NCBI GenBank assembly: GCA_017644105.1
Contig: JAEPMD010000005.1
Span: 62,001 to 126,000 of the forward strand
DNA from: Rhizobiaceae bacterium
GTDB taxonomy: Bacteria > Pseudomonadota > Alphaproteobacteria > Rhizobiales > Rhizobiaceae
DNA: 64,000 bases
Direction: 5' to 3'
Of this stretch, positions 1-64,000 are shown in pieces; the first letter of the stretch is position 1, and each line of letters opens with the position of its first letter. The notes under the pieces are model-generated. The model did no database searches. It worked only from the letters and a program-made list of their open reading frames with translations, and was not told the origin of the DNA. Position numbers and translations under genes: made by a program.

Positions 1-350
1 CTGATGCAGCACTAGCAGTATCGGGTACGATTTTGCTTGAGCTTGCAATTGCAAGAGTGCCATGCGTATCAATTTATAAAGTGGATTTCATGCTTAGAAT
101 GCTGCACAAAAAGATGGATGCTTGGACCGCCGCGCTTCCAAACTGGATCGCAGATTATCAGGCCATCCCGGAGTTTTTTGATGAATTTGCTCGGCCTGGC
201 ATGTTAGCGAGACATCTTTATCGGCTATCAAGTGATACTTTGCAGCGGAATACCATGTTGGAGGCATTTGATTTTGTTCATGAGCAAATGAGCGTCGATC
301 AGCCTCCCAGTGAATATGGTGCACGCATCGTCCTTGAGCATTTGAAATAA
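1..350 (+). CDS. lpxB: Lipid-A-disaccharide synthase, C-terminal fragment (truncated by window edge)
   Basis: The reading frame is open from the first bases and encodes about the last 115 residues of LpxB. This is the GT19 family glycosyltransferase that joins UDP-diacylglucosamine to lipid X to form the lipid A disaccharide at the inner membrane. The visible stretch starts with an AALAVSGTILLELA-like block, which matches the family's conserved A-x-SGT-x-x-LELA nucleotide-sugar binding region, followed by VPCVSIYK and a PNWIAD segment. The upstream part lies outside the window. It converges on gltA, with a shared hairpin terminator between them; lpxB facing gltA is the usual rhizobial order. 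Assignment rests on motif recognition and synteny. Confidence 0.85.
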   Translation, partial: DAALAVSGTILLELAIARVPCVSIYKVDFMLRMLHKKMDAWTAALPNWIADYQAIPEFFDEFARPGMLARHLYRLSSDTLQRNTMLEAFDFVHEQMSVDQPPSEYGARIVLEHLK

Positions 351-351
351 A

Positions 352-387
352 AAAAACTCCGCGATCTAGAAAAGACGCGGAGTTTTT
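352..387. terminator. Bidirectional intrinsic terminator between lpxB and gltA
   Basis: A perfect 12-bp inverted repeat (aaaaactccgcg at 352-363 and cgcggagttttt at 376-387) encloses a 12-base loop. Because the arms begin with A and end with T, each strand reads a GC stem followed by a U-run. It therefore suits both converging genes. Confidence 0.9.
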
Positions 388-408
388 AATTTGTATCAAA
401 AAGACTGA

Positions 409-1698
409 TTATCTTTTAATAACAGGTACATAATCGCGGCTTGCTTGACCTGTATAAAGCTGACGAGGACGGCCAATACGCTGGCTTGGATCTTCAATCA
501 TTTCTTTCCACTGAGCGATCCAACCAACTGTACGAGCCAACGCGAAGAGCACTGTAAACATTGTAGTTGGGAAGCCAAGAGCTTTCAATGTAATACCAGA
601 ATAGAAATCAATATTCGGATATAGTTTCTTCTCGATGAAATATTCATCCGTCAGCGCGATACGCTCAAGTTCCATGGCAACTTCGAGCAATGGATCGTCT
701 TTAATACCCAATTCGTTGAGAACTTCATGCGTTGTTTTCTGCATGATTTTCGCGCGTGGGTCATAGTTTTTATAAACACGGTGACCGAAGCCCATCAAAC
801 GGAATGGATCATCTTTGTCTTTAGCGCGTGCTACATATTCAGGTATACGATCAACACTACCAATTTCTGCAAGCATGTTCAAAGCAGCTTCGTTTGCACC
901 ACCATGTGCAGGACCCCAAAGACAGGCGATACCAGCAGCAATACAAGCAAATGGGTTTGCACCAGATGAACCAGCAAGGCGTACTGTAGATGTTGATGCG
1001 TTTTGCTCGTGATCAGCGTGTAGGATAAAGATACGGTCCATCGCGCGAGCAAGAACCGGATTGACCTTATAGTCTTCGCAAGGAACAGCAAAACACATGC
1101 GCAGGAAGTTGGACGCATAGTCCAAATCATTCTGCGGATAGATGAACGGTTGGCCGATATGATACTTATAGGCCATTGCCGCCAATGTCGGCAGTTTTGC
1201 AATCATCCGCATGGACGCTACCATGCGCTGATGTGGATCCGTGATATCAGTTGAATCGTGATAGAATGCAGACAGCGCGCCCACACAGCCACACAGAACA
1301 GCCATTGGGTGAGCATCACGACGGAAACCCGTGAAGAAACGCGACATTTGTTCATGCACCATTGTGTGGCGTGTCACACGATAATCAAAGTCTTCTTTTT
1401 GAGCTGCTGTTGGCAATTCACCATAAAGCAGCAGATAGCAAATTTCTAAGAAGTCGCCTTGCTCGGCCAATTGTTCAATTGGATAACCACGGTGAAGCAG
1501 CACACCTTTGTCGCCATCGATGAAAGTGATGTCTGAATCACATGAACCGGTAGATGTGAAACCAGGGTCGAATGTAAATGCGCCAGTTTGCTTATACAAA
1601 GTGCTGATGTCGATAACGTCAGGACCCAAAGTTCCAGAGCGGACGGGAAATTCGTGCTCTTTACCTTCGAAATGTAATGTGGCTTTTTTATCGGTCAT
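409..1698 (-). CDS. gltA: Citrate synthase (type II, hexameric class)
   Basis: The enzyme condenses acetyl-CoA with oxaloacetate to citrate, the first step of the TCA cycle, in the cytoplasm. The 429-residue length is typical of the Gram-negative type II enzyme. The three catalytic positions are visible: His in GPAHGGANE near residue 263, His in [14 protein letters not shown] near 305, and Asp in PNIDFYSG near 362. A good ribosome site (AAAGGAC) precedes the ATG. It is transcribed leftward, divergently from comEC. It uses acetyl-CoA made by the pyruvate dehydrogenase complex encoded in the same window. Confidence 0.97.
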
Positions 1699-1932
1699 AT
1701 TAGGTCCTTTCGTTTGTTCTTAGGCAGCGCAATATTGAGTTATGTTGCGGTGCATTCAGAAAAGCTTGGGCTTTAGCTATACGATTTCGGAGGCATTGCC
1801 AAGATTGACAAGCAATATTTATAAACGGCCTATGTAAAACTATTGTTACGTTCAGTTTACTACTTGACAAAACTTATGGTAGTATTTCCCAAGTAATCTC
1901 TCAATATGCTTGAATAACGGGATTTATGCCTT

Positions 1933-4308
1933 GTGTTTAAAGTAGAGCAAAAACAGCAGGATTTAGCCGATAATAGAGCAATTCAACGACCTAAATCGTT
2001 TATATTGCGTAAAATAGGGTTTGGAAATTCACATGCTGATCATATTGATAATTTTTCGCTGACCAACCAGAAAACCTATATTCACCAATCACTTGCCACT
2101 GAAATAGCCTTTGGGCATACTTTCCTGTGTATACCTGTATTTTTAATTTTAGGTGCCTATTTCAATTTTTCCCGAAAATTAGACATTTTGGATGCGTTTT
2201 TGCTGATTCCGATCGCTGTGTTTGGGTCGGTTTTGCTGTTTGAAAACTACATAAATATTGGTTCCAGAATAGTATTAATGTTCTGTATTACTTTTTTTGC
2301 GGGTGCTTTTGCCGCTAATATTGAGATGAATAAGTCGACAATATTAATCGATGCGGATGTCACAACCCACATAAATGGAACAATTTTATCAAAAAGCATG
2401 GGGACAAATGGTGTGCCCAGGTATAAAATTTTACTCAATACAACGTCAAAACCACAAATAAAAAGGCCGCCAGAAATGATCCAACTGGTGGCAAGAGGAC
2501 CGGCCGGTGAGCTTGAAGTTGGGCAAATAATCAACACCCGCGTTCGGCTTACGCGCCCATCGGGTCCAGTCTATCCGAACGGTTATGACTTCGCTTTTGG
2601 CGCATATATTAATGATATCGGAGCTTATGGGTTTATTTTAGGATCTCCTGATGTCATCGGCGAAATTGTGTCTTCACATTTACCGCTTAAGAGCAGGTTT
2701 GAACTCTTTGTTGGAGGTGTTCAAGCCAAGATATCAAACAGAATTAATGATCATTTGAGTGGGGACACCGCTGCGATAACGTCTGCTTTGATTATTGCCG
2801 ATAAGAAGGCGATCAGCGAAGAAACCGTGACTGCGCTTAGAAATGCGGGTTTAGCCCATATTTTGGCTATATCGGGGCTCCACATGGTGTTGGCATCTGG
2901 TACGCTATTTATCACGCTCAGAACGTTCTTCAGTTTGTTTCCATCTATGGTTCAAGCCCTTCCTATCAAAAAAATAGCCGCATCAGCGGCGCTCTTGGCC
3001 GCAACATCTTATCTAGTGATTTCAGGTGCGCCAATTTCGGCGCAGCGGGCATGGTTGATGCTGGTCATCATATTGGGCGCTGTTATCCTGGATAAGCCGT
3101 CAATAACATTGCGAAATGTGGCGATTGCAGCAATTTTCATTGTCATCCTTTCACCATCGGCTGTCACAACTCCGGGCTTTCAGATGTCATTTGCTGCCGC
3201 TGCCGCACTTGTTTCGATCTATGGGGCTTGGGCGCGGCTTAAAATGAAAAACTATGAGAGTTCCACCTATTACTTCAAAGAAACCTATTTGTTCAGGGCA
3301 ATCCAATTTATCATTGGGTTGGGTTTAACTGCACTGATTGCAGGATTGGCGACGGGTAGTTTTTCGAGCCTTCATTTTCATCAATTAGCTGGTTATGGGG
3401 TTTTGGGAAATATTCTTGCTATGCCTGTGGTCACACTTTTGGTTATGCCGCTTGCTCTGTTATCGATGTTATTGATGCCTTATGGGCTTGAAGGTTCGGT
3501 CTTATATGGGTTGGGTCAGTCAATCGAGTTGGTGGTCTACATCGCCTTGTGGGTCGCAAATCTTGGCGGTGAGATTAACACCGGCAAACCTCATACACTA
3601 ATTACGGTGATCTTAGTGTCTGGGTTTTTAATCTTTGTTATCTTAAGATCATCTATTCGTTTATTGGGAATAGGTTTGATGGGTGTTGGCCTGTCATTGT
3701 CGACCCTCATAAAAACTGAGTTGCCAGATATCTTAATCAGCGAAGACGGCAGGTTAATTGGCGTTCGACATGGGCAAGTCTTGCAAGTCAATCGATCGCG
3801 TCCATCTGCTTTTATCACCGAACAATGGCAGAGTGCCTTTCTATTTGAATTGGAAAAGCCGCAAAAGATCACTGCTTCGGAATTCGAGTTTGATCAAACC
3901 AATCCCAAGCGAGATGAAATTAGAGGGATGCTAGATGGGGAAGGGCACTTTAAATGCTTCAACACGCATTTCTGCATAAAAATGAAAAACGAGCTTCTGA
4001 TCGCCACGCTTGGAAAAACTGAACATCTATCCATAGCGTGCAAATTTTCAGATATCATCGTTGCTACATTTGGGATTACTCGAGCCCAGCGAAATGAATG
4101 TGCATCAAAAGCAATCATCAGCCGATATGATTTGAAAGAAAACGGATCGATGGCTTTTTATTTTGACCCTAAGGACAAAGGAAGATATCGAGTGGAAACT
4201 GCCATCGATGAGGCGGTGCGACCTTGGACAATTCAAAGATATTTCAACTGGCGCGCCAATGAATATTGGTTGCCAGATGGCCAAACACGAAAACGGACCG
4301 CAGATTAA
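1933..4308 (+). CDS. comEC: ComEC/Rec2-family DNA uptake channel
   Basis: This is a 791-residue polytopic inner-membrane protein of the ComEC/Rec2 family, which carries single-stranded DNA into the cytoplasm in competent bacteria. It has an N-terminal membrane segment pair and an OB-like soluble region (about residues 50-270), then the competence domain with the hallmark ILAISGLHMV motif near residue 312-318 and several hydrophobic helices up to about residue 590. The C-terminal 200 residues do not show the HxHxDH motif of the metallo-beta-lactamase domain found in Bacillus ComEC. The start is taken as GTG because no in-frame ATG lies nearby. It stands alone between gltA and the convergent lexA. 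No other competence genes are seen here, so transformability cannot be inferred. Confidence 0.88.
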   Translation: MFKVEQKQQDLADNRAIQRPKSFILRKIGFGNSHADHIDNFSLTNQKTYIHQSLATEIAFGHTFLCIPVFLILGAYFNFSRKLDILDAFLLIPIAVFGSVLLFENYINIGSRIVLMFCITFFAGAFAANIEMNKSTILIDADVTTHINGTILSKSMGTNGVPRYKILLNTTSKPQIKRPPEMIQLVARGPAGELEVGQIINTRVRLTRPSGPVYPNGYDFAFGAYINDIGAYGFILGSPDVIGEIVSSHLPLKSRFELFVGGVQAKISNRINDHLSGDTAAITSALIIADKKAISEETVTALRNAGLAHILAISGLHMVLASGTLFITLRTFFSLFPSMVQALPIKKIAASAALLAATSYLVISGAPISAQRAWLMLVIILGAVILDKPSITLRNVAIAAIFIVILSPSAVTTPGFQMSFAAAAALVSIYGAWARLKMKNYESSTYYFKETYLFRAIQFIIGLGLTALIAGLATGSFSSLHFHQLAGYGVLGNILAMPVVTLLVMPLALLSMLLMPYGLEGSVLYGLGQSIELVVYIALWVANLGGEINTGKPHTLITVILVSGFLIFVILRSSIRLLGIGLMGVGLSLSTLIKTELPDILISEDGRLIGVRHGQVLQVNRSRPSAFITEQWQSAFLFELEKPQKITASEFEFDQTNPKRDEIRGMLDGEGHFKCFNTHFCIKMKNELLIATLGKTEHLSIACKFSDIIVATFGITRAQRNECASKAIISRYDLKENGSMAFYFDPKDKGRYRVETAIDEAVRPWTIQRYFNWRANEYWLPDGQTRKRTAD

Positions 4309-4345
4309 GCGATCCGTATTAATGCAATTTTATTACAGTGATGAA

Positions 4346-5059
4346 TTAATTATAGCGGCGAATTAGACCGACCAATTTCCCTTGCACCTTAACACGGTCT
4401 GGCCCGAAGATGCGGGTTTCATAGGCAGGGTTTGCGGCTTCAAGTGCAATAGAAGCGCCCTTGCGGCGAAATCTTTTAAGCGTTGCTTCTTCGTCATCAA
4501 CTAATGCAACTACAATATCACCAGGATTGGCATTATTGGCATCCTTGATGACAACCGTATCACCGTCAAAAATACCCGCATCAATCATAGAATCGCCCTT
4601 CACTTCGAGCGCATAGTGGTCACCCGAGCTAAGCATATCAGTCGGGACGTTGATATTATGCGTTGTGTGTTGAATAGCAGATATCGGAACACCCGCAGCG
4701 ATGCGACCCATAACGGGTACTCTGAGTGAACCATTTTCTTCGACAGGTTCCGAAGGTTTAGAGCGAATGGGTTCAACTTTATCCTTGCTGCCCTCAATGA
4801 CACTTGGATTAAACCCACGTGGTGGAGGTGTCGTTGCCTGATAGCTTTCTGGCAGCTTGATCACTTCTAAAGCGCGAGCTCTGTTCGGAAGTCTCTTGAT
4901 AAATCCACGTTCTTCAAGCGCTGTGATCAAACGATGGATGCCAGATTTTGATGCAAGATCCAAGGCGTCTTTCATTTCATCGAATGAGGGCGGAATACCT
5001 GTTTCCTTCATGCGTTCATGAATAAAAAACAGCAGTTCCTGTTGTTTGCGTGTCAACAT
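4346..5059 (-). CDS. lexA: LexA, SOS-response repressor and self-cleaving protease
   Basis: The 237-residue protein has an N-terminal winged helix-turn-helix (about 1-65), a variable linker and a C-terminal S24 peptidase domain. The self-cleavage site Ala122-Gly123 is seen in RIAAGVP. The catalytic serine is S157 in KGDSMID and the general-base lysine is K195 in EATLKRF. On DNA damage, RecA filaments trigger cleavage and SOS genes are derepressed. The gene converges on comEC and has its own upstream region of about 350 bases, which contains an alphaproteobacterial SOS box, so autorepression is expected. The linker is longer than in E. coli LexA, as in other rhizobial LexA proteins. Confidence 0.97.
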
Positions 5060-5106
5060 CTCAAAACCTCATCACGTTAGAAACAAACCATGAACAATTC
5101 ATATAT

Positions 5107-5121
5107 GTTCTATTTGTGTTC
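5107..5121. promoter_or_regulatory. LexA operator (alphaproteobacterial SOS box)
   Basis: GTTC-TATTTGT-GTTC is an exact match to the direct-repeat consensus GTTC-N7-GTTC (GAAC-N7-GAAC on the lexA strand) known for alphaproteobacterial LexA. It ends 48 bases upstream of the lexA ATG, in position to block its promoter. Confidence 0.88.
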
Positions 5122-5185
5122 CGCAATAGTAAATAATTTATTAATGATCGGTAGCATTTGAACAAGACAAAATCTTGTAGGTTTT

Positions 5186-5200
5186 GAACAAAGGTAGAAT
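5186..5200. promoter_or_regulatory. Possible second, imperfect SOS box
   Basis: GAAC-N7-GAAT matches seven of the eight consensus bases of GAAC-N7-GAAC and lies 65 bases further from lexA than the perfect box. Chance occurrence in this AT-rich region cannot be excluded. Confidence 0.35.
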
Positions 5201-5414
5201 TATACCAGAACATAAGTGGAATTTGGCTGATTTTCTGCGAGGCGCTTCGATGATTTTGCCAAATTTATAAGTATAAGCCTCTGTAATTATTGCAAAATCA
5301 AGTATTGATCAATGCTCTACTGGAAAATCCTGTGAAAAATTGATCTAGATTTTAATCTATGTATTCACCCAAATCACAAACTGGCCGTAGAGCTATATTT
5401 ATTTTCAAAAAATG

Positions 5415-6626
5415 TTATTTTTCAAACAGAATGATGTCGCAGATCTCACCTTTGGAAGCAGCTTTTGCATTTGGAGGGCGAATCAAAAGTCCATTTGCAT
5501 CGGCAAATACGCGCACAAGAGAGGAATCTTGACGCTTAAATGGCGTGACTGTTATTTTGCCATTTTCATCTGTTGCGATATGCGCGCGCATATATTCTTG
5601 CCTGTGATCATTCTCTGGAAGATCAACAGTCAGCTGAGCCGTGGTTTGAGGGGTGGCGATTTCACGCCCGGCCAGTTTTCGAACAAGTGGCGCTAAAAAT
5701 AGAGATGCCGTCACCAAGCTTGAGGCAGGATTGCCTGGCAGCCCCATCACGCGCATCTTACCGAGCGTGCCATACATGAGCGGCTTGCCCGGACGCATGG
5801 CTATTTTCCAAAAATTGAGTTCCATCCCGATTTCAGTCAGTGCTTGTTGCACCAAATCATGATCGCCAACGGACGCACCGCCAATTGTGACCAAAATATC
5901 CGTCTCGTTATCCAACGCATTTTGGACAGAAGCTTTGATGACATCTAATTTGTCTTGAGCGATGCCCAGATTCAAAATATCAGCGCCAGCGCTCTCGCAC
6001 ATGGCCATTACACCATAGGCATTGGAAGCAATAATCTGATCAAGTCCGGGTTCTTCTCCGGGAGACACCAATTCGTCACCCGTGGCCAAAACTGAAATCA
6101 AAGGCTTTTGAAAGACTTCGACTTCTGCATAATTCATGCTGGCCGCAAGCGTGATGGCGGAATAATCCATCTCGCGGAATTGTTTTAAGAGTACATCGTC
6201 TTTTGAAAAATCGACTCCCGCAAGTCGGATATGTCTGTTCGCCTGGGCAGGGCTGGTGACTTTCACAAAGCCATCATCCAGCTTTTCGGTATTTTCTTGA
6301 ATAAGGATTGTGTCTGCAGACGAAGGCACAGGCGCTCCGGTGAAGATACGCACCGTTTCGCCATCTTCAAATGTTCCGTGGAACCCATGGCCCGCAGCAG
6401 ATTCACCCACAACTTTGAGCGTCGCGCCAATTTTGCTCGTATCTTTATATTTAACGGCATAACCGTCCATTGCGGATGCGTTAAAGGGCGGATGCGTGCG
6501 TTTGGATACTAAATCTGTGGCCAGTATTCTCCCACGCAGCTGCGAGATAGGCATCATTTCCGTGCCTTTGGGTTCGGCACCTGTTAACAGCTTTTCCAGC
6601 GCTTTATCAACGGGCAAGAGAGCCAT
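5415..6626 (-). CDS. moeA: Molybdopterin molybdenumtransferase MoeA
   Basis: MoeA inserts molybdate into adenylylated molybdopterin to complete the molybdenum cofactor. The 403-residue protein begins with the standard MoeA N-terminus and has the conserved HPPFNASAMDGYA motif near residue 42-54. In the MoaB/Mog-like domain ATGDELVSPGEEP, GGASVGDHD and MRPGKPLMYG are present, followed by GLPGNPASS. It lies 4 bases downstream of moaC at the end of the ppiD-trpDC-moaC-moeA operon. Its product is needed by the formate dehydrogenase FdsA encoded further along. Confidence 0.96.
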   Translation of the reverse strand: MALLPVDKALEKLLTGAEPKGTEMMPISQLRGRILATDLVSKRTHPPFNASAMDGYAVKYKDTSKIGATLKVVGESAAGHGFHGTFEDGETVRIFTGAPVPSSADTILIQENTEKLDDGFVKVTSPAQANRHIRLAGVDFSKDDVLLKQFREMDYSAITLAASMNYAEVEVFQKPLISVLATGDELVSPGEEPGLDQIIASNAYGVMAMCESAGADILNLGIAQDKLDVIKASVQNALDNETDILVTIGGASVGDHDLVQQALTEIGMELNFWKIAMRPGKPLMYGTLGKMRVMGLPGNPASSLVTASLFLAPLVRKLAGREIATPQTTAQLTVDLPENDHRQEYMRAHIATDENGKITVTPFKRQDSSLVRVFADANGLLIRPPNAKAASKGEICDIILFEK

Positions 6627-6630
6627 TTAG

Positions 6631-7125
6631 TTAACCTGCCTCGTTCCCGGCGGTCCATTCACCAGACTTGCCACCAGTTTTTTTAATCAGCTTAATGCCG
6701 CCGATCTCCATGCCTTTATCGGCAGCCTTTGCCATATCGTAAATGGTTAAACACGCAACGGAGCAGGCAGTTAATGCTTCCATTTCAACACCTGTTTTGC
6801 CAGAGAGCCGAACGGTTGATTGAACGCGTAAACCGGGTAGGGACGCGTCTTCTTCAATATCAACGGCTATTTTGGTCAACATCAGCGGATGACATAGTGG
6901 AATAAGGTTTGAGGTTTGTTTGGCGGCCATAATGCCGGCAATGCGCGCAACGCCAATCACGTCGCCTTTTTTCATGTCGCCTTGTCGGATCAATTCGAGC
7001 GTTTCGGGCTTCATGGTGATCGTGCCTTCAGCGATTGCTTCGCGCACAGTCTCAGCCTTATCACCCACATCTACCATAGATGCAGAACCATCTTCTGCTA
7101 AATGGGTGAGTTTGGTCTCACTCAT
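6631..7125 (-). CDS. moaC: Cyclic pyranopterin monophosphate synthase MoaC
   Basis: MoaC converts the MoaA product 3',8-cyclo-GTP into cyclic pyranopterin monophosphate, the first committed intermediate of molybdenum cofactor. Length (164 residues) is normal. The family signature LIPLCHPL and the GVEMEALTA and [10 protein letters not shown] blocks are present. Its ATG overlaps the trpC stop by four bases (ATGA), so it is probably translationally coupled to trpC. moaA is not in the window. Confidence 0.96.
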
Positions 7126-7925
7126 GAAACTTGATCCCCAAAGAGGAGCGTTTTCGTCGCAGAGGTCACGTCTTCTTTGCGCATGAGGCTTTCGCCAACC
7201 AAGAAGGTTGAGATATTTGACTTTTCAAGACGCTGACAATCTTCGTGGGTAAAGATACCGCTTTCACCGACCAGAAGATAATCATCGGGCACCATGGATG
7301 CCAAACGTTCAGACGTCGATAGAGAAACATCAAATGTACGCAAATTCCGGTTATTCACACCCAATAAGCGGCTATCAAGTTTCAGCGCACGTTCAGTTTC
7401 TTCTTCATCATGCACTTCGATTAATGCATTCATGCCCAGCTCATGCGCACAATCTTCAAGACGTTTTGCTTCATCATCAGACAGGCTTGCCATAATGATC
7501 AAAATCGCATCCGCTCCCCAAGCACGGGCTTCGTAAACCTGATACGGCACAAACATGAAGTCCTTGCGCAGGGCAGGGAGTGAACAAGCCCCGCGTGCTG
7601 CAGTTAGAAATTCCGGTGCCCCTTGAAAAGATGGTGTATCGGTCAAAACAGATAAACACGCCGCGCCACCCGCTTCATAAGCTTTGGCAAGCTCAGGTGG
7701 GTTAAAATCTTCGCGGATCAATCCTTTTGATGGACTTGCTTTTTTAATCTCAGCAATCAGACCATAGTTGCCAGCCGCCTTCTTATCCAAAAGAGCTTGC
7801 ATAAAGCCGCGCGGCGCTTCAACATCCTTGATCTGCGCTTTAAGCTCATCAAGCGATAAAGCAGATTGTGCTTCTTCAATTTCAATGCGCTTATAGGTTT
7901 CGATTTTCTGTAAAATGTCAGACAT
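7122..7925 (-). CDS. trpC: Indole-3-glycerol phosphate synthase
   Basis: TrpC closes the ring of 1-(2-carboxyphenylamino)-1-deoxyribulose-5-phosphate to give indole-3-glycerol phosphate in tryptophan synthesis. The 267-residue TIM barrel shows the phosphate-binding and catalytic motifs [13 protein letters not shown] (about 58-70), ALRKDF and LVGESGI. It follows trpD by 9 bases and is a stand-alone TrpC, not fused to TrpF. Confidence 0.97.
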
Positions 7926-7934
7926 ATTTAATTC

Positions 7935-8954
7935 TTAAGCCACCAGTCTATTGGATGTTGCGATAAGTTTTTCGAGCACGGATAAAGCCGCACCGCTGTC
8001 GATAGATTTCGCTGCAATTTCGACACCTTCGCGAATGTCATCGGTTTTTTCTGCGACGATCAAAGAAGCAGCAGAATTGAGGAGCACAATCTCGCGATAA
8101 GCATTGTCAGCACCTTCAAGCACCTCGCGCAGGGCTTTGGCATTATAAGCGCCGTCACCGCCGATCAGTGCAGATACGTCCACGCGTTTTAGCCCAGCAT
8201 CTTCTGGTGTTAGCGTAAAGTTCTTGATTTCACCGTTTTTTAGCGCTGAAATTTGGCTAGGTCCCGTTGTTGTCAATTCATCCAGACCTTCGCCATGCAC
8301 AACCCAGACGGAAGTCGAGCCGCGATCTTTAAGCACTTCGGCAAGTGGTTCAACCCATTGCGGGTCGAAAACACCAAGCAATTGACGGCTGACATTCGCC
8401 GGATTGGAGAGCGGTCCGAGCAAGTTGAAGATCGTACGTGTACCAAGTTCCACCCGTGTTGGGCCCACATGGCGCATTGCTGAATGGTGATTTGGCGCAA
8501 ACATGAAGCCGATCCCGGCTTCTTCAATGCAGGTTTCTACGCCTTTAACGTCAAGATCAAGACTTAGACCAAGCGCATTAAAGCAATCAGCAGTACCAGA
8601 TTTTGATGAAAGTGCTTTATTGCCATGCTTAGCGATTTTAACGCCGCAGCCAGCAACAACAAAGGCTGTGCAGGTTGAAATATTATATTTCCCCGAACCC
8701 GTGCCACCTGTACCAACAATATCAATGGCATCTGAAGGCGCTTTCACCGGCAGCATTTTTTCACGCATAACCGCAACGGCACCGGAGATTTCATCCACCG
8801 TTTCACCACGCATCCGCAAGGCCATCAAAAAGCCGCCGATTTGCGATGGCGTTGCATCACCTGACATAATGACGTTAAACGCCTCACGAGCTTCATCAAC
8901 GCTCAACAGACCGCCTTCAGCCACTTGACCAATAAATGGCTTTAATTCTGCCAT
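7935..8954 (-). CDS. trpD: Anthranilate phosphoribosyltransferase
   Basis: TrpD transfers the phosphoribosyl group of PRPP to anthranilate. The 339-residue protein has the glycine-rich PRPP loop [17 protein letters not shown], the [12 protein letters not shown] block and the [10 protein letters not shown] motif. I place the start at the internal ATG encoding MAELKPF. A strong ribosome site (GAGGGG) sits six bases upstream of it, and homologues start at this point. An upstream in-frame ATG would add six residues but would contain that ribosome site within the gene. trpE/trpG are not in the window. Confidence 0.95.
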
Positions 8955-8985
8955 GCCATTCCCCTCAAACATACAATATCAAGTG

Positions 8986-10878
8986 TTAGTTATGTGCCAA
9001 TGCCTGCTGCGCAAGACCGCGGTTCACCACAACACCATATTGGTTTTGTATTTTCGCAATCATTTGGCTCATAATTTCATCGGCGTTTGATGAAGAAACC
9101 GCTTGCGCAACCTGCAAGGCTGTATCTTCTTCCAAATTTGCCTCGGGAATTGTCACCGCAACCACTTTCAACAGAACTTCATTCTCACCCGTTGCATCTT
9201 TTGCAATTGCCGTTAGACCCTCTGGACCACCGAAAGCAGATTGAATGGTGGCTGATCCAAAGACTGCGTCAGAACCTGTGCGGGTCAGATCAATCTTCTT
9301 TTCAACCGTCAGAGCCAACTCATCGGCAAGCGCTTGCAAAGTTTCACCTGCATCAAGTCGCTTTTTCAACTCTGTCGCTTTATCAACCAGTGCAGTTGCT
9401 GTTTGCGTTTCTGTCCAATCAGCTTGAGCTTTTGTGCGAACTTCTTCTAAAGTGCGATCACGGGCAGGGAAGATGTCCTGTACTTCAAACCAGACAAATC
9501 CGTCAGTTCCAATATTGATCGGCAAAGTTTCAAGACCAATGTCAGATTCAAAGGCTTGCGCGATCAATTGACCAGCTTGTGGGATGTCTTCGATGGCAAC
9601 ACCATCATTATCAAGACCCTGCGCATCAACCATTTCAATAGTTGTGACAGCCAGACCTTGTTTATCTGCAGCTTCTTTAAGTGTCATGCCGCTGGCTCTG
9701 TCATCTTCGTAAGCGTCATGCACGTCGAGCAGTGTGTCTCCAGCTGCAATAAGTGCAAGATTTTGGCGGATTTCGTCTTTCACTTCGTCCAATGTGCGGG
9801 TTGAAGCTGGCACGATGTTTGATGCGCGTAAGATGAATTTGCCGAATGTGCCTTCAACGACTCCAGATGTGCCGCCATCTTCTGCAATTGCAAATGCAGC
9901 ATCAGCCAAGCTCGGGTCTGGCATTGTAACCTTAGTAAATGTGCCAATAGCGATATCGCTTGCTGTTTTACCTTCTTCGGTTGCCAGATCGTCAAAGCTT
10001 AAACCACCTTCAAGTTTGGCAAGGGCTGCCTCCGCAGCGGCTTTATCGGCAAAACGAAGCTGATCAATCGTGCGCTGTTCTTCAGCGCTATATGTGCCGA
10101 TACGCGCTTCATATTCTTGTGCGATTAATTCGTCGCTTACCGCATCAAGATCGATAATATCTTCAGCAAGCAAACGAACATAAGAGACTTTGCGGAATTC
10201 TGGTGCCGCGTAATTGGCTTTATTGTCTTCAAAATAGGACGACAACACCGTTTCAGATGGTGCTTCAAAAGCATCTAGTAGATCACGTTTCACAACAATA
10301 TAATCCACATCACGCATTTCTGTGCGATATTCTGCCAAGGCTTTTAAGAGTGTTGTAGGTGCTTGTAGGCCGTCAGATACCGCATCGGCAATTTGCTGAC
10401 GGATCGCAGTTTTGGCATTGTTTTCCAAATACTGAGTTTCTGTCATGCCAACCTGGCGCAAGATCAGACGGAATGTTGCCTGATCAAATTGTCCAGTTAC
10501 GCGGTCATGAAAAATCTGTTCTTGTGCCAGAATATCGGCCTGGCGCTTTTCAGAAAGACCCAAATTCAAATCAGCCGCTTGTTGGCTGAGAGCAGCGCTT
10601 GTAGCAAGATTGGAGAAGACTTGCTCTTCAAGACCAAAGGCACGCGCTTCTTCCGTCGTCAAGCGACGACCAATGCGTTGAGAGACGTTGCCGATTGTTT
10701 GGTTATATGCGAGCAAGAATTCGTTTGGACCAACGGTCTCATCGCCGACACTTACAACCGTGCTCGATTGCGTTGCGAACAAGCTGCCTGAGATCCCCCA
10801 AACACCAAAAGACGCGACCAATAGAATGAGCAAAAGTTTTGCTACCCAGGTTTTTGCCGCCCGTCTTAAAAAATCCAT
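8986..10878 (-). CDS. ppiD: PpiD/SurA-type periplasmic peptidyl-prolyl isomerase, membrane anchored
   Basis: This 630-residue protein begins with a short basic cytoplasmic tip and one transmembrane helix (about residues 14-36, VAKLLLILLVASFGVWGIS). A SurA_N-like chaperone domain follows (to about 190), then a parvulin rotamase region (about 240-360) and a long C-terminal chaperone part. PpiD-type proteins help fold outer-membrane and periplasmic proteins as they leave the Sec translocon. It is the first gene of the operon with trpD, trpC, moaC and moeA, ending about 30 bases before trpD. Whether the parvulin domain is active cannot be judged by eye. Confidence 0.88.
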   Translation of the reverse strand: MDFLRRAAKTWVAKLLLILLVASFGVWGISGSLFATQSSTVVSVGDETVGPNEFLLAYNQTIGNVSQRIGRRLTTEEARAFGLEEQVFSNLATSAALSQQAADLNLGLSEKRQADILAQEQIFHDRVTGQFDQATFRLILRQVGMTETQYLENNAKTAIRQQIADAVSDGLQAPTTLLKALAEYRTEMRDVDYIVVKRDLLDAFEAPSETVLSSYFEDNKANYAAPEFRKVSYVRLLAEDIIDLDAVSDELIAQEYEARIGTYSAEEQRTIDQLRFADKAAAEAALAKLEGGLSFDDLATEEGKTASDIAIGTFTKVTMPDPSLADAAFAIAEDGGTSGVVEGTFGKFILRASNIVPASTRTLDEVKDEIRQNLALIAAGDTLLDVHDAYEDDRASGMTLKEAADKQGLAVTTIEMVDAQGLDNDGVAIEDIPQAGQLIAQAFESDIGLETLPINIGTDGFVWFEVQDIFPARDRTLEEVRTKAQADWTETQTATALVDKATELKKRLDAGETLQALADELALTVEKKIDLTRTGSDAVFGSATIQSAFGGPEGLTAIAKDATGENEVLLKVVAVTIPEANLEEDTALQVAQAVSSSNADEIMSQMIAKIQNQYGVVVNRGLAQQALAHN

Positions 10879-11071
10879 TATGTATTCTCCATCAAGATCA
10901 TAATCTTATTGATCTTTATTATATGTGATATGATCAATTTATTTCCAGCATATCCTTTAGACCAAACGTAATATGAATTGAAGGGTTATTGCACTGCAAA
11001 TCAAATATTTGTAAGTGAATGCTCGAAAACTTTGTTCGCAAAGCCATATCACTTAAATTCATGAGGAAATT

Positions 11072-11842
11072 ATGACCCCAAATATTCGACCGCTTGTGGC
11101 TGGAAACTGGAAAATGAATGGCCTGCGCGATGCGCTTGGGACAATCAATGAAATCGCGCAAAGCTCAGAAGATGAGGCTTTGGCAAAAATTGATATGCTG
11201 CTTTGCCCACCTGCAACGCTTTTATATGTGGCCACAACGCTATGCGAAGATGTTCCGTTGCAAATTGGTGGTCAGGATTGTCATGCTAATAAATCAGGTG
11301 CGCATACGGGTGACATTTCAGCGCCAATGATTGCCGATTGTCTTGGTACCCAAGTCATTGTTGGTCACTCAGAGCGCCGCACAGATCACGGCGAAAGTGA
11401 TTCTGATGTATTAGCCAAGGCGGAAGCTGCCATTGATGCAGGCCTTGTTGCGATTGTTTGTATTGGTGAAACTGAAGACGAGCGCAAATCCGATAAAACG
11501 CTTGATGTGCTTAAAACACAGCTTGCAGGTTCAGTTCCCGCCAATGCGACGGCCGAAAACACTGTGATTGCCTATGAGCCAGTTTGGGCGATTGGAACCG
11601 GAATGGTGCCAAGCAATGAAGATGTTGAAGAAGCCCATGCCTTTATGCGCGGTGAAATGGTGGCTCGATTTAAATCTGAAGGTGAAGCGATGCGTTTGCT
11701 CTATGGTGGATCCGTGAAACCATCAAATGCAGCCGAATTAATGGCAATTGCCAATGTCGATGGTGCATTAGTTGGCGGTGCAAGCTTGAAATCAGAAGAT
11801 TTCCTCGCCATTTGTAAGGCAACAGCAGGTAATTTAGCTTAG
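11072..11842 (+). CDS. tpiA: Triosephosphate isomerase
   Basis: TpiA interconverts dihydroxyacetone phosphate and glyceraldehyde 3-phosphate. The 256-residue barrel has the N-terminal substrate lysine in AGNWKMNG, the catalytic histidine in IVGHSERR, the catalytic glutamate in [11 protein letters not shown] and the C-terminal phosphate loops [10 protein letters not shown] and LVGGASL. It has a good ribosome site (GAGGAAATT) and is transcribed divergently from ppiD. It begins the rightward group tpiA-secG-pyrG. Confidence 0.98.
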
Positions 11843-11907
11843 CCTGAGCGTTGAAACCGTTCAAATTTAACCTGATTTTGGCAAGGATTTGAATTGGGGC
11901 TTGGAAA

Positions 11908-11946
11908 TATCGCAAAGCTCGTGTAAGGAGCCGCGATAAAGTTTTA
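11908..11946 (+). terminator. Possible weak terminator hairpin between tpiA and secG
   Basis: TATCGC (11908-11913) pairs with GCGATA (11933-11938), with an inner GCTC/GAGC pairing and a bulge, followed by aaagtttt. The bulge and short T-run make termination uncertain; it could allow partial read-through into secG. Confidence 0.4.
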
Positions 11947-12004
11947 TAGTTTGTGGTTTTGACCCTTAGTTTGTCGGGCGAGCCCAAGGATATCGGAAGA
12001 ATTT

Positions 12005-12376
12005 ATGGAAACGGTACTGATCGTAGTTCATTTGATGATTGTTGTCGCACTTGTCGGCGTTGTATTGTTGCAGCGTTCAGAAGGCGGTGGTCTTGGCATT
12101 GGCGGTGGCGGAAGCGGCGGCGGCCTGATGACAGCCCGTGGCGCAGCAAGTGCATTAACCCGAGTGACAGGCATCTTGGCCGCTGGTTTCTTTGCAACAT
12201 CTTTGGCGCTCGGCATCTTGGCAGCCAATAACAATCCATCTTCTGGCATCTTGAACCAGATCGAATCCACAACGCAAGGCGATGGTAATGGTATTTTGAA
12301 CCAACTTGGCGGAACAGATACAACAATTACTCCTGAGCCTGAGAGCACTGAGCCTTCAGTTCCAACAGGAAACTAA
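12005..12376 (+). CDS. secG: SecG subunit of the Sec protein translocase
   Basis: SecG is the small accessory subunit of the SecYEG channel in the inner membrane. The 123-residue protein has two hydrophobic helices (about residues 2-20 and 52-75) separated by the glycine-rich cytoplasmic loop LLQRSEGGGLGIGGGG, which is characteristic of SecG. The C-terminal tail is rich in polar residues, Thr, Pro and Glu. The ATG is preceded by GGAAGA. It lies between tpiA and pyrG, as in other rhizobia. Confidence 0.95.
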   Translation: METVLIVVHLMIVVALVGVVLLQRSEGGGLGIGGGGSGGGLMTARGAASALTRVTGILAAGFFATSLALGILAANNNPSSGILNQIESTTQGDGNGILNQLGGTDTTITPEPESTEPSVPTGN

Positions 12377-12400
12377 GCGTTCAACACAGAATAATTTAAG

Positions 12401-12429
12401 AGCCTGGCTGATGCAGCCGGGCTTTTTTT
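12401..12429 (+). terminator. Intrinsic terminator after secG
   Basis: A ten-base-pair stem (agcctggctg with cagccgggct, one G-U pair) and a three-base loop are followed directly by seven Ts. It separates secG from pyrG. Confidence 0.88.
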
Positions 12430-12487
12430 ATGTCAAAATCAACCCAGTACTTTTTCGGTATTTTTCGTCTTTCCAAGAAAAACATGA

Positions 12488-14173
<1,686 letters not shown>

Positions 14174-14202
14174 GTTCAGACAATATATTGAATTAAATCA
14201 AT

Positions 14203-14236
14203 ACGCCCTGACTTTCTTAGTCGGGGCATATTTTTC
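14203..14236. terminator. Intrinsic terminator between pyrG and the chemoreceptor gene
   Basis: gccctgact (14205-14213) pairs with agtcggggc (14219-14227) with one G-U pair and a five-base loop, followed by atattttt on the pyrG strand. The chemoreceptor gene ends immediately beyond on the other strand and may share the hairpin, although there is no T-run on its side. Confidence 0.8.
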
Positions 14237-14240
14237 TTGA

Positions 14241-16295
14241 TCAAAATTCATCCCAATTATCGTGAGAAGCACTGTGATCTAATGCTTCGCTGCGGTTATC
14301 TCCAGCTAGTCCCGCGGCCAATCTGCGACCTAGAGAACGGGCAGGGGAATCCGATGTCGTTCTGGAAGGACGGTATTGATCATCGACGGGGCGAACCGAT
14401 CGATCTTCGTCTCTCGGATCACGGTACACTGGGTTGCGATATTCTTGGCGCTCAGAATAAGCCTCTCGTGCCATGCTTTCGCGTCCACGACTTTGGCTCT
14501 GAAATGGACGCCCAGATGTAAGGCGGAACCGCTGGATCAATCCTTCAAGTTGCGAAGATAAATCGATCAAGCCTTCGCAAGATTTGTTCGTCTCTTGCAC
14601 CATGGTCGCGTTTTGTTGCGTCACCTGATCCATCTGATTAACGGCCGAATTAATCTGCGCAAGGGCTGTAGATTGCTCATGGGCGCCCGTTACGATCGAT
14701 TGGATCACATCATTGATGGATGCGACATTGCCTTCAATTTCAACCAGCGCAGAGCCTGTATCATTGACCAGAGATACGCCGGTTTCCACCTGCGAAGATG
14801 ACGTTTCAATCAGCGTTTTAATTTCTTTGGCTGCATTCGTTGTCCGCCCCGCAAGTTCACGCACTTCTTGCGCAACAACCGCAAAACCTTTGCCAGCTTC
14901 ACCAGCGCGCGCGGCTTCTACACCGGCATTAAGCGCTAAAAGATTGGTCTGGAAGGCGATTTCATCAATCACAGAGATAATTTGTGAAATCTGCGTGGCA
15001 GATTCTTCAATCTTGGTCATGGCATCAATTGCATTGCGTACGACAACGCCTGATTTTTCTGCGCCATGTTTGGTTTCGGATACCATGTCACTGGCTTTAT
15101 TGGCTTGATCCGTGGATTGACGAACTGTGGCGGTAACTTGATCAAGCGCCGCTGCAGTTTGCTCAAGCGAAGCTGCCTGTTGTTCTGTACGGCGAGATAA
15201 ATCATCCGATGACACATTCACGCTATCTGCCGAATGGCGAACTTCGCGCGTGGCATCAGACACATCTTTGAGTGTCGATGCCAATGTTTCGATGGATGAA
15301 TTAAAAGCAATCCGAAGCCGCTCAAATTCTGGTGCAAATTCTTGCTCAATGCGATGGGTCAGATCACCACGAGACAATTGCGTCAGACCATCAGAAAGCT
15401 CAGCAATAAAGTGTGACCGTTCCTGCGCAGCCTGGGTTTCTCGTACTTGGTGCGCGGCATCTTCATCGGTCTTTAATTGACGCTCATGCTCTGCCATTTC
15501 GCGTAATTTTTGACGCTCTTTGGCAGCTTCCTTCAGCTGTGTGACAGATTTGGCGATTTCACCAATTTCATCCACACGTTCAGTATATGGCGTTTCTTGT
15601 GAATAGTCCTCTTGCGACAATAGGGCCATGTAATTGGAGATTTCCGCTAGCGGCTTGATTGCCTTCTTGCGGAACATCAAAACCCCAAGCAGGATGATCA
15701 TAATAGCAAGCGTAATCACCGCGTAAACGATAATGTCATAGATAAAGGCCTCAGATGCAGCGGATTGTTCAGTCGCGATGAGAGAAGCATTTGCTGTTTC
15801 GACAAATTGTTCGATGGCTGCTTGTTGGGATTGAAATGCGTTTAACAGTGAGCCCAGTGCGATGACGATTTCGACATCATCATTCGTTCGAAGGGCTGGG
15901 ATGAACTCACCATCTAGAGCTTTCCAAAACGCATCGCTTTTGGGTAGAACACTTTCCTCAAGCATTGAACGCATGTCAGGCGATAAGTTTCGGCGTTGCC
16001 ATAATGAGACCTTTTGATCGAAAATATTTCGGAGATCAAAAATCTTTTTGGTGTTGACGTCCCGCAGGGTTGGATGCGCAAACATCTCGTTAGCCAGCAT
16101 ATAGGCTTCAGTGACATTCATTTTAGATGGCGCCACATCAGCAAGCAAATCCTTGCCTGTAACAATGTCTTGATAAACAGGCCCGTTCACTTGCAATTGT
16201 TTGGAAGCATAAAGCTGAGTGCCCACCAAGGCTAAAATACCAAGGATGATGATTGTGCCAAATAGACTGAGTTGTCCCGCGATTGTCTTTGTCAT
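14241..16295 (-). CDS. Methyl-accepting chemotaxis protein with CheR-tether-like C-terminus
   Basis: This is a 684-residue transmembrane chemoreceptor. It has an N-terminal membrane helix (about 10-29), a periplasmic sensor region of about 155 residues, a second helix (about 187-208), a HAMP domain and a long cytoplasmic coiled-coil signalling domain. The conserved hairpin tip is [20 protein letters not shown]. The last 90 residues are an Arg/Ser/Asp-rich flexible linker ending in NWDEF, which resembles the NWETF-type pentapeptide that tethers the methyltransferase CheR. The ligand is unknown; the sensor region looks alpha-helical, as in four-helix-bundle sensors. It implies chemotactic motility, though no che or flagellar gene lies here. 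It sits between pyrG and eno, where rhizobia commonly have kdsA. Confidence 0.93.
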
Positions 16296-17899
<1,604 letters not shown>

Positions 17900-17922
17900 T
17901 ATTTGTCTATATATTGAATTTG

Positions 17923-17949
17923 AAAAGCGGCTTTTGAGCCGCTTTTTTT
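17923..17949 (+). terminator. Intrinsic terminator after eno
   Basis: A perfect ten-base-pair stem (aaaagcggct with agccgctttt) and a four-base loop run into a tract of seven Ts. Confidence 0.93.
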
Positions 17950-18020
17950 GTGCGCTTTTTCCAATTTGATAAGACTAAATTAATCATCATGGACGATATT
18001 ACTAACCACGAGGTCTAGTA

Positions 18021-18341
18021 ATGCGTACTCGCTTTAAACGAAAAATGATTGCCCTACGAGCAGGGATGTATTTGCTTGGGTTGGGTTGTGTCTGTTATTT
18101 TGCTTATCATGCAGTAACAGGGACATATGGATTGCGTTCTGGAAAAGAAATGCAGGATCGCATTGCTGAATTGCAATTGCAGGCGGAAGCGCTTTCTGCG
18201 CAACAGCAATATCTTGAAAAGCAAGTTAGATTGATGAGTGACGGCTCAATGGAGGCGGACATGCTGGATGAGCGTGCCCGCAAGTTATTGGCTGTTTCAC
18301 GCGAAGATGAAATCGTTATCTACCTAGATCAGTATTATTAA
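18021..18341 (+). CDS. ftsB: FtsB/DivIC-family septum formation initiator
   Basis: FtsB is a small bitopic cell-division protein that bridges FtsL and FtsQ at the septum. The 106-residue product has a short basic cytoplasmic N-terminus, one membrane helix (about 15-32), the G-x-x-GL motif in GTYGLRSG, a coiled coil (about 46-72) and the family's acidic C-terminal ERARKLLAVSREDE region. It lies between eno and pdhA, the conserved alphaproteobacterial position. Confidence 0.92.
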   Translation: MRTRFKRKMIALRAGMYLLGLGCVCYFAYHAVTGTYGLRSGKEMQDRIAELQLQAEALSAQQQYLEKQVRLMSDGSMEADMLDERARKLLAVSREDEIVIYLDQYY

Positions 18342-18416
18342 CTGAAATCAAGTTAATAATTAAAAATCCCTGATAAAACATAGAATTAGTGCGAATGGCA
18401 GCTATGCATTAATACT

Positions 18417-18461
18417 GTTGCTGTTATTTAAAATTTGAAATATGATCTCGCAAACAGCAAC
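18417..18461 (+). promoter_or_regulatory. Candidate pdhA promoter framed by an inverted repeat
   Basis: TTGCTG (18418-18423), a 17-base spacer and TATGAT (18441-18446) form a good sigma-70-type promoter about 30 bases upstream of the pdhA ATG. The nine-base arms GTTGCTGTT (18417-18425) and AACAGCAAC (18453-18461) are exact inverted copies. One covers the -35 box and the other the expected start of transcription, suggesting a regulator that binds both. Confidence 0.5.
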
Positions 18462-18475
18462 TTTGGGAGATATAT

Positions 18476-19513
18476 ATGGCTGCTCGAAAGACCACTCGGT
18501 CGACGTCCCGCAAATCATCAACTAAAAAAGCCGTTATCGGCCAGTCCGTTAGTGATTTCGACAAAGAAACAGAACTTTCCGCTTATCGTGAAATGCTTTT
18601 GATCCGCCGCTTTGAGGAAAAAGCCGGTCAATTATATGGCATGGGTGCCATCGGTGGTTTCTGTCACCTTTATATTGGTCAGGAAGCCGTTGTTGTCGGC
18701 ATGCAAATGGCGCTGAAAGACGGTGATCAGGTTATCACCGGTTATCGCGATCATGGCCACATGCTTGCCAAAGGCATGTCCGCACGCGGTGTGATGGCAG
18801 AATTGACCGGACGTCAGGGTGGTTACTCCCGTGGTAAAGGCGGTTCTATGCATATGTTCTCCAAGGAAAAAGAATTCTATGGTGGGCATGGTATTGTTGC
18901 TGCACAGGTTTCGCTTGGCACAGGTTTGGGTTTTGCCAATAAATATCGCGGCAATGATCATGTTTCTGTTGCTTATTTCGGTGATGGTGCTGCCAACCAA
19001 GGTCAGGTTTATGAGAGCTTTAATATGGCGTCGCTCTGGAAGCTGCCGGTTATCTATATTGTTGAGAACAACCGTTACGCCATGGGTACTGCTGTATCTC
19101 GCGCATCTGCACACACAAACTTTGCTGATCGTGGTGCCGCATTTGACATTCCAGGTTACCAAGTTGACGGAATGGATGTGCGCGCTGTGCATGCGGCCGC
19201 TGAGGCCGCTGTTGAACATGGTCGCTCAGGCAAAGGCCCGATCATTCTTGAAATGATGACATATCGCTATCGTGGTCACTCCATGTCTGACCCTGCGAAA
19301 TACCGTACTAAAGACGAAGTTCAAAAAATGCGTTCAGAGCAGGACCCAATTGAGCAGGTTAAGCAGCGCTTGCTTGATGGTGGCCTTGCCACTGAAGATG
19401 AGCTGAAAGCCATTGATAAAGACATCCGCGCAATTGTGGCTGACAGTGCTGATTTTGCGCAAAACGATCCAGAGCCAGATGCATCTGAGCTCTATACAGA
19501 CATTTTGGTTTAA
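18476..19513 (+). CDS. pdhA: Pyruvate dehydrogenase E1 component, alpha subunit
   Basis: With PdhB this thiamine-diphosphate enzyme decarboxylates pyruvate and acetylates the lipoyl groups of E2. The 345-residue protein has a basic Thr/Ser/Lys-rich N-terminus. It carries the E1-alpha fold with GGKGGSMHMF and the ThDP/Mg motif GDGAANQGQVYESFN (GDG-x27-N type), then YRYRGHSMSDPAKYR, which corresponds to the phosphorylation loop of mitochondrial homologues. It is the first gene of pdhA-pdhB-pdhC-esterase-lpdA, all closely spaced. Confidence 0.98.
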   Translation: MAARKTTRSTSRKSSTKKAVIGQSVSDFDKETELSAYREMLLIRRFEEKAGQLYGMGAIGGFCHLYIGQEAVVVGMQMALKDGDQVITGYRDHGHMLAKGMSARGVMAELTGRQGGYSRGKGGSMHMFSKEKEFYGGHGIVAAQVSLGTGLGFANKYRGNDHVSVAYFGDGAANQGQVYESFNMASLWKLPVIYIVENNRYAMGTAVSRASAHTNFADRGAAFDIPGYQVDGMDVRAVHAAAEAAVEHGRSGKGPIILEMMTYRYRGHSMSDPAKYRTKDEVQKMRSEQDPIEQVKQRLLDGGLATEDELKAIDKDIRAIVADSADFAQNDPEPDASELYTDILV

Positions 19514-19528
19514 GGGAGGTCATTACCA

Positions 19529-20905
19529 ATGCCTATTGAAATTCTAATGCCTGCCTTGTCTCCAACAATGGAAGAAGGCAATCTTGCAAAATGGCTTAAA
19601 AATGAAGGCGACAGCGTATCAGCTGGCGACATTTTGGCTGAAATTGAAACAGATAAAGCAACGATGGAAGTTGAAGCGGTTGATGAAGGCGTGATCGGTA
19701 AGATCATGGTGCCAGGCGGTACTGAAAACGTTAAAGTCAACGAAGTGATCGCTGTTCTGCTTGAAGAAGGTGAAAGCGCTGATGACATCGGTAAAGCGTC
19801 TGCGCCAGCTGCAGCACCGGCTCCAGAAGCTGCGCCTGCTGCTGAAGCTCCAGCACCAGTTGCTGCTGCGCCAATTGCCGTTGAAGTTGCATCGGATCCA
19901 GATATTCCAGCTGGCACAGAAATGGTGCCAATGACAGTGCGTGAAGCGCTTGGTTCAGCTATGGCTGAGGAAATGCGCTCAGATGACGATGTCTTCGTCA
20001 TGGGTGAAGAAGTTGCTGAATATCAAGGCGCTTATAAAATCACGCAAGGTTTGCTTGATGAGTTTGGCGCACGTCGCGTCATCGATACGCCAATCACTGA
20101 GCACGGTTTTGCTGGCGTAGGTGTGGGTGCTGCGATGGCAGGTTTGAAGCCAATTGTTGAGTTCATGACATTTAACTTTGCTATGCAGGCAATTGACCAC
20201 ATCATCAACTCAGCTGCGAAAACACTTTACATGTCAGGTGGCCAAATGGGTGCGCCGATTGTGTTCCGTGGACCAAATGGTGCAGCGGCGCGTGTGGGTG
20301 CTCAACACTCACAGTGTTATGCAGCATGGTATAGCCAAATCCCGGGTCTAAAGGTAGTTATGCCTTATACAGCGGCTGATGCGAAAGGCTTGCTCAAAGC
20401 TGCGATCCGCGATCCAAACCCTGTGATCTTCCTTGAGAATGAAATTCTCTATGGCCAGACATTTGATGTGCCAAAGGTTGATGATCTTGTCCTGCCAATC
20501 GGTAAGGCTCGTATTCATAAAGCCGGTAAAGATGCAACTGTTGTGTCCTTCGGTATTGGTATGACGTATGCGGTGAAAGCTGTTGAAGAGCTCGCTGAAA
20601 TGGGCATCGATGTTGAATTGATCGACTTGCGCACCATTCGTCCAATGGATCTGCCAACAGTGATTGAATCTGTTAAGAAAACAGGTCGTTTGGTCACTGT
20701 GGAAGAGGGCTTCCCGCAAAGTTCAGTTGGTTCGGAAATTGCAACACGTGTCATGCAGCAAGCATTTGATTATCTAGATGCGCCAATCATCACCATCGCA
20801 GGTAAAGATGTTCCAATGCCATATGCGGCAAACCTGGAAAAACTTGCTCTGCCAAATGTGGGTGAAGTGATCGACGCGGTTAAAGCCGTAACGTACACAA
20901 GCTAA
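19529..20905 (+). CDS. pdhB: Pyruvate dehydrogenase E1 component, beta subunit, with N-terminal lipoyl domain
   Basis: This is the E1-beta partner of PdhA. The 458-residue protein is longer than the usual 325 because residues 1-80 form a lipoyl domain with the modified lysine in [10 protein letters not shown]. An Ala/Pro-rich flexible linker (about 88-125) and then the transketolase-like E1-beta domain follow. A lipoylated E1-beta is a known feature of alphaproteobacterial pyruvate dehydrogenases. The lipoyl segment closely resembles that of PdhC downstream. A strong GGGAGGT ribosome site precedes the ATG. Confidence 0.97.
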
Positions 20906-20919
20906 GGGAAGGGAAGATT

Positions 20920-22230
20920 ATGCCAATTAATATTACCATGCCTGCCTTGTCTCCAACCATGGAAGAAGGCACGTTGTCATCCTGGCTTGTTAAAGTAGGT
21001 GATGAAATTGGACCGGGCGATGTCATCGCCGAGATTGAAACCGATAAGGCGACAATGGAAGTTGAAGCCGTTGATGAAGGCACAGTTCTTGAGCTTCTTG
21101 TTGAAGCTGGAACTGAAGGCGTGAAAGTCAATTCAGTCATCGCGACAATCTCAGGCGAAGATGAGGGTGCAGCACCTGCGCCTGCCGCAGCTCCCGCACC
21201 AGCGGCAGCACCGGCTCCGCAAGCGGAAGCACCAAAAGCAGCACCTGCTGCAGCGCCAGCTCCTGCAGCACCTGTTGCATCAGATGGATCTCGCGTATTC
21301 TCATCGCCACTTGCACGTCGCATTGCGAAAGATGCCGGCCTTGATATCGCGGCTGTTGCGGGCTCTGGCCCTAAAGGTCGCATTATCAAGCGTGATGTTG
21401 AAGCTGCGATTGCCAGCGGTGTCACAAGTGCACCTGCGGCCGCACCAAGTGCAGCGCCTGCTGCAGCACCAGCTGCGTCTAAACCACCATCCATGTCAGA
21501 TGAGCAAGTCTTGAAACTCTTCGAAGAAGGGTCTTACGATCTCGTCAAACATGATGGCATGCGCAAGACGATTGCATCGCGTTTGCAAGAATCAAAGCAA
21601 AACGTACCGCATTTCTATGTGTCTGCTGATTGTGAACTTGATGCACTATTGGCTCTACGCAGTCAGCTTAATAAAGGTGCGCCTGTTAAAGACGACAAGC
21701 CAGCGTATAAGATCTCCGTCAATGACATGGTGATTAAAGCTATGGCGCTTGCCCTGCGTGATGTGCCGGATGCAAACGTATCTTGGACAGACGATAACAT
21801 GGTCAAACACAAGCATGTTGATGTGGGTGTTGCCGTATCCATCGAAGGTGGTTTGATTACACCAATCGTTCGCAAGGCTGAGCAAAAAACACTTTCAACC
21901 ATTGCCAATGAAATGAAAGATTTGGCGGGTCGTGCGCGTGATAAGAAGCTTGCACCATCTGAATATCAGGGCGGCACAACAGCTGTGTCTAACCTTGGCA
22001 TGTTTGGTGTGAAAAACTTCTCGGCCATTGTGAACCCACCACATTCAACCATTTTGGCAGTTGGTGCGGGTGAAAAACGCCCTGTTGTGAAAGATGGTGC
22101 CTTGGCTGTTGCCACTGTGATGACAGTCACACTCTCAACTGATCACCGTTCTGTAGATGGTGCTTTGGGTGCAGAGCTTATGGCAGCATTTAAAGGCTAT
22201 ATCGAAAACCCAATGGGGATGCTGGTTTAG
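20920..22230 (+). CDS. pdhC: Dihydrolipoamide acetyltransferase (E2) of pyruvate dehydrogenase
   Basis: The E2 core transfers the acetyl group from lipoamide to CoA. The 436-residue protein has one lipoyl domain (1-80, [10 protein letters not shown]), an Ala/Pro linker, a peripheral-subunit-binding domain (about 126-165, [14 protein letters not shown]), a second Ala/Pro linker and the catalytic domain. The active-site motif is DHRSVDGA near the C-terminus. It follows pdhB by 14 bases. Confidence 0.98.
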
Positions 22231-22239
22231 GAACGGATA

Positions 22240-22878
22240 ATGAAAAACGTTCTTTGCTTCGGTGATTCACTAACTTGGGGTTTTGATGCGCAAACTGGCG
22301 GCCGTCACGCTTCGGACGACCGCTGGCCAACAGCTCTTTCAAAAGCTCTGGGTTCGGACGTTCACATCATAGCGGAAGGCCTTAATGGTCGCACAACCGC
22401 TTTTGATGATTACACAGCCGATTGTGACCGCAATGGTGTGCGTTTATTGCCGACACTTCTTGCCACGCATAAACCGCTTGATTTGGTGATCGTGCTTTTG
22501 GGCACCAATGATCTCAAACACATGGTAGTTGGCAATGCAGTGGCAAGCGTGAAAGGCTTGGAACGTATTATTCGCATTATCCAGCGGCATGAATCGCATG
22601 AAATCGGCGCTTCACCGGATATTTTGATCGTTTCGCCACCTAAATTTTGTGAAACGGCCAATACCGATATCGGCGCCTTGTTTGTAGGCGGAATGGACGA
22701 ATCTCGAAAATTTCCAACGCTTCATGCAGACTTAGCTGACGCATTTGGATGCGGCTTCTTTGATGCCAATTCCGTATGCGAAACAACACCCCTTGATGGC
22801 ATTCACATGGATGCCAAAAATACCAAAGACTTGGGCGAGGGATTGGCCTCGACTGTTAAACTTATGTTGGGGCTTTAA
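22240..22878 (+). CDS. SGNH/GDSL-family esterase (arylesterase-like)
   Basis: The 212-residue protein is a GDSL hydrolase. Block I is CFGDSLTWGFD with the nucleophilic serine, block III is LLGTNDLKHM, and block V is DGIHMDAKN with the catalytic Asp and His. No signal peptide is seen, so it is probably cytoplasmic. It lies inside the pdh cluster between pdhC and lpdA, as in rhizobia, where it is annotated as an arylesterase. Its true substrate and any link to lipoate or acyl metabolism are not known. The ATG is preceded by AGGA. Confidence 0.87.
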   Translation: MKNVLCFGDSLTWGFDAQTGGRHASDDRWPTALSKALGSDVHIIAEGLNGRTTAFDDYTADCDRNGVRLLPTLLATHKPLDLVIVLLGTNDLKHMVVGNAVASVKGLERIIRIIQRHESHEIGASPDILIVSPPKFCETANTDIGALFVGGMDESRKFPTLHADLADAFGCGFFDANSVCETTPLDGIHMDAKNTKDLGEGLASTVKLMLGL

Positions 22879-22904
22879 GCCTCAGAACTTAGGAGACATA
22901 AATC

Positions 22905-24350
22905 ATGTCTAACAATTACGACGTTATTATCATTGGCTCAGGTCCTGGCGGTTATGTGACTGCGATCCGCGCTGCGCAATTGGGTCTAAAAACAGCCATT
23001 GTCGAGCGCGAACATTTGGGCGGTATCTGCCTAAACTGGGGTTGTATCCCAACAAAGGCATTGCTTCGTTCTGCAGAAATGATGGATCACGCTACACACG
23101 CAAAATCCTATGGTTTGACGCTTGAAGGCAAAATGACGGCCAAGGTTGAAGATGTTGTTGCGCGTTCACGCGGTGTGTCAGCCCGTTTGAACGGTGGTGT
23201 TGGCTTCTTGATGAAGAAAAACAAGATCGACGTGATCTGGGGTGAGGCTAAACTCAAAAAGCCGGGTGAAATTGTGGTTAGCAAACCTTCTAAGCCTGCT
23301 TATGAGCCGCAAAATCCAATTCCAAAAGGTATTTTGCCAGAAGGCACTTACACAGCCAAACACATAATTTTGGCAACAGGAGCGCGTCCACGCGCATTGC
23401 CGGGTATCGAGCCAGATGGCAAACTGATCTGGACTTATTTTGAAAGCATGGTGCCAAAAGAAATGCCAAAATCCATCGTTGTGATGGGATCTGGTGCGAT
23501 CGGCATTGAGTTTGCTAGCTTTTATCTTTCTATGGGTGTCGAAGTTACCGTTGTTGAATTGATGAAAAACATCATGCCGGTGGAAGATGCCGAGATCTCA
23601 ACAATTGCGCGTAAAGCGCTGGTCAAGCGCGGCATGAAGATCATCAATGAGGCGAAAGTCACCAAGGTTGATAAAGCTGCAAACAGCATTACAGCCCATG
23701 TTGAGACTAAAGATGGTAAAACTCAAGCCATTGCAGCTGATCGCTTGATCTCGGCTGTTGGTGTTCAGGGCAATATTGAAAATCTTGGTCTTGAAGAACT
23801 CGGTGTGAAAACTGATCGTGGTTGCGTGGTCATCGATGGCTACGGCAAAACTAATGTTGAAGGTCTATATGCCATTGGTGATGTTGCTGGTCCACCAATG
23901 CTTGCGCATAAAGCCGAGCACGAAGGTGTGATTTGCATTGAGAAAATTGCCGGCGTTCCAGGTGTTCATCCAATGGATAAAGGTAAGATCCCAGGCTGTA
24001 CTTATTGTCATCCACAAGTGGCATCCGTTGGTCTCACCGAAGCTGCAGCAAAAGAAGCAGGCCGCGAGATCCGCGTTGGCCGCTATTCTTTCTCAGCCAA
24101 TGGTAAAGCCATCGCACTTGGCGAAGACAATGGCATGATCAAAACGATCTTTGATAAAAACACAGGTGAACTTTTGGGCGCACATATGGTGGGTGCTGAA
24201 GTGACCGAGCTTATCCAAGGATTTGTTGTGGCCATGAATTTGGAGACAACAGAAGAAGAGCTGATGCACACCATCTTCCCGCATCCAACGCTGTCAGAAA
24301 TGATGAAAGAAAGCGTGCTGGATGCCTATGGACGCGCGTTGAACGCTTAG
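22905..24350 (+). CDS. lpdA: Dihydrolipoamide dehydrogenase (E3)
   Basis: E3 reoxidises dihydrolipoyl groups with NAD. The 481-residue flavoprotein has the FAD-binding IIGSGPGGYV, the redox disulfide in GGICLNWGCIPTKA, the NAD-binding VMGSGAIGIEFA, and the C-terminal active-site HPHPTLSEMM contributed across the dimer. A stretch around residues 115-155 is slightly longer than in E. coli Lpd, as in other alphaproteobacterial pdh-linked enzymes. It has a good ribosome site (AGGAGA). Confidence 0.97.
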   Translation: MSNNYDVIIIGSGPGGYVTAIRAAQLGLKTAIVEREHLGGICLNWGCIPTKALLRSAEMMDHATHAKSYGLTLEGKMTAKVEDVVARSRGVSARLNGGVGFLMKKNKIDVIWGEAKLKKPGEIVVSKPSKPAYEPQNPIPKGILPEGTYTAKHIILATGARPRALPGIEPDGKLIWTYFESMVPKEMPKSIVVMGSGAIGIEFASFYLSMGVEVTVVELMKNIMPVEDAEISTIARKALVKRGMKIINEAKVTKVDKAANSITAHVETKDGKTQAIAADRLISAVGVQGNIENLGLEELGVKTDRGCVVIDGYGKTNVEGLYAIGDVAGPPMLAHKAEHEGVICIEKIAGVPGVHPMDKGKIPGCTYCHPQVASVGLTEAAAKEAGREIRVGRYSFSANGKAIALGEDNGMIKTIFDKNTGELLGAHMVGAEVTELIQGFVVAMNLETTEEELMHTIFPHPTLSEMMKESVLDAYGRALNA

Positions 24351-24581
24351 ATGAGACTGTTGCTGATCCCAACGCTGATCGGGTTTGTCCTTGGCGCTTT
24401 TGGCGGTATGGCCGCCATTCAGGGGCGAGGATCGGTTGACTTGGGATCATCAAGTTTTGAAGGCTGGACCGGCATATTGGTCGTTGCCGGAATCCTGTCC
24501 ATTGTTGGATTTGTCATTGGTCTTATACTCTGGTTATTGGTAAGAACCTTAAAGACAGCCCAAAAGATAGATGCAGATTAA
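24351..24581 (+). CDS. Small two-helix membrane protein of unknown function
   Basis: The 76-residue product starts right after the lpdA stop codon (TAGATG), so it is probably translated by coupling. It has two hydrophobic helices, about residues 3-22 (LLIPTLIGFVLGAFGGMA) and 42-68, separated by a short polar loop, and a basic-then-acidic tail. A small protein of unknown function occupies the same place between lpdA and lipA in rhizobia. I do not recognise a family beyond that. A GxxxG-like glycine pattern in helix 1 would suit helix packing. Confidence 0.7.
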   Translation: MRLLLIPTLIGFVLGAFGGMAAIQGRGSVDLGSSSFEGWTGILVVAGILSIVGFVIGLILWLLVRTLKTAQKIDAD

Positions 24582-24656
24582 TCGCAGACATCGCGTCACG
24601 TTGCATCTTTATTGAAAAAACCTATCTTAGGTTAAAGCGAATTTGGAGTTTAAATC

Positions 24657-25619
24657 ATGGTGACCGTCATCGATACGACAAAACCAGAAAAAGCAAAGCT
24701 TAGACATCCGGAAAAAGCGCATAAACCGGATAGCGAGATTACAAAAAAGCCGGATTGGATCCGCGTGAAGGCCCCTGTCTCCAAAGGTTATCGCGAGACA
24801 CGTAACATCGTGCAGGCCAACAATCTTGTCACAGTGTGCGAAGAAGCGGGTTGCCCAAATATCGGCGAATGCTGGGATAAAAAACACGCGACATTCATGA
24901 TCATGGGTGAGATTTGCACACGTGCTTGCGCATTTTGTAACGTCATGACGGGCAAGCCCAACGCGCTTGATCAATCAGAGCCTGAAAATGTGGCAAAAGC
25001 TGTCGTTGAGATGGGCCTTAAGCACGTTGTGATCACTTCTGTTGATCGCGATGATTTAGATGATGGCGGCGCGGAACATTTCGCGCAAGTCATTGGCGCA
25101 ATCCGCAAAGCGTCTCCTGAAACCACCATTGAGATCCTTACACCTGACTTTTTGCGCAAAGACGGCGCTTTGGAAGTCGTTGTGGCTGCAAAACCAGATG
25201 TGTTTAACCACAATCTTGAAACTGTGGCATCGAACTACCTAACGGTTCGCCCAGGCGCGCGTTACTTCCATTCCATGCGCTTGCTTCAGCGCGTGAAAGA
25301 GCTGGATCCAACCATCTTCACCAAATCAGGTATCATGGTGGGTCTTGGCGAAACACGAAACGAAGTGTTGCAATTGATGGATGATTTCCGTGTTGCGGAC
25401 GTTGATTTCTTGACCATTGGCCAATATTTGCAGCCAACACGCAAACACCACCGTGTGGTCAGCTATGTGACGCCAGATGAGTTCAAATCATATGAAACCA
25501 ATGCCTATGCCAAAGGTTTCTTGATGGTCTCGGCAAGCCCGCTCACACGCTCATCGCACCATGCCGGTGATGATTTTGCCAAGCTGAAAGCTGCGCGAGA
25601 CGCCAAAAACGCGAAATGA
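24657..25619 (+). CDS. lipA: Lipoyl synthase (radical SAM)
   Basis: LipA inserts two sulfur atoms into octanoyl groups on lipoyl domains such as those of PdhB and PdhC. The 320-residue protein has the auxiliary-cluster cysteines [12 protein letters not shown] (C-x4-C-x5-C), the radical SAM cluster in CTRACAFC (C-x3-C-x2-C), and a C-terminal [10 protein letters not shown] motif carrying the conserved serine. GGAG precedes the ATG. Confidence 0.98.
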
Positions 25620-25631
25620 GTATCGTCATTC

Positions 25632-26084
25632 ATGCCTAAATTTGAACGGACGCATCTCGTCAATCACAAAGCCCAAGATATGTTTGATCTTGTGGCTGAC
25701 GTTGAGAAATATCCTGAATTTTTGCCCATGTGTGAGGCTTTAACGATACGCGAGACGCGTGAGCGCGGCGGCAAAACACTTTTGGTCGCCGATATGACGG
25801 TAGGCTATAAATCCATCAACGAGACTTTCACCAGCCAGGTGTTTCTTAAGCCCGATGAGATGGTGATTGAAGCGAAATATATCGATGGTCCGTTTAAGCA
25901 TCTAGATAACCGCTGGCGTTTTACAGATGTCGATGATACTGGCACCAGCGAAGTTGATTTTTATATCGATTATGCCTTTAAGAATATGGCTTTAGGGCTG
26001 GTAATGGGGTCAATGTTTGAGCGTGCCTTTGCCAAATTCACCCAGAGCTTTGAAGCGCGGGCGGATGAGATTTACGGGCGTTAG
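25632..26084 (+). CDS. ratA: RatA/COQ10-type START-domain protein
   Basis: The 150-residue protein is a polyketide cyclase/START-like fold of the RatA-Coq10 group. The hallmark YPEFLPMCEAL motif lies near residues 29-39. E. coli RatA was described as a toxin that blocks ribosome subunit joining, while Coq10 binds ubiquinone; for alphaproteobacteria the role is uncertain. It follows lipA by 12 bases, so it is probably in the same transcript. The ribosome site is weak. Confidence 0.85.
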   Translation: MPKFERTHLVNHKAQDMFDLVADVEKYPEFLPMCEALTIRETRERGGKTLLVADMTVGYKSINETFTSQVFLKPDEMVIEAKYIDGPFKHLDNRWRFTDVDDTGTSEVDFYIDYAFKNMALGLVMGSMFERAFAKFTQSFEARADEIYGR

Positions 26085-26113
26085 GTCTTAAGGCACATCT
26101 TGGAGGGGAACCG

Positions 26114-26335
26114 ATGAAGGTCTTTTTATACATTTGTGCTGCGATATTTCTGATCGGACCAATCATCATCTGGACGCTACTTTCTGCTATGAAATGCGCC
26201 TATGTGAACTCATCCAATTGCAGCGTTAATTTAAACGACTTCATGGATGGCGAATTTTTTATGCTCTACGCCATCCCGTTTGTGATTGGTATTGCATGCG
26301 TTTACTTTGCGAATACGCGCAAAGCAAAAAGCTAA
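26114..26335 (+). CDS. Small two-helix membrane protein, unknown
   Basis: The 73-residue product has two hydrophobic segments (about residues 3-25 and 51-67) with a loop holding two cysteines (KCAYVNSSNCSVN), which could form a disulfide if the loop faces the periplasm. A strong ribosome site (GGAGGGG) precedes the ATG, which supports it as a real gene. It ends 15 bases before the convergent exported-protein gene. No family is recognised. Confidence 0.65.
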   Translation: MKVFLYICAAIFLIGPIIIWTLLSAMKCAYVNSSNCSVNLNDFMDGEFFMLYAIPFVIGIACVYFANTRKAKS

Positions 26336-26350
26336 TATTAGACGCGAAAT

Positions 26351-27457
26351 CTACTTACTCGCATTAATCGCAGCCGTTTGGAATGTGCTGTCGTCGAGTT
26401 TATCCGTTGGGCTGCGTGGTGCGCCACCGCCTTCACCCATATATTCGTCACGCGTTCCGATAAAGTAATACCCACCTTTGCCGCGCGGTGCGATCACATA
26501 ACGCTCATGCAATTCAAAATCACCCTCTGTACAGCGGATTTCACCAATATGTATCTTCGTGCCATTGCTGGTTTTGCGGCCAGAGCTTGATTCAAAATCA
26601 CCCTGGCATTTCTTTTCTTCAGCCTCGATCGAAGCGTCAATCAACTGGCTTTCACTCATGGCTGCACCAGCTGGCACAATATGTGTGACAAGCAATCGAG
26701 CATTACCCTCAGCCACCGCGTGATAGCCGGTCAACTCCTCTTCCAACTGATCGCTTGGAATAAGCTTAATATCGGTCAGGCCCGCATATCCAATCAACGC
26801 AAACATCTTTTGTGTGGCTTCCAGCTGATGGGCCTGATTGTTGTCATTGGTAATGGTCGTCTCAGCCAAATTCGGAGCAGCCGTTGTTGGCGCTGTCGGC
26901 GTTGGTTGAGAAACGGAGGGCTTGTTCTGGGCAGTATTGGCACCAAACCCTTTTGACGCATTTGATCGCGCCACATGATAATCCACGCATTTAGATAAGC
27001 GCGCAATCACGCGGGAGGTGCCTGTGAGACGAAAATCATAAGTGTAAGAGCCATCATAAACCTGCATTTTATTGCCGCGGCGAAAGCGCGTGATCATGGT
27101 TGGATCGTAGGGCATTGGCATCGTTACAAGCTTTGGGGTAGCGGTGGTTGCCGTGGCTGAAAACCAAGCGCTGCGATCTATGCGATATTGCATGGTAAAA
27201 CTATTGCCAGGCGTTAGGTTCCAATGGGGTGAACCAAAACCAAGAACCCAGCCGTATGTTTCATCAATTTGAATGCTAAGCGAGATGCCGTTGCGATAGT
27301 TTGCGGTTGCAATACAAGATAAAAACGAACCATCTTGATCAGATACAAAAGCTTCGCCATTCCACGCGCCAACTTTGAAATTCTCAACAGAGCCAGCAAA
27401 ACTTGGAACGGTAAAGGTTGCAAATACTAAACAGGTTTTTGCCAAAAGCTTAAACAT
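26351..27457 (-). CDS. Exported protein of unknown function, two-domain
   Basis: The 368-residue protein has a clear signal peptide (MFKLLAKTCLVFATFTVPSF, cleavage after AGS or SFA). The mature N-terminal half (about 25-165) is beta-rich with aromatic residues and two cysteines. A Thr/Pro/Ala-rich linker with TPTAPTTAAP follows (about 180-200), then a C-terminal alpha/beta part (about 215-350) with two more cysteines. It is probably periplasmic. I do not recognise a family. It interrupts the otherwise conserved ratA-cinA order of rhizobia, so it may be a lineage-specific insertion. Confidence 0.72.
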   Translation of the reverse strand: MFKLLAKTCLVFATFTVPSFAGSVENFKVGAWNGEAFVSDQDGSFLSCIATANYRNGISLSIQIDETYGWVLGFGSPHWNLTPGNSFTMQYRIDRSAWFSATATTATPKLVTMPMPYDPTMITRFRRGNKMQVYDGSYTYDFRLTGTSRVIARLSKCVDYHVARSNASKGFGANTAQNKPSVSQPTPTAPTTAAPNLAETTITNDNNQAHQLEATQKMFALIGYAGLTDIKLIPSDQLEEELTGYHAVAEGNARLLVTHIVPAGAAMSESQLIDASIEAEEKKCQGDFESSSGRKTSNGTKIHIGEIRCTEGDFELHERYVIAPRGKGGYYFIGTRDEYMGEGGGAPRSPTDKLDDSTFQTAAINASK

Positions 27458-27584
27458 GAACGTCTCCCCAAAACATCGTGTCTTTTTGTTTTATTTATTG
27501 AAAGACAGTCTGCTAAACTTTTTCAAAAAGTCAATTCAGTAAGGGGAATTGTTGATAAAAATCAATCAGCTTCATACTTTCGTA

Positions 27585-28058
27585 TTAGTCAATCACCATC
27601 AATAACTCGTTCAATGCGCGCTCAACAGTTGCTTGCCTGATTTCATCCCGTGTTTTGTCAGCGCCTAAAAGAAGCTTATAGGTTTGAACGCCGTCATTAT
27701 TGGCAACACCCATATAGACAAGGCCAACCGGTTTTTCATCGGAACCGCCGCCTGGCCCTGCAATGCCAGTAACTGCCACGCTCACATCTGCACGAGAGTT
27801 CACAAGCGCACCGACCGCCATTTCGCGTGCAGTTTGTTCGCTGACTGCACCATGTGCATCCAACGTTTTGGATGACACGCCAAGCATGTCCATTTTCGCT
27901 TCATTTGAATAGGTCACAAAACCACGATCTACGACACTTGAAGAGCCGGCAATATCCGTCAATGCGCCAGCGATCAACCCGCCGGTGCAGCTTTCAGCCG
28001 TTGCGATCATCAGCTCGGCTTCAGTGTATTTTGTAATGATCTCTGCGGCTTTGCTCAT
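27585..28058 (-). CDS. pncC: CinA C-terminal-type nicotinamide-nucleotide amidase (PncC)
   Basis: The 157-residue protein corresponds to the CinA C-terminal domain alone. This domain deamidates nicotinamide mononucleotide to recycle NAD breakdown products. The family block ATAESCTGGLIAGALTD with the active-site serine is near residues 19-35, and GIAGPGGGSDEKPVG follows. Its ATG overlaps the ispDF stop by one base (TAATG), so the two are translationally coupled. The competence-damage N-terminal domain is absent, which is usual for this short form. Confidence 0.93.
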   Translation of the reverse strand: MSKAAEIITKYTEAELMIATAESCTGGLIAGALTDIAGSSSVVDRGFVTYSNEAKMDMLGVSSKTLDAHGAVSEQTAREMAVGALVNSRADVSVAVTGIAGPGGGSDEKPVGLVYMGVANNDGVQTYKLLLGADKTRDEIRQATVERALNELLMVID

Positions 28059-29257
28059 TATTTTGCTCCATAGACTACCGTCGCAGTTGCAATGGCGGCA
28101 ATGCCTTCCTCACGGCCAATAAAGCCGATCTTTTCGTTGGTCGTTGCTTTCACTGAACAACGAACGACATCAATATCGAGAATTTTGCCAAGATTTTCCC
28201 GCATTTTCTGGCGATGCGGACCGATCTTCGGCTGCTCAGCGATCAATGACACATCCGCATTGGTGATGATGCCACCATGATCGCGGATGATTTGAGCGGC
28301 ATGCTCTAAGAAGATGTAGGACGCAGCACCTTTCCATTGTGGATCAGATGGTGGGAAGTGGTCGCCAATATCGCCTTCGCCGCATGTCGCGAGCAGGGCG
28401 TCTGTTAAGGCGTGAAGCGCAACATCAGCATCGGAATGACCAGACAAAGATTTGTTATGCGGAATATCAATCCCACACAAAGTGACATGATCGCCATCGA
28501 CCAATTGGTGAACGTCATAGCCATTGCCGGTTCGAACATCTGCAAACGCTGGCATTACTTTTTCATTGGCCATTTTAATGTCTTCCGTTGTTGTAATTTT
28601 TGTATTGTCGGCATCACCTGGTACAATCAAAACCTTGCCATCTGCCCATTCGATCAAGGCGCAATCGTCGGTGAAATCAAAGCGTTCCTGTCGTTCTGCT
28701 TCCAAATGGGCCGATAAGATCGCATCAAATGCAAAGCCTTGTGGTGTCTGCGCTGCATAAAGGTTTTCGCGAGAGACAGTGTCTTCGATCATCATATCAG
28801 AACCTGCGCGCTTTAATGTGTCAACCACAGGTACGGCCGGTAACACAGCCTCATGTCCATTTGCCAATGCACTCGCTACTCCGTTGATCAATTCATCTGA
28901 CACGAATGGGCGAACACCATCATGGATGAGGACGAAATCTGGTTCGATTTCCATCGCAGCCTTTAAGCCGTAAAGAACCGATTCTTGTCGCGTCGCACCC
29001 CCGTGAACAATGGTCATATTTTTCCGGTCGATATCTGCGCAAGCATTCGCAATCAGTTCATCATCGTCTTTGTGAGAGACCACAATAACATGGTTTATGC
29101 CTTCAAATTGCTCAAATTTCTCAATTGTGTGCGCAATAATTGGCCGATTTCCAACCAATTGATACTGTTTTGGGCCATTTTTGAGGCCGCCGGCACGTTC
29201 TCCGCGACCTGCAGCCACAATAATAGCTGCTATTTTATGATCTGAATAATTTGACAT
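28058..29257 (-). CDS. ispDF: Bifunctional IspD/IspF enzyme of the MEP isoprenoid pathway
   Basis: This fusion carries the IspD cytidylyltransferase (about 1-230) and the IspF 2-C-methyl-D-erythritol 2,4-cyclodiphosphate synthase (about 240-399). IspD shows [15 protein letters not shown] and HDGVRPFV. IspF shows [28 protein letters not shown] and IGHHFPP-like GDHFPPSDP. The fusion is typical of alphaproteobacteria. I place the start at the ATG of MSNYSDHKI; a TTG nine codons upstream is possible, but both have weak ribosome sites. It is divergent from dusB. Confidence 0.96.
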
Positions 29258-29443
29258 AAATTGGATATGTTTTCCCAAACGCAATAGAGCCTAGCCCATT
29301 GTAAACTTTAAGTAAAAGACTTACCAGATGAAATTAAGCATTATGAAATTAATTTGAGGAATTTCATATTATCTCTTGGCAAATTGGTTTTTAATGTCTA
29401 AAAATAAGGCAATACGAATTTTTGCACTTTTGAAAGGCAAATT

Positions 29444-30445
29444 GTGTTGGAACTTCTTCGTCAACCTTTGAAAATCGATCAAATAGAGACCAGAAATAGG
29501 GTGATACAAGCACCTTTGTCCGGGGTTTCTGATCTGCCTTTCAGACAGTTAGCTTTCGAATATGGCGCCGGTATGGTTGTGACCGAAATGGTTGCTAGCC
29601 GAGAATTGGTTTGTAATTCAGCAGAATCATTTGTTCGCATGCAAGGCGAGGGGATCACACCCCATGTTGTTCAGCTTGCGGGTCGTGAAGCGAATTGGAT
29701 GCGCGACGCTGCAAAGATTTCTGCAGATAATGGCGCGGATATGATCGATATCAATATGGGATGCCCTGCCAAAAAGGTCACCGGTGGTTATTCTGGGTCG
29801 GCATTAATGAAGGATCTTGATTTAGCACGAGAATTGATCGACGCAACCGTGAAAGCCGTTGATATTCCGGTGTCTGTGAAGATGCGTCTTGGCTGGGATG
29901 TTGACTGCATCAATGCGCCGGAATTGGCCAAAAGTGCGGAAGATTTGGGCGCAAAACTTGTGACCGTTCATGGTCGTACGCGTAATCAGTTCTATGAAGG
30001 TAAGGCAGATTGGCATGCCATTAGGGCTGTTAAGGATGTAATTTCAATTCCACTTATTGCCAATGGTGATGTCGAAACCGAGCAGGATATTCAATCTATA
30101 TTGGAAATTTCGGGCGCTGATGCCGTCATGGTCGGGCGCGCTAGTCAGGGGCGCCCATGGCATTGTGGAGCCTTGGCTGGAAACAACAATGTTCCGAACA
30201 CAACACAAGAGATCACCCAATTTATTGAGCGACATTATCTTATGATGATTGATCATTACGGGGAGAAGGTCGGGGTACGACAATCCCGGAAGCATCTCAA
30301 TTGGTATCTTGAGCGTTTTGCACCGAATATTTCACCAGAAACGCGCGGCGATATTTTGTCATCGAAAGACATAAACCATGTTATGAAAAAAATGACGCAA
30401 GCCATTGAAAATAAATTTTTAATTCCTGAAGGAGAAGTCGCTTGA
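29444..30445 (+). CDS. dusB: tRNA-dihydrouridine synthase DusB
   Basis: DusB (NifR3 in rhizobia) reduces uridines in the D-loop of tRNA using FMN. The 333-residue protein has the [12 protein letters not shown] flavin motif, [11 protein letters not shown] with the catalytic cysteine near residue 107, [17 protein letters not shown] and [14 protein letters not shown]. The start is GTG with an AAAGG ribosome site seven bases upstream. It heads the dusB-ntrB-ntrC operon, the classical nifR3-ntrBC arrangement of alphaproteobacteria. Confidence 0.96.
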
Positions 30446-31569
30446 TATCCATCAACAAAGATCAAGCTGCTCTAGTGCTCAATGCATTGCCACATGCTGT
30501 TGTTATGGTGGATGCAGAAGGCTTTATCATTTCTGCAAACTGGGAAGCTGAAGCATTTCTAAGCGCCAGCTTGTCTCATCTCACTAATCATAAACTTCAA
30601 GAATTCATGCCCTTTGGTAGCCCAGTACTCAATTTGCTCGAGCAAGTGCGTGAGCGTGCAGGGCCGGTCAGCGAGTACCGCGTTGATTTAAGCTCACCAC
30701 GATTGGGTGAAGAAAAACTTGTCGATATCTACGCGTCGCCCGTTGGGGGCAACAGCAATGATGCCGTGATTGTGTTTCAGGAGAGATCTCGCGCCGATAA
30801 AATCGATCGTCAACTCACGCATAGGGCAGCCGCAAGATCGGTATCGGGCCTTGCGTCGATGTTGGCTCATGAGATCAAAAATCCGCTCTCCGGCATTCGT
30901 GGTGCTGCGCAATTGCTCGAAGCTTCGGTGAATGATGAAGATAAAGCGCTGACCAGGCTCATTCGCGAGGAAACCGACAGGATCGTATCCTTGGTCGATC
31001 GTATGGAGATTTTCTCCGATGAGCGACCGATCGACCGCGTGGCGATCAATATACACTCAGTGCTTGATCACGTAATTGCGATTGCAAAGGCTGGTTTTGC
31101 GCGCGATATCGAATTTGAACAGCTTTATGATCCATCTTTGCCACTTGTTTACGCAAATCGCGATCAACTTATCCAAGTTTTTTTGAATTTGGTGAAAAAC
31201 GCCGCAGAAGTGGTGAGCGATACGCCAGATCCGAAAATTTCAGTTATGACAGCGTTTAGACCAGGTATTAAACTATCAGTTGGTTCTTCACGCGAGCGGG
31301 TGTCATTACCGTTGGAATTCACCATCAAAGACAATGGCCCAGGTATTCCAACAGATCTCATCCCGCATTTATTTGATCCATTTATCACAACCAAAACTAA
31401 TGGTTCTGGCCTCGGTCTGGCGCTGGTCGCAAAGATTATTGGTGCACATGGTGGGATCGTCGAATGCGATAGCCAGAAAGGTAAAACGCTTTTCAAGGTG
31501 TTGATGCCTATTTCCCAGAAAGAAAAGGATCAGAATTCTTCCCAATCTGATTCTCAAGGAGCAGAATAA
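30442..31569 (+). CDS. ntrB: NtrB, nitrogen-regulation sensor histidine kinase
   Basis: NtrB phosphorylates or dephosphorylates NtrC according to nitrogen status signalled by PII. The 375-residue soluble protein has an N-terminal PAS domain (about 5-115), a HisKA region with the phosphorylated histidine about residue 143 in [12 protein letters not shown], and an ATPase domain with KNAAEV (N box), DNGPGIP and GSGLGLAL. The TTG start overlaps the dusB stop (TTGA), indicating coupling. Confidence 0.95.
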
Positions 31570-33020
31570 TGTCAAAAGCAACGATTTTAGTCGCAGATGA
31601 TGATGCCGCTATCCGAACAGTTTTAAATCAGGCTTTAAGTCGCGCAGGCTATGATGTGAGGGTGACATCAAATGCAGGAACGCTTTGGCGCTGGGTAGCA
31701 GCAGGTGAAGGCGATCTCGTAATCACAGATGTGGTCATGCCGGATGAAAATGCGTTCGATCTTTTGCCACGTATCAAAAAAGCGCGTCCGGATCTGCCAA
31801 TTTTGGTCATGAGTGCGCAAAACACCTTTATGACAGCCATAAGAGCATCGGAAGGCGGTGCTTATGATTATTTGCCAAAACCATTTGATCTGACTGAAAT
31901 GACGTCGATTATTGATCGTGCATTGTCTGAACCAAAGCGCGGTCCGTCAGCGTTGAGCGATGACCATTCAGAAACAATGCCTTTGGTGGGTCGTTCCGCA
32001 GCCATGCAGGAAATATATCGCGTTTTGGCGCGTTTGATGCAAACTGATCTAACGCTGATGATCACAGGTGAATCCGGGACCGGTAAAGAACTGGTTGCAC
32101 GCGCATTGCACGATTATGGTAAGCGTCGAAATGGACCATTTGTGGCGATTAACATGGCCGCGATCCCGCGTGATCTGATTGAATCGGAACTCTTTGGCCA
32201 TGAAAAAGGTGCCTTTACCGGCGCGCACAACAAATCAACCGGTCGTTTTGAACAGGCGGAAGGTGGTACCTTATTCCTCGATGAAATTGGCGATATGCCG
32301 ATGGACGCACAAACGCGATTGTTACGCGTTCTTCAGCAAGGCGAATATACAACAGTTGGTGGGCGAACACCCATTAAAACTGACGTGCGCATTGTCGCTG
32401 CAACAAACAAAGACCTAAAAATCTCGATTAATAAAGGCGAGTTCCGCGAAGATCTGTTCTATCGCTTAAATGTTGTGCCTTTAAGGTTGCCACCGCTGAG
32501 GGACCGCGCCGAAGATGTGCCAGATCTAATACGTCACTTTATGCAGCAAAATATCGGTGAAGGACTGGATGCCAAGCGCTTTGAAAAAGATGCTCTTCAT
32601 CTTCTAAAAACCCATTCTTGGCCTGGAAACGTGCGTGAATTGGAAAACCTTGTCCGGCGGATCATGGCGCTTTACCCGCAAGATGTGATCACCAGCGATA
32701 TTATTTCAACCGAATTGCAGGCGGGTGATGAAAATACGCCGGAATTTATCTCGGTTCCGCAAGGTCCTATGACCATCGCGCAAGCCGTTGAAGAGAATAT
32801 GCGAACTTATTTCACAAGTTTCGGGGATGGTCTGCCGCCAGCTGGCCTATATCAACGGGTTTTGGAAGAAGTTGAATATCCACTTATTTTAGCGGTACTG
32901 ACGGCCACGCGCGGCAATCAGATCAAAGCTGCTGAGTTGCTGGGTCTTAACCGAAATACCCTACGTAAAAAAATTAGAGAGCTTGGGATTGCAGTCTACC
33001 GCTCGTCAAAACCAACTTGA
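31569..33020 (+). CDS. ntrC: NtrC, sigma-54-dependent nitrogen response regulator
   Basis: The 483-residue protein has a receiver domain with the phospho-acceptor D54 (VITDVVMPD) and a AAA+ domain with Walker [10 protein letters not shown]. The sigma-54-contacting loop GAFTGA is near residue 214, the Walker B is FLDEI, and the C-terminal Fis-type helix-turn-helix is near residues 440-470. It activates nitrogen-assimilation genes at sigma-54 promoters. Its ATG shares one base with the ntrB stop. Confidence 0.97.
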
Positions 33021-33115
33021 TCTAGGAATTTAACCGTTGCATTTTCGCCACATTGTTGCTTCATTGACACAACTCTAATGGTGATTTGAGATGATTCTGA
33101 GGTTTAGTAAGAAGA

Positions 33116-35380
33116 TTGACGCCTATTGATGCAGATTTAGACGCTTCCGGGGAACGAAGCTCGTTCTTTCTTAATCCGCGATTTATCCTTGTGGTCGTGG
33201 CGCTTTTTAGCGCAGGCATATCTTTTGTCGTACTGTTAGGTTTAACCCCAATACGCCCAGAGCAAAATGTCATTACAACCGCTGTTGTGATCAATTCCTT
33301 GCTTGTTGCGTGTTTGCTATTTGTAATTTTGGGTGAATTTATAAGGCTGCTTAAAGCTCGAAAAGTGGGCAAGGCGGCGGCTCAACTCCATGTTAGAATT
33401 GTTGCGCTCTTTAGTATTGTTGCGATCACCCCAGCTATTCTCGTCGCCGTAATTGCCTCACTCACGCTCGATGTTGGTTTGGATAGATGGTTTTCCATCC
33501 GGACAAAAGCGATTGTAAATTCATCCCTCAACGTGGCAGAAGCTTATGAGTTAGAAAATGCGCGGTATCTCAACGGTCAAGTTCTTTCCATGGGACAGGA
33601 TCTTGATAGTTCACGTTCTTTATATTTCCTTGATCGCACCGGGTTTATTGAATTCTTCAATCGTCAAACAGTTGCGCGGGAATTGATCGGCGCCAAACTT
33701 GTTCAACAAGACGGAACAGTGATCCTGCAAACCGAGCTCGAAGATGGTGCAGCGATTCCAAATATCCCAGAGGGCGCAATTGGTGACGCAGAAAACGGTT
33801 TACCAGCGCTGATCGCGTCAGGTCGAACAAATCTTGTGGGGGCGGTGTTAAAACTTCGAAATATTCCTGATGCTTACCTATATGTTGTCCGCAGTTTGGA
33901 TGATGAAGTCATTCGGGCGAAGCAACTTATGGTAGAAGCGACAGCTGAATATAACACGCTCGATGAAGGGCGCTCTACGCTGCAAATTGCTTTTGGCGTG
34001 CTATTTACCGGGTTTGCGCTGATCTTGCTTTTGTCAGCCATTTGGATGGCGATTGCGGTTGCTGACCGATTGGTGCGACCGATCAGGCGTTTGATTGCAG
34101 CAGCCGATGAGGTTGCGCGCGGGGATTTGAACGTTTCTGTGCCAGTGCATAGCTCAGATGGTGATGTTGGTTCGCTCACCATGACATTTAACAATATGAT
34201 CGCGGATATTAAGGCACAACAGGACGAATTGGTGACAACACGTGATCAGATCGATGATAGACGACGCTTTACAGAAGCGGTTCTTACAGGTGTTTCCGCG
34301 GGTGTTATTGGCGTGGACCCTGATGGTGTGATCACCATCGCCAATAAATCTGCATCATTAATTCTTGATCGACCTGTCGACGGTTTAATTGGTTCGCCAA
34401 TAGAGGAAGTTGCGCCCGGATTTGTTTCGATTTTTGTGGAAGCAGGACTTAAATACCGCAATGAATTTCGCCGTCAAGTTACCATGGCAAATGGTGGTAA
34501 AGAGCATACGCTGGATGTGAAAGTGACACGTGAGGAAACCTCAGATGGTCATGAATCTTACGTTGTCACAGTGGATGACATTACCGATCTTGTGATTGCC
34601 CAAAGATCTACCGCATGGGCTGATGTGGCGCGCCGTATTGCCCATGAGATTAAAAACCCGCTGACGCCAATTCAGCTGTCCGCAGAGCGCATTCGGCGCC
34701 GATTTGGTAAACATATTCCAGAAGATGGCAAACAAGTATTTGAGCAATGTACGGATACGATTGTGCGCCAAGTTGGGGATATAGGTCGCATGGTCAATGA
34801 ATTTTCTTCCTTTGCGAGAATGCCAAAGCCAGTTAAGACCAGCCAGGATCTTCGGGATATCATAAAAGATGCCGTCTTTACGGTGGAAGTTAGTCGATCA
34901 GAGATCCAGTTCGAACAAGAACTGCCGGAAGAGCCGATGATCGGCGATTTTGATGCGCGTATGTTGGGTCAAGCCTTTGGCAATCTGGTTAAAAACGCGA
35001 CAGAAGCGATTGATGCTGTTCCTGACGATACACCTCGTGACATTAAACGCATTCTCGTGCGCGCTTATGGGTCTCCTAACGAGCGAGACTACATCATAGA
35101 TATTATCGATAATGGTAACGGCCTGCCGAATGAAAACAGACACCGGCTGCTTGAGCCCTATATGACAATGCGGGAAAAAGGGACTGGTCTCGGCTTGGCG
35201 ATTGTTAAGAAGATCGCTGAAGATCATGATGGATCATTAGAATTGCATGATGCACCTGCCGATTTTGATGAAAATCCGGGGGCAATGTTTAGAGTGATTT
35301 TATCTGCTCATGCCAGCCAAGCACCAGAAGAACAAGAAGAAAATAAAGAAGTAGTACAAGGACAAGTCGATGCCGTCTGA
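33116..35380 (+). CDS. ntrY: NtrY, transmembrane sensor histidine kinase
   Basis: The 754-residue protein has several N-terminal membrane helices (about 20-115) and a periplasmic segment (about 120-285). A further helix (about 290-320) leads to a HAMP domain, a PAS domain (about 380-490), HisKA with the histidine about residue 510 in [13 protein letters not shown], and an ATPase domain with GTGLGLAI. With NtrX it responds to nitrogen and, in some alphaproteobacteria, to redox conditions. The start used is TTG; no in-frame ATG is close and the ribosome site is poor. Its end overlaps ntrX by 11 bases. Confidence 0.93.
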   Translation: MTPIDADLDASGERSSFFLNPRFILVVVALFSAGISFVVLLGLTPIRPEQNVITTAVVINSLLVACLLFVILGEFIRLLKARKVGKAAAQLHVRIVALFSIVAITPAILVAVIASLTLDVGLDRWFSIRTKAIVNSSLNVAEAYELENARYLNGQVLSMGQDLDSSRSLYFLDRTGFIEFFNRQTVARELIGAKLVQQDGTVILQTELEDGAAIPNIPEGAIGDAENGLPALIASGRTNLVGAVLKLRNIPDAYLYVVRSLDDEVIRAKQLMVEATAEYNTLDEGRSTLQIAFGVLFTGFALILLLSAIWMAIAVADRLVRPIRRLIAAADEVARGDLNVSVPVHSSDGDVGSLTMTFNNMIADIKAQQDELVTTRDQIDDRRRFTEAVLTGVSAGVIGVDPDGVITIANKSASLILDRPVDGLIGSPIEEVAPGFVSIFVEAGLKYRNEFRRQVTMANGGKEHTLDVKVTREETSDGHESYVVTVDDITDLVIAQRSTAWADVARRIAHEIKNPLTPIQLSAERIRRRFGKHIPEDGKQVFEQCTDTIVRQVGDIGRMVNEFSSFARMPKPVKTSQDLRDIIKDAVFTVEVSRSEIQFEQELPEEPMIGDFDARMLGQAFGNLVKNATEAIDAVPDDTPRDIKRILVRAYGSPNERDYIIDIIDNGNGLPNENRHRLLEPYMTMREKGTGLGLAIVKKIAEDHDGSLELHDAPADFDENPGAMFRVILSAHASQAPEEQEENKEVVQGQVDAV

Positions 35381-36737
35381 TATTTTAGTGGTCGATGATG
35401 AAGAAGATATCCGCGAGATCGTTTCCGGTATTTTGGATGATGAAGGCCATGAAACTCGAACAGCTTTTGACAGCGACAGCGCGCTGGCTGCGATTGAAGA
35501 ACGCGTACCACGCTTGGTGTTTTTGGACATCTGGTTACAGGGCAGCCGGCTAGACGGTTTGGCGCTCTTGGATAACATCAAATCAAGATATCCAGATTTG
35601 CCGGTCATCATGATTTCCGGTCATGGCAATATTGAAACTGCTGTTTCTGCGATCCGTCGTGGTGCATATGATTTCATCGAAAAGCCGTTTAAGGTCGAAC
35701 AACTGATCATGGTGTGTGAACGGGCGATTGAAACGTCCAAGCTTAAGCGTGAAGTTAGAGATCTGAAAAAGCGAACTGGTGGTGATAATATCGAACTCGT
35801 TGGCCCTTCTCAATCCATCACGCAGCTAAAGCAAAGTATTGATAAGATTGCGCAAACCAATGCGCGGATTATGATTAAGGGCCCCTCTGGCGCCGGTAAA
35901 GAGCTTGCTGCAAGGATCATTCACAAAAAATCAAATCGTGCCAATGGTCCTTTTGTGGTTCTCAATTCTGCAACCATTACACCTGAACGCATGGAAATTG
36001 CCTTGTTTGGCACGGAAAACAACAACGGCAATGAGCGCAAGATTGGTGCGCTTGAAGAGGCCCATGGTGGCATTTTGTATCTTGATGAAATCGCTGATCT
36101 ACCTTTGGAGACTCAAGGCAAAATTGTCAGGGTTCTAGTTGAGCAGCAATTCGAACGCGTTGGCGGAGCCAAACGTGTGAAGGTGGATGTCCGCGTCCTA
36201 TCATCAACAGCGCAAGTGCTTGAAGAATTAATAGCTCAAAAACTGTTCCGAGAAGATCTTTATCATCGATTATGTGTGGTGCCGCTAAAAGTGCCTGCTC
36301 TTCGCGACCGAAGTGAAGATATACCATTTTTGGTTGACCATCTTATTCGTCAGATTTGCGAACAAATGGGCGTTAAAAAACGCTCGATCACCGATGATGC
36401 TTTGGCGGTTTTGCAGTCCCATTCCTGGCCAGGCAATATCAGGCAGCTCAAAAATCTGATCGAACGTTTGATCATTCAAGCGCAGGATGAAGACCCATCC
36501 AAGCCAATTGGAATCGAGATGTTGCCAGATGATGTGTCTGAATCCGTGCCGCAGATGGGAGAGGCCGGTCAGCAGCATATCATGTCATTACCAATCAGAG
36601 AGGCGCGAGAAGCTTTCGAACGCGAATATCTCTTGGCACAAATCAACCGATTTGGCGGAAACATTTCCAAGACTGCAAATTTTGTCGGCATGGAACGTTC
36701 AGCGCTACACCGTAAATTAAAATCATTGGGTGTTTAA
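35370..36737 (+). CDS. ntrX: NtrX response regulator with degenerate sigma-54 interaction loop
   Basis: The 455-residue protein has a receiver domain with phospho-acceptor D53 (VFLDIWLQG), a AAA+ domain with Walker A KGPSGAGKE, and a C-terminal Fis-like helix-turn-helix (NISKTANFVGMERSALHRKL). Unlike NtrC in the same window, the position of the GAFTGA loop reads ALFGTENNNGNERKIGALEE and has no GAFTGA. Alphaproteobacterial NtrX proteins are known to lack it and to act mainly with sigma-70. It pairs with NtrY through overlapping genes. Confidence 0.95.
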   Translation: MPSDILVVDDEEDIREIVSGILDDEGHETRTAFDSDSALAAIEERVPRLVFLDIWLQGSRLDGLALLDNIKSRYPDLPVIMISGHGNIETAVSAIRRGAYDFIEKPFKVEQLIMVCERAIETSKLKREVRDLKKRTGGDNIELVGPSQSITQLKQSIDKIAQTNARIMIKGPSGAGKELAARIIHKKSNRANGPFVVLNSATITPERMEIALFGTENNNGNERKIGALEEAHGGILYLDEIADLPLETQGKIVRVLVEQQFERVGGAKRVKVDVRVLSSTAQVLEELIAQKLFREDLYHRLCVVPLKVPALRDRSEDIPFLVDHLIRQICEQMGVKKRSITDDALAVLQSHSWPGNIRQLKNLIERLIIQAQDEDPSKPIGIEMLPDDVSESVPQMGEAGQQHIMSLPIREAREAFEREYLLAQINRFGGNISKTANFVGMERSALHRKLKSLGV

Positions 36738-36819
36738 AATCATAGTAAAGTCATCGCGAATAGTTTAAACCAAGCATCCATAAGGTCTATACCGATATGA
36801 TTTTGGATAAAGGATAGCC

Positions 36820-38196
36820 ATGAAAGTTATTATTTGTGGTGCGGGGCGCGTTGGTTACGGTATTGCCGAACGACTGGCAGCTGAAGAAAATGATGTGTCT
36901 GTTATTGATACGTCAGCTGAATTGGTTCAAGCCATTCGCGATACACTTGATGTTCGCGGTTACATAGGCCACGGCGCTCATCCAGACGTGTTGGCGCGAG
37001 CGGGGGCTGAACAAGCAGATATGATTATCGCTGTGACCTTGTCCGATGAGGTCAATATGGTGGCCTGTCAGATCGCCCATTCTTTGTTTAATGTACCAAA
37101 GAAAATTGCCCGTATTCGTGCGCAAGGCTATCTCCATTCTCATTGGTCAGATCTATTTTCACGCGATAACATGCCAATTGATGTGATTATTTCACCTGAA
37201 GTTGAGGTTGGTTGGACAGTATTGCGCCGTATTGCGCTGCCGGGCGCGATTGATGTGACCAGCTTCATTGATGACAAAGTGGTTATGACGGCGATTGAAT
37301 GCCGTGACGACTGCCCGCTCGTTGACAGGCCTTTGGTACAGCTCACTGAAACTTTCCCGGATTTGGTGACGACTGTTGTAGGCATTTGGCGGGACGAGGA
37401 GTTTATTGTTCCTAGTTCATCTGAACAGCTTAATATTGGCGATGTTGCCTATGTGTTGACCGAACAAAGTCAGGTTAATCGCGTACTTGGTCTCTTTGGC
37501 CACAATGAAGAAGAAGCCCGCAGGATTGTGATTGCTGGCGGCGGTAATATCGGCGAATTTGTTGCAAAGAAAATTGAGCAAAACCAACCCAAAACTCGGG
37601 TGAAAATTCTAGAACTCAACCGCGAAAGAGCGCTTAAAATTGCTGATAATATGCAGCGCACTGTGGTATTGAACGGCTCCTCCATTGAACAAAAAATCCT
37701 GATCGAGGCAGATATTCAGGATGCTGATTTGATGATTGCGCTAACAAATGATGATCAGATTAACATTCTATCTTGTGTCATGGCCAAGCACTTGGGCTGC
37801 GATTCCAATCTTGCACTCGTCAATAGCCCCACCTATCAGCAATTCACCAAATCCTTGGGAATTGATGCAGATATCAATCCACGTTCGGTGACGATCTCGC
37901 GCGTGCTGCAACATGTCAGACGTGGACGTATTCGTTCGGTTTACACCCTGCAAAAGGGGGCTGCGGAGATTATTGAAGCTGAAGCGTTGGAAACATCCAC
38001 GTTGGTCGGCAATCCGCTTAAAGACCTCGATTTGCCAAAGGGAATGCGGATTGGTTCCATCTATCGTGAAGGTAAAATCATTCGTCCCGATGGAAACACA
38101 AAGATTAAAGCGAAAGATCGCGTTGTTATATTTGCCAAAGCGGAAGCTGTGAAAAGTGTCGAGCAATTGTTCCGCGTAAGTCTTGAATTCTTCTAA
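36820..38196 (+). CDS. trkA: TrkA, NAD-binding regulatory subunit of the Trk potassium transporter
   Basis: The 458-residue cytoplasmic protein has two tandem RCK units. Each has a Rossmann domain, with glycine motifs GAGRVGYGIAERL near residue 6 and GGGNIGEFVAKKI near 237, followed by a TrkA_C domain (about 145-220 and 375-458). It gates TrkH by nucleotide binding. It lies just downstream of ntrX, as in rhizobia, and 11 bases upstream of trkH, with which it forms an obvious operon. Confidence 0.96.
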   Translation: MKVIICGAGRVGYGIAERLAAEENDVSVIDTSAELVQAIRDTLDVRGYIGHGAHPDVLARAGAEQADMIIAVTLSDEVNMVACQIAHSLFNVPKKIARIRAQGYLHSHWSDLFSRDNMPIDVIISPEVEVGWTVLRRIALPGAIDVTSFIDDKVVMTAIECRDDCPLVDRPLVQLTETFPDLVTTVVGIWRDEEFIVPSSSEQLNIGDVAYVLTEQSQVNRVLGLFGHNEEEARRIVIAGGGNIGEFVAKKIEQNQPKTRVKILELNRERALKIADNMQRTVVLNGSSIEQKILIEADIQDADLMIALTNDDQINILSCVMAKHLGCDSNLALVNSPTYQQFTKSLGIDADINPRSVTISRVLQHVRRGRIRSVYTLQKGAAEIIEAEALETSTLVGNPLKDLDLPKGMRIGSIYREGKIIRPDGNTKIKAKDRVVIFAKAEAVKSVEQLFRVSLEFF

Positions 38197-38207
38197 AGGG
38201 CGATGAA

Positions 38208-39692
38208 ATGACTGGCATCGTCCATGTAATCGCACTCGCCATAGCAGGTTTATCATCCATACTCGTGTTTCCCATTCTCGTTGGTTACGCAGAAGGGGGT
38301 ACAGGGCTGGCTACAACCATGCTGATTTTCGGAACTTTAGGCATTTTTGTCTCAATGACGGTGCTCGCGGCAATCACCAATCTCAATTACAATCTTTCGC
38401 GATCGTTCAGCTTTCTTTCTTTGGTCATATTGTGGATTATCACGCCAATATTTGCCGCGTTCAGTTTTATGATTTTCGCCAATATGCATTTTAGCACGGC
38501 TTGGTTCGAGGCTGTTTCAGCTTTGACGACGTCTGGTGCATCGCAATTACCTGTCGAGTTGACGCCAAAATCATTATTGGTGTGGCGTGCGTGCGTAGAA
38601 TGGTATGGTGGATTTTTAACATTGGTGTCTATTTTACATGTCTTGGCACCAGGAGAATTCGGTGGTTTGCTCAATACTGAACGGCAACTCAAGCCCCGTT
38701 CGGGGAGTAAGACTTGGCTGCCAAATTCCGGTAGTTACCAACGTCTGATTGGCGAGTATATCTTCATCACCATCATTATTGCCTGTGCTTTGATGATCAC
38801 AGGGGTGGAGGGGTTGAATGCCGTTATGTTGTCGATGATCTCACTGGCGACAGGTGGTTTTGTACCATTTGCTGGAGATTTAGACCAAACTGTCGGTCGG
38901 TTTGGGCAATTGGTCATTATATTTGGCCTGTTTATTGGCACCGTTAACATTTTTTGGCGGCGCAGTGTCATTCGCTCTCCGCGCTCATTCTTTCGCAAAA
39001 ATGTCGAGTTGAATTACATCTTGCTGGGCTTGGGGTTTTTGTCTGTTGTTTATGCGCTTCGTTTCGCAACATTGGCTGGCGGCCAAAGATCACCGGAAGA
39101 GCTATTTGATTACTTCGTGGAAGGTTTGTTTTCGGCAACTTCACTGGTCGCGACAAGTGGTATGCAAACTCGGGAAGGCGCAATTGCGGTGCTTCCAGAT
39201 ATCTTGGTGTTGATAATCATCGTCATTGGCGCAAGCATTTATTCGACAACAGGTGGGATAAAGATCTACCGATTGTCTATGATGGCGCGTCATGCCCTGC
39301 GCGAGCTCGCAAAACTCATTTACCCTGGCAGCGTAAAAAATTTGCGTTTTGGCGATGTGGTGATTGACGAACAAAAAATGGGTGCCATCTGGTCGCATTT
39401 CATTCTCTCGCTGATCGTCATCGGTGCTGGTGCCTTTATCATTTCAATTTTTGGATATTCCTTTGAAGCAGCGATCACATTAGCGATTTCATTATTTTCC
39501 AATGCAGCACCTGTTTATGATGCATTAACGCCACCTTTAGTCGATTTAACTGGAGACCAGATCACATGGCCGCCGTTGGATGCTGGGGAAAATTACGCCT
39601 ATATTTTGTTTAGTTTATTGATGCTAATAGGCCGGTTAGAGGTCATCGTGGTATTTGCCGTATTAAATATAAGGTATTGGATAGATAGGTGA
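38208..39692 (+). CDS. trkH: TrkH-family potassium uptake channel subunit
   Basis: The 494-residue inner-membrane protein has about ten hydrophobic segments and repeated pore-loop regions. Recognisable selectivity-filter sequences are ALTTSGASQL (about 104-113), SLATGGFVP (about 212-220), SLVATSGMQ and a fourth, SLFSNAAPVY, near residue 428. It conducts potassium and is regulated by TrkA encoded immediately upstream. A good ribosome site (AAAGGGCG) precedes the ATG. Confidence 0.93.
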   Translation: MTGIVHVIALAIAGLSSILVFPILVGYAEGGTGLATTMLIFGTLGIFVSMTVLAAITNLNYNLSRSFSFLSLVILWIITPIFAAFSFMIFANMHFSTAWFEAVSALTTSGASQLPVELTPKSLLVWRACVEWYGGFLTLVSILHVLAPGEFGGLLNTERQLKPRSGSKTWLPNSGSYQRLIGEYIFITIIIACALMITGVEGLNAVMLSMISLATGGFVPFAGDLDQTVGRFGQLVIIFGLFIGTVNIFWRRSVIRSPRSFFRKNVELNYILLGLGFLSVVYALRFATLAGGQRSPEELFDYFVEGLFSATSLVATSGMQTREGAIAVLPDILVLIIIVIGASIYSTTGGIKIYRLSMMARHALRELAKLIYPGSVKNLRFGDVVIDEQKMGAIWSHFILSLIVIGAGAFIISIFGYSFEAAITLAISLFSNAAPVYDALTPPLVDLTGDQITWPPLDAGENYAYILFSLLMLIGRLEVIVVFAVLNIRYWIDR

Positions 39693-39736
39693 CTCGCGCT
39701 ACAGTCGCGGTTAAATAACAATAATAAGGTAAATAC

Positions 39737-39819
39737 GGCTACAAATTCTAATTTTCATAAAATTTTATTCCAGAAAAAATATTAAAACCCTGGATTTTTG
39801 GGATTCAATGTTTGTAGCC
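39737..39819. repeat. Long-range inverted repeat in the hfq upstream region
   Basis: GGCTACAAA (39737-39745) and TTTGTAGCC (39811-39819) are exact inverted copies 65 bases apart in the trkH-hfq gap. The enclosed sequence is very AT-rich. It could be the base of a structured RNA or two half-sites for a regulator; no known RNA family was recognised. Confidence 0.4.
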
Positions 39820-39919
39820 TTGCTGATAAGTCAAGTTTGAGTAACCGTTTCTACGCAACCGCATGCAGAAACAAAAAAATAGATCCGATAAAACAAACTA
39901 GAATACGGAGAAATAAGTC

Positions 39920-40168
39920 ATGGCGGAAAAATCACAAAACTTGCAGGATATTTTCCTCAATAGCGTTCGCAAACAAAAAATGTCACTCACGATCTTTTTG
40001 ATCAACGGTGTGAAATTGACCGGTGTTGTTACTTCGTTTGATAATTTTTGTGTGCTTTTGAGACGAGATGGCCATTCCCAATTGGTCTATAAACATGCTA
40101 TTTCGACCATTATGCCAGGTCAGCAGCTCCAGATGTTTGATATCGAAGAAGGTGCTGGCGATCAATAA
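39920..40168 (+). CDS. hfq: Hfq, RNA chaperone
   Basis: Hfq is a hexameric Sm-like protein that pairs small RNAs with messages. The 82-residue product has the Sm1 segment [16 protein letters not shown] and the Sm2 motif YKHAIST, with the short C-terminal tail typical of alphaproteobacteria. CGGAGA precedes the ATG. Its stop codon is in the same frame as hflX and is embedded in a ribosome site (TAAGGA) that could serve hflX. Confidence 0.98.
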
Positions 40169-40273
40169 GGATCAATAGTCATCGATATATTCGACAAGAA
40201 ATCAATTGAAAAAATAGATGGGCTTTATGCAACCCAACCGGATGAAGAGGTTGGTGCGAAGGCCATCGTTGTT

Positions 40274-41563
40274 GTGCCGTCTATTAAGCAGCGCGTGAAA
40301 AAAGATGCCGCTGGAAATGTTATTTCTCACATTCCGCGCGATGATAAAGCACGCCAGGAAGAAGCCGTTGGATTGGCACGCGCGATCAATCTCAATGTTG
40401 TTGATCAGCAAATCGTTACATTAGCAGCCCCCAAACCTTCTACTTTGATGGGATCTGGTAAGGTCAAAGAGATCCATGATCTCATTCACCTTTATGATGC
40501 TGAACTCGCCATTGTTGACCATCCACTTACACCCGTGCAGCAAAGAAATTTGGAGAAAGCATGGGAATGCAAGGTGATTGACCGCACAGGTCTGATTTTG
40601 GAAATCTTTGGTCGGCGCGCCTCGACAAAAGAGGGTGTGCTTCAGGTTGAACTTGCGCATCTAAATTACCAACGTGGTCGTTTGGTCCGCTCTTGGACCC
40701 ACTTGGAACGCCAGCGCGGCGGTGGCGGCTTTATGGGTGGCCCGGGTGAAACCCAGATTGAGGCTGACCGCCGCATGCTTCAAGATCGCATTGTGAGACT
40801 TGAACGTGAACTAGAACAGGTGCGCAGAACGCGAAGCTTACACCGTTCAAAACGCCAGAAAGTGCCTCATCCGATTGTCGCGCTTGTGGGCTATACCAAT
40901 GCCGGAAAATCGACCTTATTCAACAAAATAACTGGTGCAGGTGTTCTGGCGGAGGACATGTTGTTTGCAACGCTTGATCCAACATTGCGCCGCATGACAT
41001 TGCCGCTTGGGCGCATGGTCATCTTGTCTGACACCGTGGGCTTTATCTCTGACCTTCCAACTCATTTGATCGCATCATTTCGCGCCACTTTGGAGGAGGT
41101 TGTTGAGGCCGATCTCATATTGCATGTGCGGGATATGACAGATCCCAATCACGAAATGCAAGCCAATGATGTTATGAACATTCTGGGTGATTTGGGCCTC
41201 AAAGACAAAGACAACGCCAATATTTTGGAAGTTTGGAACAAGCTTGATGGGCTTGAACCGGATATTGCCGAACAATTCCGTGAAAAAGCCCAGACGCATG
41301 AAAAAGCGATTGGTGTGTCTGCACTCACAGGTGAGGGGCTGGAAGAGCTCCTGGCGCGCATTGAGACAGAGTTATCTGGACTGGTGCTCGAGCGCTCGAT
41401 TTCGCTGCAGCCCAACCAAATGAATGTGCTGCCTTGGATTTACGAGCATGGCAAGATCAATGATCGCATTGATCAAGAAGATGGATCAGTGCGTTTGGAT
41501 ATCGAATTAACCGAGCACGATGCGCAAGAGTTGATCAATCGCTATCATCTCAAATTCCTATAA
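40274..41563 (+). CDS. hflX: HflX ribosome-associated GTPase (start uncertain, probably further upstream)
   Basis: HflX is a Obg-HflX family GTPase that splits stalled ribosomes. The protein has the glycine-rich N-terminal HflX domain with GSGKVKEI, DRTGLILEIFGRRAST and GGGGFMGGPGETQIE. The G domain has GYTNAGKST (G1), DTVGFI (G3) and NKLD (G4). The coordinates use GTG, the first standard start in the frame. However, the frame stays open back to the hfq stop, and the residues before the GTG read EEVGAKAIVVV, matching my memory of the rhizobial HflX N-terminus. Translation may begin at a non-standard codon 9 bases after the AAGGA at 40167-40171. The 3' end overlaps the convergent mazG by 6 bases. 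Confidence 0.9.
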   Translation: MPSIKQRVKKDAAGNVISHIPRDDKARQEEAVGLARAINLNVVDQQIVTLAAPKPSTLMGSGKVKEIHDLIHLYDAELAIVDHPLTPVQQRNLEKAWECKVIDRTGLILEIFGRRASTKEGVLQVELAHLNYQRGRLVRSWTHLERQRGGGGFMGGPGETQIEADRRMLQDRIVRLERELEQVRRTRSLHRSKRQKVPHPIVALVGYTNAGKSTLFNKITGAGVLAEDMLFATLDPTLRRMTLPLGRMVILSDTVGFISDLPTHLIASFRATLEEVVEADLILHVRDMTDPNHEMQANDVMNILGDLGLKDKDNANILEVWNKLDGLEPDIAEQFREKAQTHEKAIGVSALTGEGLEELLARIETELSGLVLERSISLQPNQMNVLPWIYEHGKINDRIDQEDGSVRLDIELTEHDAQELINRYHLKFL

Positions 41564-42373
41564 GGATTTGGCTTCCTGCCAATAGGCTTCCATCTCATCA
41601 AGTGAGGCATTGTCGAGCGTCTTGTTGACCTTGTTGAGGCTATCCTCGATATGGGCAAATCTTCTGCGGAATTTGGTATTTGTATCGCGCAATGCCATTT
41701 CTGGGTTCACGTCAACATGGCGTCCAAGATTGACGAGTACAAACATGAGATCGCCAAGTTCATCCTTGATTTTAGCATTGTTTTTATTGGCGATTTCCGC
41801 GCGTAACTCCGCAATTTCTTCTTCCATCTTATCCAAAACCAGGTTGGGATCATTCCAATCAAAACCCACTTTGGAAGCTTTCTTTTGAATTTTTAACGCC
41901 TCTTCATTGGCGGGCATTGCGCGCGAAACTTGATCTAATAAGCCTTTGCCTTCATCGGGTAATCCGCGGGCGGATCTGCGTTCAGCCCGTTCTTGTTTTT
42001 CCTCGGCCTTGATCTCATCCCATTTGATTTTAACCGTTTCGCCCGTATCTGCATCGCCCGTTCCAAACACATGCGGGTGACGACGGATCATCTTTTTGTT
42101 GATTGCATGAACAACGTCTTTGAAAGAAAATAATTCCGCTTCTTTGGCCATTTGGGCATGAAAAACCACCTGCAAAAGGAGATCACCCAGCTCATCGCAC
42201 AAATCTTCGGGGTCATTTCGTTCAATCGCGTCAGCCACTTCATAGGCTTCTTCGATTGTGTATGGTTTGATGGATTGAAAGTCCTGTTTGACATCCCAAG
42301 GACAACCGGTCTCTTTATCGCGTAAGGCGGTCATAATATTCAACAAATCGTCAATGTTACCCGATGCTTTCAT
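41558..42373 (-). CDS. mazG: MazG nucleoside triphosphate pyrophosphohydrolase
   Basis: MazG hydrolyses NTPs and dNTPs, cleaning damaged nucleotides and in E. coli lowering (p)ppGpp. The 271-residue protein has two MazG domains. The first carries CPWDVKQDFQSIKPYTIEEAYE and EELGDLL-like DELGDLLLQ; the second carries DELGDLMFVLVNLGRH. I start at the ATG of MKASGNIDD, preceded by GGAAGA with good spacing. In-frame ATGs 5 and 30 codons upstream have poorer sites, and the extra residues are not family-like. It converges on hflX. Confidence 0.94.
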   Translation of the reverse strand: MKASGNIDDLLNIMTALRDKETGCPWDVKQDFQSIKPYTIEEAYEVADAIERNDPEDLCDELGDLLLQVVFHAQMAKEAELFSFKDVVHAINKKMIRRHPHVFGTGDADTGETVKIKWDEIKAEEKQERAERRSARGLPDEGKGLLDQVSRAMPANEEALKIQKKASKVGFDWNDPNLVLDKMEEEIAELRAEIANKNNAKIKDELGDLMFVLVNLGRHVDVNPEMALRDTNTKFRRRFAHIEDSLNKVNKTLDNASLDEMEAYWQEAKSL

Positions 42374-42571
42374 CACAGATTCTTCCATAAAAATACTCAA
42401 AGCTTTGAAACCGAATTTAGATGCTTTTTCGAGGAATGAGAATTGATTTTCTCTTCTACTCACTGAAAAGAGAAAACTGATGCTCTTTGCTTTCCAAACT
42501 TCGACAATGGTTCCTTCAATTTTTGGCGCATTTTTATGAAAATGGCCTCAAGAAACTAGCTAGGTACAATT

Positions 42572-44017
42572 ATGTCTAACGTTGAGAACAAATTGATTGC
42601 ATTTCCTGCCTTCTTCAAGGTGGAAGGCGAGAAAGTTGCGATCTTCGGAAATGGTGACGAAGCTTTCGCAAAATTGCGTTTGCTGTCAAACACTCGTGCT
42701 GACATCATCGTTTATGCAAATGCCCCGGAAGCTGACTTGGTTAAATTTGCTGAGAAAAACCAAGTTGAGATCGTGAGAGAGAGTTTCTCATCAAAGCATC
42801 TTGAAAATGCCGTCATGGTGTTTGCAGGTACTGGTGATGAAGCACTTGATCGCCACATTGTTGAAGAAGCGCGTGCGCTGAAGATCCCAGCCAATGCTGT
42901 TGATCAGCCTGACTATTGCGATTTTTATACGCCAGCCCTTGTAAACCGCGCGCCGCTTGCTGTTGCGATCGGAACTGAAGGTGCAGGCCCTGTACTTGGC
43001 CAAATTGTTCGTGCGCGCATTGACCAAATGCTTTCTCCTTCATTGGGTCCGCTTGCACGTTTGGCGCAGGAATATCGCAAAGCTGTCGACTACATGCTGC
43101 CTCGCGGTGTCACACGTCGTGTGTTCTGGCGCCGCTTCTTCACAGGTGATATCGCCGATAAGGTCGCAATGGGCGAAACTTCCCAAGCACGTCGCATCGC
43201 CACTCGTATTTTGCGCGAACGTGAGGAAGCACAAGGCCATGTTTGGCTGGTTGGTGCAGGCCCTGGTGCCGAAGACTTGCTAACGTTGCGTGCACAACGC
43301 GTAATGATGGAAGCTGATGTCATCCTTTATGATGCATTGGTGCCCGAAGCTGTGGTCAATATGGGCCGCCGCGATGCTGAACGCGTATCTGTGGGCAAGC
43401 GCAAGGGCTGTCATTCAAAATCTCAAGATGAAATCAATGCGTTGTTGGTCGAACTTGCCGGTTCTGGCAAACGCGTCGTTCGTCTTAAATCAGGCGATCC
43501 GCTTGTTTATGGCAGAGCTGGCGAAGAAATGGCTGCGCTCAGAGACGCCAATATTTCTTATGAGATCGTGCCGGGCATTACTTCCGCATTTGCTGCAGCT
43601 GCTGACTTTGATCTTCCTCTTACTTTGCGCGGTGTATCGTCATCTCTTGTCTTTACAACAGGACACGATTTAACCGGCGCAGCTTTACCAGATTGGGCAC
43701 GTCTTGCCATTTCAGGTGCAACCATTGCCGTTTATATGGGCCGTACGGTCGCTGCAACTGTTGCATCTCGCTTGATGGAAGCTGGCTTGGATGAAAATAC
43801 AACAGTCGCCGTTGTTGAAAATGCCGGCCGCGACACCAAGAAAATGATGCATGGCACGCTCAAAAACCTTCCAGTACTTGAAAACCGACATGATCTATCC
43901 GGCCCTGTGATGGTGATTATCGGAGATTCGGTCGCTGGGGCGTCTTATGAAAATTCGACGCCACTCATTCAATCTGTTCCACAAGAACAGCCACAAAACA
44001 CGTATCTCGGAGTGTAA
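42572..44017 (+). CDS. cysG: Siroheme synthase CysG (trifunctional)
   Basis: CysG makes siroheme from uroporphyrinogen III. The N-terminal part (about 1-220) is the precorrin-2 dehydrogenase/ferrochelatase with a Rossmann motif VAIFGNGDEAFAK and a dimerisation region. The C-terminal part (about 224-470) is uroporphyrinogen III methyltransferase with WLVGAGPGAEDLLT, SGDPLVYGR and VVPGITSA-like IVPGITSAFAAA. Siroheme is used by CysI encoded two genes on. It is divergent from mazG. Confidence 0.95.
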   Translation: MSNVENKLIAFPAFFKVEGEKVAIFGNGDEAFAKLRLLSNTRADIIVYANAPEADLVKFAEKNQVEIVRESFSSKHLENAVMVFAGTGDEALDRHIVEEARALKIPANAVDQPDYCDFYTPALVNRAPLAVAIGTEGAGPVLGQIVRARIDQMLSPSLGPLARLAQEYRKAVDYMLPRGVTRRVFWRRFFTGDIADKVAMGETSQARRIATRILREREEAQGHVWLVGAGPGAEDLLTLRAQRVMMEADVILYDALVPEAVVNMGRRDAERVSVGKRKGCHSKSQDEINALLVELAGSGKRVVRLKSGDPLVYGRAGEEMAALRDANISYEIVPGITSAFAAAADFDLPLTLRGVSSSLVFTTGHDLTGAALPDWARLAISGATIAVYMGRTVAATVASRLMEAGLDENTTVAVVENAGRDTKKMMHGTLKNLPVLENRHDLSGPVMVIIGDSVAGASYENSTPLIQSVPQEQPQNTYLGV

Positions 44018-44021
44018 TAAA

Positions 44022-44330
44022 ATGTCTAAAGTATTGACTGCAAACAAACTAATTGATGGAAACAGCGTTTGGCTTAACGCGCAAGGCGAATGGGTTGAGA
44101 CAATTGCTGATGCCTTTATCGCGCGCCATGACGAAGCTGTTGCAGCGCTTGAAGAAACAGGCGAACAAGCAGTATCTGACAATCTGGTTGTCGATGTTGC
44201 AGTTATCGATGTGAAAGAAACAGAACAAGGCATTTGGCCAATTCGTTTGCGTGAGCGCATCCGCTCTCACGGCCCAAGCGTTGCTTATGGTTATGAAGCC
44301 CTTGTTCAAGAGCGAACTCAAGCCGCTTAA
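44022..44330 (+). CDS. DUF2849-type small protein of the sulfite reductase cluster
   Basis: The 102-residue cytoplasmic protein matches the DUF2849 family, found in alphaproteobacteria between cysG and cysI. The start is the ATG of MSKVLTANKL, preceded by GGAGTG; the open frame extends upstream into cysG but that part is not family-like. An LNAQGEWVETIADA segment and YGYEALVQER near the end are visible. Function is unknown; context suggests help with CysI assembly or sulfur reduction. Confidence 0.85.
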   Translation: MSKVLTANKLIDGNSVWLNAQGEWVETIADAFIARHDEAVAALEETGEQAVSDNLVVDVAVIDVKETEQGIWPIRLRERIRSHGPSVAYGYEALVQERTQAA

Positions 44331-44361
44331 TTGCGCTCAGTTCAGCTTTTAAGGAATATAC

Positions 44362-46029
44362 ATGTACAGATATGATGAATTTGACCATGCTTTTGTAAAA
44401 GAGCGCGTCGCACAGTTTCGCGACCAAGTCGAAAGACGAGTGAATGGAGACATTACCGAGGCTGCCTTCAAGCCACTTCGTCTGATGAATGGTCTATATC
44501 TTCAACTCCACGCTTATATGCTGCGCATTGCTGTGCCTTATGGCACCATGTCGCCAGTTCAAATGCGTAAACTTGCTCATATTGCAAGAACCTATGACCG
44601 TGGTTATGGGCATTTCACAACGCGTCAGAATATTCAGTTTAACTGGCCAAAGCTTTCAGATATCCCAGATATCTTAGAAGAGCTTGCAAGTGTTGAAATG
44701 CATGCAATCCAAACATCTGGCAATTGTATTCGTAATGTGACGACAGACCAGTTTGCCGGTGCTGCCGCGGATGAAATTGCAGACCCGCGCCCTTATGCTG
44801 AAATTTTGCGTCAATGGTCATCTGTGCATCCTGAATTTTCGTTCCTACCGCGCAAATTTAAAATTGCCGTGACAGGTGCGCCGCATGACCGCGCGGCCAT
44901 TCAAGTGCATGACATTGGTTTGCAGCTTGTGAAAAACGAAGACGATGAAATCGGCTTTAAAGTCTATATTGGTGGCGGGCAGGGCAGAACGCCTATGATT
45001 GCTAAAAAAGTGCGCGATTTCCTTCCTGAGGAAGATCTGCTCACTTATGTGACTGCGATTATGCGTGTTTATAACCTTCATGGTCGTCGCGATAACAAAT
45101 ATAAAGCTCGCATCAAGATCCTAGTTCACGAAACTGGACTTGAGGAACTAAAATCGCAAATTGAGGCTGAATGGCAGCATTTGAAGGACACTGATCTTAA
45201 ATTGCCAGATGCTGATATTGAAGCGATCACCAAATATTTCGAAAAACCAAATCTTCCAGATCGCGCTGAAGGTTGGGGTCAGTTGGCTCAGTGGAAAAAA
45301 GCCGATGCTGCTTTTGCCACATGGATCCAGAAAAATGTTGGCCCACACCAGCATCCTGATTATGGCACGGTGACAATTTCACTCAAACCAATTGGTGGTG
45401 TGCCAGGTGATGCAACAGATGCGCAAATGGATCTCGTTGCTGATTTGGCTGAAGAATTTGGTCACAATGAAATCCGCGTGACGCACGAGCAAAACCTTGT
45501 CTTCCCGCATGTGGCTTTGGCAGATCTTGAACCGCTTTATCGCGTTTTGGCCGCCAATGGCTTGGCAACAGGTAATGCTGGTCTGGTCACTGACATTATC
45601 GCATGTCCTGGACTTGATTATTGTGCGCTTGCCAATGCGCGTTCAATCCCAGTTGCGCAAGAGATTTCCAATCGTTTTGGTGATGCTGAGCGTCAAAAGA
45701 CAATCGGTGAACTGAAGATCAAGATTTCCGGCTGTATCAATGCCTGTGGTCACCACCATGTCGGTCACATTGGTATTCTTGGCGTTGAGAAAAAAGGCGC
45801 CGAGCTTTACCAGATCACATTGGGTGGTTCAGCTGATGAAAACACATCTGTCGGCCAAATCATGGGACCGGGTTTTGAGCCTGATGCCATTACCGATGCG
45901 ATCGAAAAAGTGGTCGATACTTATCTCGAACTACGTTCAACAGATGATGAAACCTTCATCGAGACCTATCGTCGTTTGGGCATGAAACCATTTAAAACTG
46001 CGCTTTACGGCGAAAAGACAGCCGCATAG
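44362..46029 (+). CDS. cysI: Assimilatory sulfite (or nitrite) reductase, siroheme/4Fe-4S hemoprotein
   Basis: The 555-residue enzyme reduces sulfite to sulfide (or nitrite to ammonia) with six electrons. Two ferredoxin-like halves are present. The cluster and siroheme cysteines are in ACPGLDYC near residue 414 and KISGCINACGHHH near 455-465, the C-x-n-C...C-x3-C pattern of the family. The TRQNIQFNW motif is near residue 88. The neighbours CysG, DUF2849 and DUF934 point to sulfite assimilation. cysJ is absent, so electrons probably come from ferredoxin or another reductase. Confidence 0.93.
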   Translation: MYRYDEFDHAFVKERVAQFRDQVERRVNGDITEAAFKPLRLMNGLYLQLHAYMLRIAVPYGTMSPVQMRKLAHIARTYDRGYGHFTTRQNIQFNWPKLSDIPDILEELASVEMHAIQTSGNCIRNVTTDQFAGAAADEIADPRPYAEILRQWSSVHPEFSFLPRKFKIAVTGAPHDRAAIQVHDIGLQLVKNEDDEIGFKVYIGGGQGRTPMIAKKVRDFLPEEDLLTYVTAIMRVYNLHGRRDNKYKARIKILVHETGLEELKSQIEAEWQHLKDTDLKLPDADIEAITKYFEKPNLPDRAEGWGQLAQWKKADAAFATWIQKNVGPHQHPDYGTVTISLKPIGGVPGDATDAQMDLVADLAEEFGHNEIRVTHEQNLVFPHVALADLEPLYRVLAANGLATGNAGLVTDIIACPGLDYCALANARSIPVAQEISNRFGDAERQKTIGELKIKISGCINACGHHHVGHIGILGVEKKGAELYQITLGGSADENTSVGQIMGPGFEPDAITDAIEKVVDTYLELRSTDDETFIETYRRLGMKPFKTALYGEKTAA

Positions 46030-46040
46030 GAGCCTTTGAT

Positions 46041-46517
46041 ATGTCAAAAATTTGGACAAAGAACGGCTTTTTAAGCGAGAACACTTGGGGATACCTTTCC
46101 GATGGTGCGGAATATCTGTCCGTTGCAGATGCGGTCACAGCAAGCGAAAGTGACTTGGCAGTTTTCGTCGAACCTGCTGATGATGTGATGGAACTATCTG
46201 ACAAACTCGGTGATATTTCAATCATCGCAGTGAACTTCCCGGCCTTTGCAGATGGTCGCGCATTTTCGCATGCTGCATTGTTGCGCGATCGCCCTGGTTT
46301 TAAAGGGGAAATCAGAGCATATGGTCAGGTTCTTCTTGATCAGGTGCCGCTGATGCTTCGTTGCGGAATTGATAGTTTTGAAGTGAGTGATGAACCTACA
46401 ATCAAGCATCTTGAAGCAGGTCATGTGCCAGCAATTGAGCACCATTATCAGCCATCTATGAATGAGCCAGCCAAGGCAAATTCCTATTCCTGGCGCTATA
46501 TGGCCAATTCAGGCTGA
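46041..46517 (+). CDS. DUF934 protein of the sulfite reductase cluster
   Basis: The 158-residue protein matches the DUF934 family, which almost always follows cysI in proteobacteria. The conserved FPAFADGRAFSHAALLRDR block near residues 71-89 and GEIRAYGQVLLDQVPLMLR are visible. Its biochemical role is unknown. AGGAG precedes the ATG. In many rhizobia cysH follows; here a hairpin and then the LysR gene follow. Confidence 0.9.
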   Translation: MSKIWTKNGFLSENTWGYLSDGAEYLSVADAVTASESDLAVFVEPADDVMELSDKLGDISIIAVNFPAFADGRAFSHAALLRDRPGFKGEIRAYGQVLLDQVPLMLRCGIDSFEVSDEPTIKHLEAGHVPAIEHHYQPSMNEPAKANSYSWRYMANSG

Positions 46518-46543
46518 TCATTCTGCCAGTTCTAATTTGTTTT

Positions 46544-46576
46544 AAGCGGCGACTTGCGTAAAGCGGGTCGCCGCTT
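46544..46576 (+). terminator. Hairpin after the cysG-cysI cluster
   Basis: A perfect ten-base-pair GC-rich stem (aagcggcgac with gtcgccgctt) encloses a 13-base loop. There is no T-run, so it may stabilise the 3' end or terminate with Rho. Confidence 0.6.
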
Positions 46577-46589
46577 GCATATTATGGTT

Positions 46590-46631
46590 GTCTCATATTA
46601 TGAGACGAGACTTGTTTTGAGACGAGATTTG
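46590..46631. promoter_or_regulatory. TGAGAC palindrome and direct repeats upstream of the LysR gene
   Basis: GTCTCATA and TATGAGAC form a palindrome with a one-base centre (46590-46606). TGAGACGAGA(C/T)TTG occurs twice in direct orientation (46601-46614 and 46618-46631), 17 bases apart. The element lies 27 bases before the LysR ATG, a good place for autoregulation. It is a candidate binding site only. Confidence 0.5.
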
Positions 46632-46657
46632 GCGCGGATTCAGCTTGGGAGTGTTGA

Positions 46658-47557
46658 ATGATTGATAAACTGGAATTTTTTATTGCGCTTGCAAAGCATC
46701 AGCATTTTGGTCGCGCCGCTGATGCTTGCGGGATCACGCAACCCACACTTTCATCAGCCATCCGACAATTGGAAGACCAGCTTGGCGTGGTACTGGTTCA
46801 ACGCGGATCGCGTTTTAAAGGCCTAACTCAAGAAGGTCAACGCGTTTTGGAATGGTCGCGACGTATTGTGGATGACACACGATCCATGCGTGAAGAAATG
46901 CGCACGGCGCGCAATGGCCTTTCCGGACATGTGCGTATTGCTACCATCCCAACAGCGTCTGCTATGCTGCATGAGCTGACAGCGCCCTTTATCAAGAAAC
47001 ATCCCAAAGTCACTCTGTCAGTAACAGCCTGCACATCAATTGAGGTGCTCGCAAAGCTTGAAAACTTCGACATCGACATAGGAATTACATATCTTAATGA
47101 TGAACCGCTCACAGGGCGGACCGTATCTCTGCCATTATATGCTGAGCGCTTTCAGCTGATTGTGAAAGCTGATAGCAAATATAGTGATCGCGATAGTATT
47201 ACATGGGCTGAACTTGGCGATATTCCATTGTGTCTACTTACACCGGATATGCAAAACAGGCGCATAGTGAACAAGCACTTGGAAGATGCAGGCGTGAATA
47301 TAAAACCCGCGCTTGAATCCAATTCTATGTTGGTTTTGTTCTCTCACATCATGAATGGCGAATGGGCGAGTATTATCCCGGTCAATATCGCTGATCTGAT
47401 GGGATTTGGTGAAAATATCCGTGCGATTCCAATCAAAAACCCTGATGCAAAGCACATTGTGGGTGTGGTTGCAGCAAAACGCGAACCCAATACACCCAAT
47501 GTATCGGCGCTTTTGCAAGAGGCACATGTTTTAGCGAAGAAAAATCTTATTGTATGA
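46658..47557 (+). CDS. LysR-family regulator, probably of formate dehydrogenase
   Basis: The 299-residue protein has an N-terminal winged helix-turn-helix (about 1-60, with AADACGITQPTLSSAIRQLE) and a C-terminal periplasmic-binding-protein-like effector domain (about 90-295). A LysR gene in this position, in the same direction as and just upstream of fdsGBA, is a common alphaproteobacterial arrangement. It is expected to control the fds genes in response to formate or a related signal. A GGGAG ribosome site precedes the ATG. Confidence 0.9.
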   Translation: MIDKLEFFIALAKHQHFGRAADACGITQPTLSSAIRQLEDQLGVVLVQRGSRFKGLTQEGQRVLEWSRRIVDDTRSMREEMRTARNGLSGHVRIATIPTASAMLHELTAPFIKKHPKVTLSVTACTSIEVLAKLENFDIDIGITYLNDEPLTGRTVSLPLYAERFQLIVKADSKYSDRDSITWAELGDIPLCLLTPDMQNRRIVNKHLEDAGVNIKPALESNSMLVLFSHIMNGEWASIIPVNIADLMGFGENIRAIPIKNPDAKHIVGVVAAKREPNTPNVSALLQEAHVLAKKNLIV

Positions 47558-47564
47558 ACAAAGA

Positions 47565-47589
47565 GAACGATTGAATATTTCAATCGTTC
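47565..47589. promoter_or_regulatory. Perfect dyad between the LysR gene and fdsG
   Basis: GAACGATTGAA and TTCAATCGTTC are exact inverted 11-base arms around a 3-base centre, 8 bases after the LysR stop and 80 bases before fdsG. Without a T-run it is a poor terminator, so an operator for the fds operon is a reasonable alternative. Confidence 0.5.
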
Positions 47590-47668
47590 AACGGTATAGG
47601 ATTATTGATTTCCACCCTTAAAAGAGCGATCATCCTAGGCATATAACTATGCTTGAGGGTAGATGCAT

Positions 47669-48148
47669 ATGTCTGTTGAGGCGAATGTGGAAGAGATCAC
47701 ATCGGTCACTTCTGAAATTATACAAGAATTACAGTCACTTGAAGGGCCGATGTTGCCTATTCTAAACGAAATACAAGACCATTTTGGTTTTGTACCACAA
47801 GATTCGTTGCCAGTGATTGCCGATAAATTAAATCTATCAAAAGCAGAAGTGCATGGCGTGGTAAGCTTTTATCATGACTATCGCAGTGAACCTGCAGGTG
47901 ATCATGTAGTCAAAATTTGCCGTGCAGAAGCCTGCCAATCCATGGGCGTAAACGAACTTTCTGAGAAATTGTTATCACTTTTGGGCATTGGTTGGGGCGA
48001 AACCTCAGACAATGGCAAAGTGACTGTTGAAGCAACCTATTGCCTCGGTCTATGCGCTTGCGCTCCAGCTGCCATGGTTGATGGCAAATTGGTTGCGCGC
48101 CTTGATGACGCTAAAATCGAAGCGCTTGCGAAAGAGGTGAGCCAATGA
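47669..48148 (+). CDS. fdsG: NAD-dependent formate dehydrogenase, gamma subunit
   Basis: FdsG is the NuoE-like 2Fe-2S subunit that passes electrons between FdsA and FdsB. The 159-residue protein has the thioredoxin-like 2Fe-2S domain with cysteines in CRAEACQSMG near residue 88-93 and CLGLCACAPA near residue 128-132. The chosen ATG (MSVEANVEE) lies 8 bases after a GAGGGT ribosome site; another ATG two codons earlier is too close to that site. Its stop overlaps fdsB (ATGA). Confidence 0.95.
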   Translation: MSVEANVEEITSVTSEIIQELQSLEGPMLPILNEIQDHFGFVPQDSLPVIADKLNLSKAEVHGVVSFYHDYRSEPAGDHVVKICRAEACQSMGVNELSEKLLSLLGIGWGETSDNGKVTVEATYCLGLCACAPAAMVDGKLVARLDDAKIEALAKEVSQ

Positions 48149-49692
48149 CCACGAAGATCTTTATCTCACAGGATAGCGCAGCGGTTGCCCTTGGTGCTGA
48201 TGATGTAGCGTCAGCCATTGCAAATACAAATTCAGATATTCAGATCATCCGCACAGGTTCCCGCGGCATGATTTGGCTTGAGCCCATGGTTGAAGTTGAG
48301 ACTGATCAAGGCCGCACGGCCTACGGTCCGGTCAATGCTGATGATGTTGCGTCACTTATTGATGCCGGCATGTTCGAGGGCAAACAAGACCATGCGTTGA
48401 GCCTTGGTTTGACAGAAGAAATTCCATTTTTCAAAAAGCAAACGCGTTTGGTGTTCCAGCGTTGTGGTGTCACTGATCCGCTGTCTATTGAAGATTACAA
48501 AGCCAATGATGGCTTGAAAGGCCTGCAAAACGCGCTTGCGAAAACGCCAAACGATGTTGTCGCGCAGATTACCGAATCTGGTCTTCGTGGTCGCGGTGGT
48601 GCAGGATTCCCAACCGGTATTAAATGGAAAACGGTCCTCGAAGCGCAGAGCGATCAAAAATATATCGTTTGTAACGCTGATGAGGGCGATAGCGGAACCT
48701 TTGCTGACCGCATGATCATGGAAGGTGATCCATTTGTTTTGATCGAAGGTATGATTATTGCCGGTCATGCTGTGGGCGCAACGAAAGGTTATATCTATCT
48801 TCGTTCTGAATATCCGGATGCAGGTATCATCCTCAATAAGGCGATCCAAATCGCCAAAGATGAAGGTATTTTAGGTCTGTCCGTGCTGGGTTCAGGATAT
48901 CCATTCGATATCGAAGTGCGCATTGGGGCAGGGGCTTATGTCTGCGGTGAAGAAACATCATTGCTCGAAAGCTTAGAAGGCAAACGCGGGATTGTGCGTG
49001 CAAAACCACCCCTTCCAGCGCATAAAGGCTTTATGGGCAAGCCAACGGTGGTCAATAATGTTATTTCTCTCGCCTCCGTTCCGATCGTTATGGATAAAGG
49101 CGCGAAATTCTATGCTGATTTCGGCATGGGACGTTCGCGCGGCACAATGCCAATTCAAATCGCCGGTAATGTGAAGCATGGCGGATTGTTTGAAGCAGCC
49201 TTCGGCATGTCACTCGGAGAAATCGTTGATGAAATCGCTGGCGGGACGCATTCAGGTCGTCAAGTGCGCGCTGTGCAAGTTGGTGGTCCATTAGGCGCTT
49301 ATTTCCCACGTGATTTGTTTGACACGCCATTTGATTACGAAGAATTTGCAGCCAAAGACGGCTTGATCGGTCATGCTGGTATCGTCGTCTTTGACGATAC
49401 GGTTGATATGCTCGCGCAAGCGCGCTTTGCCATGGAATTCTGCGCAATTGAATCATGCGGTAAATGCACCCCGTGCCGCATTGGTTCAACGCGCGGCGTC
49501 GAAGTGGCAGATAACATCAAAAACGGTGTGGGTGCCGAAGAGCAGATCGAGATTTTGACCGATCTTTGTAACACCATGAAATTCGGCTCACTCTGCGCAT
49601 TGGGTGGTTTTACACCTTATCCAGTGATGAGCGCGCTCACCCATTTCCCTGAAGATTTCTTTCCTGAACAGCAAGTTCAAGCGGCGGAGTAA
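48145..49692 (+). CDS. fdsB: NAD-dependent formate dehydrogenase, beta subunit (FMN/NADH module)
   Basis: FdsB is the NuoF-like diaphorase subunit where NAD is reduced. The 515-residue protein has an N-terminal thioredoxin-like part, the NADH/FMN-binding GRGGAGFPTGIKWK near residue 148, GAYVCGEETSLLESLEG near 260, and the 4Fe-4S motif ESCGKCTPCRIGSTRG near 435. It is translationally coupled to fdsG. Confidence 0.96.
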   Translation: MTTKIFISQDSAAVALGADDVASAIANTNSDIQIIRTGSRGMIWLEPMVEVETDQGRTAYGPVNADDVASLIDAGMFEGKQDHALSLGLTEEIPFFKKQTRLVFQRCGVTDPLSIEDYKANDGLKGLQNALAKTPNDVVAQITESGLRGRGGAGFPTGIKWKTVLEAQSDQKYIVCNADEGDSGTFADRMIMEGDPFVLIEGMIIAGHAVGATKGYIYLRSEYPDAGIILNKAIQIAKDEGILGLSVLGSGYPFDIEVRIGAGAYVCGEETSLLESLEGKRGIVRAKPPLPAHKGFMGKPTVVNNVISLASVPIVMDKGAKFYADFGMGRSRGTMPIQIAGNVKHGGLFEAAFGMSLGEIVDEIAGGTHSGRQVRAVQVGGPLGAYFPRDLFDTPFDYEEFAAKDGLIGHAGIVVFDDTVDMLAQARFAMEFCAIESCGKCTPCRIGSTRGVEVADNIKNGVGAEEQIEILTDLCNTMKFGSLCALGGFTPYPVMSALTHFPEDFFPEQQVQAAE

Positions 49693-49697
49693 CAGAC

Positions 49698-52577
49698 ATG
49701 ACTTTGATTAAAGAAATAGATTTCGGAACGCCTGAATCAAAATCAGAAAATATGGTTTCACTCATCGTAGATGGTGTTGAAGTCACTGTGCCAGAAGGCA
49801 CATCTGTTATGCGTGCGTCACAAGAAGCTGGCATTAAAGTGCCAAAGCTTTGCGCCACTGATATGGTCGATGCTTTCGGTTCCTGCCGTTTGTGTCTGGT
49901 GGAAATTGAGGGCCGCAGAGGCACGCCAGCATCGTGTACCACGCTGGTGGAACCGGGCATGGTGGTTAAAACGCAAACTGAGCCGCTTAAAAAGATCCGC
50001 AAAGGCGTGATGGAGCTTTATATCTCAGATCACCCGCTTGATTGCTTAACATGTGCAGCCAATGGCGATTGTGAATTGCAAGATATGGCTGGTGAAGTCG
50101 GTCTACGCGATGTGCGTTATGGCTATGAAGGTGAAAACCACGTGGTTGCCCGTCAAAACGGTGAAGCCAACCCAAAATATAAGCCAAAAGACGAAAGCAA
50201 TCCTTATTTCACCTATGATGCATCCAAATGTATCGTCTGTTCGCGCTGCGTCCGTGCATGTGAAGAAGTGCAGGGCACCTTCGCCTTGACCATTGAAGGT
50301 CGCGGCTTTGATAGCCGTGTCTCACCGGGCATGGTGGGTGATGACTTCATGTCATCCGAATGTGTGTCTTGCGGTGCCTGCGTGCAAGCATGTCCAACAG
50401 CCACATTGCAGGAAAAATCAGTCATCGAAATCGGTCAGCCGGAACATTCAAAAGTCACAACTTGTGCCTATTGCGGCGTGGGTTGTTCCTTTAAGGCTGA
50501 AATGCGCGGCGAAGAACTCGTGCGCATGGTGCCATATAAAGATGGTAAAGCCAATCGCGGACATTCTTGCGTGAAAGGTCGCTTTGCCTGGGGTTATTCA
50601 ACCCATAAAGATCGCATCCTGAACCCAATGGTTCGCGAGAAAGTCACCGACCCTTGGCGCGAAGTCACTTGGGATGAAGCGTTCAAGCATATCGCGACAG
50701 AATTCCGCCGCATCCAATATCAATATGGTCGTGGCGCAATCGGCGGTATCACATCATCTCGCTGTACGAACGAAGAAACATATCTCGTTCAAAAACTGAT
50801 CCGCGCAGGATTTGGTAACAACAATGTCGATACATGCGCGCGTGTTTGCCATTCACCAACAGGTTATGGTTTGGGTCAGGCTTACGGCACTTCCGCCGGT
50901 ACGCAGGATTTCGACAGTGTTGAGCATACTGATGTGATGATTGTGATTGGCGCAAATCCATCTGCTGCGCATCCGGTTTTTGCATCTCGCATGAAAAAAC
51001 GTCTGCGGGCAGGGGCAAAGCTGATCGTCATTGATCCGCGTAAAACGGAAACTGTAAAATCTGCCCATGTGGAAGCAGCGCATCACTTGCCATTGCGTCC
51101 CGGCACCAATGTGGCTCTTCTAACTTCGCTTGCACATGTCATTGTGACAGAAGGTTTGTTTGACGAAGCCTTTATTCGTGAGCGTTGTGATTGGTCTGAA
51201 TTTGAAGATTGGGCATCTTTTGTCTCTGACGAACGTCATTCGCCAGAATCCGTGGAAGAATATACAGGTGTTCCTGCAGATGAAATGCGCCAGGCAGCGC
51301 GTTTGTTTGCAACAGGTGGCAATGGCGCAATCTATTACGGTTTGGGCGTAACAGAGCATAGCCAAGGCTCAACAACCGTGATGGCGATCGCAAACCTTGC
51401 TATGGCTACAGGTAATATCGGTCGTAAAGGTGTGGGTGTGAACCCGCTGCGTGGTCAAAACAACGTGCAGGGCGCTTGTGATATGGGCTCCTTCCCACAC
51501 GAATTGCCGGGCTATCGCCATATTTCAGGTGAAGCAACACGCGACATCTTTGAAAAACTCTGGGGTGTGGAACTCAACAAAGAACCAGGTCTTCGTATTC
51601 CAAATATGCTGGATGCTGCGGTCGATGGGTCTTTCCGCGGGATATACATTCAAGGTGAAGATATCTTGCAGTCAGATCCCGATACGAAACACGTTCAAGC
51701 TGGTCTTGCAGCAATGGAATGCGTTGTCGTGCATGATCTCTTCCTGAATGAAACAGCAAACTATGCGCATGTCTTCTTGCCAGGTTCAACATTCTTGGAG
51801 AAAGACGGCACCTTCACCAATGCAGAACGCCGCATCAACCGTGTGCGCAAAGTCATGAGCCCGAAAAATGGCCTGGCTGATTGGGAAGTCACGCAAAAGC
51901 TGGCGCAAGCCATGGATGCGGATTGGAATTACAGCCATCCATCTGAAATCATGGATGAAATTGCGGCAACCACACCAAGCTTTGCCAATGTGTCTTATGA
52001 TCTATTGGAAGAAAAAGGTTCTGTTCAGTGGCCATGTAATGAAAAAGCGCCAGAAGGTACGCCAATCATGCATTTGGATGGCTTCGTGCGTGGTAAAGGG
52101 CGGTTCATCTTAACTGAATATGTGGCAACGGATGAGAAAACAGGTCCGCGCTTCCCGCTTCTTCTGACAACGGGTCGTATCTTGTCACAATATAATGTGG
52201 GTGCGCAAACACGGCGGACTGAAAACTCACAATGGCATGAAGAGGATCTGCTCGAAATCCACCCGCATGACGCTGAACAACGCGGCATTAAAGAAGGTGA
52301 TTTCGTCCGACTTGCGTCGCGTTCAGGCGAAACAACTTTGCGCGCAACGATCACAGATCGTGTGGCAACGGGTGTGGTGTACACCACATTCCACCATCCT
52401 GATACGCAGGCCAATGTGATCACGACAGACTTCTCTGACTGGGCAACAAACTGTCCAGAATATAAGGTCACCGCCGTACAAGTGAGCCCATCAAACGGAC
52501 CATCTGAATGGCAAATCGGCTATAATGAGCAAGCCACGCAATCGCGTCGTATTGCTTCAGTTGAGCCGGCTGAGTAG
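49698..52577 (+). CDS. fdsA: NAD-dependent formate dehydrogenase, alpha (catalytic molybdenum) subunit
   Basis: FdsA oxidises formate to CO2 at a bis-MGD molybdenum centre. The 959-residue protein has an N-terminal 2Fe-2S ferredoxin domain (DAFGSCRLCLVE), a C-x2-C-x5-C-type segment CLTCAANGDC, two 4Fe-4S motifs (CIVCSRCVRAC and CVSCGACVQACP), and a further 4Fe-4S motif CAYCGVGC in front of the molybdopterin oxidoreductase domain. The catalytic residue is Cys384 in ARVCHSP, not selenocysteine, followed by the conserved histidine. The C-terminal MGD-binding domain begins near residue 815. It relies on MoaC/MoeA and on FdhD. Confidence 0.97.
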   Translation: MTLIKEIDFGTPESKSENMVSLIVDGVEVTVPEGTSVMRASQEAGIKVPKLCATDMVDAFGSCRLCLVEIEGRRGTPASCTTLVEPGMVVKTQTEPLKKIRKGVMELYISDHPLDCLTCAANGDCELQDMAGEVGLRDVRYGYEGENHVVARQNGEANPKYKPKDESNPYFTYDASKCIVCSRCVRACEEVQGTFALTIEGRGFDSRVSPGMVGDDFMSSECVSCGACVQACPTATLQEKSVIEIGQPEHSKVTTCAYCGVGCSFKAEMRGEELVRMVPYKDGKANRGHSCVKGRFAWGYSTHKDRILNPMVREKVTDPWREVTWDEAFKHIATEFRRIQYQYGRGAIGGITSSRCTNEETYLVQKLIRAGFGNNNVDTCARVCHSPTGYGLGQAYGTSAGTQDFDSVEHTDVMIVIGANPSAAHPVFASRMKKRLRAGAKLIVIDPRKTETVKSAHVEAAHHLPLRPGTNVALLTSLAHVIVTEGLFDEAFIRERCDWSEFEDWASFVSDERHSPESVEEYTGVPADEMRQAARLFATGGNGAIYYGLGVTEHSQGSTTVMAIANLAMATGNIGRKGVGVNPLRGQNNVQGACDMGSFPHELPGYRHISGEATRDIFEKLWGVELNKEPGLRIPNMLDAAVDGSFRGIYIQGEDILQSDPDTKHVQAGLAAMECVVVHDLFLNETANYAHVFLPGSTFLEKDGTFTNAERRINRVRKVMSPKNGLADWEVTQKLAQAMDADWNYSHPSEIMDEIAATTPSFANVSYDLLEEKGSVQWPCNEKAPEGTPIMHLDGFVRGKGRFILTEYVATDEKTGPRFPLLLTTGRILSQYNVGAQTRRTENSQWHEEDLLEIHPHDAEQRGIKEGDFVRLASRSGETTLRATITDRVATGVVYTTFHHPDTQANVITTDFSDWATNCPEYKVTAVQVSPSNGPSEWQIGYNEQATQSRRIASVEPAE

Positions 52578-52590
52578 AATCTGCAGAATC

Positions 52591-53466
52591 ATGAGCGAAA
52601 GGAAGCCACATATTTCCGATAATGCGCCGCGTCGTATGACCTTTGCGCATGTCTCGCGCACCATTGAGCGGGATGGAAAAACTGTGGCAGCTTCGCGCGC
52701 AGTACCCGAGGAAGTGCCTGTGGCGCTGACCTTTGGTAGCACAACCCACGCCGTGATGATGTCTTCTCCATCTGACTTGGAAGATTTCGCGATTGGATTC
52801 TCACTCTCTGAGCGCATTATCAGCCATAAAGATGATATTACTTCAATGGATATTGTTGATGTGGGCGAGGGGCTTGATATTCAAATGCAGCTTAAGCCTG
52901 ATCTGCAATCTGAATTTGCCGCAAAGCGACGTGCCATGGCAGGTCCTGTAGGATGCGGTCTTTGCGGAATTGAATCCATTGAAGATGTGATGCGCGAATT
53001 GCCCGGGCGTGCAGATAATAATTTCTGTCTTGAGCATTCAAGCATTGCAAAGGCAATTGATCAGCTCAATGATAAACAAGAAATGCGCGCTGAAACCGGT
53101 GCTGTTCATGCCGCAGCCTTTATCAATTCAGATGGCGATATCAAGGCATTACGCGAAGATGTGGGCCGTCACAACGCGCTTGACAAGGTCATCGGATCGA
53201 TTGCGCGCGAGGAATTAGACGCGTTTTCCGGCGCGATTGTTATCACAAGCCGTGTATCGGTCGATTTAATCCAAAAGGTCGTAGTCTCCGGTGCACCAAT
53301 TTTGATTGCTGTATCGACACCAACAGCGCTTGCCATTCGCACCGCAGAAGATGCCGGTTTAACGCTGATAGCGCTCGCGCGAAAAGATAGTTTTGAAATA
53401 TATACGCGGCCGGATCGAGTGCGATTACCGCAGAATAAGAAAGAGGAAAATGCTGATGTCGCATGA
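52591..53466 (+). CDS. fdhD: FdhD sulfurtransferase for formate dehydrogenase
   Basis: FdhD moves sulfur from a cysteine desulfurase to the molybdenum centre of formate dehydrogenase. The 291-residue protein has the conserved CxxC in VGCGLCGIES near residues 131-134 and the VGRHNALDK and TSRVSVDLIQK blocks. The start is placed at the ATG of MSERKPH; the frame continues upstream into fdsA but homologues start near here. Its end overlaps fdsD by 11 bases. Confidence 0.95.
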   Translation: MSERKPHISDNAPRRMTFAHVSRTIERDGKTVAASRAVPEEVPVALTFGSTTHAVMMSSPSDLEDFAIGFSLSERIISHKDDITSMDIVDVGEGLDIQMQLKPDLQSEFAAKRRAMAGPVGCGLCGIESIEDVMRELPGRADNNFCLEHSSIAKAIDQLNDKQEMRAETGAVHAAAFINSDGDIKALREDVGRHNALDKVIGSIAREELDAFSGAIVITSRVSVDLIQKVVVSGAPILIAVSTPTALAIRTAEDAGLTLIALARKDSFEIYTRPDRVRLPQNKKEENADVA

Positions 53467-53722
53467 TTTAGATGCAGCTCAAATTCGCGCAAAAAACGAT
53501 GCGAAACTCATTCGCATGGGCAATCAAATCGCTACGTTTTTCTCTTCGCAAACAAGCAAAACAGGCGGCGAGGATGTTGCGGAACATATCAATAAGTTCT
53601 GGGAACCGCGTATGCGACGTCAATTTTTTGCGCTCGCCGACCAATCAACCGATAAATTCCATGATTTGCTAAAAGCAGCCATTCCGCATATCAACAAGCC
53701 TGAAGAATTGGAAGAAAGCTAG
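53456..53722 (+). CDS. fdsD: Formate dehydrogenase delta subunit
   Basis: FdsD is the small accessory subunit of Fds-type formate dehydrogenases, thought to help cofactor insertion or stability. The 88-residue protein shows the family pattern LIRMGNQIATFF near the start and HINKFWEPRMR in the middle. The start at MSHDL is favoured because AGAGGA lies 8 bases upstream; MLMSHDL two codons earlier is too close. It is the last gene of fdsGBA-fdhD-fdsD. Confidence 0.93.
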   Translation: MSHDLDAAQIRAKNDAKLIRMGNQIATFFSSQTSKTGGEDVAEHINKFWEPRMRRQFFALADQSTDKFHDLLKAAIPHINKPEELEES

Positions 53723-53741
53723 TTTCTGCGGAGGGCGCGTT

Positions 53742-54812
53742 TTGGATTGGCGTAATAATCGACTGTGCGAATTGCTCGGTATTGAGCATCCTATCATTCA
53801 AGCACCAATGGCCGGCGCAACAAGCCAAGAAATGGTGGTTGCCGCCTGTAATGCCGGTGCATTGGGTTCACTCGGCAGCGCGGAATATACATCTGAAAAA
53901 TTGGAAGCTGAATTTGCATACATTCGAGCACATACAGATGCGCCGTTTAACGCAAATTTCTTCACCCATGATGAGCCAGAAATTGATGCAGAGAAGGGCG
54001 CGGCTGCCCGCAAACGTTTAGCACCTTGGTATGATCGATATAACTTTGAGAAAGTACCTGAAGCAATCCCTTCAAGCCGCTCTTTTCATAAAGAAATATG
54101 TGATTCAATATGCGCGTTGAAACCCGCTGTAGTAAGCTTTCATTTTGGACTGCCAGACGCGGAACTTGTCGCGCAGATCAAAGATGAAGGCATTAAAATC
54201 TTCTGCAGCGCGACATCTGTACAAGAGGCCGTTTGGCTTGAGCAAAACGGCGTTGATGCCATCATTGCGCAAGGCTTTGAAGCTGGTGGGCATTCAGGCT
54301 GGTTTATGGACCGCAATGGCGCGGATTTAACCGGCATGTTCGCATTGGTGCCGCGTATAGTCGATGCAGTATCCGCGCCGGTGATTGCCGCAGGTGGTAT
54401 CATGGATGGGAGAGGGGTGGCAGCCGCCCTCGTCCTGGGTGCGTCAGGCGTACAAATGGGAACGGCCTTTATATCCGCACCCGAAAGCTTGGTAAGTGAT
54501 GTGCATAAGAAGGCTGCCAGCAATGCGTCTGGTGATGATACAGTGCATTCTACAGCATTTTCAGGCCGTAAGGCGCGAACAATCGTCAATAAATATGCGC
54601 TAGAATTTGCAGATGTGAAAAATTGGCCAGATTTCCCGATTGGTAATACGCTGAGCAAACCATTGCGCAAAGCTTCATCTGACGAAGGATCACCAGATGC
54701 CATGGCCTTGTGGGCTGGGCAAGCTGTGGGTTTAAACCAAGCCAAATCAACGGCTGAGATCATTGAAGACGTCGTCGCGCAGACCAAGGAAATCCTGGGT
54801 AATTTGGGCTAA
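53742..54812 (+). CDS. Nitronate monooxygenase / 2-nitropropane dioxygenase family flavoenzyme
   Basis: The 356-residue protein is a FMN-dependent TIM barrel of the nitronate monooxygenase family. It has IIQAPMAGATS near the N-terminus, QGFEAGGHSGW near residue 182 with the likely catalytic histidine, PVIAAGGIMDGRG, and LGASGVQMGTAF. Enzymes of this family detoxify alkyl nitronates such as propionate-3-nitronate, but many members have other roles. The start is TTG with a GGAGGG ribosome site, 19 bases after fdsD, so it may be cotranscribed with the formate dehydrogenase genes. Confidence 0.88.
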   Translation: MDWRNNRLCELLGIEHPIIQAPMAGATSQEMVVAACNAGALGSLGSAEYTSEKLEAEFAYIRAHTDAPFNANFFTHDEPEIDAEKGAAARKRLAPWYDRYNFEKVPEAIPSSRSFHKEICDSICALKPAVVSFHFGLPDAELVAQIKDEGIKIFCSATSVQEAVWLEQNGVDAIIAQGFEAGGHSGWFMDRNGADLTGMFALVPRIVDAVSAPVIAAGGIMDGRGVAAALVLGASGVQMGTAFISAPESLVSDVHKKAASNASGDDTVHSTAFSGRKARTIVNKYALEFADVKNWPDFPIGNTLSKPLRKASSDEGSPDAMALWAGQAVGLNQAKSTAEIIEDVVAQTKEILGNLG

Positions 54813-54823
54813 TTGGCCGGGTC

Positions 54824-55291
54824 TTACGGTTTTGGATCGCCAAGATTCATATAAAGATTATCCCGCAAAATTCGAACCGCTTTGTTGATTTCTGCAATCT
54901 TTTCTGGGCTTAAGTCGGATTTTACTAACAGTTCACTGGCAATACAGCCTGCATCAAATTGCAAGTCTTTGCCTTTTGAGGTGAGGGACGTGATCACTTC
55001 ACGTTCATTTTCCGGATTGCGTTGACGTGTCACAAAACCAGATGCTTCAAGGCGTTTGAGCACAGGCGTAATTGTGCTGAGTTCTAGGCTGAGATCACGT
55101 GCGATTGAGCCAACAGTTTGTCCATCTTCCTTCCATAGAAGGTTCAAAACCAGATATTGCGGATAGGTGATACCCATCTTATCGAGCAGCGGTTTATAGG
55201 TTCTTTGGATGGCTAAACTCGCCGTATAAATCCCCAAACAAATGTGATCATCAAGGCTTGGCGGTGTCGGATAGATGTTGATCTTGGTCAT
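54824..55291 (-). CDS. ohrR: OhrR, MarR-family organic peroxide sensor repressor
   Basis: The 155-residue MarR-type protein has the winged helix-turn-helix (about 50-115) and the reactive cysteine C18 in LDDHICLGIY, which corresponds to the peroxide-sensing Cys of OhrR. It is divergent from ohr, as in many proteobacteria. Oxidation of the cysteine by organic hydroperoxides releases DNA and derepresses ohr. There are further cysteines, including C126 in the C-terminal part (AGCIAS), which might act as the resolving thiol of two-Cys OhrR proteins. Confidence 0.95.
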   Translation of the reverse strand: MTKINIYPTPPSLDDHICLGIYTASLAIQRTYKPLLDKMGITYPQYLVLNLLWKEDGQTVGSIARDLSLELSTITPVLKRLEASGFVTRQRNPENEREVITSLTSKGKDLQFDAGCIASELLVKSDLSPEKIAEINKAVRILRDNLYMNLGDPKP

Positions 55292-55310
55292 AAAACTTAC
55301 CCATATAAAT

Positions 55311-55381
55311 TACTTATTGCGATAAATATTATCTTGACAGGTTGTTGTCAAACACATAATACTTATCGCGATAAGTATTAT
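55311..55381. promoter_or_regulatory. Divergent ohrR/ohr control region with two OhrR operators
   Basis: A perfect 26-base palindrome at 55356-55381 (core TACTTATCGCGATAAGTA) covers the -10 of a strong ohr promoter: TTGACA 55334-55339, 17-base spacer, TAATAC 55357-55362. A second copy at 55311-55328 matches the core in 16 of 18 bases and covers a leftward -10 (TATTTA) lying 17 bases from TTGACA on the other strand (55351-55346). The centres are 49 bases apart. This layout lets OhrR repress both genes. Confidence 0.82.
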
Positions 55382-55407
55382 AGCATGTCTTCACAAGGAT
55401 GATCGAA

Positions 55408-55836
55408 ATGTCAGTCAATGTACTCTACACAGCCAAAGCCTTTGCCACTGGTGGACGCGATGGATTTGCGCAAACAGCAGATGGAAGTTTCAAGGTTAAG
55501 CTTGCAACACCAACAGAGCTTGGTGGCGACGGCAATGGCAATAATCCAGAGCAAATCTTTGCCGCTGGATATTCAGCCTGTTTCTTAGGCGCAATGAAGT
55601 TCTTTGCGTCACAAAACAAGCATCTCAGCGTGCCTGAGGATGCAAAAGTTTCTACATCGGTTGGCATCGGACCGCGTGACGCTGGCGGTTTTGGCATCAC
55701 GGCTTCAATTGAAGTTACATTGCCGGGTGTAGATGCGGCAGCAGCGCAAGAGCTGGTCAATGGTGCGCATGAACAAATTTGTCCGTATTCTCATGCCACG
55801 CGCAACAATGTCGATGTGAACGTTTCCATCGTTTAA
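55408..55836 (+). CDS. ohr: Ohr organic hydroperoxide resistance peroxidase
   Basis: Ohr is a thiol peroxidase of the OsmC/Ohr fold that reduces organic and fatty-acid hydroperoxides using lipoylated proteins as reductant. The 142-residue protein has the peroxidatic cysteine in YSACFLGAM and the second in EQICPYSHA. It also has the N-terminal YTAKAFATGGRDG segment typical of Ohr rather than OsmC. The ATG of MSVNVLY is favoured because AAGG lies 9 bases before it; an ATG three codons upstream abuts the ribosome site. The lipoyl system needed is encoded in the same window. Confidence 0.96.
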   Translation: MSVNVLYTAKAFATGGRDGFAQTADGSFKVKLATPTELGGDGNGNNPEQIFAAGYSACFLGAMKFFASQNKHLSVPEDAKVSTSVGIGPRDAGGFGITASIEVTLPGVDAAAAQELVNGAHEQICPYSHATRNNVDVNVSIV

Positions 55837-55843
55837 AGGCTAT

Positions 55844-55883
55844 AAAAAAGAGCTGATCTGCGCGGTTAGTTGCAGATCAGCTC
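55844..55883 (-). terminator. Intrinsic terminator of the diguanylate cyclase gene
   Basis: A perfect 12-base-pair stem (GAGCTGATCTGC and GCAGATCAGCTC) with a 10-base loop is followed on the leftward strand by six Ts. It lies 28 bases past the diguanylate cyclase stop. On the ohr strand the T-run is weak, so it mainly serves the leftward gene but may also end ohr. Confidence 0.85.
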
Positions 55884-55911
55884 ATCGTGCTTTTGGAGTT
55901 TTTATTTGAGA

Positions 55912-57132
55912 TTAAGAGGCTAAGACGATCTGATCGCGGCCGTTATTTTTAGCCTCATAAAGCGCCAAGTCTGCGGTCTTATATATATCCGCTTTGCCGT
56001 TGAATGTTGCCAAGCCAACGCTTAAAGTCACAGTTAAATCAAGATCATGCTTGTTGCCAAATGAATGTTTGCGAATGGCGTTAATGCATCTATCTGACAC
56101 TTTCTCGGCCGTTGATTGATCAGTTGCGTATAAAAGAATGACAAACTCTTCACCGCCAATTCTGAACAGCTGATCATTTTTTCGGATTTGGGCTTTAAGC
56201 ACTTTTGCGACTTCCGTGATAATCGTATCACCAACATCATGACCGTGAACGTCATTGACGGATTTGAAATGATCGATATCCAACAATGCCAACGAAAATT
56301 CTCTGCCATCTCTGAGATATTGCTCTTCTAAGCGTTCACGCTCATATTCAAAGTGTCGTCTGTTAAAGCAGCCAGTCAAAGCGTCTTTGATGGTTTGGTT
56401 ATATAGATTTCGCTGTAGTTTCTCGATGGCAATCTGTTTGCGGTAAACACCGAAGCTAAATAGCAGCGAGAGAAGGGCGCCTAGAACATATCCGTAACGT
56501 ACAGAATTGGTAATATCGCGCTGATAAGCAAAGTAGAATGGTGGACTGATATCAACGCCAACAAAACCAACATACTCGCCCTTCGCGTTAAAAAATGGCG
56601 CAGATGCCGTAATGAAATTCCCCGTTTCATCGACAATGAAATCTTCGTCAACATGCGTGCCTTCAATGCGGACCCGATCAGCCCAGGCTTTGTAATCTTC
56701 CTCGCTCACTTCATAAACCGCGCCAACATCTTCAGCTTCTAAATCTTCATAAGATGTTTTGAGTTGGTCTGACCAAGCGGTGTCGAGCCCATAGACTAGA
56801 TTTACGCCCGTATCTTTCATTGTGTAAAGATAATGTATTTCCGGTGAAACATTGTGCAGCTTCACCAATGGTGTGATCATCTCGACATAAAGCCTTGTAC
56901 CAGTTTCGCCATCTGCCAAGAGCTTCTCGTGTAAATCTCCATCGACCAGAGCTGCTGCATGTTCAGCAACTGTCTTTAGATGATTGTCTAGAGATTCGCG
57001 ATTGACCTCATGTGCACGCTGACCGAGATACGAGATACATATTGCGATCGAGCCAAAAATAATTGCAGCATAGACTGCTGAATGAGTAAGAGCCTTAAAT
57101 TGCATAGAGTGTATTATGGGCATTACTTGCAT
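55912..57132 (-). CDS. Membrane-bound diguanylate cyclase (GGDEF domain)
   Basis: The 406-residue protein makes cyclic di-GMP. It has an N-terminal membrane helix (about 16-34) and a periplasmic sensor region of about 180 residues resembling Cache-type sensors (FITASAPFFNAKGEYVGFVG). A second helix (about 216-236) leads to a GGDEF domain with the intact active site RIGGEEFVILLY near 323. Five residues before GGEEF is RKND, an RxxD inhibitory site, so product feedback is expected. The C-terminal YEAKNNGRDQ is typical. It probably couples an extracellular signal to attachment or motility. Confidence 0.94.
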   Translation of the reverse strand: MQVMPIIHSMQFKALTHSAVYAAIIFGSIAICISYLGQRAHEVNRESLDNHLKTVAEHAAALVDGDLHEKLLADGETGTRLYVEMITPLVKLHNVSPEIHYLYTMKDTGVNLVYGLDTAWSDQLKTSYEDLEAEDVGAVYEVSEEDYKAWADRVRIEGTHVDEDFIVDETGNFITASAPFFNAKGEYVGFVGVDISPPFYFAYQRDITNSVRYGYVLGALLSLLFSFGVYRKQIAIEKLQRNLYNQTIKDALTGCFNRRHFEYERERLEEQYLRDGREFSLALLDIDHFKSVNDVHGHDVGDTIITEVAKVLKAQIRKNDQLFRIGGEEFVILLYATDQSTAEKVSDRCINAIRKHSFGNKHDLDLTVTLSVGLATFNGKADIYKTADLALYEAKNNGRDQIVLAS

Positions 57133-57395
57133 CTTTTTTTAGATATACTTGGATATACTTATATATATTTGGAAGAATATAAAAAAATAGTTTCAACTAT
57201 TTTGTCATAACCCGTAATCACATTATAGGTTTTAGTTCCATAATATATCTTATGCGACTTTTGTATTTGTTTATCCGGCAGTAGTGGACATCATCACCCT
57301 CAGCTAGCCAATCAAGCTTACAGCATGGTAATGATAGCACTCGGCCGTCCGTATTATCGGTTCGGTTTGAATGATGAGTTATTGCGGAGATCTTC

Positions 57396-58280
57396 ATGAG
57401 CCAATCCATTGCCAATCCAAATGCAGATCGTTTGCGCGCATTATTGGCGCAAAAAGACATAATCAAAATGCCATGCTGTTTTGATGCGCTCTCTGCCAAG
57501 CTGATTGAACAAGCTGGATTTGATCTCACATTCTTATCAGGCTTTGGTGCATCTGCATCGCGCCTTGGTGCGCCAGATACTGGATTGATGTCTTACGGCG
57601 AAGTGCTCGATCAGGCACGCAACGCCATGCAGGCGATCTCAATTCCAATGATTGCAGATGGTGATACCGGATATGGCAATCCAATGAACGTGCATCGCAC
57701 GGTTCAAGGGTTTGCTCAAGCAGGCTGTGCAGCTGTAATGATCGAAGATCAAGTCGCGCCCAAACGCTGTGGCCATACGCAAGGTAAAAGCGTTGTCAGC
57801 CGCTCAGAAGCCATTGAACGCATACATGCTGCTTTAGACGCGCGTCAGAGCCATGATATTTTGATTTTGGCACGCACAGACGCACGCCGAGAACATGGAT
57901 TAGATGAAGCAATAGCGCGTATGGAAGCCTTCGCAGATCTCGGTGCCGATATATTCTTCGTTGAAGAGCCGTATAATATTGATGAGATGAGGGCGATTTG
58001 CAGCGCTGCTGACGGTGTTCACATGGCTAATATGCTCGAAGGTGGGCAGACCCCTATCCTGCCGCCTGATCAGCTTGCTGAAATTGGTTATTCCATTGCA
58101 GCCTATCCACTCACGCTGATGTCAGCGTCCATGAAAGCGATGAACTCAGTCTTAGAGAACCTTTCAAACGGTCGGCCGTCTGACGAATATCTTCTAGATT
58201 TCGCAGACTTACGCAAGCAAATCGGTTTTGACGCGTATCATAAAAAAGCAGATGATTTGGCAAAGGGTCAGAGCGATTAA
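57396..58280 (+). CDS. Isocitrate lyase/PEP mutase superfamily enzyme
   Basis: The 294-residue TIM-barrel enzyme belongs to the PEP mutase/isocitrate lyase superfamily. The metal-site motif DGDTGYGN is near residues 89-96 and the active-site loop PKRCGHTQGK, the KKCGH-type signature with a catalytic cysteine, is near 123-132. LARTDARREHGLDEAI and FVEEPYN follow. Length fits oxaloacetate decarboxylase, 2-methylisocitrate lyase or dimethylmalate lyase; I cannot choose among them by eye. It stands alone, divergent from the diguanylate cyclase. Confidence 0.88.
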   Translation: MSQSIANPNADRLRALLAQKDIIKMPCCFDALSAKLIEQAGFDLTFLSGFGASASRLGAPDTGLMSYGEVLDQARNAMQAISIPMIADGDTGYGNPMNVHRTVQGFAQAGCAAVMIEDQVAPKRCGHTQGKSVVSRSEAIERIHAALDARQSHDILILARTDARREHGLDEAIARMEAFADLGADIFFVEEPYNIDEMRAICSAADGVHMANMLEGGQTPILPPDQLAEIGYSIAAYPLTLMSASMKAMNSVLENLSNGRPSDEYLLDFADLRKQIGFDAYHKKADDLAKGQSD

Positions 58281-58303
58281 CTTTGCCAAGTCCATTTTTT
58301 CAT

Positions 58304-58672
58304 CTAGCCATTGGACTTTGATTGTCCAAGAATTTCAGAGACTTGGTCGCGGTGAAGATAAAGCACTGCAGTACATATTAGTCCAAGACCAACTGCTGGT
58401 GCTGCTGATGGGCCAAGAATAAGCAGATGCGTGAAAACCGCACCGACCATTGTGCCACCAAGGATAGATGCGCCAATGACTTGTCTGTTTGGCCACCAGA
58501 GGAGTGCAGCACCCCCTACTTCGACCAAGCCCGTAAAATATCGTAACCACTGACCAAATCCAATGGCTTCAAAGGTTTCAACCATCATAGATACGCCGAT
58601 AAGCTTGGATGCGCCTGCACCGACAAATACCAATGTGAGAAGCGCACGTGCGCCAAGTGAGAGATATTTCAT
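58304..58672 (-). CDS. DoxX-family membrane protein
   Basis: The 122-residue protein has four hydrophobic helices and the DoxX pattern with an early LVFVGAGASKL and a central GLVEVGGAALL. DoxX-like proteins are small quinone- or redox-associated membrane proteins of poorly known function. The ATG is chosen because GGAG lies six bases upstream; an in-frame TTG four codons earlier overlaps that site. It is convergent with the PEP mutase-type gene. Upstream lies a cluster of GCGCA repeats. Confidence 0.85.
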   Translation of the reverse strand: MKYLSLGARALLTLVFVGAGASKLIGVSMMVETFEAIGFGQWLRYFTGLVEVGGAALLWWPNRQVIGASILGGTMVGAVFTHLLILGPSAAPAVGLGLICTAVLYLHRDQVSEILGQSKSNG

Positions 58673-58727
58673 ATCGATCTCCAATCATGTGAATACTCAT
58701 TTCGGAGATATTAGATCTTCATAAATT

Positions 58728-58772
58728 TGCGCACAACTTACTCAAAAGCGCACAGGCTGCGCATTTATGCGC
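58728..58772. promoter_or_regulatory. Cluster of GCGCA/TGCGC repeats upstream of doxX
   Basis: Four five-base units occur within 44 bases: GCGCA at 58729 and 58748, TGCGC at 58758 and 58768. The middle pair forms the perfect dyad GCGCA-caggc-TGCGC (58748-58762). The cluster lies about 60-100 bases upstream of the leftward DoxX gene, as an operator would. Confidence 0.4.
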
Positions 58773-58797
58773 CACTTTGGAAGGATTGTGTGATGTG

Positions 58798-59214
58798 CTA
58801 ATCGTGATCAACGATTTGGTGAACTTCAATCACATTGCCGTCCGGATCATAGAAGAATACCTGATGCCAGCCTTTAACAGCATTGCTGCCCCAGTCAGAA
58901 TAAGGCACGTCATGCGCTTCCAAATGAACTTTAAACGCCTCAATATCATCAGTTCGATACGCAATATGTCCGCGATCAAGCGGATTAACGACTTGCCCCG
59001 ATCGAAAAGAATTTAAAACGTCCTTCGGCGTTAAATGCATTTGAATGTCGCCATCTGTGACGAAGGATACATCCCCGACCAAGCCTTTATCCTGATTAAG
59101 CGGCGGCAATTCTGCAGGATCTTCATCTCCCAAAGTCAAAACATTGCGATAAAACATGTCCATTTCAGGGACATTGGTTGAACATAAATTGATATGGTGG
59201 AGTTTAAGCTTCAT
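58798..59214 (-). CDS. VOC-family (glyoxalase/dioxygenase superfamily) protein
   Basis: The 138-residue protein is a single vicinal-oxygen-chelate fold. The N-terminal metal-ligand type segment LHHINLCS and the C-terminal FYDPDGNVIEVHQ, with its conserved glutamate and DPDGN turn, are visible. Such proteins include glyoxalases, dioxygenases and resistance enzymes; the substrate is unknown. The start at MKLKLHH is two bases after the stop of the phosphoesterase gene, so the two are probably coupled. Confidence 0.88.
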   Translation of the reverse strand: MKLKLHHINLCSTNVPEMDMFYRNVLTLGDEDPAELPPLNQDKGLVGDVSFVTDGDIQMHLTPKDVLNSFRSGQVVNPLDRGHIAYRTDDIEAFKVHLEAHDVPYSDWGSNAVKGWHQVFFYDPDGNVIEVHQIVDHD

Positions 59215-59216
59215 AA

Positions 59217-59954
59217 TTATAACCAACCTGTTGCCAATGCGCTTGCCCATTCTGGCCGGCCATTTTCCAGGGCCAGTTTAGACATTTTCATATGATCATA
59301 CGCGATCTGCCTGAAAGTCACATCCCAACTAAGTGATGTTTTTTCAACAATGGCATAACAGGCATTTGGATTTCCTGTTTCCACCTTGTGATATATCGGT
59401 TGATCATCATCATAGCCCGGGCACCCTACACTTCCCGGATTGACCAGCAATTGGCCACTGGAGAGAGAGCAAGTTCGCGGAATATGGGTGTGGCCACACA
59501 GTATCAGCGGGCAATCAATGCCCCTAACCTGTTCCTCAATCTCTTGTTGCGTTCGCGAGACAATCTCAGCCTGATCCGTGACGCGCTCCATCCAATATGT
59601 CGTATCACTGGTCGGCGTTCCGTGGCACAGAAAGATTTCATCTCTGAAAATAAGCGTTTCAGGCAACGCACGTAGCCAATTAAAATGTGTCGGTGAAAGC
59701 TGACCATAAGAACAAGCGTCCGACGGCCCCATATCTTCGTGCTTTTGTTCAATTAGATAGCGGTCATGATTGCCGCGTATGGTTGGAAAATTATATTTTA
59801 TCAATATGTTAGCGGTTTTCCCTGCGTCCAGCGGACCGCTAAAACAATCACCCAAATTAACGACATCCATAACCTGCTGCTTTTCAATATCTTTAAGCAC
59901 CGCTTCAAGCGCAAGGTAATTGCCATGAATGTCGGCAATGACAGCCAGTTTCAT
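59217..59954 (-). CDS. Calcineurin-like metallophosphoesterase (YfcE/MJ0936-like)
   Basis: The 245-residue protein has the full metal-binding set of the calcineurin-like superfamily: IADIHGN near residue 6-12, NLGDCFSG near 34, RGNHDRY near 59, CHGT near 116 and CGHTHIPR near 157. The arrangement fits the YfcE/MJ0936-type phosphodiesterases. The substrate cannot be read from sequence. It precedes the VOC gene with a two-base gap. Confidence 0.9.
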   Translation of the reverse strand: MKLAVIADIHGNYLALEAVLKDIEKQQVMDVVNLGDCFSGPLDAGKTANILIKYNFPTIRGNHDRYLIEQKHEDMGPSDACSYGQLSPTHFNWLRALPETLIFRDEIFLCHGTPTSDTTYWMERVTDQAEIVSRTQQEIEEQVRGIDCPLILCGHTHIPRTCSLSSGQLLVNPGSVGCPGYDDDQPIYHKVETGNPNACYAIVEKTSLSWDVTFRQIAYDHMKMSKLALENGRPEWASALATGWL

Positions 59955-60063
59955 CTGTTAAACTCCGGAAATTGTGCCATGCGACTGCATTGCAACTTTA
60001 TGATTTCTTATTAAGATAGACTGGGTATTGGCGAAATTGCCAACATAAAATGGAGCGGGCCAT

Positions 60064-60471
60064 ATGTTCAAAACGATCATCATTGCGATTTTATCGAAAT
60101 GCTTGCTGTTATTGCTGCCGACTTTTGCATTCGCAACTGGTGGCGTTCATTGCGAAACCAAAGATCAGCATGCATCCATCAGCATTGGCATGGGTCGTGT
60201 CCCCATTTATGCGCCGCTCAACGCCTGGGTTAGCCATGGTGACACAGTGTGGATGGACGTGCCACGCGAGGATGAAATTGAACTTGGCCTTAGCCAAGGC
60301 TTGATCAAAGACAATACGCTTACGGTTGATTTCGTCGATGTGCAAGCATCCGATATTATCATCTCGCTTTTTGTCGACTATTCAGGCGATGACGAAGGTG
60401 AGGATGGCTACAAAGGCACCCTCTCCTTTTTAACTGGTGAAAGCTATACGGTTTATTGCTTGTTTGAATAA
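60064..60471 (+). CDS. Small exported protein, unknown function
   Basis: The 135-residue protein has a signal peptide (hydrophobic IIIAILSKCLLLLLPTFAFA, cleavage near ATG-G, residue 25). The mature part of about 110 residues is beta-rich and acidic, with one cysteine near each end (VHCETKD and YCLFE), which could form a disulfide. GGAGCGGG precedes the ATG. No family is recognised. It is convergent with the Rieske oxygenase gene, and a small dyad (agcgtc/gacgct at 60471-60491) lies between them. Confidence 0.72.
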   Translation: MFKTIIIAILSKCLLLLLPTFAFATGGVHCETKDQHASISIGMGRVPIYAPLNAWVSHGDTVWMDVPREDEIELGLSQGLIKDNTLTVDFVDVQASDIIISLFVDYSGDDEGEDGYKGTLSFLTGESYTVYCLFE

Positions 60472-60489
60472 GCGTCTAAAATGTCGACG

Positions 60490-61626
60490 CTATTTGCAAA
60501 CACGCGACGCGATATATTTCGCGAAATCGAAATTTGGACGCTCTAAATGCGATAGTGGACCGGGTTTGGCGAGACCTGAACAAATGCCTTTATAAACGGC
60601 TTCTGTGCATCCCTTATCTTCCATATTCACATCATCCAGCAATGCTTTGGTTGTGGCCAACATTGCCTCGCCATCGGGATCATTGGCAAAATCGGGTGAC
60701 ATACCACCACCATAAAGGATTTGAACCTGACCCGGTCCCTTTGGATGGAGACTTAGATACCAGAAATAGCCAGGTGTGAGCGTGATCATCAAGCTTGGAT
60801 AAATCGAAATCAGATAAGTCGTGATCCGGCGTTCGTCTTTAAGCCGAGTATTATTAGGATGGGCAATAGACAGTTTGAATTCTGGATCCTTGAGGATCGT
60901 GTGATAATTGAAGCTTGGCGGGCTGGTTGGGCAATCCATTTTATTCAGATCGACCGACCATCCGATTATGCCTGAATGACATACCGGTAAGTGATAACTT
61001 TCCATGAAGTTTTCAGCCAGCACCTTCCAATTCGTGTCCCAAAGATGAGTTTCTGAAAACGTCTGTTGGTAGCTAGCCATGTCATAATCTTCAATCATGG
61101 CGGCAGCTTCTGACAATTCGGACGCAACAGGCTTTGCATCGGGATTAAGTGAAACCATGATCCAGCCAAGCCATATTTCGCATTTGACCTGTGGTAGTTT
61201 CAATTTATCTTTGCAAAAGGCTTCATTGCGATCCATACCCGGCGCACCACGCATGGAACCATCGAGATTATAAGTCCAAGCGTGGTAAGGGCACACAATA
61301 GTTTTGGTGTTGCCAGACCCTTCAAGCAGTGTCGACATGCGATGCAAACAGACGTTCGATTGCGCACGAATTTGTCCGTTACCATCGCGCACAACCATAA
61401 TAGGTTGCCCAGCCAGTTCGAAGGTGATGTAATCGCCTTTTTTCTGCAGGGTTTCTGCCCTACCCGCGCAAAACCAGTCTTTTTTAAAGATGTGCTCAAT
61501 TTCGAGATCTAGAAACTCTTGGGAGGTGTAAACGCTTTTGGGCATTGCTTTTGCCTGATTAAACGGCATACTGACATTCTGGCGCAGCTCTTCAGCGGCT
61601 TCGATTCTTGTGTCGACAATTCCCAT
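60490..61626 (-). CDS. Rieske non-heme iron oxygenase, alpha subunit (choline/glycine betaine monooxygenase-like)
   Basis: The 378-residue protein has an N-terminal Rieske 2Fe-2S domain with ligands C93, H95, C112 and H115 (CLHR and CPYHAW). The C-terminal catalytic domain has the mononuclear iron motif NFMESYHLPVCH with H212 and H217. Length and the N-terminal pattern recall the glycine betaine, stachydrine and choline monooxygenase group, but the substrate is not certain. A GGAGGT ribosome site precedes the ATG. No reductase partner lies next to it. If it is a demethylase, the formaldehyde released could feed formate to the Fds enzyme in this window. Confidence 0.87.
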   Translation of the reverse strand: MGIVDTRIEAAEELRQNVSMPFNQAKAMPKSVYTSQEFLDLEIEHIFKKDWFCAGRAETLQKKGDYITFELAGQPIMVVRDGNGQIRAQSNVCLHRMSTLLEGSGNTKTIVCPYHAWTYNLDGSMRGAPGMDRNEAFCKDKLKLPQVKCEIWLGWIMVSLNPDAKPVASELSEAAAMIEDYDMASYQQTFSETHLWDTNWKVLAENFMESYHLPVCHSGIIGWSVDLNKMDCPTSPPSFNYHTILKDPEFKLSIAHPNNTRLKDERRITTYLISIYPSLMITLTPGYFWYLSLHPKGPGQVQILYGGGMSPDFANDPDGEAMLATTKALLDDVNMEDKGCTEAVYKGICSGLAKPGPLSHLERPNFDFAKYIASRVCK

Positions 61627-61791
61627 ATTTTCACCTCCGAATCTCTGTTATATATCTGCATAATTTAAGCGGAATAGATCCCCGTCAATTTATGATCTTA
61701 ATCGAGAAAATATCGTTTGTATAGAAACGAATTTTTCGAAGGGTTTTACCGTCTGGAATCTGATGATATATACCAAATAAGGATATATAAT

Positions 61792-62331
61792 TTGTCTCAA
61801 AATCTCGTCTTAATTACTGGATGCTCTGGTGGTGGGAAATCAACTTTGATCGATGCACTCAGTGCGAGGGGCCATCTTACGGTCGCCGAACCTGGGCGCC
61901 GAATTGTTGCCGAGGAATTGAAAGGTGATGGCAAAGCCTTGCCTTGGGTAGATCTACACGCTTTTGCCAATAAGGCAGTCGACATGGCGCGTAAGGATCT
62001 AAATGAGTTCCGTGCGAGCAATGAGCTGGTTTTCTTTGACCGCGGGTTGATAGATGCTGCGCTGGCTTTAGATTTTGCAGGTGGCAATCCCTTAAATGTT
62101 ACCCTTGATAATGAAAAATCCTATGCGCAGAATGTGTTCTTAGTACCGCCTTGGGCAGAAATTTATGTGAAAGACAATGCGCGGCAACATGATTTTAACA
62201 CCGCATTAGATGAATATTATCGGATCAAAGATGCCTTGGAAGATCTTCAATATGATATCTGTTTATTGCCCAAAATCGGTGTTGATCAGCGTGTCGAATT
62301 TGTTTTACGAAACCTCGAGCGTAACAAATAG
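61792..62331 (+). CDS. P-loop AAA family ATPase/kinase-like protein (AAA_28 type)
   Basis: The 179-residue protein has Walker A ITGCSGGGKST near residues 6-16, a PGRRIVAEELKGDG segment, and a LVFFDRGLIDAAL block that looks like the Walker B/DRG motif of the NadR/Ttd14-type AAA_28 domain. The role is unknown; relatives are often stand-alone small ATPases or kinases. I choose the TTG at 61792 because AAGGA lies 8 bases upstream and homology begins at SQNLVLITG. A longer TTG start 25 codons earlier lacks a ribosome site. Confidence 0.8.
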   Translation: MSQNLVLITGCSGGGKSTLIDALSARGHLTVAEPGRRIVAEELKGDGKALPWVDLHAFANKAVDMARKDLNEFRASNELVFFDRGLIDAALALDFAGGNPLNVTLDNEKSYAQNVFLVPPWAEIYVKDNARQHDFNTALDEYYRIKDALEDLQYDICLLPKIGVDQRVEFVLRNLERNK

Positions 62332-62413
62332 TCGAAAGTCATGTTAAGGTAATTCACAATGTTTCATCGGCAATTATTAATAAGAATATCTGATGATAAA
62401 CATCAAATAATAG

Positions 62414-64000
<1,587 letters not shown>

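Follow-up and report, generated by a model that had tools for sequence, protein, structure and literature searches.

The window analyzed here, a stretch of 64,000 nt of Rhizobiaceae DNA, very probably contains an autorepressing switch of the EstR/SydR type, with two operators, that controls ohr. We observed two paired sites, a divergent gene pair, a regulator that belongs to the EstR/SydR clade, conservation of the box among relatives, and cysteines at the EstR positions. For relatives that are ~57% identical to the regulator, dual binding, repression of both genes, and redox release have been reported (PMC5201249, PMC11633110). Support for a two-operator switch at this locus is good, and its kind is already known. 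The locus is an ordinary, well-supported member of the EstR/SydR type, for which we correct both the name and the operator. Its features are as follows:

54824 to 55291, (−) strand: EstR/SydR-type OhrR-family repressor gene, 155 amino acids, with C18 and C116 (Pfam MarR, 64.9 bits)
55311 to 55328, no strand: regulator-side operator, 18-bp core, with the 12-bp box TTATTGCGATAA at 55314 to 55325 (one mismatch)
55323 to 55351, (−) strand: putative ohrR promoter, with TTGACA at 55351 to 55346, a 17-nt spacer, and TATTTA at 55328 to 55323 (3/6)
55334 to 55363, (+) strand: putative ohr promoter, with TTGACA at 55334 to 55339, an 18-nt spacer, and AATACT at 55358 to 55363 (10/12 in the promoter scan)
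55356 to 55381, no strand: ohr-side operator, a perfect 26-bp palindrome, with the 12-bp core box TTATCGCGATAA at 55363 to 55374
55408 to 55836, (+) strand: ohr, organic hydroperoxide resistance peroxiredoxin, 142 amino acids (NCBIfam TIGR03561)

Both dyads that the earlier note had described, a perfect 26-base palindrome and a near-copy sharing 16 of 18 core bases, were confirmed in the window. The palindrome at 55356 to 55381 consists of two directly abutting 13-nt arms, and no other perfect even palindrome of at least 18 bp occurs in the 64 kb; 60 first-order Markov sequences yielded a mean of 0.42 palindromes of at least 18 bp and 0 of at least 26 bp. On the regulator side, TACTTATTGCGATAAATA (55311 to 55328), itself a 7/9 dyad, differs from TACTTATCGCGATAAGTA (55360 to 55377) at 2 of 18 positions. 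A search with the 18-mer (Y/R form, ≤3 mismatches) returned two matches in the window, both of them the dyads, with 0.13 expected by shuffling. Across the genome (3.93 Mb), the two window dyads were the only zero-mismatch matches, and the total number of matches at ≤3 mismatches was at the level of the backward control. The dyad centers (55319.5 and 55368.5) are separated by 49 bp, i.e., 4.67 helical turns, in agreement with the 4.5 to 5 turns proposed before. Measured against the 12-bp box, the pair has 0 mismatches on the target side and 1 on the regulator side, with divergent genes on either side. In a congener (L007), the two 12-bp boxes and the two TTGACA boxes are the same as in the window, the regulator-side mismatch included, but T→C at 55360 breaks the 26-bp palindrome while the 12-bp core stays intact. 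We therefore regard the 12-bp core as the conserved unit and reject the 26-bp palindrome in that role.

The inverted TTGACA boxes claimed earlier are indeed present at 55334 to 55339 (+) and 55351 to 55346 (−). For ohr, the −10 candidates are AATACT (55358 to 55363; 4/6, 18-nt spacer) and TAATAC (55357 to 55362; 3/6, 17-nt spacer), and the predicted promoter is plausible; the candidate ohrR promoter is weak and was missed by the promoter scan of the region. Both −10 boxes are weak matches, the chance expectation for promoter-like sites in that stretch is 2.1, and the T→C change in the congener lowers the ohr −10 match. If right, the two putative promoters overlap by 18 bp (both contain 55334 to 55351). 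Of the 41 relatives with paired boxes, 24 have TGTC[CA]A (T[GT]GACA on the other strand) at the corresponding place, either 35 to 41 nt from the core start (n = 17) or at 53 to 55 nt, where the outer box was picked (n = 7). The mapped −10 of estC, the EstR target (TATAGT; 20-nt spacer), abuts its box likewise (PMC5201249), which would place the ohr core operator at the −10/+1 border. The regulator leader is shorter than that of EstR, with the box starting 34 nt before the start codon versus 60.

The regulator is a member of the MarR/OhrR family with a sensing cysteine near the N terminus and is of the 2-Cys type; its C18, Y32, Y43, and C116 align with C16, Y30, Y41, and C114 of EstR. The closest solved structures are named OhrR, and we take these to be the proteins from Xanthomonas and Bacillus. 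The recognition helix is LELSTITPVLKRLE, not the classical LDSGTLSPLLKRLE type, and reads LELST where its subclade mostly has LESST, the window protein lying on a long branch. The gene adjoins ohr in divergent orientation. The start of ohr is probably 55408 rather than 55399, because AAGGA is found at a normal distance upstream of the former, whereas upstream of the latter there is too little space for a ribosome site; the longer frame from 55399 scored 170.7 bits against TIGR03561 (cut-off, 88.85). This is the one Ohr of the genome, and no estC orthologue was found in it (best EstC match: E = 8e-4, 32% over 63 residues). A second OhrR-like protein is encoded on another contig of the same genome (G000:C8). 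Its gene (L049; G000:C8:37500-39500), with the helix LMTDTNTMTPILKRLE, has its own dyads, TATATCGTGCACGATATA and TATATCGTGCGCGATGTA, which lie 44 bp apart and form another two-operator arrangement, in a code unlike TTATCGCGATAA.

The genome contains the exact 12-mer twice: apart from the window copy, once (C93) inside an open frame that we labeled NAD synthetase-like from its translation. There are 35 one-mismatch copies elsewhere, and of the 20 that were inspected, 19 lie inside open frames of at least 110 codons and one (L166, C14) lies outside any such frame. No partner box at the family spacing was found beside these 20; at one of them (L169), a match with 3 mismatches lies 23 bp off, itself within an open frame. 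Judged from these sites, a wider regulon beyond the ohr locus appears unlikely.

For the comparison with relatives, 143 loci with OhrR-like genes (L007 to L149) were fed to the final scripts and yielded 137 proteins, after removal of 2 identical proteins and of 4 loci in which no regulator matched at E ≤ 1e-15; the relatives are the best matches to the window protein and thus not a random sample. In the tree, whose bootstrap was not fully settled, 47 of the 137 proteins form one clade with the window protein, EstR, and the SydR candidate (support 97/98), and a 17-row subclade (support 100/99) contains the window protein, the congener, EstR, and SydR. EstR is represented by a pAt gene (L076) whose flanking hydrolase and SDR genes match those described (PMC5201249), and the SydR candidate (L104) lies on Sinorhizobium meliloti pSymA, with a 144-nt gap to a divergent hydrolase gene. 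The core that the earlier note had suggested looking for in related genomes is there: TTATCGCGATAA (≤2 mismatches, within 300 nt upstream) was found in 47/47 clade members and in 1/90 proteins outside the clade; dinucleotide shuffles gave a rate of 3%. A cysteine occupies the C116 position in 44 of the 47 members; outside the clade, this position most often has another residue, with several rows also having C. The divergent target is a GHSxGG hydrolase in 23/47 members (a count based on this pattern within the longest open frame in the divergent direction), ohr in 19/47, and another gene in 5/47. The alpha/beta hydrolase target, a trait of EstR and SydR that gives way to ohr in the window, is therefore not defining for the clade. 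Relatives with a classical-type box have the recognition helix LDSGTLSPLLKRLE. Of the other OhrR-like proteins, L011, L012, and L038 share the helix region GEKL.LESSTLTPLLKRLE; boxes upstream of their genes, for example TTATCGCGCGATA, have half-sites two bases wider apart and may be a third operator code. The group of L047, L055, and L062 (LESNTLTPILKKLE) has GCGATTTAATCGGATGCGATTTA or a near copy upstream in three genomes.

With a pair defined as boxes 40 to 72 bp apart with ≤4 mismatches summed, 41 of the 47 clade members have paired boxes and the other 6 have no pair within these limits; at ≤3 mismatches summed, pairs were found in 39/47 members, 0/90 proteins outside, and 0 shuffles. These counts, together with the EstR system, tested by footprinting (PMC5201249), and the SydR system, tested by gel shift and reporter fusions (PMC11633110), bear out the view that two operators serve the adjacent regulator, divergent from ohr. 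The spacing has its mode at 53 bp (11/41), with 31/41 pairs at 49 to 56 bp, one at 44 bp, and nine at 67 to 71 bp; in these nine of 41, the script apparently chose the box 15 bp further out. The 49-bp spacing is found in 4/41 pairs, those of the window and its congener among them. The better box is on the target side in 22 pairs and on the regulator side in 6, with 13 ties (sign test 22 versus 6, ties excluded: p = 0.0037, an optimistic value, as the test treats related sequences as independent). The weaker regulator-side site of the earlier note is in line with this trend and with EstR, which protected OI at 50 nM and OII at 75 nM in footprints (PMC5201249); of the functional reading attached to it, we retain that the weaker match probably makes autorepression somewhat weaker, and we treat graded control as speculative.

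When the 12-mer was slid along the flanks, a degenerate second box emerged at an offset of exactly 15 bp toward the transcribed side. Specifically, at least 8 of 12 positions match at 24/41 target-side and 18/41 regulator-side sites, compared with 0.3% and 0.2%, respectively, at other offsets, and the 16-bp offset is at background. In the window, the palindrome arms outside the core, ATAA and TTAT, correspond to the half-sites that boxes at −15 and +15 would contribute. The "26-bp palindrome" is better understood as a 12-bp core flanked on each side by half-sites, in a 15-bp register found repeatedly in the family. The EstR footprints, reported to span +16 to −18 and −46 to −82 (PMC5201249), would be long enough for a core and a second box.

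A classical OhrR switch operating through the usual OhrR box, which the gene name in the earlier note suggests, is very improbable. The divergent ohr, the nearest solved structures being called OhrR, and the Vibrio-type OhrR as the top NCBIfam model all point that way, but this model scored 115 bits against a cut-off of 200, and the protein falls in the EstR/SydR clade, outside the LDSGTLSPLLKRLE group that bears the classical box, with its second cysteine at the position of EstR rather than of Xanthomonas C127. Neither CAMAATTNAATTKTG nor the classical box in its TACAATT-AATTGTA or alpha form was found within 300 nt upstream of the regulator (≤2 mismatches). Hardly any more credible is that another regulator binds the palindromes while the neighbor acts elsewhere. 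The second OhrR-like protein of the genome could be such a regulator, but its gene has different dyads of its own, TATATCGTGCACGATATA among them, and the box tracks the clade of the adjacent regulator (47/47 versus 1/90); furthermore, in the inspected 20 of 35 one-mismatch copies, 19 lie in long open frames and none is paired at the family spacing.

Cooperation of the two sites, by looping or through a fixed helical phase, which would make the response all-or-none instead of graded, is somewhat less remote than these two but still unlikely. The clustering of 31/41 spacings at 49 to 56 bp around a mode of 53, or about five turns, speaks for it; against it, the window at 49 bp corresponds to 4.67 turns, every value from 49 to 56 occurs, and SydR was reported to repress each half of its intergenic region alone (PMC11633110). 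A fixed helical phase is unsupported, given how the spacings vary among the 41 pairs.

For the EstR/SydR-type switch, three things are inferred: that the regulator binds the two dyads, where exactly the promoters lie, and what the inducer is. The reduced repressor dimer would bind the TTATCGCGATAA-type box beside and over the ohr transcription start (55356 to 55381) and, at 55311 to 55328, the box with one mismatch that covers the start of the regulator gene, so shutting both divergent promoters. Probably only one polymerase could act at a time, because the putative promoters overlap. Once C18 is oxidized, and probably then linked by a disulfide to C116 in the other subunit, the repressor would be released; Ohr would then be produced and destroy the peroxide, and the extra repressor produced would close the switch again. 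Organic hydroperoxide as the signal, read from the ohr target, is not certain, because SydR answers NaOCl and EstR answers cumene hydroperoxide.

The dual-operator kind of switch is itself already known from EstR and SydR. An open-access search, with most subscription journals outside its scope, returned no publication on an EstR-type regulator of ohr (19/47 members here), nor on the box shared across the clade, the 15-bp register, or the trend toward a better target-side box, and such absence is weak evidence. A broader reading seems to us evenly balanced: Alphaproteobacteria would use at least two regulator-operator codes for ohr, the EstR code would have taken over the only ohr in this genus, the code change would track A64, S72, and C116, the operator would be a 15-bp half-site array, maybe for more than one dimer, and not one long palindrome, and the weaker regulator-side box would be selected and recurring. 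Automatic names call such proteins OhrR, and a classical box is then sought in vain; the box code, the cysteine position, and a few residues separate both kinds from sequence. The 47 boxed clade sequences offer test material for how MarR repressors change DNA specificity and for why the weaker operator tends to lie at the regulator gene.

Among known systems, EstR-estC of Agrobacterium tumefaciens (Atu5211-Atu5212) shares with the window the clade, the box, two operators between divergent genes, the cysteines and tyrosines, and the better box on the target side. It differs in its esterase target, as opposed to ohr, and in a box spacing of 53 versus 49. Its operators are described as OI (GTTATCGCGATAAC) over the estC −10 and OII (AATATCGCGATAAG) over the estR −35 (PMC5201249), whereas the regulator-side site of the window overlaps the putative −10. 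EstR binding was lost with cumene hydroperoxide, its target responded to cumene hydroperoxide but not to t-butyl hydroperoxide, and the authors stressed that the EstR site is unlike the site of A. tumefaciens OhrR, which has a single operator (PMC5201249).

SydR-SMa2023 of S. meliloti likewise shares the clade, the paired TATCGCGATA repeats, and the cysteines (C16/C114 versus C18/C116 in the window). As reported, SydR represses both divergent genes, its own included, an NruI cut within the two TATCGCGATA repeats abolishes the shift, and in vitro 1 µM NaOCl inhibits binding, while the protein stays bound after 4 µM tBOOH or H2O2 (PMC11633110). Here, the differences lie in the target, which is SMa2023 (in L104, the corresponding pSymA locus, an alpha/beta hydrolase) versus ohr, in the NaOCl response, and in the box spacing (53 in L104 versus 49).

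The classical OhrR-ohr systems (A. tumefaciens Atu0846; S. meliloti OhrR) resemble the window in having a MarR repressor gene divergent from ohr, and classical OhrR is a peroxide-released MarR repressor (PMC3107159). Their operator is TACAATT-AATTGTA (as quoted in PMC5201249) or, in S. meliloti, GCAAATTAATTTTG and similar sequences of the GCAAATT-AATTTTG form (PMC3107159), whereas the window box is TTATCGCGATAA; the available text on Azorhizobium OhrR (PMC7141136) yielded no motif sequence. Skermanella rosea (L106, plasmid pSR-2) has, as in the window, an EstR-clade regulator, two boxes, and ohr as the first divergent gene, but the locus is plasmid-borne and an EstC-like hydrolase gene follows ohr in one divergent run. 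With ohr and then a hydrolase opposite an EstR homologue, this locus links the two kinds of target.
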